Shown here: positions 1 through 21,937 of the stretch, piece by piece | How the letters are laid out: each line of letters opens with the position of its first letter | How positions within the stretch are numbered: the first letter of the stretch is position 1 | Origin: a virus | Virus record (IMG/VR): IMGVR_UViG_3300031658_000158 | Location: 1 to 21,937 of that record | Length of the DNA: 21,937 nt | Reading direction: 5' to 3' (one strand) | Program-made: the position numbers and the translations under genes | The notes under the pieces: generated by a model | Told to the model about the DNA's origin: nothing | What the model saw: the letters and a program-made list of their open reading frames with translations, nothing else | The model's database searches: none

Positions 1-75
1 TGAGCCGTTCTGAAAGCAGCGTTTCAAAATTGCATATGAGGCGTTGGCTGCCATAATGGTTTCGATTATGGCCAT
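1..75 (-). CDS. Start of a small phage protein, cut by the window edge
   Basis: An open frame runs from an ATG at 75 to the window edge, giving 25 codons (MAIIETIMAANASYA, then ILKRCFQNGS). I recall similar starts in small marine-phage proteins found near lysis genes, but I cannot name the family or its function. The ATG follows the XhlA-like gene by only 10 bases. Its ribosome site is poor (AGG only about three bases upstream), so it is probably translated by coupling to the gene before it. The rest of the gene lies outside the window, so length and domains are unknown. Confidence 0.55.
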   Translation of the reverse strand, partial: MAIIETIMAANASYAILKRCFQNGS

Positions 76-85
76 ATCCTATATT

Positions 86-280
86 TTACCCCATCTTGAT
101 CAAGACAGCGACTAAAAGACCAATAATAGAGGCGGTTGCAGCGATCATAATGCTTTCCATCCGTTTTACTCGTCCGAAGAGGTCTTTGAATTGGATTTTC
201 ATTTCTGTCTGCATGGCAACCATTTCCTTTTCTAGGCCATCGATGCGCTGGTGTGCTGATAATGCTGTTCTCTTATCCAT
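86..280 (-). CDS. XhlA-like small membrane protein, putative lysis accessory
   Basis: This 64-residue protein has an amphipathic, heptad-like charged stretch at about residues 10-48 and one C-terminal membrane helix at about 50-62 (IMIAATASIIGLLVAVLI). That layout matches the hemolysin XhlA family, where a short coiled coil ends in a membrane anchor and acts beside a holin in host lysis. The chosen start is the ATG at 280, which has AAGGGG nine bases upstream. An ATG at 307, overlapping the previous stop region, would add nine residues. A single helix and no paired holin in view make true holin activity uncertain; it could also be an Rz-type or unrelated membrane-anchored protein. Confidence 0.6.
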   Translation of the reverse strand: MDKRTALSAHQRIDGLEKEMVAMQTEMKIQFKDLFGRVKRMESIMIAATASIIGLLVAVLIKMG

Positions 281-293
281 ATCATTTTTCCCC

Positions 294-617
294 TTAGGAA
301 ATGTCATCTATTATTTCAACATTGATATAGTCTGAGTTTGGGAAAGTCTCTATTTTCCCATCAGCATAAGTCACTTGAAATTCGGCTTGATAAGAGCCAA
401 TTGAAGAAGTGTCTCCAGCAGCCCAATCGTATTGGATAACACCTGATCCCGCATCTATTACAGATACGCTACTATCAATTAAAATTGATAAACTTCCGAT
501 AGCTCTCATGTGAAATCTAACATTAGCCCCGTCAAGACTTATAGCGTTATCAGTGCCATTGAGAAGGCTGACCCGCAAAGACGGGACTGTATCGCCTTGT
601 TTTATTCTAAAACTCAT
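294..617 (-). CDS. BppU N-terminal-domain-like protein
   Basis: The 107-residue protein matches the stand-alone N-terminal domain of phage baseplate upper protein (BppU). Visible marks are 'IKQGDTVPSLRVSL' at the start, a 'LDGANVRFHMR' strand at about 28-38, 'GVIQYDW..GDT' at about 59-70, 'YQAEFQVTYADGKIETFPN' at about 76-94, and a closing 'INVEI'. In lactococcal phages this immunoglobulin-like domain attaches receptor-binding proteins to the baseplate. Here it ends after that single domain, so it may cap or bridge the adhesin encoded just upstream (2066-645). The start at 617 has GAGGCGG upstream. The family call is fairly firm; the role in this virion is inferred. Confidence 0.65.
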   Translation of the reverse strand: MSFRIKQGDTVPSLRVSLLNGTDNAISLDGANVRFHMRAIGSLSILIDSSVSVIDAGSGVIQYDWAAGDTSSIGSYQAEFQVTYADGKIETFPNSDYINVEIIDDIS

Positions 618-644
618 TTTAAGCCGCCTCGTTTCTATTTAAGT

Positions 645-2066
645 TCATATAACTCTATTAACAGAGTTTGATAATGCAAGTACTGCTCTATTATGTCTAC
701 TGCCTGTCTCAAAGCGCCCGACTCTGTTGTGGGTCATATTATTATTTTGACCAGTTAGCACAAATGACCCGGCTTGGTCTATCTTCAAGAATTCCCCCCA
801 ACCAACATTTTTCCCCTCTATGACGAAAATACCAGCCCCAGCGGGTAAAGTTAAGATAGGATATAATTGAGCATCTTCAGTTAAAACTGAAAAGATACCC
901 GTCTCAACGGTCAATAATTCAGCTTCTGTAAGGGAAGTATCTTGACCAGTTAAAACAAAACTACCGGATTCTGCGGTAATGTAAAATTGGGCTTTAATTG
1001 CAGCGGTTTCTGTATCAAAGTTAAAGATACCAGTTTCTGCAATAAAGTTATCACTTAAATCTATGTCAACTTGTTGTCCCGTTACTGAGAATATACCAGC
1101 ATCCGCAGTTATTATTTTGCTTGTGTTGAAAACAACGTCTTGTCCGGTTGCACTGAAATACCCAGTTCCGGCTACAATGCTTGTGCTAGTATCAATATCA
1201 GGGAATGTAAGAACAAATTCACCAGCATTTACTTCAAAAACCTCATGCGTATTAAACTGAATATCTTGCCCGGTTAATCCGAATACACCAACGTCACCTT
1301 CAATTATTTCATTATTATTAAAAGAAGCATCTTGCCCAGTTAAATTGAAATATCCAGTTTCGGCTATGATGCTTGTATCAGTATCAATATCAGGGAATGT
1401 AAGAACAAATTCACCAGCATCAACTGCAAACCCATATCCTCGGTTAAATGCGTTTTGCTGTCCAGTTAAGGTAAATGTTCCGGTTGCTGCCTGCACATCT
1501 CGAACCAGCAATAATTCCGCATCTTGACCCGTAATATTGAATATTCCAGCATCAGTGAGAATTATTTTCTTGCTAGTATTTAGGTTGGCGGCTTGACCGA
1601 TTAAAGCTAATGCGCCTTCTCCAGCAAACATTGAAATGCTAAATACGCTATTCTGACCCGCAATTGAGAAACTTCCTTGATCAGAAACCAGAGGGAAGTT
1701 TACGCCGATTGACTGACCTTCGAGAATAAATTCGCCTGACAATGCTACCTTGCGAGTATTGTCTGTCACTAGCTGTGGTGCAATGATGAACGTGCCTTGA
1801 CGCGCATCTATGCTATAAGAATTTTGGAAATCAATATCTTGACCAGATACCGCAAAAGACCCTGCCTCCGCTGGTTTACTAACAACTAATGCAGCGTCTT
1901 GAGTAGTATAGGTAAATACACCTGTGCCAATTATTTCACTGGTAATAAAGGTTGCATCTTGCCCAGAAAGAACAAAATAACCCGCACTCGCAGAAAGGGA
2001 ATTTCCAACTGCGTTATCTCCAGTAGCAGCAATTGCACTAGAGGCTAAAGGTGAAAATCCAAGCAT
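645..2066 (-). CDS. Repeat-rich putative tail fibre/adhesin with GxFxLTGQD repeats
   Basis: This 473-residue protein is almost wholly built from about 20 tandem units of 20-22 residues, roughly residues 28-443. The unit consensus is (A/T)GxFxLTGQDxxFNxSxxIxA. Hydrophobic and polar residues alternate, which fits short beta strands stacked into a beta-solenoid or a chain of small beta modules. The N-terminus 'MLGFSPLASSAI' has no clear signal peptide. The 30-residue C-terminal tail is basic ('HNRVGRFETGSRHNRAV'). Its place in the fibre module suggests a virion surface or receptor-binding protein. Two units read 'AGEFVLTFPDID', lie 64 residues apart and are nearly identical in DNA, so the array has been reshaped recently. 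RBS: GAGGG before the ATG at 2066. I know of such repeats in marine phages, but no function is established to my knowledge. Confidence 0.6.
   Translation of the reverse strand: MLGFSPLASSAIAATGDNAVGNSLSASAGYFVLSGQDATFITSEIIGTGVFTYTTQDAALVVSKPAEAGSFAVSGQDIDFQNSYSIDARQGTFIIAPQLVTDNTRKVALSGEFILEGQSIGVNFPLVSDQGSFSIAGQNSVFSISMFAGEGALALIGQAANLNTSKKIILTDAGIFNITGQDAELLLVRDVQAATGTFTLTGQQNAFNRGYGFAVDAGEFVLTFPDIDTDTSIIAETGYFNLTGQDASFNNNEIIEGDVGVFGLTGQDIQFNTHEVFEVNAGEFVLTFPDIDTSTSIVAGTGYFSATGQDVVFNTSKIITADAGIFSVTGQQVDIDLSDNFIAETGIFNFDTETAAIKAQFYITAESGSFVLTGQDTSLTEAELLTVETGIFSVLTEDAQLYPILTLPAGAGIFVIEGKNVGWGEFLKIDQAGSFVLTGQNNNMTHNRVGRFETGSRHNRAVLALSNSVNRVI
1177..1420. repeat. Recent duplication inside the GQD-repeat gene
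   Basis: The segment at 1177-1228 recurs at 1369-1420 with 49 of 52 bases identical, 41 of them in one unbroken stretch. The offset of 192 bases equals 64 codons, three protein repeat units, so the frame is kept. Similarity continues more loosely on the side toward 1156 and 1348. Confidence 0.85.
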
Positions 2067-2095
2067 TTTTTAAACCCTCTAAATTAATTTATCTA

Positions 2096-2437
2096 TCAGG
2101 CGGAGTTTAAGGCGGTCAATGCGTTCCAAATTCTAGTAGCCTCTGCCGCTGCATCAAATGCTTCAGTAGCGAATGGGTCATCATCCGTTGGCGCTAAGAT
2201 TGTCCAGCTACCAGATATTGATGAAATGTATGTCTGAAGAGTTGACTTGCTGCCAAAAGATGTAAAATCGCCAGTTGCATTATCTTCAGTAATGCCAATC
2301 ATTAGGTTGTCACGAGGTGAAGCCTCAAGGTTATCAGCGACAACGCACATACCGTGTATGCTATCGTTATGGAAACAGATAAAATCAGGGATAGTTCCGT
2401 TCGCGTTCAAGCGATATTTGCAAACTTCATGCGCCAT
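2096..2437 (-). CDS. Hypothetical small protein in the fibre module
   Basis: I do not recognise this 113-residue protein with confidence. It starts 'MAHEVCKYRLNANGTIPDF', has a predicted beta-rich first half, a threonine/serine-rich middle ('STLQTYISSISGSW'), and an alanine-rich C-terminal helix ('EAFDAAAEATRIWNALTALN'). It overlaps the end of the coiled-coil gene before it by 11 bases and has GGAGAAG upstream of the ATG at 2437, so the two are translationally coupled. It carries no signal peptide or membrane segment. Its location between a coiled-coil protein and the repeat adhesin suggests a virion or fibre-associated part, but that is context only. Confidence 0.6.
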   Translation of the reverse strand: MAHEVCKYRLNANGTIPDFICFHNDSIHGMCVVADNLEASPRDNLMIGITEDNATGDFTSFGSKSTLQTYISSISGSWTILAPTDDDPFATEAFDAAAEATRIWNALTALNSA

Positions 2438-3275
2438 CAGGCTTCTCCAGTTGTGGTGTGTTGGTCAAGGATGTTTCGTCTAATATATCAAAACCACGGC
2501 TTTTTGCAAAGTCCCTTGGGCAATGCGCCCATTTATCTGCACAAGCCTCCAACCACTGTACAGTGTGGTAATGCTCTGGGACTTGGCCTTCTTTGATAAT
2601 TTCGTTTTCCCAGTTAAGATATGACATAACCTCAAGCTGCGCCTGCGCTGCGTTGATGCCAAGGTCAAACAGGTAAATCATGTTGCCTTCGTCAATCACG
2701 CCGTTGCGTGGACGGGCAGAGTTTAGCGCCTGTTTCAAGCACGTCATAATGTGATACTTAACTTCCTCAAGCTCGTAGTCAGCCTCAGTCAACTCATCTT
2801 TGCCTATTTTCTTCATCAGGTTTTCATATTGATTGCTAAAGAAGTTGAGCTTGCGAACAGCGGCCTCTACGTAGCCGCGTGAGCTTGCAGCGTTGGCTTG
2901 CTTTTCGTTGATCTTAATCTCTAGCATTTCACGATCAAGATCGTCTGTCTCTTCTGACAGCTTGCGCTCTAGCTTCTTGAGCTTGATCTCTTCCTTCTTC
3001 ATTTTGAAGTAAGACTCTTGCAGAGCAGACTTGGTCTTCTCAATCTCAGCAAGTGAATGTTTCACGGATCGGATAGGCGTAATTGCAGTTACATCCAGTG
3101 TGACAGACATCATCTGAGAGTGCGACTTGTAGAAGTTGCTGGACGCCTGCGCTATGGCAGGGGCTTTTTCTGCAATGTTAGCTAACATCGACTTATATTC
3201 AGGCTTTGCAGATGGGAGCTGAATGTTAAGGTCTACCGTAGCTAGTGCAGTGTCTTTTACTGTGTCTTTAGGCAT
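2427..3275 (-). CDS. Coiled-coil phage protein of unknown function
   Basis: This 282-residue protein is unlike its beta-rich neighbours. Residues 70-158 form a long, strongly charged coiled coil (for example 'KKEEIKLKKLERKLSEETDD'). They are followed by a mixed alpha region with 'NMIYLFDLGINAAQAQLEVM' at about 198-217 and a His/Cys-bearing segment 'EHYHTVQWLEACADKW' at about 234-249, then 'CPRDFAKSRGFDILD'. No signal or membrane segment is present. Its ATG at 3275 overlaps the stop of the kelch-like gene (TAATG). It could be a virion component, a fibre-assembly factor or an oligomerising scaffold. I recall unannotated relatives in marine phages but cannot assign a role. Confidence 0.6.
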   Translation of the reverse strand: MPKDTVKDTALATVDLNIQLPSAKPEYKSMLANIAEKAPAIAQASSNFYKSHSQMMSVTLDVTAITPIRSVKHSLAEIEKTKSALQESYFKMKKEEIKLKKLERKLSEETDDLDREMLEIKINEKQANAASSRGYVEAAVRKLNFFSNQYENLMKKIGKDELTEADYELEEVKYHIMTCLKQALNSARPRNGVIDEGNMIYLFDLGINAAQAQLEVMSYLNWENEIIKEGQVPEHYHTVQWLEACADKWAHCPRDFAKSRGFDILDETSLTNTPQLEKPDGA

Positions 3276-3300
3276 TATTGAAGCCCCCCATGACCATTAG
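3271..3300. repeat. 30-bp direct repeat, copy A (3' end of kelch-like gene)
   Basis: This segment matches 4227-4256 at 26 of 30 bases. It encodes the C-terminal NGHGGLQ and stop of the kelch-like gene, plus the TAATG overlap and first bases (ATGCC) of the next gene. Confidence 0.75.
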
Positions 3301-4231
3301 AACAACCGCTATAAAAACCAGTTTGAGTTAGGTCCCCAAAATCAGTGCCGTTTCCTAGAGTTGCTATCGTTATCTTTTCCAGTGAGTTTAGGTAATAACT
3401 ACCTCCGAATACTGCCAAAATATTATCTGAAGCACCAGTGGATTGAATTCTTCTAGCTTCGGCTAAATTGCCAAAATCAATAGCATTCCCAGTTGTCGCA
3501 ATTGTGACGTAATCTATTACGTTTTGCACAGTGCCGCTGCTGGGTATCCCACCCGCAAATAATCCTCTTGTATCAGAAGAAGCCCCACCAGCGTTATACG
3601 AGTTAGTGGTCCTATCGCCGAAATCAGTAGAATTTCCGGTTGAAGCTGTCGTGATGTAATTTATCGCGTTAGTGTAATAAGGGCTGAAAGGAATGAACCC
3701 CCCCGCAATAAGGCCCCTTGTAGGAGAAGCAAGCCCGGCGGGAGTCATAGTCTGAGTTGCAATATCGCCAAAGTCACTAGCATTTCCGGTGGTCGCAAGT
3801 GTGACGTAATCCATCACGTTTGACACACCGGTGGAGGGGCTTCCACTAACCCAAACGCCTCTAGTTGAATTGCCGACACAAGCAGGTCCCCAACGAGCAA
3901 CGGTTAAATCTCCGAAGTCCGTTCCATTGCCAGCAGTCCCAAATGTGACGTATTCCATTACGGTGTTTACGCCACTCCCCTGAGAATCGCTTGCGCCAGC
4001 GAAAACTGCTCTAGTGCTAGAACCTAGTCCCGCCCATCCTCTTATATACGAAAGCGATCCTGTGCTTGTAGCATTACCAAGGCTGGAAAAGTTTATTTGG
4101 TCTATAGTAGATGATCCAGAGCCGGGATATGCACCAGCAAACAACCCATATATATTTACTGGAGGAATAGGCCAGTCCGCAGAATTCTCGTATTGAGTTG
4201 CTAGGTTCCATACACCTTGAAAATTGGGCAT
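3275..4231 (-). CDS. Kelch-like six-repeat beta-propeller protein
   Basis: The 318-residue protein has six imperfect repeats of 45-50 residues from about residue 28. Each runs roughly TRGLFAGG, a variable loop, NVIDYVTIATTGNAxDFGDL, then a variable loop. The paired small-residue turn 'AGG' and the YVTI strand resemble kelch-type blades, so a six-bladed beta-propeller is likely. Such propellers usually bind ligands or glycans, and the fibre module suggests an adhesin or receptor-binding accessory. The start is 'MPNFQGVWNLATQYE' at 4231, with GGAGG about nine bases upstream. The C-terminus reads 'CSNGHGGLQ'. A copy of the DNA encoding that last motif also sits just before this gene's start, so the gene is flanked by a direct repeat. 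Confidence 0.65.
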   Translation of the reverse strand: MPNFQGVWNLATQYENSADWPIPPVNIYGLFAGAYPGSGSSTIDQINFSSLGNATSTGSLSYIRGWAGLGSSTRAVFAGASDSQGSGVNTVMEYVTFGTAGNGTDFGDLTVARWGPACVGNSTRGVWVSGSPSTGVSNVMDYVTLATTGNASDFGDIATQTMTPAGLASPTRGLIAGGFIPFSPYYTNAINYITTASTGNSTDFGDRTTNSYNAGGASSDTRGLFAGGIPSSGTVQNVIDYVTIATTGNAIDFGNLAEARRIQSTGASDNILAVFGGSYYLNSLEKITIATLGNGTDFGDLTQTGFYSGCSNGHGGLQ

Positions 4232-4256
4232 TATTGAGGTCCTCCGTGACCATTAG
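4227..4256. repeat. 30-bp direct repeat, copy B (5' end of kelch-like gene)
   Basis: This is the second copy, lying between the fibronectin-type gene and the kelch-like gene and supplying the latter's RBS and ATGCC start. In the matching frame it reads NGHGGPQ-stop. Three of the four differences from copy A are silent in that frame, which suggests it was once the coding tail of a kelch-like paralogue. Confidence 0.75.
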
Positions 4257-4567
4257 GCTGTAGGGGTAACAGCATCGCTTGCACCGCTAGGAGAAGACGA
4301 GCCAAACGCATTGATAGCCCATACGTTAAAGGTGTAACTTGTCCCTCCGGTTAAGCCAGATACAGTAATTGGGGACGAAGAGCCAGACGATCCTATTCCA
4401 TTATTTGACTGCGCTCTATATCCAGTGATAGCAGACCCGCCAACATTTTCGGGAGCGGTGAAACTAACTACCACCTGTTCCACACCAGAAGCGCCAGAAA
4501 CACCTGTGGCTGGATCGGGTGCTTTTATACCGTCTTGGCCTATGAAGCCGCCTGTATTTTTAGACAT
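4253..4567 (-). CDS. Single fibronectin type III domain protein
   Basis: The 104-residue protein is one fibronectin III module with a short N-terminal lead ('MSKNTGGFIGQDGIKAPDPA'). Visible FN3 marks are 'VVVSFTAPENVGGSAITGYR' at about 32-51, 'ITVSGLTGGTSYTFNVWAIN' at about 67-86, and 'GSSSPSGASDAVTP' at the end. FN3 modules are common on phage surfaces, where they may bind carbohydrate weakly or space other domains. No signal peptide or membrane segment is seen. The start at 4567 has AGGAAAC upstream and lies 12 bases after the previous stop. Its small size suggests it decorates the tail or a fibre rather than forming a fibre by itself. Confidence 0.65.
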   Translation of the reverse strand: MSKNTGGFIGQDGIKAPDPATGVSGASGVEQVVVSFTAPENVGGSAITGYRAQSNNGIGSSGSSSPITVSGLTGGTSYTFNVWAINAFGSSSPSGASDAVTPTA

Positions 4568-4579
4568 TATAGTTTCCTA

Positions 4580-4954
4580 TCAGCTGATTTCTTCATAGCT
4601 AATGATCACTTCAAGATCACTTGCCGTTCCAGCAGTTGCCATAATAGAACGATCTTCCTCAAGATAAACTGCCGTGTTCTTGTCTAGCGCGACTAGAGAA
4701 GCTGTCGCAGGGACAGTGACATCGCTTATAAGGGAATAAGCCGTGCCACCGCCAGCAGCGGCGCTGTGCATGTCTATAGTTACAGCACAGGCGTTTGACC
4801 CGTCTACGTTAGCGACTTGGATCATGTTGATCTTAAAGACCTTACCGCTAGATGCAGCGTTGCTTACCAGCGCTGTGGCGCTAGTTGAAGTAAGTGCGAT
4901 AGTAGCGGATTTGCCTGTGATCGTGCTTACGTTTACAATATTTGGTGCAGCCAT
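4580..4954 (-). CDS. Small beta-rich structural protein, fibre module
   Basis: This 124-residue protein starts 'MAAPNIVNVSTITGKSA' and is dominated by short beta strands and alanine/serine/threonine residues. Typical stretches are 'VFKINMIQVANVDGSNAC' at about 40-57 and 'NTAVYLEEDRSIMATAGTA' at about 93-111, ending 'LEVIISYEEIS'. I recall closely similar small proteins in the structural regions of marine phages and cyanophages, so a virion component is likely; the exact role is not known to me. A good RBS (AAAGGAGGCTAG) precedes the ATG at 4954. Alternatives are a minor decoration protein or a fibre tip module. Confidence 0.55.
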   Translation of the reverse strand: MAAPNIVNVSTITGKSATIALTSTSATALVSNAASSGKVFKINMIQVANVDGSNACAVTIDMHSAAAGGGTAYSLISDVTVPATASLVALDKNTAVYLEEDRSIMATAGTASDLEVIISYEEIS

Positions 4955-4967
4955 TTTCTAGCCTCCT

Positions 4968-5915
4968 TTATCCAAAGACGATTGCCATAGCAATGGCTTT
5001 ACCTGTTGATATACCAGCACTACTCGTCGCAAAACTTATAGTGCCGCTTCCGTTAGTTACTAAAGTTTGTCCGCTTGTACCATCAGATGTTGGAAGCGTG
5101 AGGGCAGTAACAAATCCCTGCAAATTTGCATCATAAGCAAGATAGTCTGCCGTGTTAAATGCTTTTACCTGTGCTAAATTTGTGACCTCACTGTCCATAA
5201 GCGCGCCAGCCGCTGCTACGTTAGTCGCGTCTGTTACATCCGCCCCGTCTTCTACATTTAAGGCGGACAGAAGGCCGCTTTTGCTTATTGAGCCGTTAAG
5301 GCCCACAACCGATGTAACCGCGTCTGTCTGATCGTGCTTTGACCAGTTGCTGGCGTAAGTTGATGTTGAAGCATTATCAACTATCGCAACAATATTATCT
5401 CCAACAGCAAATGATATTCCACCTACAGTTCCCGCAACTGAAACATAATAAAACCAGCCAATTTTCGCCGAACCAGAGCCGGGGAAAGTACTCGCAGAAG
5501 CATCCCAATTTCCCTTGTAGACCATGCCATTCGCAAGGGCAGCGATGTCTATTTCCATTTGGTCTAGGTCAACTGCCTGAGTTACCGTGATGTTGTCTAG
5601 CTTGGAACCGTCTGTAGCAACTGCCCGTCCATCAAATGTTGAGTTGGTTGTAATAGCACCTGTCATAGCGCCACCAGTTCTGGGCAACGCTGCATCAGCG
5701 GCAGTTCCTTGTGACGCAACAGCGTAGTCGCCTATGGCTGTAAAAGCCGCTGTTCCAAGATCAGATGTCTTGGCTAAAGGGAAACCACCAGCAGTTGACC
5801 CGTCATGAATGACCGCAACGTCCTTATCTGTATCGACAGTAACTTCGCCCAAAGCGCCAGTAAACGAGGCCGTTTGCGTTGTAGTGCCTCTTCTTAGTTG
5901 AATTTGCCGTGCCAT
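4968..5915 (-). CDS. Tail fibre protein with conserved N-terminal attachment motif
   Basis: The 315-residue protein opens with '[18 protein letters not shown]', then 'GALGEVTVDTDKDVAVIHDG' (about 20-39) and 'TAGGFPLAK'. This N-terminal module is shared by many phage tail fibres and hyaluronidase-like proteins, where it starts a trimeric fibre. The middle has fibre-type repeats ('ALPRTGGAMTGAITTN' at about 76-91) and serine/alanine-rich beta segments. The C-terminus is a short hydrophobic 'GKAIAMAIVFG'. The ATG at 5915 overlaps the previous stop as TGATG, with GGAGGT upstream. It probably forms a thin trimeric fibre. No endosialidase, lyase or other enzyme motif is visible, so receptor binding is the simplest role. 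Confidence 0.65.
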   Translation of the reverse strand: MARQIQLRRGTTTQTASFTGALGEVTVDTDKDVAVIHDGSTAGGFPLAKTSDLGTAAFTAIGDYAVASQGTAADAALPRTGGAMTGAITTNSTFDGRAVATDGSKLDNITVTQAVDLDQMEIDIAALANGMVYKGNWDASASTFPGSGSAKIGWFYYVSVAGTVGGISFAVGDNIVAIVDNASTSTYASNWSKHDQTDAVTSVVGLNGSISKSGLLSALNVEDGADVTDATNVAAAGALMDSEVTNLAQVKAFNTADYLAYDANLQGFVTALTLPTSDGTSGQTLVTNGSGTISFATSSAGISTGKAIAMAIVFG

Positions 5916-6280
5916 CAGACCAGACCTCCATAATCATCCGTTAAAGTAACTGCGCCAGTGATAAGACCGTAATCTAAGGAAGCATTTAGATCGTCAGCCA
6001 AAACAGTAAGGAAAACTTCCGCACTTCCTGACAAATTTATAGCTGATCCTGAACTACTGCTTTGAAGAACTGTTCTAGTCATTGTTCCAGCGCTGCTATT
6101 GAAGACACCAGAGCCGATTTCCCAATAGTCTGCATCTTCTATAGTATAACGAACTGTATCGCCATCAGATACACTGCCATCAGAAAATGTTTGAAATCCA
6201 GCGACAGCGGAACCAAGAGTTATAGTCCCGGTTCCGGTTGTCGATGTTCCAACTTTTACTCTATTTGCAAGCGTCACCAT
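5915..6280 (-). CDS. Stand-alone fibre N-terminal module / small structural protein
   Basis: This 121-residue protein starts '[20 protein letters not shown]' and continues with '[20 protein letters not shown]' (about 28-47), 'WEIGSGVF' and '[14 protein letters not shown]'. I recognise the pattern as the N-terminal part of longer tail fibres in marine phages, where a further fibre region usually follows. Here the protein stops after one such module, ending '[12 protein letters not shown]', and a separate fibre gene begins at once. That suggests the fibre is split over several genes or that this part works as an adaptor. AAGGTGA precedes the ATG at 6280. Confidence 0.6.
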
Positions 6281-6291
6281 AGTCAGTCACC

Positions 6292-6729
6292 TTATGCAAT
6301 TTGAAGAACGCCATTCGCCGCTGAGAAGTCTACAGTCAAACTATCGCCATCATTTAGCGTCAACGATGATCCGTAGTCATAGTATCCTATCAGTGGGTCA
6401 GTGGGGGTAGCAACTGTGTCGTCATAAATATAAACATATCTAAAGGGACCAGTGGCTCCTCCAGTGGATGTAAGCGTGATGTCAGCCAAAACCAACTTAT
6501 AAGTTCCACCAGATTGGGTTGACGAAGATGTCGTCACATCCCTAGTAGACAGATATGTATAAGTAACCTGAGTTACGTTTGCTAGAATACCATTGCCATC
6601 GCTGGATGGGTTGCTAGACTCTGAAGCCAGCGCAGTATTGGACAGTGCAACCACGACTTGATCACTGGCTAAGTCCATATTGTGAACAGCGTTCACAACG
6701 AAATCGTTTACTTTATTAAAAGTCGCCAT
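6292..6729 (-). CDS. Structural protein of the 'MATFNKVNDF' type
   Basis: The 145-residue protein begins 'MATFNKVNDFVVNAVHNMD' and has beta-strand-rich sequence with conserved-looking parts 'QVVVALSNTALA' (about 24-35) and 'TYKLVLADITLTSTGGAT' (about 76-93), ending 'GVLQIA'. I know similar proteins as common structural parts in marine phages, sometimes detected in virions, without a settled function. It is set apart from its upstream neighbour by a 70-base leader, unlike most genes here, with RBS GGAGGCC four bases before ATGGC. That RBS matches those of the capsid and tail tube genes exactly, which hints at high expression. Confidence 0.6.
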   Translation of the reverse strand: MATFNKVNDFVVNAVHNMDLASDQVVVALSNTALASESSNPSSDGNGILANVTQVTYTYLSTRDVTTSSSTQSGGTYKLVLADITLTSTGGATGPFRYVYIYDDTVATPTDPLIGYYDYGSSLTLNDGDSLTVDFSAANGVLQIA

Positions 6730-6759
6730 GATTGGCCTCCGAATTTTGTGTTAGCGTAT

Positions 6760-6783
6760 GCCCGTGCAATCTAGCACAAAGGC
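6760..6783 (-). promoter_or_regulatory. Leader hairpin upstream of the 6729 structural gene
   Basis: In the minus-strand RNA, GCC and GUGC arms pair with GCAC and GGC across a UAGAUU loop, with a UUU/G internal bulge. The hairpin sits about 25 bases before a GGAGGCC-N4-ATGGC start. A GGGCA followed by ACGC here resembles the capsid and tube leader elements. No strong promoter is visible in this 70-base gap. Confidence 0.4.
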
Positions 6784-6799
6784 TCTAGGTAGTAAATCA

Positions 6800-7222
6800 C
6801 TAAGGCGATACAGGCCAAAGTGGGCTTTTAGGGTCAGTTGTGTTGGCTGGAAGGTCAAGAAGGGATTGACGGTAATCAGCGTACTCTTGCTGTTCTTCCG
6901 AAGTAAGGCCGGCCCATCGTAGGGGGCTACTTACAATAGGGTCAACCATGTCTCTCAAAAGGGCATCTCTTTCGGCCCTTAATTGCGCCCATGATAAAGT
7001 CTCGTCCCAAACCCACTGCTCTGTGTCTTTGTCAAAGTCCACTGGATAATATGGCTTTTCAGGAAACGCTCTTATCTGATTATTTTTAACATAATGAAGA
7101 TCATCTGGATAAGAACCCTCAACATAGGCTTCACCCTCATTTATATTTAACAGAAGTGTTTCTTCCGTGACTGTTAGAAGAGATACTATCTCCCCTGCAT
7201 TAAAGACTGTGTAAGTCTTCAT
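6800..7222 (-). CDS. Tail fibre assembly-type chaperone (Phage_tail_APC-like)
   Basis: This 140-residue protein has the C-terminal pattern of the phage tail assembly chaperone family associated with fibres: 'SWAQLRAERDALLRDMVDP' at about 77-95, then 'LTSEEQQEYADYRQSLLDLP' at about 106-125, and a Pro/Trp ending 'SPLWPVSP'. Such proteins sit next to tail tip or fibre genes and are thought to help them fold or attach. The N-terminal half ('MKTYTVFNAGEIVSLL') is a small beta domain. The ATG at 7222 overlaps the J-like gene stop as ATGA, with GGAG ahead of it, so output is tied to the tip protein. The family call is fairly strong; the exact client is inferred from position. Confidence 0.7.
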   Translation of the reverse strand: MKTYTVFNAGEIVSLLTVTEETLLLNINEGEAYVEGSYPDDLHYVKNNQIRAFPEKPYYPVDFDKDTEQWVWDETLSWAQLRAERDALLRDMVDPIVSSPLRWAGLTSEEQQEYADYRQSLLDLPANTTDPKSPLWPVSP

Positions 7223-10167
7223 CGCTTTAACTCCACATAAGATATTGAGGGGTAGAATATAACTGTTCTTGCAGTATTACCACCAACATTCTGAACCTTC
7301 AATGTATAGGTATGATACCCCGCGCCGGGGTTGTCTAATTTAGCAAGAACCATAGACGGAGAATTTAAACCCCCTACCAGCGTACCATTAAAGCCAGTCA
7401 GAACGGAGCTACCTCTATACATTATGAAATTGAAACGCCTGTATTCATTAGCCGCAGTAGCTCCGTTATTATTTGAGTGCGAACAAGACATAGTCCCCAA
7501 GATTTGAGCAGGCGCGCCTGAGTTATAAACTGTTAAACTTACAACAGTTGTGTTCGCTGTATTAGTATACTGTATGGTTATGCTCGACGATCCCTGTGCA
7601 AACTGCGGGAACGTAACCATGTTATTGCCAATTTTAGCAGTAGAGATAGCAGCATCTTGGATTTTAGCTTGAGCAATAACAGCGTTATTGATCTGGGCTG
7701 AATTAGTAATGATACCAGAGGAAGCAATAAGCCCACCCGTTATTGTGTTGGCAGTAATTTTGTCGCCAGTAATGCTACCAGCAGCAATTTTAGACGCTAT
7801 TACTGAACCCGCAGCCAGCTTTGGTGTTGATATAGCATTATCAGATATTTCTGTTGTAGTAATTGATCCGGGGCCGGGGATAGTAGCACTGGCTTCCCAA
7901 GCCGTTCCAGTCCAATTATACAGCTTCGCGTCAGTGGTATTAAATACTTTTTCACCCGTAAATGCACCAGATGCCGGAAGGCTAGAAACATCTTTGATCG
8001 CATACAGCCCTTGATCCCTGAATAACTGGTATATGCCATTAGCAAAGTCGGCATCATCAAGATATGTAGTTGTAGCATTAACCCCAGAGGTGAATGCGCT
8101 TGCATTCCCGCTGTAATCAACAGATTTAAGAAAATAGTATCTGGTCAGGTTTAGCCCAAGGTTAGTTCTCTGAAAGGTATTGCCAGCGGAAATCCCGACC
8201 TTTGTCGCCCCCGCGCTTGTATTGGTAGTGTTTTCGTAAACCTCGACATAGTTAAAATCTGAATTGGGCGGGTTAGTCCAATCAATAGTAATATATCCGA
8301 AATGTCCGCTTGCAGTAATTGCAGTAGGCAAACCGGGAGCAGTAACATCTCCACCACCAGTAAATGAAACCGTGGCATAAGCCCCAGAAATTCCACCAAT
8401 GCTGACTGCACGAACTCTGAATGTGTATTCTATATTATCAACCAGAGGCGAAAGCTCAATGGTGCTTTCTGTAGTTGTAGTGCTGGCATATACGCTATCA
8501 GAAAGGGCCTTCCACTCAATTTCATAATAAGCCAGAAACGAACTCGAAGCGGCATCCCAAGATAAGATTGCTGAATTAATAAACGTGCCATCACCCTGAG
8601 TGCGGCCGCCGCCGGAAGCAACCAGATTGGTTATTGTAAGCCCAGCGTTAGGATCAGGTAAATTTGTATTATTATCAATAATTGCTGTTTCGTTGGATGT
8701 CCAAGAGAAAGCCGCCTCGGATGTCTCTTGCAGCGTCAAGTTTACCCTTAGATCGCCAGCGTCTTGGTTAGATGAGAACTTCCAACCGACTACCTCAAAC
8801 TCTTTTTCATTAAAGCCATATCTTGCATTCGTAAAGGCAATGATGTCGCCAACCTCAACATTGAAAGCCTCAAGCCCAAAGTCAGCACTTAAAGCCATTT
8901 GCTCACGGCTTCGATAAAGGGTCATCTTGGCAATGCGCTGCGCCGTTGCCGCGCTGGTCGTAAATGGCAATGGCAAGTCGAGCAAAAGCTCATCTCCGCC
9001 ATCTTCAGTTTTAAATACAGTGCTTTTTATTGATGGGTAGTCGGCAGTAATAAAGTCAGCTTCAGAGTCATTAAACGTACCAGTGACCCCATTGAAGCTA
9101 TCCCTCATAGTCGTGCGGGTGCTTAAATTGATTGGGCCTCTAAGATCATTTAAAGTTAAAGTTTTAACTGGTGCAGTATATGCGCCGACTTTCAGTTTCC
9201 AATAACCAGAACCCCAGAACAACGTGCCAGCGCAAGCGGTAGACATTTTCCCCAGCACGTCACCTATAGGTGAGCTTGCTTTCACAATGCCGTTGATTGT
9301 GTATCTTTTTTCAGTGCCGCCCGCTGATAGGGTGACATCCTCGTCGCTCTCATTAGCCGCTGCCGCAAACACCACATCGTCAATTGCGCTATCATTCATT
9401 CCGTATTCGCTAGTGATAAAATCTCGCATACAAAGCGCCGCGTTGTTGCTGTAAGCCGTTGAATTTGTTCGTGGGTCGTATACTTTTTTTCCTTTAACTA
9501 GAGCGGTGACTAACGGGACGCCATTGGCAAACACGTTCGCATCATATTCATATCTCACATATAGATAAGCTATTCCGTTCCCTATAAAATTAGCAGTCAG
9601 AGCATCTGCCCCAGTAAGCTCTGACTCGCTCAACAGATTAGCAGGTGCTGCCGTCTGGCTCCCATCAAATTTCTCAATGCGCACCCCAGATGCACTTGCC
9701 CCGCCGCTTATCACCCATTCAGAGGTAGTAACGAACCCGCTACTATCAAGCGTAACAATCTGATCGTTGATATAAATGTCGCCAATCTCTTGAACTTCAT
9801 GCGATGCCAAAACGATTATCTGGTGAAGAAACTTGTTTTCGTCCCCAGTTGACTCATAAAAAGTTACAGTCCCGCCCTTGCGCACCTGACCATATACAAA
9901 ATCAGCAGAAGCTGTCGCGTCTCTGGCGTTCACCAAAGTTCCCTGCGATCCAAAAGACGAAAAATCAGGCTGGGGGAATAGGGCTGATAGCGCCCATGAT
10001 GTGACGGCACTGATGGCGAGATATGTTAAACCAATGATAATATAAGTGCCGATAGTGCCAGCCCCAACCGCAGCGGCAATGGCGGTCCCGATGCTGATTG
10101 GATCGCGCGGGGCTTTATCCCAATCATCCCAATTATTGACGGTGTAGCTTCCAAGTTTATACTTCAT
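7219..10167 (-). CDS. Tail tip / host specificity protein J (GTA gp15-like)
   Basis: At 982 residues this is the largest gene. It holds the position of lambda J and GTA gp15, the central tail tip protein that contacts the host. Residues about 26-64 are very hydrophobic (for example 'TYIIIGLTYLAISAVTSWAL'), as in several J-like proteins. Then come tip hub beta domains ('DFVYGQVRKGGTVTFYE' at about 89-105 and a long region to about 500). Two fibronectin III domains follow at about 505-605 and 607-703, then an isoleucine/alanine repeat coil at about 765-850 ('KLAAGSVIASKIAAGSIT'). A final beta domain of about 130 residues is the likely receptor-binding end. The start overlaps the previous stop as ATGA. 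No lytic enzyme motif is visible. Confidence 0.85.
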   Translation of the reverse strand: MKYKLGSYTVNNWDDWDKAPRDPISIGTAIAAAVGAGTIGTYIIIGLTYLAISAVTSWALSALFPQPDFSSFGSQGTLVNARDATASADFVYGQVRKGGTVTFYESTGDENKFLHQIIVLASHEVQEIGDIYINDQIVTLDSSGFVTTSEWVISGGASASGVRIEKFDGSQTAAPANLLSESELTGADALTANFIGNGIAYLYVRYEYDANVFANGVPLVTALVKGKKVYDPRTNSTAYSNNAALCMRDFITSEYGMNDSAIDDVVFAAAANESDEDVTLSAGGTEKRYTINGIVKASSPIGDVLGKMSTACAGTLFWGSGYWKLKVGAYTAPVKTLTLNDLRGPINLSTRTTMRDSFNGVTGTFNDSEADFITADYPSIKSTVFKTEDGGDELLLDLPLPFTTSAATAQRIAKMTLYRSREQMALSADFGLEAFNVEVGDIIAFTNARYGFNEKEFEVVGWKFSSNQDAGDLRVNLTLQETSEAAFSWTSNETAIIDNNTNLPDPNAGLTITNLVASGGGRTQGDGTFINSAILSWDAASSSFLAYYEIEWKALSDSVYASTTTTESTIELSPLVDNIEYTFRVRAVSIGGISGAYATVSFTGGGDVTAPGLPTAITASGHFGYITIDWTNPPNSDFNYVEVYENTTNTSAGATKVGISAGNTFQRTNLGLNLTRYYFLKSVDYSGNASAFTSGVNATTTYLDDADFANGIYQLFRDQGLYAIKDVSSLPASGAFTGEKVFNTTDAKLYNWTGTAWEASATIPGPGSITTTEISDNAISTPKLAAGSVIASKIAAGSITGDKITANTITGGLIASSGIITNSAQINNAVIAQAKIQDAAISTAKIGNNMVTFPQFAQGSSSITIQYTNTANTTVVSLTVYNSGAPAQILGTMSCSHSNNNGATAANEYRRFNFIMYRGSSVLTGFNGTLVGGLNSPSMVLAKLDNPGAGYHTYTLKVQNVGGNTARTVIFYPSISYVELKR

Positions 10168-10577
10168 GTTTTAATCCAAGCTCCGTCGATATCGTCCAGC
10201 GGTAGGTATATCACACCGACCTTGTCCAAGAAAGCGCACTTGCTGCCTGTGCAAATGCCTATTGCAACGCCCGTGACCCACTTGCGGGCCTTCTTGGTCG
10301 TTACCAGCGCACCCAGCGGCGGGACGCAGTCAACGCGCTGCAATCTCTTATCCACAGCTTTGCCAAAATCAGAACAACGGAATTCACGCATTAGCTCATT
10401 ACGCCGCATAGGGCGATCATTAACCATATAGCGGCTCAACCAATCATCGGCCCAGCCTTCACCGTACATCGCCGTGAAAGCGTCATTGGTAAACGTTAGG
10501 CAGTCATGTTGACCCCATACGAAAGGCTTGCTCTTTACGGCCTTCAAATAGGCGTTGAGATGCTCCCGTGGACCCAT
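10164..10577 (-). CDS. DUF6950-like tail tip protein (degenerate NlpC/P60 fold?)
   Basis: This 137-residue protein lies where GTA gp14 and lambda K carry a cell-wall peptidase. It has 'FVWGQHDCLTFTNDAF' at about 19-34, with Cys26 after His24-Asp25, like the nucleophile segment of NlpC/P60-type hydrolases. The later part, where that family normally has a catalytic His before a GI/GV strand, reads 'WVTGVAIGICTGS' with no His. So it either uses another residue or is a non-catalytic relative, which fits DUF6950. In the virion it would sit at the tail tip. The start at 10577 overlaps the previous stop as TGATG. Confidence 0.65.
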   Translation of the reverse strand: MGPREHLNAYLKAVKSKPFVWGQHDCLTFTNDAFTAMYGEGWADDWLSRYMVNDRPMRRNELMREFRCSDFGKAVDKRLQRVDCVPPLGALVTTKKARKWVTGVAIGICTGSKCAFLDKVGVIYLPLDDIDGAWIKT

Positions 10578-11134
10578 CAGCCAGAATTAACCTCACGGCC
10601 CCAAACAATGTCACGATCTTGCAAGCTGGAAACGTAAGCAAAGAAAGTGTCGCTGCTATACCGAGATTTCTGGCTCTCGCTTGTGTAGCGCCAGTTTGAT
10701 GCTTTTTCCAAACGGATTAATTTGCTCTCAACTTTCAGACTAATGACGCTGGTTTCTCCGCCATCCTCAATGGTCATAACATCCATCAAGCCGCTAAACA
10801 CCTCGATTGGCGTGCTAGTGTCAGTAGTCCCAAAGTATACTTTGCAAACTCTGCGCTGATAAGGCTCTTGCAAAGCCAAAGACACCAGTGTGCTAGACAC
10901 ACCAGAAAGCTGCAAGGTGACGCTTTTAGCCGACAGGTCATTAACTTCGTCCAAGCCAGTTATAGAAAGCAAGCTTCCAGTGCCAATATAAGTGTCACCG
11001 CTTATCGTCCGATCACCGTACCCGGTCCAAAAGCGAACAGGCGCACTGTCGAAAACCATCTCAACCGCGTAAAACGGGAGAACTTCAGGCTGACTAAGTG
11101 CGGTCAGCAGGGATGCTGGTGTACTTCTGGTCAT
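10577..11134 (-). CDS. Minor tail protein, GTA gp13 / DUF2163-like position
   Basis: The 185-residue protein is in the slot of GTA gp13, the tail hub protein. It has 'PFYAVEMVFDSAPVRFWTGY' at about 20-39, a short beta run ('SVTLQLSGVSSTLVSLAL' at about 71-88), and a C-terminal 'RYTSESQKSRYSSDTFFAY' followed by 'LQDRDIVWG'. That C-terminal pattern is frequent in baseplate hub proteins of alphaproteobacterial phages. It is shorter than usual for DUF2163, so it may carry only the N-terminal hub domain. The ATG at 11134 overlaps the preceding stop (ATGA) with GGAGG upstream. Confidence 0.6.
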   Translation of the reverse strand: MTRSTPASLLTALSQPEVLPFYAVEMVFDSAPVRFWTGYGDRTISGDTYIGTGSLLSITGLDEVNDLSAKSVTLQLSGVSSTLVSLALQEPYQRRVCKVYFGTTDTSTPIEVFSGLMDVMTIEDGGETSVISLKVESKLIRLEKASNWRYTSESQKSRYSSDTFFAYVSSLQDRDIVWGREVNSG

Positions 11135-11715
11135 AGTACCTCCATCGCGGCAAACGTAATGCCATAGATGCTGGCCTCATTTACCGACCACGATTGCTGG
11201 TTTGATGACAGCCGGAAAGCTCCAGCCGCGCTAGTTAGATCGGCAGATACGCTTGACTGTGCAACCCTTAAAGCTGGCCATATTTCCAACGTGCCTGACC
11301 CGCTTTGGTCTTGCAGAACCTTGTGAAGCCTTGCGTTGACGCCGGAACCTAACTGGATGTAATCACCAGCGAGCAAGGTTCCCGTCATCGCCGTTGTCAC
11401 GCTGCTATCGTTAGCGGAACCTGTAATAGCAGCCGCCGTTGCTGTGCCTCTGGGCGAACAGGCAATTGGGTCGTTTAAAAGAAACGTGCCAAACTGCCCG
11501 CGCAAACTTACCAGAAACGCAATCCATTGCTCTGCATCTGATCTGCGCATCGGCGGCAATGTAACATCAGCTTGCCAAGTTTGCCCAGAGTAAGCGTGAG
11601 CCTGACCCGCAAATGTAAATGGACTTTGACTGTATGCCACCGCGTTGATAGCAGTAAACTCAACGCTTCTGATGCGAGTATTAGTCGGCAAGCTCAGAGG
11701 ATAACTGATGCTCAT
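11131..11715 (-). CDS. Distal tail protein candidate (GTA gp12 position)
   Basis: This 194-residue protein directly follows the tape measure, where distal tail proteins (Dit, GTA gp12) are encoded. It starts 'MSISYPLSLPTNTRIRSVEF' and has 'WQADVTLPPMRRSDAEQWIA' at about 48-67, 'LRGQFGTFLLNDP' at about 71-83, and 'LEIWPALR' at about 142-149. The last motif recurs in tail-tip beta proteins. It does not show the longer DUF2460 sequence typical of GTA gp12, so the call rests on position, size and the beta-rich pattern. Its start overlaps the tape measure stop as ATGA. Confidence 0.6.
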   Translation of the reverse strand: MSISYPLSLPTNTRIRSVEFTAINAVAYSQSPFTFAGQAHAYSGQTWQADVTLPPMRRSDAEQWIAFLVSLRGQFGTFLLNDPIACSPRGTATAAAITGSANDSSVTTAMTGTLLAGDYIQLGSGVNARLHKVLQDQSGSGTLEIWPALRVAQSSVSADLTSAAGAFRLSSNQQSWSVNEASIYGITFAAMEVL

Positions 11716-13739
11716 GAGAACGCCCTTCCATATGATCCGCCGCGCAGCCTTGCGTCAACAACCGCTGATTTCGCGCTATCTGCGATTTGAGGCATTAGAG
11801 ATTTTATCTCCGCGCGTACAGTTTGTTGTACACCAGTGGAAACATTGATAGTCTGATTAATCGTGACGCCACCACCGCCGCCGCCCGCCGCCGCCTTAGA
11901 CTGTGATACACTCAACACGCGGCCAGCACTGGATGGAACAAACAACTCTCTACCATGCTCCCCTGTGACATAAGGTTGTCCAGCTTGTACTGCGCCGCCG
12001 GATGCTTTGCCGCCGCCGCCGCCGCCGCCGCTCATAGCTCCAAATATTGATCCAAGAATGCCGCCGCCGCCAGATGTAAAGCTGCCTACCATTTGCTGCA
12101 CGACCAACACCCGGTAAAGCTCTTTGATGATGTCAGCAGCCATTGACTTGAAGGCGTCCTTGGCCGACATCGTGCCGTCTACCATTGACATAAATGCCTG
12201 CTCCATAGAGCTTTCGACCATGATCATTGTGTTCTCAAGAGTCTCTGCGTCAAAGCCAAGTTGTTGGAGCAATGGCGAAACCTCAATCATCTTTTTGAGC
12301 ATATTAACGTATGCTTCTCTTGCAAGTTCAGCCGCTGATCTCAAGTCTTTGGTGGCGACTGTAGCTGCTTTGACCGGGTTTAGAATGCGGCTGGCAGCAA
12401 TAGCAGCGGCTTCATAGGCTTCGCCAAGTCTTTTGGCCTCCTGAACAAACATAGGTCGGTCTTGAAGCGTGCCATCTTTTTTGTATGGGGCGGTAATGGA
12501 TGTTATAAGGGCCTGCTTTTCAGCTTCTATGCGCTCTCTCTCGGCAGCTTCAGCACTTATGCCGCGAAGCCGAGCCTGCTCACGCACCTCTTCTGTTTGC
12601 CTAAATGCTATAGAAAGAGCGTTCTGAGCCGCCGTTTCAAGCTCCCTAGCGGCTTCAGCGTTTTCATCAAATTTGCGATTAGGGCCAGCAGACAGCGCAA
12701 GGGCAAGTGCGGCGGCTGCGCTGTTATAATTTTCTATAACACTTTCGTCTATCAGACCCGGCACACTACCGTCTCCAGATAGTCGGGCGCTTTTAAGCGC
12801 GGCATATGCTTTAAACATAGCCTGAAGTTCTTCTTCTACATAACCAGCAGCCACGCCTTGGTCGACTAATGATTTAACAAATCTGTAATTTGTTGTAGTT
12901 GCGCCCACCCCCTGCTCTCGGAGTTCATTGACCTTGCTAATTACATCCCCGGCCCTAGCCGCCAATCCTGCGATCTTTTCAGTAGTTCCGACAATCAAAG
13001 GAGCAAGGTTAATCAGTGCGCTTGAAAGGTTTGCGTCAATAACCCTAGACATCAAATCAAGTTGGTCTTGAGCGGCTTCTGCGCTTCGAATCAAATCTTC
13101 ATCGATTACAACGCCAAGCTCACGCGCTTCTTTGCGCATTTGGGCCATACCATCTGCGCCTTCGCGCAAGAGGTTAATCATCGGTGCGCCGCTACGCCCA
13201 AAAAGTTGAGTTGCCGCAGCGGTTTTCTCCATAGGGTTTGGAAGTTTGTTAAGTTCAGTTGCGATGACCCCAAGCGCATCTTCCAAGCCCATGTCTATCA
13301 AATCTCTGGCGTTCAAGCCTAAAGTCTTTAATCCATCCTTTGCAGTGCCAAGGCCCATTGCCGCCTCTGCCAAGCCCTTGCCCAGCTTCTCAATGCTCTT
13401 GTCAAGTTCGTCCGATGTCACGCCAGAGCTTTCGGCTACCGTGCGAAGTTCTTGGAGCGCATCGGTAGTGATGCCAATCTGGTCGGCTGTCTTACCGATG
13501 TCGTCTAGCTTTTGCGTAACAGCCTTAATGCCAGAAACAACTGCTGTGGCAGAAAACGCCGCAGCGGCAATCTTGACGGCAGAGCCAAGTTTACTGAATG
13601 CTTTTGAAGTTGAGCTAAGATTTTTGTTAGACGTCTTTGCAAACCGCTCAACGCGCTTTTGGCTTCGATCCATTGCGCGTGTAAATTCTTTATCCTTCGC
13701 TGACAGGATAATGTTTAACTGTTCCGCACTAATGGCCAT
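11712..13739 (-). CDS. Tail tape measure protein (lambda type)
   Basis: This 675-residue protein sets tail length and is threaded inside the tube. The N-terminus is basic and helical ('KDKEFTRAMDRSQKRVERF' at about 15-33), followed by a hydrophobic stretch ('VKIAAAAFSATAVVSGI' at about 55-71) and long amphipathic helices. The C-terminal part has the lambda-family signature 'AFKSMAADIIKELYRVLVVQ' (about 533-552), glycine runs, and 'VTGEHGRELFVPSSAGRV' (about 588-605). Its length predicts a tail of about 100 nm at 0.15 nm per residue, typical of a siphovirus. It overlaps the chaperone frame by 11 bases, with GAGG before the ATG. Most of the glycine tract comes from GGC triplet repeats. Confidence 0.9.
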   Translation of the reverse strand: MAISAEQLNIILSAKDKEFTRAMDRSQKRVERFAKTSNKNLSSTSKAFSKLGSAVKIAAAAFSATAVVSGIKAVTQKLDDIGKTADQIGITTDALQELRTVAESSGVTSDELDKSIEKLGKGLAEAAMGLGTAKDGLKTLGLNARDLIDMGLEDALGVIATELNKLPNPMEKTAAATQLFGRSGAPMINLLREGADGMAQMRKEARELGVVIDEDLIRSAEAAQDQLDLMSRVIDANLSSALINLAPLIVGTTEKIAGLAARAGDVISKVNELREQGVGATTTNYRFVKSLVDQGVAAGYVEEELQAMFKAYAALKSARLSGDGSVPGLIDESVIENYNSAAAALALALSAGPNRKFDENAEAARELETAAQNALSIAFRQTEEVREQARLRGISAEAAERERIEAEKQALITSITAPYKKDGTLQDRPMFVQEAKRLGEAYEAAAIAASRILNPVKAATVATKDLRSAAELAREAYVNMLKKMIEVSPLLQQLGFDAETLENTMIMVESSMEQAFMSMVDGTMSAKDAFKSMAADIIKELYRVLVVQQMVGSFTSGGGGILGSIFGAMSGGGGGGGKASGGAVQAGQPYVTGEHGRELFVPSSAGRVLSVSQSKAAAGGGGGGVTINQTINVSTGVQQTVRAEIKSLMPQIADSAKSAVVDARLRGGSYGRAFS
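12009..12030. repeat. GCC/GGC triplet run in the tape measure gene
   Basis: Seven perfect GCC triplets plus one base encode a glycine tract (GGGGGGG) near the tape measure C-terminus. A second, imperfect run lies at about 11870-11893. Such runs can slip in replication and vary between relatives. Confidence 0.85.
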
Positions 13740-13923
13740 CTACACGCCTCACCAAATCTTTGTAATCAGTCGAGGTCATTGCGCCTGCGCCAGCTTCTTT
13801 TGGCGAATGTGCGTCCGACCATCCCTGAAATACGATCCAAGTATCTTTGGGGATCATATCACGAATTTCATCTGGCCGTAAACCAATGACGATGCCATTC
13901 GCGATCATAGCGCGAACATTCAA
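13729..13923 (-). CDS. Tail assembly chaperone, second frame (T part)
   Basis: This frame encodes 64 residues from a TTG at 13923, ending 'MTSTDYKDLVRRVDGH'. It lies between the GTA gp10-like gene and the tape measure, exactly where siphoviruses carry the T extension of gpG-T. It has the short acidic, Trp-bearing pattern ('GLRPDEIRDMIPKDTW', then 'GWSDAH') seen in the second chaperone of alphaproteobacterial phages. No good RBS serves the TTG, and the frame is open back through the slippery A run at 13948-13956. It is therefore best read as the extension of a -1 frameshift product of about 188 residues. Independent initiation at TTG 13923 or a downstream ATG cannot be ruled out. Confidence 0.65.
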   Translation of the reverse strand: MNVRAMIANGIVIGLRPDEIRDMIPKDTWIVFQGWSDAHSPKEAGAGAMTSTDYKDLVRRVDGH

Positions 13924-14294
13924 TCTGTCTGGTCTATGACCTCCGTCTTTTTTTTTAACTTTTCGTCACCAACGTCAGGCATAAAGGCAACGCCCAGAAC
14001 CGCTTGCGCGATCTGGAACAGCCTCATTAAATCTTCAGGTGTGCATTTTGAAATAACTGCATCAGCTTCAGCGTCTTTCATTCCACCGCCGACCAAGCCA
14101 AGCGCAAGAATGTCACGAACCTCTTTGCTGTTTGGCTTTGTGCCGCGCCCAAAGAACCCTTCCCAGAGGTCAAAGATGCCCCGGTGCTGATCCTCAAAAC
14201 GCTCAATCTCACGATTGCGAAGTTTGAAAGAGTAGGAAGCATCGTCGATTGTCTCGACGATGCTCCCACGTTCTGCTTTAGCAGTTATTGCCAT
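13920..14294 (-). CDS. Tail assembly chaperone, GTA gp10 family (G part)
   Basis: The 124-residue protein follows the tail tube gene and matches the gene transfer agent gp10-like chaperone family. Visible marks are 'YSFKLRNREIERFEDQH' (about 21-37), 'LWEGFFGRGTKPNSKEVRDI' (about 43-62), then 'LALGLVGGGMKDAEADAVI' (about 63-81) and 'AQAVLGVAF'. It is thought to bind the tape measure and recruit tube subunits. It starts at an ATG overlapping the tube stop (TAATG). Nine residues before its stop lies an A9 run with a dnaX-like A_AAA_AAG in frame, so a fraction of ribosomes probably shift to the next frame. Confidence 0.8.
   Translation of the reverse strand: MAITAKAERGSIVETIDDASYSFKLRNREIERFEDQHRGIFDLWEGFFGRGTKPNSKEVRDILALGLVGGGMKDAEADAVISKCTPEDLMRLFQIAQAVLGVAFMPDVGDEKLKKKTEVIDQTD
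13947..13958 (-). promoter_or_regulatory. Putative -1 ribosomal frameshift site
   Basis: In frame zero the RNA reads UUA AAA AAA AAG, giving both A_AAA_AAA and the highly slippery A_AAA_AAG. The -1 frame is open from here into the 13729-13923 frame. Five bases downstream a small stem (GGUC, loop AUA, GACC; 13931-13941) could stimulate slipping. The frame-zero stop is nine codons further on. Confidence 0.65.
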
Positions 14295-14719
14295 TATGCG
14301 GCTGTGAACGTTACTGCGCCGTTACTTTCAAGCGAGATAGAGTAAGTAACGCCGCCTTCAGTTTCTCCACCAAATTCCAGAGATGAAATGCGGAATGCGC
14401 CAGCATATGTGCCAAAATCAGGAACGACAATTTCCATGTTCACAGAATTGTCAGCGGCCATTGCGACAGTATTCATGCGGGCTTCTGCCACGCTGTCTTC
14501 AAAAAAGCCATCGCCAGAAAGGCTAACATTTTTTAATCCAGCTAGTGTTGCCGTAAACAAAGCGCCTTCAGGAGAAGTGCAGTCAGGAGTTGTCACATCA
14601 ATCGAAGAGTTGTTGATCGTCAATGATTTTGAGTTTAAGCCGCAAAGGTTTGTAAAAGCCTCGCCACCAGCGCCGTCACCGATTTTTACCAGCAGGGCGC
14701 GTCCAAGTTGTTTAGCCAT
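14294..14719 (-). CDS. Major tail tube protein
   Basis: This 141-residue protein matches the TP901-1/GTA gp9-type tail tube family. It starts 'MAKQLGRALLVKIGDGAGGE', followed by 'FTNLCGLNSKSLTINNSSID' (about 22-41), 'VTTPDC' and 'ATLAGLKNVSLSGDGFF' (about 57-73). It ends with 'VTYSISLESNGAVTFTAA', a typical tube C-terminus. Hexamers of this protein stack to form the tail tube, so it is needed in hundreds of copies. It has its own leader gap (14720-14761) with a hairpin and GGAGGCC-N4-ATGGC RBS shared with the capsid gene. The stop overlaps the next ATG (TAATG). The assignment is strong from motif and position. Confidence 0.85.
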   Translation of the reverse strand: MAKQLGRALLVKIGDGAGGEAFTNLCGLNSKSLTINNSSIDVTTPDCTSPEGALFTATLAGLKNVSLSGDGFFEDSVAEARMNTVAMAADNSVNMEIVVPDFGTYAGAFRISSLEFGGETEGGVTYSISLESNGAVTFTAA

Positions 14720-14723
14720 AACT

Positions 14724-14758
14724 GGCCTCCATTTTTTTGCGCTTGCCCACAGCGCGGG
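14724..14758 (-). promoter_or_regulatory. Leader hairpin plus RBS cassette before the tail tube gene
   Basis: The RNA has a 17-base hairpin (14739-14755; GCGCU/AGCGC arms), then an A-rich run, then GGAGGCC four bases before ATGGC. It is a close copy of the element before the capsid gene: 15 of 17 hairpin bases are the same. As As rather than Us follow the stem, it is not an intrinsic terminator for the operon. Confidence 0.65.
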
Positions 14759-14761
14759 AGT

Positions 14762-15181
14762 TTAGGCAGCATCTTCAAGCATAGCCTGAAGCACAATGAC
14801 AGCCGTGTAGCCACGACCTTCACCATCTCTTGTAACCGAAATCGTCTCGAATATCAATTCGATCAGGTTGAAACCATAAGCCGTCACAGAGCCTTCTTGA
14901 CGATGCAAAGCGGCCTTTACTGCCTCGGCTATTTGTACCGCCTCTGCGCGGCCTGAAGGGCTGCGAGAATGAGCCTCAAAGGTCAAAGAAACCAAGGCAC
15001 CTTCGATTGTGTCTGTGTCAAACGCGGCTGGCGATATTTCGCCAAATCGCAAATATGGAAACGTGGCATTCTGCGGCGGCTCATCATAAATGCGGCTGCT
15101 GACAATATTCGTCACGCCGCTATTTGCAGCCAACGTGGCCAGAAGCCCCTTCTGCAAAGACAGTGCAAACCCATCAGCCAT
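14762..15181 (-). CDS. Tail terminator / DUF3168 family protein
   Basis: The 139-residue protein is a DUF3168 member, the family of tail terminators (lambda U, GTA gp8 type) that cap the finished tail tube and join it to the head. Seen here are 'LQKGLLATLAANSGVTNIV' (about 9-27), 'RIYDEPPQNATFPYLRFGE' (about 30-48), 'VSLTFEAHSRSPSGRAEAVQ' (about 64-83) and 'RDGEGRGYTAVIVLQAMLE' (about 118-136). All are typical of the family. It overlaps the previous gene by eight bases, with GGAGGCGG before the ATG at 15181. Its place after the gp10-like gene and before the tube gene is canonical. Confidence 0.85.
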   Translation of the reverse strand: MADGFALSLQKGLLATLAANSGVTNIVSSRIYDEPPQNATFPYLRFGEISPAAFDTDTIEGALVSLTFEAHSRSPSGRAEAVQIAEAVKAALHRQEGSVTAYGFNLIELIFETISVTRDGEGRGYTAVIVLQAMLEDAA

Positions 15182-15572
15182 TGACCGCCTCCTTAATTCC
15201 GCGCTTTATAGCCGACTTAATAGCCTTTTTGAACTTTGGCCCCTGAAGTTTTTGAGCCAAGCGGATGTAAGGCTGCGCCTCAGTTGTTCCTCGGTTGCCT
15301 TTTATGCGGCCAAATTCAACAGCCTTGGCCTTAATTTGCTCATCACGGCTTGGCGGCGCGGCTTCAACCGATCCAAGAAATTCGTGGTTGCCGCGTTCAT
15401 ATTTTGTGTAAATCCAGCCCCTTAGCTCACCGCTGTCAACGGGAACAAGGTTACGAGCCAGCCGCGCAGCCGCTTCGGTGTTGCGCTTAATAGATTTGAC
15501 GATCTGTCGCTCAACAGCTTCAGGCATTTTGTCAAACTGTTTTGCCAATTTTTTTGCACCAGTGACATTCAT
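15174..15572 (-). CDS. HK97 gp10-like tail completion protein
   Basis: This 132-residue basic protein fits the HK97 gp10 family of neck and tail-completion proteins. Marks are 'MNVTGAKKLAKQFDKMPEAV' at the start, 'IKRNTEAAARLARNLVPVDS' (about 28-47), 'GELRGWIY', 'AKAVEFG' and 'TEAQPYIRLAQKL' (about 96-108). In HK97-like phages it works at the head-tail junction between the stopper and the tail terminator. It overlaps the head closure gene before it by four bases (ATGA). The C-terminus is lysine-rich. RcGTA has no obvious counterpart at this place, so this phage is nearer to the classic HK97 neck set. Confidence 0.8.
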   Translation of the reverse strand: MNVTGAKKLAKQFDKMPEAVERQIVKSIKRNTEAAARLARNLVPVDSGELRGWIYTKYERGNHEFLGSVEAAPPSRDEQIKAKAVEFGRIKGNRGTTEAQPYIRLAQKLQGPKFKKAIKSAIKRGIKEAVNG

Positions 15573-15907
15573 GGTGCAATGCCCTTTTCCAGAACAAACT
15601 CGAGTGTCGTGTTTTTTGCGTCAAGTTGGATTACGTTTTTGATGGCCCAAGTAATGCCGCGTGCAATCACGCGATCAGCGGTAGTAATAGTTGCAGTTAT
15701 GCTGTCAGAACGAACCCGCATAGTGGCAAGATTATTATCTTCAAGCACTCCGCCAGAAATCTGTTTTCGGCCTTTTCGCTCAAGCAGATCAGCAGACCGG
15801 GAAACCAAAGCATTCCAGCCCGTGTAAACATTTCCATATTCGTCAACCGTGCCTTCAGACAAACGCTGAAACACAACACGCTCACGCAAAAGGCCGGCCC
15901 TAACCAT
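15569..15907 (-). CDS. Head closure (stopper) protein, SPP1 gp16/HK97 type
   Basis: The 112-residue protein matches phage head closure proteins (SPP1 gp16-like; GTA gp7 position). It begins 'MVRAGLLRERVVFQRLSEGT' and has 'DEYGNVYTGWNALVSRSADL' (about 22-41), a family hallmark, followed by a beta-barrel ('DRVIARGITWAIKNVIQLDA' at about 78-97). It stops the packaged DNA from leaving and forms the second ring of the neck. It overlaps the connector gene by eight bases and the next gene by four. The start has no strong RBS of its own and is probably coupled to the connector gene. Confidence 0.8.
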   Translation of the reverse strand: MVRAGLLRERVVFQRLSEGTVDEYGNVYTGWNALVSRSADLLERKGRKQISGGVLEDNNLATMRVRSDSITATITTADRVIARGITWAIKNVIQLDAKNTTLEFVLEKGIAP

Positions 15908-16508
15908 ACCAAGAAACCCGGTTAATATTTATCAATTCTTCAAACCCAAAGGGAATGCTTTTTGATATAGTTCCGATTAATTCGTTTTCGCGATTGTCAT
16001 ACCAATGCCCAATAAGCAACATAAGTGCGTGCCGGATGCTCTGAGGGACGTCAGCAATCGCGTCACCAAATCCGATCTCGTATTCAATCCTTATGGCGTC
16101 AGAACGGTTTTGCGTGACAGGCCAAGAAAAGCCGTCTTTCGGGCCTACAGTTGAAGTAAAATCTGTGCCGAAGGTTTGGTAATTTGTCAGCGTGTCTGTT
16201 TGCAAAACGCCATCAACGTCATAATATTTAATCGCAGTGACCGATTGAACCGGGCCAAGAACAAGCGCAACCTTTTGCTGTGGGTTTGGACCCATCCATT
16301 GCGCCCATTTCTGGGTAATCATTGCCTGACCAAGTGCGCCCCTCGCATCAGTGTAAGCGACCGCAACGGCAATTAGCCGATGGATCATTACATCATCATC
16401 ACTATGCTCAACGCGCAACTGCGCTTTTGCTTCCGCCAAAGTAATCGGAGTAACAGCGGGAGCGTCTACAATCTCAAGCGCGTGATGTGTCAAAAGCGGC
16501 TGCGGCAT
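15900..16508 (-). CDS. Head-tail connector (HK97 gp6-like)
   Basis: This 202-residue protein fits the HK97 gp6 / phiE125 gp8 connector family. The signature region is 'PITLAEAKAQLRVEHSDDD' (about 21-39), then 'MIHRLIAVAVAYTDARG' and 'LVLGPVQSVTAIKYYDVDG' (about 82-100). The C-terminal helix bundle is 'VPQSIRHALMLLIGHWYDNR' (about 154-173), ending near a basic 'NINRVSWYG'. A ring of this protein attaches below the portal. It begins one base after the stop of the small 16509-16700 gene (TAA-ATG), with AGAGGA upstream, so the two are coupled. Confidence 0.85.
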   Translation of the reverse strand: MPQPLLTHHALEIVDAPAVTPITLAEAKAQLRVEHSDDDVMIHRLIAVAVAYTDARGALGQAMITQKWAQWMGPNPQQKVALVLGPVQSVTAIKYYDVDGVLQTDTLTNYQTFGTDFTSTVGPKDGFSWPVTQNRSDAIRIEYEIGFGDAIADVPQSIRHALMLLIGHWYDNRENELIGTISKSIPFGFEELININRVSWYG

Positions 16509-16700
16509 TTACTGTTCCTCTACAGCAGTCTCAAGTTTAACCTTACGGACTGCACGCTCAACTTTAGAAGGCGTCTCAATAGCTTCAGCAATTCCAGCCG
16601 CAATATAACGTGCAGCCTCTGCGGCGTTGCAATCAATTTCATCACCAGAATTGTGGCTGAAATCGATACCAGCCATGCCTGTCAATAAACGAACTTTCAT
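16509..16700 (-). CDS. Small conserved phage protein between capsid and connector
   Basis: This 63-residue protein starts 'MKVRLLTGMAGIDFSHNSGD' and has 'AAEAARYIAAGIAEAI' at about 26-41, ending in a charged tail. Small proteins of this pattern (KVR.L...AG, a GDE turn, then a helix with 'AG.AE') are common after the capsid gene in alphaproteobacterial phages. The function is not known; a minor head or neck part is plausible. The ATG at 16700 has GAGAGGA upstream; a TTG 15 bases further up is less likely. It follows the UUCG hairpin at the end of the capsid gene. Confidence 0.6.
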   Translation of the reverse strand: MKVRLLTGMAGIDFSHNSGDEIDCNAAEAARYIAAGIAEAIETPSKVERAVRKVKLETAVEEQ

Positions 16701-16723
16701 TTCAAATCCTCTCAAGTGGATAA

Positions 16724-16743
16724 GCAGGGACCGAAGCCCCTGC
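16724..16743 (-). terminator. UUCG-tetraloop hairpin after the major capsid gene
   Basis: The minus-strand RNA forms an eight-pair stem (GCAGGGGC with GUCCCUGC, one G-U pair) closed by a UUCG loop. It lies ten bases after the capsid stop. Only two Us follow, so it is probably a 3' stabilising or attenuating hairpin rather than a full terminator. The wobble pair would be an A-C mismatch in RNA from the other strand. Confidence 0.65.
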
Positions 16744-16752
16744 CTACTGTGT

Positions 16753-18000
16753 TTAGGCTGTAATCAAGTGCTTGATCGCTGCTGTGTTGGCAAGTGTGCC
16801 GTCAAAGCGGATATAACCCAAGATGCCGTAATCTGGAGCGAAACGCTCGCGTGCAACAAACAATGACGGACCACCAACTTTGCGAACATAGAACTTGGAC
16901 ATATCGCCAAACAACATGACTTTTTTCGCAGTTGCGAGGCTGTCCATTGCTTGGTTTACAACTACGTTGTAGCCCAACAGGTTCTGCGGAATGCCTGCTT
17001 GATAGTTGCCCATCGCCCAGAGATATTCGCCTTGCGAAGTCTTCAACTTGCGAACCGCAGAAAGTGTACTGTCGTTCATCATAATTGCTGTTGAAGGCGA
17101 TGCACGGTAAGCAGGGTCAACCGAGTGAACCAAATCAATGATTTCGTCTGCTGTGATCGCGGCAACTGCGGCTGCGGTTTTGCCCAAAGCTGAGTTGGTT
17201 ACGATGCCTTCAACGTCTGAAGAACCTGAACCAGTTGTCAGTTTTGAGTTTGCAATGCGGCCGAGACGTTCGCCAAGCAGTTCGCCCAACAGGCTCTCTA
17301 CATTGAGGATTGAATCACTTGCCAATTCGTAGGACCAACGGACCCACTCAGTGTCAAACGCATAAGCGCCCAAAGTCTTCTGACCGAAAGTGACATCTTT
17401 GCCGCCATCATCGGTAACTGTGCCAGCTTCAGTGTGAGCTTCAGCAGTAACAGCAGTATCGTTCACCGTTGGGATGTTGAAAGTATTCCCGCCTGTTGTA
17501 TTCAGAACAGTAAACAAGCTGCCGTCATACATTGGGCCAGTGGCGATCATCGCTTTGTCAATGAAGTTAGCCAGTTCAGTCGGAACTGTGTAACCGCCAG
17601 CAGTAGCCGTGCCAGCAGTTTGTGCGCGAACTTCAGATTGACGCAGAACATTGCGAACTTCGCCGTCCAAGCCATCAACGCCGCCGTTTGCAATCATTGA
17701 AAAGAATGCTTTGCGGTAAGAAATGTCAGAACCTTGATCTACGGCAGGGGCAGAACGATCTTCAGCAACTGGACGCTTGGAAACGTCAACGGCTTCAGAA
17801 GCACGCAGCGCAGCCTCAGATTTTTCAAGACGATCAGCGCGTGCTGAAAACTTGTCGTGGTCAGCCATCATAGCGTCAAATTCACGCTCAACTTCTGCTG
17901 CACGACCTTCTGGCGTACTGTCGTTTAATTCTGCAAGTTTGGCGCGGGCCTCAGTGGCGATGTTCGCCATCTTCTCCCGCAGGTCTTTGATATCAGCCAT
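16753..18000 (-). CDS. Major capsid protein, HK97 fold
   Basis: The 415-residue protein is an HK97-type major capsid protein. Residues 1-122 are a charged helical scaffold (delta) domain, for example 'EVEREFDAMMADHDKFSARA' (about 36-55). The mature part probably begins near 125-136 ('AQTAGTATAGGYTVP'). The core has family features: 'GGNTFNIPTVNDTAVTAEAH' (about 169-188), 'SIL..ESLLGELLGERL', 'LLGYNVVVNQAMDS' and a C-terminal 'APDYGILGYIRFDGTLAN'. The neighbouring protease would remove the delta domain during maturation. The start has GGAGGCC at ideal spacing and follows a leader with two hairpins; a UUCG hairpin follows the gene. High expression is expected. Confidence 0.93.
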   Translation of the reverse strand: MADIKDLREKMANIATEARAKLAELNDSTPEGRAAEVEREFDAMMADHDKFSARADRLEKSEAALRASEAVDVSKRPVAEDRSAPAVDQGSDISYRKAFFSMIANGGVDGLDGEVRNVLRQSEVRAQTAGTATAGGYTVPTELANFIDKAMIATGPMYDGSLFTVLNTTGGNTFNIPTVNDTAVTAEAHTEAGTVTDDGGKDVTFGQKTLGAYAFDTEWVRWSYELASDSILNVESLLGELLGERLGRIANSKLTTGSGSSDVEGIVTNSALGKTAAAVAAITADEIIDLVHSVDPAYRASPSTAIMMNDSTLSAVRKLKTSQGEYLWAMGNYQAGIPQNLLGYNVVVNQAMDSLATAKKVMLFGDMSKFYVRKVGGPSLFVARERFAPDYGILGYIRFDGTLANTAAIKHLITA

Positions 18001-18004
18001 TGTG

Positions 18005-18036
18005 GGCCTCCATATATGCGCTTGCCCAAGGCGCGG
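18005..18036 (-). promoter_or_regulatory. Leader hairpin plus RBS cassette before the capsid gene
   Basis: The RNA has a 17-base hairpin (18018-18034; GCGCCUU arm, GGGC loop, AAGCGC arm with one bulged C), then AUAUAU, then GGAGGCC four bases before ATGGC. The same cassette precedes the tail tube gene at 14724-14758. Confidence 0.65.
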
Positions 18037-18046
18037 GGGAAGGGCG

Positions 18047-18067
18047 AACAGCGGGAGAACCGCCGTT
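18047..18067 (-). promoter_or_regulatory. Second hairpin in the protease-capsid gap
   Basis: The RNA pairs AACGGCGG with CCGCUGUU (eight pairs, one G-U) around a UUCUC loop, five bases after the protease stop. No U run follows, so a terminator is unlikely. It may protect the capsid message at a processing point or block read-through initiation. Confidence 0.55.
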
Positions 18068-18072
18068 ATCTG

Positions 18073-18633
18073 TTAAAGCTGCGCTTTCATCCTAAGACGC
18101 CGTGCAGCCTGAGATTTTATTTTCAAGCTCCTGTGGGCCTCAAGAGAGCGCAAGCCGATCTCTGTGCCGTCATAAGCTGGGGTTGTAACTATAGAAACAT
18201 CAAAAAGCTGTGCTTCCTGAATAGTGCGCTTTGGGACTGCGCCGCTTTCGTCCCACTCTTGGCGAGTCGGGATAAACGCAAAAGACATTTTGTCCAAGTC
18301 TCCGCGTTTCATTTTGGGGACAATGCTTCTGACATCGGGATCATTGGGGTCAAGCTCTGTTTCCATATACAAACCGTGATCATCTTCAGTTAATCTTAAA
18401 GTGCCGGAGCGTGTCCGCGCAAGTGGCAACCCCTCGTGGTTGATAACAAACACAACGTCATCGCGACCAATGGCGTCTTTAAACGCGCCGCGTTCAATTA
18501 CTTCTGTGAAATAGCCACCAATGCTAGTCTCTTCGCCAAAAACCGCAGCATAACCTGAAACTTTAATTGGCTCATCGGCCTCTTCACGAACCTCAAAAGC
18601 GTCTAAACGTGCGCGAATTTCTTTTTCAGACAT
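18073..18633 (-). CDS. Prohead serine protease, HK97/U35 type
   Basis: The 186-residue protein is a caudovirus prohead protease. Seen are 'VSGYAAVFGEETSIGGYFTE' (about 25-44), 'ERGAFKDAI', 'VFVINHEGLPLARTRSGTLR' (about 61-80) with the likely catalytic His66, and 'KMSFAF' with likely catalytic Ser117. A 'LFDVSIVTTPAY' segment at about 143-154 is also characteristic. It cleaves the capsid delta domain and then itself. The chosen start is the ATG at 18633 with CGGAGA upstream; a longer frame upstream overlaps the portal gene and lacks family similarity. It overlaps the portal end by eight bases. The basic C-terminal tail may direct it to the scaffold. Confidence 0.88.
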   Translation of the reverse strand: MSEKEIRARLDAFEVREEADEPIKVSGYAAVFGEETSIGGYFTEVIERGAFKDAIGRDDVVFVINHEGLPLARTRSGTLRLTEDDHGLYMETELDPNDPDVRSIVPKMKRGDLDKMSFAFIPTRQEWDESGAVPKRTIQEAQLFDVSIVTTPAYDGTEIGLRSLEAHRSLKIKSQAARRLRMKAQL

Positions 18634-19861
18634 TTTGATCTCCGTTATTTTCTCCCGACTGTACCACAACTTGGCCCTGCGTGCCAATCGGCACTGTCGC
18701 ACCTTGGATCATCAGGTCATCGCCGTTGCCCATCGGTGGCATATTCTCAATGTCGCGCACCTCATTCGGCGTGCGGATCGCGTTCTGGATCGATGTCGCG
18801 TGAGCTTCCATGCGGCTCTTGATGTCGCCGCGTAGCAAGCCATCGACATTGAACTCGACATAAAGGTTAGTCGTGCGACCAAACAATTTTAAATTTAATT
18901 CAGCTTCAGTCTGTTCAATCCATCTGCGGATCGTGTGCTTCACGAAATGCAAGTCTTGCTGCTCTACGTTGCTGAATGTTCCGTGAGTTAAGTCTTGCAA
19001 GAAGACAGGCGGCAGGCTGTAAATCCGAGCGATCTGCTCAATGCTAAACCGCTGAAGCTCAATCAGTTGCATTTGCTCTGGATTGAAACCAATCTGCTTC
19101 ATTTCATGGCCGAGCGGAAGCGCCATCACAGGCCGACCCTCACGCGCCAGCTTGGCGGTTGTATTCGCAACGTCTTCAGATGCACGCTGCGCCGCAGCAC
19201 CAGATTGGAACGGACCTTGTAAAACTACAGGTGGAATGCCGCCCGATTGGAATGCCTTGGAGCCGTAGCGACTAGCGGCAATGGCCATTCCGATTGCGTC
19301 TTTGTTGGTTGCAATAGGCCCACGAACATCAACTTGATTGGCCTTCAGCATAAACGGAATATCAATTACGTCTCTGGCTTCGTAAACTGTTGTTTCAAGA
19401 CGGTAGGTTTTGCGGCCACCGATAAGCTCGACGCGAACATCTGTCGGGTCAATCGGATAAAGGTTGACCACCTCGCCCTTGCCGTTCCGCTCAATGTAAG
19501 TGACAGAGCGACCTCCAGTCAAAACTTGTTCAAAAATATATTTGCGCCACTCAAAGGATGACATTCCATCGTTGACAACATCGTGCAAAATGCCAGAAAC
19601 ACGGCCTTCATATTTCTCGCGCCCGCTTTCGGTCTTTTGATAAACATTTAAAGGAAGGCTGGCAATCGTGCCGCTCAAGAAATTAACAGCCGACCAAATC
19701 GCAGGAACGCCCAGCGCCGTGTCAACATTTACATTCACGCCGGAAGACGCTTCAAAATCACCCCAGCCCATAATCTGCAAGAAGTCAGCAGATGACACAG
19801 GTGCATTAGGGTTTTCGAGGTTTCGGTTTTCCGACTTGCGGAAACGGTCAAGTAAGCCCAT
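18626..19861 (-). CDS. Portal protein, HK97 family
   Basis: This 411-residue protein is an HK97-type portal, the dodecameric ring through which DNA enters the head. Family marks are 'AIWSAVNFLSGTIASLPLNV' (about 54-73), 'SSFEWRKYIFEQVLTGGRSV' (about 100-119), 'NLYPIDPTDVRVEL', and 'EQIARIYSLPPVFLQDLTHG' (about 274-293) followed by 'FSNVEQQDLHFV'. The C-terminal 'RTPNEVRDIENMPPMGNGDD' (about 363-382) is also typical. The start ATG at 19861 has no good RBS, being preceded by an A-rich run. It lies inside a short overlapping frame (19904-19848) that may bring ribosomes to it. Confidence 0.92.
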   Translation of the reverse strand: MGLLDRFRKSENRNLENPNAPVSSADFLQIMGWGDFEASSGVNVNVDTALGVPAIWSAVNFLSGTIASLPLNVYQKTESGREKYEGRVSGILHDVVNDGMSSFEWRKYIFEQVLTGGRSVTYIERNGKGEVVNLYPIDPTDVRVELIGGRKTYRLETTVYEARDVIDIPFMLKANQVDVRGPIATNKDAIGMAIAASRYGSKAFQSGGIPPVVLQGPFQSGAAAQRASEDVANTTAKLAREGRPVMALPLGHEMKQIGFNPEQMQLIELQRFSIEQIARIYSLPPVFLQDLTHGTFSNVEQQDLHFVKHTIRRWIEQTEAELNLKLFGRTTNLYVEFNVDGLLRGDIKSRMEAHATSIQNAIRTPNEVRDIENMPPMGNGDDLMIQGATVPIGTQGQVVVQSGENNGDQNV

Positions 19862-19904
19862 TTTTTAATTTTCCACGCGCATGGTTTCTTGCAATATAGC
19901 GCAT
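19848..19904 (-). CDS. 18-codon coupling minicistron between terminase and portal
   Basis: A tiny frame starts at an ATG overlapping the terminase stop (TAATG) and encodes 18 residues (MRYIARNHARGKLKNGLT). It runs through the portal start in another frame and ends 11 bases after the portal ATG. Because the portal ATG lacks an RBS, this frame may deliver ribosomes that restart at it. It may instead be chance, as the peptide has no recognisable family. Confidence 0.35.
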   Translation of the reverse strand: MRYIARNHARGKLKNGLT

Positions 19905-21418
19905 TAAGACGCAAGCGTAAAGGCTGGGTCGTCCCAAGGTGAGCATGATATAGTTTGATCTTCATGCGCAGACGCGCCGAGCGCCATCGCAAGCGCGACC
20001 AAACCATCTATTTTGCTGACGCTTTTGGCCTTGTGCAGCTTCCTATTGCCCGCCGGATCACGCTCAACAACGGCTCCAGCAGCACACATATTGAGGATGG
20101 GGTTGCCGCCGTGATGTAATTTTCGCTCTGCGACAAGCCGTTCAAGCCGATCAACAGCCGGGGCCATATCTTTGTAACCCTGACCAAACGCGGCCATCGG
20201 AACTTGCGCACCAATGTTGTCAAGCTCACGCTGGAAATCGTTTATCCGCCAGCGGTCATATGCCATCAGCGTGATGTCGTAACGCTCCGCAGCCTCGGCG
20301 ACTGCCATCGCAACAACAGCCGGGATAATAACAGGGCCGTCAATTAGCGTAAGAAAACCCTGATCGGCCCACAGATCATAAGGAACCTTGTCAACTTTTG
20401 ACTTCTCTCTGATGCCATCGGCAGGCAAAAAGAACTGTGGCACAACGTGATACACATCGCCGACCGGAAACGCCATAACAAACGCTGTCAAATCTCGGCT
20501 GGCCGACAGGTCAAGCCCCGCATAACAGGTCATGCCAGATGAAACTTCTGGCTCCGCGCTGTTCGCTTCCCACTCAGAACGCGACAGGAATGGCGAAGTC
20601 GCTTCAATTCTTTGGTTTAAATACAACCACCTAAAACTATTTTCCTTTGCCGGGAGCCGCTCCGCTTGCTTGGCAAAATCCTGAATGTCAGTCAGGCTTC
20701 GGAACTCTCCAACCGCCGGGTTTGCAGCCGACCAAGCATCGCGATCCATGATATCGCAATCCTCCGGCGCAGAATGCAAATGGCAAACGATCCGTTTGTC
20801 TTTTGCGTTCATTGCGTCATCAAGCCAAATGCTGAACAAATCGCCATCGGTTGCAGCCTGCGTGCTGATCGCAATTAACAGCGGATCATCGTGCGCCCCC
20901 TGCGCAGTTTCAATGGCCTCAATGAAAGCATCCTGTGGCCCGCGAACCTGACCGACCTCATCCAAGATTGCCAGCACTGGAGACAAGCCGTGCGCTGTCC
21001 CGGCCTCGGCAGAGATCGCTTTGTATTCCACGTTCACAGGCAGGCCAATTAGCATCTTGCTAGACGGCACAACCTTGATGATCTTGGAAAGCCCCGGCGA
21101 TAGGCGCACCATCTTTTCGGCCAGCTTAAACACAAGTGAAGCCTGATCCCGGCTACGTGCGCCGCTAACGATCTGGCTGTTCTGTCTGGCTTCAGGGCCA
21201 ACGATGTGGGCCAAAAGTATTGCCGCAATTAAAGCTGACTTGCCGTTCTTTCGCGCCACGCTCAGATATGCTCGGCTCGTTCCTTTGGGGTTGTCGTAAA
21301 TGTCAGTAATAAATTTACGCTGAAACTCCATCAGCTTGATCGGCTTGCCAACGTGCTTGCCTTCAGGAACCAAAACATATCGCTCAATGAACGTGCAAAC
21401 TCTTTCACCTCTGGTCAT
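19904..21418 (-). CDS. terL: Terminase large subunit, packaging ATPase and nuclease
   Basis: This 504-residue protein (505 if begun at a TTG three bases earlier) is a large terminase of the Terminase_1/HK97 type. Numbered from the TTG, the ATPase part has the Walker A-like 'SVARKNGKSALIAA' at about 54-67, Walker B 'VLAILDEVGQ' at about 149-158 with Asp154/Glu155, and a coupling motif 'IAISTQA' at about 183-189. The nuclease part has 'YAGLDLSASRDLTAF' at about 300-314 (Asp304), a likely second acid at Asp389 ('LMAYDRW') and a third at Asp472 ('SKIDGLVALA'). It cuts concatemeric DNA and drives it into the prohead. The ATG at 21418 forms TGATG with the small subunit stop. Confidence 0.93.
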   Translation of the reverse strand: MTRGERVCTFIERYVLVPEGKHVGKPIKLMEFQRKFITDIYDNPKGTSRAYLSVARKNGKSALIAAILLAHIVGPEARQNSQIVSGARSRDQASLVFKLAEKMVRLSPGLSKIIKVVPSSKMLIGLPVNVEYKAISAEAGTAHGLSPVLAILDEVGQVRGPQDAFIEAIETAQGAHDDPLLIAISTQAATDGDLFSIWLDDAMNAKDKRIVCHLHSAPEDCDIMDRDAWSAANPAVGEFRSLTDIQDFAKQAERLPAKENSFRWLYLNQRIEATSPFLSRSEWEANSAEPEVSSGMTCYAGLDLSASRDLTAFVMAFPVGDVYHVVPQFFLPADGIREKSKVDKVPYDLWADQGFLTLIDGPVIIPAVVAMAVAEAAERYDITLMAYDRWRINDFQRELDNIGAQVPMAAFGQGYKDMAPAVDRLERLVAERKLHHGGNPILNMCAAGAVVERDPAGNRKLHKAKSVSKIDGLVALAMALGASAHEDQTISCSPWDDPAFTLAS

Positions 21419-21894
21419 CAATTGGGCCTTGCAAGCAAATCATCATTAAGCGGGTTGTTACTTTCGATGTCTTTTGACATTGCCCGCCGCTTGGCAACGT
21501 CTCTGGCGTCACCCTCTCTCGCCCGCGCGTGTAAAGATAAACTCCTACGGAACGATAGTAAATCACCTGACAAAGATTTTACAACTCGAAGCCTTGGATT
21601 TTCAACCGTTGTGCCATTTTGGCGTGCTGTAATGTAGCCTTCGGTGCGAAGCATTTGCTGTTCTTCATTCAAATCACACATAGATCGGGCCAACATCGCA
21701 GCCACTTCGAGGTCGTGAGCCGTCCAATCCGAACGCGCAAACTGGTCTAAAACATTTACAAAAAATGGCATGTCTTTTTTTGACAGCGGAACATTGCTTG
21801 GCGGGCCGATGCTTTTAGTTGACGCGGCCATCACTTTTACTTGCTCTGAAGTGCTGTCAATCCTGTCTCTTTTGGCTTTTTTAACTGTGGCCAT
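21418..21894 (-). CDS. terS: Terminase small subunit (P27-like)
   Basis: This 158-residue protein sits directly before the large terminase and has the size and layout of P27-type small terminases. There is a basic N-terminus ('MATVKKAKRDRIDS'), a region 'FVNVLDQFARSDWTAHDLEV' at about 45-64 followed by 'AAMLARSMCDLNEEQQML', then 'TVENPRLRVVKSLSGDLLSF' at about 95-114 and an Arg-rich helix. Small subunits recognise the packaging site and hand DNA to the large subunit. The start at 21894 has AGGAG at good spacing. The short region upstream (21895-21937) shows no clear promoter. The family call rests on position and pattern; weak sequence conservation is normal for this class. Confidence 0.75.
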   Translation of the reverse strand: MATVKKAKRDRIDSTSEQVKVMAASTKSIGPPSNVPLSKKDMPFFVNVLDQFARSDWTAHDLEVAAMLARSMCDLNEEQQMLRTEGYITARQNGTTVENPRLRVVKSLSGDLLSFRRSLSLHARAREGDARDVAKRRAMSKDIESNNPLNDDLLARPN

Positions 21895-21937
21895 ATTTTT
21901 TCTCCTACGAAAAACTGTGTTTGCAAATAAAGAAGTG

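Follow-up and report, generated by a model that had tools for sequence, protein, structure and literature searches.

Tailed phages need hundreds of capsid and tail tube subunits and few portals and terminators, all from one long late transcript, and to our knowledge the post-transcriptional setting of these ratios is poorly known. The question is raised by the DNA analyzed here, a 21.9-kb viral contig from IMG/VR (the window; 21,937 nucleotides), in which the structural genes lie on the minus strand and two of them share an unusual leader:

16753..18000, minus strand: major capsid protein, HK97 type (PF05065, E 8.5e-54)
14294..14719, minus strand: major tail tube protein (PF06199, E 5e-28; phrog_1407)

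An earlier note on this sequence had described a hairpin occurring once before each of these genes. Both copies are present on the minus strand, GCGCCTTGGGCAAGCGC at 18018-18034 (capsid) and GCGCTGTGGGCAAGCGC at 14739-14755 (tube), with 15 of 17 bases identical, and the A/U-rich spacer followed by GGAGGCC-N4-ATGGC was likewise found 3′ of each. The pattern CCCGCGCNNNGGGCAAGCGCA matched the window perfectly twice and nowhere else with up to 3 mismatches; 0.03 matches were expected from shuffled sequences, and none of 100 shuffles contained two. The Shine-Dalgarno (SD) part of the pattern alone was not unusual, with 5 matches at up to 3 mismatches in the window versus 1.8 expected. The gaps that the note regarded as private to the two genes are real but not unique, since others occur after the capsid gene (~52 nt) and at 6730-6799 (~70 nt). 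The GC hairpin, too, exists but is only the 3′ part of a larger structure, its partner lying at 18042-18045 in the capsid leader and at 14764-14767 in the tube leader. From its pairing pattern, the element is an H-type pseudoknot, in which the hairpin loop GGGC pairs with a conserved upstream GCCC or GCCU. It occupies the interval from the upstream stop codon to the ribosome-binding site (RBS) of the capsid or tube gene. In the window, its parts are as follows:

18047..18067, minus strand: capsid-leader hairpin P1, AACGGCGG-loop-CCGCTGTT, recognized from sequence, just 3′ of the protease stop codon
18018..18045, minus strand: capsid-leader pseudoknot, identified by conservation, covariation and a match to covariance model R1 (E 2.5e-14)
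18042-18045, 18035-18041, 18031-18034 and 18028-18030, minus strand: capsid S1a GCCC, L1, S2a GCGC and CTT
18024-18027, 18022-18023 and 18018-18021, minus strand: capsid S1b GGGC, AA and S2b GCGC
18004..18011, minus strand: capsid SD GGAGG followed by GCC(C), the latter noted for the enrichment of GCC beside the SD
14773..14791, minus strand: tube-leader hairpin P1, CTTCAGGC-TAT-GCTTGAAG, inside the end of the tail-terminator gene
14739..14767, minus strand: tube-leader pseudoknot, identified by conservation, covariation and a match to R1 (E 9e-5)
14764-14767, 14756-14763, 14752-14755 and 14749-14751, minus strand: tube S1a GCCT, L1, S2a and TGT
14745-14748, 14743-14744 and 14739-14742, minus strand: tube S1b GGGC, AA and S2b
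14726..14730, minus strand: tube-gene SD GGAGG, recognized from sequence

Thermodynamic folding of the two window leaders alone was uninformative (z 0.3 and -0.1), and the computed SD accessibility of leaders was only slightly above that of other genes. Relatives were collected by capsid or tube protein similarity, so that the leader sequence did not bias the set. All 60 unique capsid leaders and 60 of 61 tube leaders contained the pseudoknot. A stricter score was passed by 101 of the 121 leaders (48/60 capsid, 53/61 tube) and by none of 605 dinucleotide-shuffled ones; the real leaders listed as failing mostly had a 3-bp S2. Among other SD-preceded open reading frame starts in the same loci, 40 of 514 passed, those listed being internal restarts of the same capsid gene. 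The order from 5′ to 3′ in relatives is S1a (GCCN), L1 (4-13 nt), S2a, three bases, S1b (NGGC), two bases, which are AA in 113 of 120 leaders, and S2b; the S2 stem comprises 3-4 bp. Compensatory changes were found at all four S2 pairs, with seven versions of S2 in capsid leaders and six in tube leaders, including GCGC/GCGC, GCAC/GTGC, GTGC/GCAC, GCGG/CCGC, GCC/GGC, GTC/GAC, GTCC/GGAC and GGGC/GCCC.

As the loop is GGGC in most leaders and S1 therefore offered little variation, we searched IMG/VR for P2 hairpins whose loop differed, S1a being omitted from the pattern. The loop CGGC was accompanied by an upstream GCCG, AGGC by GCCU and GGGC by GCCC, which means that the closing pair of S1 covaries. 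A standard pair occupied this position in 118 of 124 unique leader-like sequences and, when these were grouped by the start of the downstream protein, in 42 of 47 groups (shuffle mean, 24.7; 0 of 20,000 shuffles as high); the S1 covariation concerns this closing pair, the other three S1 pairs being invariant. In 40 distinct cores, which come from related rather than independent sequences and were built without L1 and with GCC as anchor, 96.9% of cells were paired, versus 80.0% after shuffling and at most 37.9% with slid partners, and there were 33 double-change cells versus 6.5. S1 contained 16 G-U pairs but no A-C pairs, indicating that the folded strand is the mRNA. When loop positions 2-4 were altered (GHGC, GGHC, GGGD), the 132 stretches scanned were nearly all chance coding matches, and the GGC core thus appears fixed. 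The check proposed beforehand for a 5′ mRNA element dedicated to capsid and tube genes, that it be kept in relatives with compensatory changes, was passed.

The surroundings of the pseudoknot are conserved in arrangement. P1 is retained 5′ of S1a in relatives, with a sequence that changes by lineage (AACGGCGG/CCGCTGTT, AATGGCGG/CCGCTATT, AAGGGCG/CGCTCTT, CCGC-GUAA-GCGG and CCCCC-U-CGGGGG); for the tube-leader P1, a compensatory version with A-U replaced by G-C occurs in L009 and L016. In nearly all leaders, the stop codon of the upstream gene falls between a point 3 nt inside S1a, as in 53 of 60 tube leaders, and one ~31 nt 5′ of S1a; in the window the final T of the tube S1a is the first base of this codon. 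Many capsid leaders contain an extra hairpin, P3, with a GNRA (GUGA-type) loop, 3′ of the pseudoknot. Where P3 is absent, S2 ends 15-22 nt before the AUG; where it is present, S2 ends 49-52 nt and P3 17-19 nt before the AUG. A helix thus always stops near ~15-22 nt from the start codon, which we take to be the 5′ edge of the initiating ribosome footprint. The spacer before the SD has 76% A+T.

To what extent the element is confined to these two genes was seen with R1, which was trained on P3-type leaders and contained no window sequence. In the window it matched only the two leaders (E 2.5e-14 for capsid, 9e-5 for tube). Over 93 loci (0.81 Mb), 131 of 133 matches precede a capsid or tube gene and the other two are weak (E 0.06 and 0.07); most of these loci were picked for carrying the element, and the informative part of this count is the absence of other targets. 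A whole-genome search for the element in host genes, covering 12 genomes, gave 8 matches, of which seven are known leaders and the eighth has an E of 0.029. Rfam 15 gave no match at curated score in the window and in 18 diverse loci, and around the two leaders only sub-threshold matches at E ≤ 5. No earlier description was found in the literature searched, which lay outside subscription journals and a 2017 survey of 224 RNA motifs.

Clear matches in genome loci came from Rhodobacteraceae, other Alphaproteobacteria and Hyphomicrobiales, and weaker ones, with GGGA-loop forms, from Sphingomonadales; the carriers are phages of Rhodobacterales, Rhizobiales and probably Sphingomonadales. The cultured carriers Rhodobacter phage RcapNL, Sinorhizobium phage phiLM21 and Rhizobium phage RHph_TM3_3_3 all have it at the tube gene. 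It was not found at the capsid gene of RcapNL, nor in the cultured Rhizobium phages 16-3, AP-16-3 and RHph_Y3_1, Labrenzia phage V1, and Halomonas and Synechococcus phages. The tube proteins downstream of the element belong to PF06199, PF08813, PF16460/PF16461, PF18906 and phrog_158, and its occurrence before several unrelated tube families suggests ancient spread or convergence. The idea that the two window copies are a recently mobile or freshly duplicated cassette did not survive the comparison: in relatives, each leader type, capsid or tube, is conserved together with its own gene; the two types differ in P1 and L1; and the tube-leader P1 sits inside the upstream coding sequence.

Strong structures were found at the other end of both genes as well:

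16720..16747, minus strand: 12-bp hairpin with a UUCG loop and no U-tract, directly 3′ of the capsid stop codon
14235..14267, minus strand: 14-bp hairpin within the beginning of the gene that follows the tube gene, the longest stem in the window

Among all stems of the coding strand in the window, the post-tube hairpin is the longest and the post-capsid hairpin the second longest, and ten shuffles of the window gave one stem of at least 12 bp. All 53 unique relatives have a strong hairpin after the capsid stop codon (mean z -3.6). For the post-tube hairpin, 12-14 of the 14 pairs are kept in 43 distinct relatives; in 22 of these, double compensatory changes occur at 7 of 14 pairs and 98.4% of cells are paired, versus 91.3% after shuffling and at most 62.0% with slid partners, in a region that also codes for protein. 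Some other element-bearing phages have no hairpin within 60 nt 3′ of the tube gene (L367, L377, L399, L438 and phiLM21), and some capsid genes without the pseudoknot still have a 3′ hairpin (L269, L274); hairpin and pseudoknot can therefore occur apart. The phage group of the window has stable structure on both sides of the cistron, which is not the case in all other families.

We infer from this arrangement that the 5′ element and the 3′ hairpin may mark off the cistrons for capsid and tube so that their mRNA is stable and independently translated, a reading that we think stands an even chance of being right. The long late transcript would be cut, the folded pseudoknot at the 5′ boundary would hold off RNase E and 5′ exonucleases, 3′ exonucleases would be halted by the 3′ hairpin, and the adjoining SD would let translation start without dependence on the upstream gene. 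The segments for capsid and tube would then survive longer than their neighbors and be translated more, giving the excess of both proteins required for the virion. The element itself would thereby boost translation or protect a 5′ end, as the earlier note had supposed. The sequence conservation of GGC, the U before S1b and the AA goes beyond what a stabilizer needs and is suggestive of a specific partner or tertiary contacts. A stabilizing role also leaves unexplained why GCC is conserved beside the SD.

This GCC is central to an alternative in which the leader is a translation switch or coupler. The loop GGC would pair either with the upstream GCC(C/U), forming the pseudoknot and freeing the RBS, or with the GCC beside the SD, and a ribosome ending on the upstream gene would cover S1a or P1 and tip the balance. 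GCC stands beside the SD in 118 of 121 leaders (57/60 capsid, 61/61 tube) versus 45 of 211 other genes whose SD has GGAG, the upstream stop codon is near S1a in nearly all leaders, the complementarity between loop and SD region reaches 6-7 nt in some leaders (CTTGGGC/GCCCAAG), and the U before S1b is invariant, a base that the core search itself required. A precedent is repZ, whose translation needs a pseudoknot upstream of the RBS (PMC8383071). However, the fourth base beside the SD does not track the loop, being A in 27, C in 21, G in 7 and T in 2 capsid leaders with a nearly invariant GGGC; moreover, most leaders allow only three loop-SD pairs, and the GCC beside the SD is missing from most Rhizobiales tube leaders whose loop is CGGC. 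We ranked this switch second because the fourth base does not covary, and we regard it as doubtful.

Autogenous repression, in which a virion or late phage protein would bind the pseudoknot and limit capsid and tube translation as gp32 does on T4 gene 32, is in our view unlikely. A leader pseudoknot and an A/U-rich spacer before the SD (76% A+T) do resemble the gene 32 operator, but here one element serves the capsid gene and several unrelated tube families, and the S2 sequence and L2 vary freely, even between the two leaders of one phage, so that the protein would have to read shape. It is very improbable that we are dealing with a DNA-level or transcriptional element (operator, promoter or terminator) that is palindromic by chance: GCGC-N9-GCGC is indeed an inverted repeat, and L160 has a terminator-like hairpin with a T-run 3′ of the element, but the conserved feature is pairing rather than sequence, G-U pairs occur solely in the mRNA sense, and the region has no more promoter-like or terminator-like sites than shuffled sequences do. 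In a search for intrinsic terminators (GC hairpin plus T-run), neither the leaders nor the 3′ hairpins were called, L160 being the one exception elsewhere. Recoding, with the pseudoknot driving readthrough of the upstream stop into protease-capsid and terminator-tube fusions, is barely credible, since the open, in-frame stop-to-ATG gaps of the window (72 and 42 nt) are not kept in relatives, where an in-frame stop interrupts the last 25 nt before the ATG in 59 of 120 leaders and the distance from stop to ATG takes each of the three frames, which refutes a readthrough fusion for the group.

Returning to the marked-off, stable mRNA segments, we propose tentatively, and with distinctly less than even confidence, a wider reading: a previously undescribed RNA element, common to phages with unrelated tube families, would fence capsid and tube mRNA segments by a 5′ pseudoknot and a 3′ hairpin and set virion stoichiometry at the RNA level, its loop perhaps choosing between the upstream and the SD-side GCC as a two-state translation switch. 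A compact pseudoknot, small and predictable, would provide a direct handle on the ratios of virion proteins. RcapNL in Rhodobacter capsulatus SB1003 combines a cultured phage with a genetically tractable host and has the element at the tube gene. Another use of the element could be as a ready-made RNA part in expression work with Alphaproteobacteria.

Several known systems invite comparison. The SAM/SAH riboswitch (RF01727) is a conserved cis-regulatory RNA of Rhodobacterales (PMC2864571), but it lies upstream of metK and the present element has no Rfam match. Translation of repZ of the IncI-alpha plasmid depends on a pseudoknot upstream of the RBS (PMC8383071), a likeness by description rather than sequence; in contrast to our leaders, repZ concerns antisense RNA control and plasmid replication. 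RNase E sites and stabilizing RNA structures set protein ratios in puf of R. capsulatus, likewise an alphaproteobacterial polycistronic mRNA with stabilizing structures (PMC6238624); the genes there are host photosynthesis genes, and the text consulted describes no conserved pseudoknot. RNase E cuts the mRNA of T4 gene 32 at -71; the leader of this mRNA, the most stable one of T4, contains a pseudoknot in the -67 region (PMC3014915). Compared by description, not sequence, this phage leader likewise has an H-type pseudoknot 5′ of an A/U-rich RBS, but it serves a single gene for a DNA-binding protein with a known autogenous repressor, whereas the element precedes capsid and tube genes, with no gene for a single-stranded-DNA-binding protein downstream, and autogenous control is only a candidate here. 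Together, T4 gene 32 and puf provide precedents that both halves of the proposed fencing of mRNA segments operate in nature.

A GCC adjoins the Shine-Dalgarno sequence (SD) in 118 of the 121 capsid and tail tube leaders, whereas among other genes preceded by a GGAG SD the count is 45 of 211. This SD-side GCC is complementary to the GGC of the pseudoknot loop, while the fourth base is without covariation. The window carries it at the following position:
18004-18007, minus strand, GCC adjoining the capsid SD

In the tube leaders of the compared loci L367, L373, and L382 and in similar Rhizobiales tube leaders, CAAUCAG lies directly 3′ of S2, the stem around the pseudoknot loop, and complements the loop CUGAUUG of P1, the preceding hairpin. 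Judged by this complementarity, the two segments may form a second long-range pairing, specific to this subgroup.

The PF18906 tube leader at L601 3567-3680 has the loop GGGU, with which a distant ACCC could possibly pair. On the reverse strand of L160, upstream of the tube gene, a GC hairpin and a T6 run lie between the pseudoknot element and the SD, an arrangement that looks like a terminator within the leader. In L378, L431, and L433, the element hairpin, here with GCCU/AGGC, and a terminator-like hairpin both precede the gene for a 508-aa protein whose function is not known (phrog_13692).

Rhizobiales (pro)phages without the pseudoknot have another, likewise structured capsid leader, roughly GGCAGGAC...CACCCGGC-nnn-GCCGGAGGGC...GUCCUGCC. 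A third conserved type of capsid leader, CUGGAC..GUCCGGAGUAAAGCCUAGGC..AAGCCCAA, overlaps the end of the protease gene:
L273, L280, L281, L293, L310, L319, L322, third type, 5′ of capsid
L276, L278, L288, L294, L300, L302, GGCAGGAC type, 5′ of capsid
L269-L272, phages RHph, AP-16-3, and 16-3, GGCAGGAC type
For the capsid gene of Rhizobium phage 16-3 (L272), the record annotates a ribosomal slip yielding an alternative major head protein.
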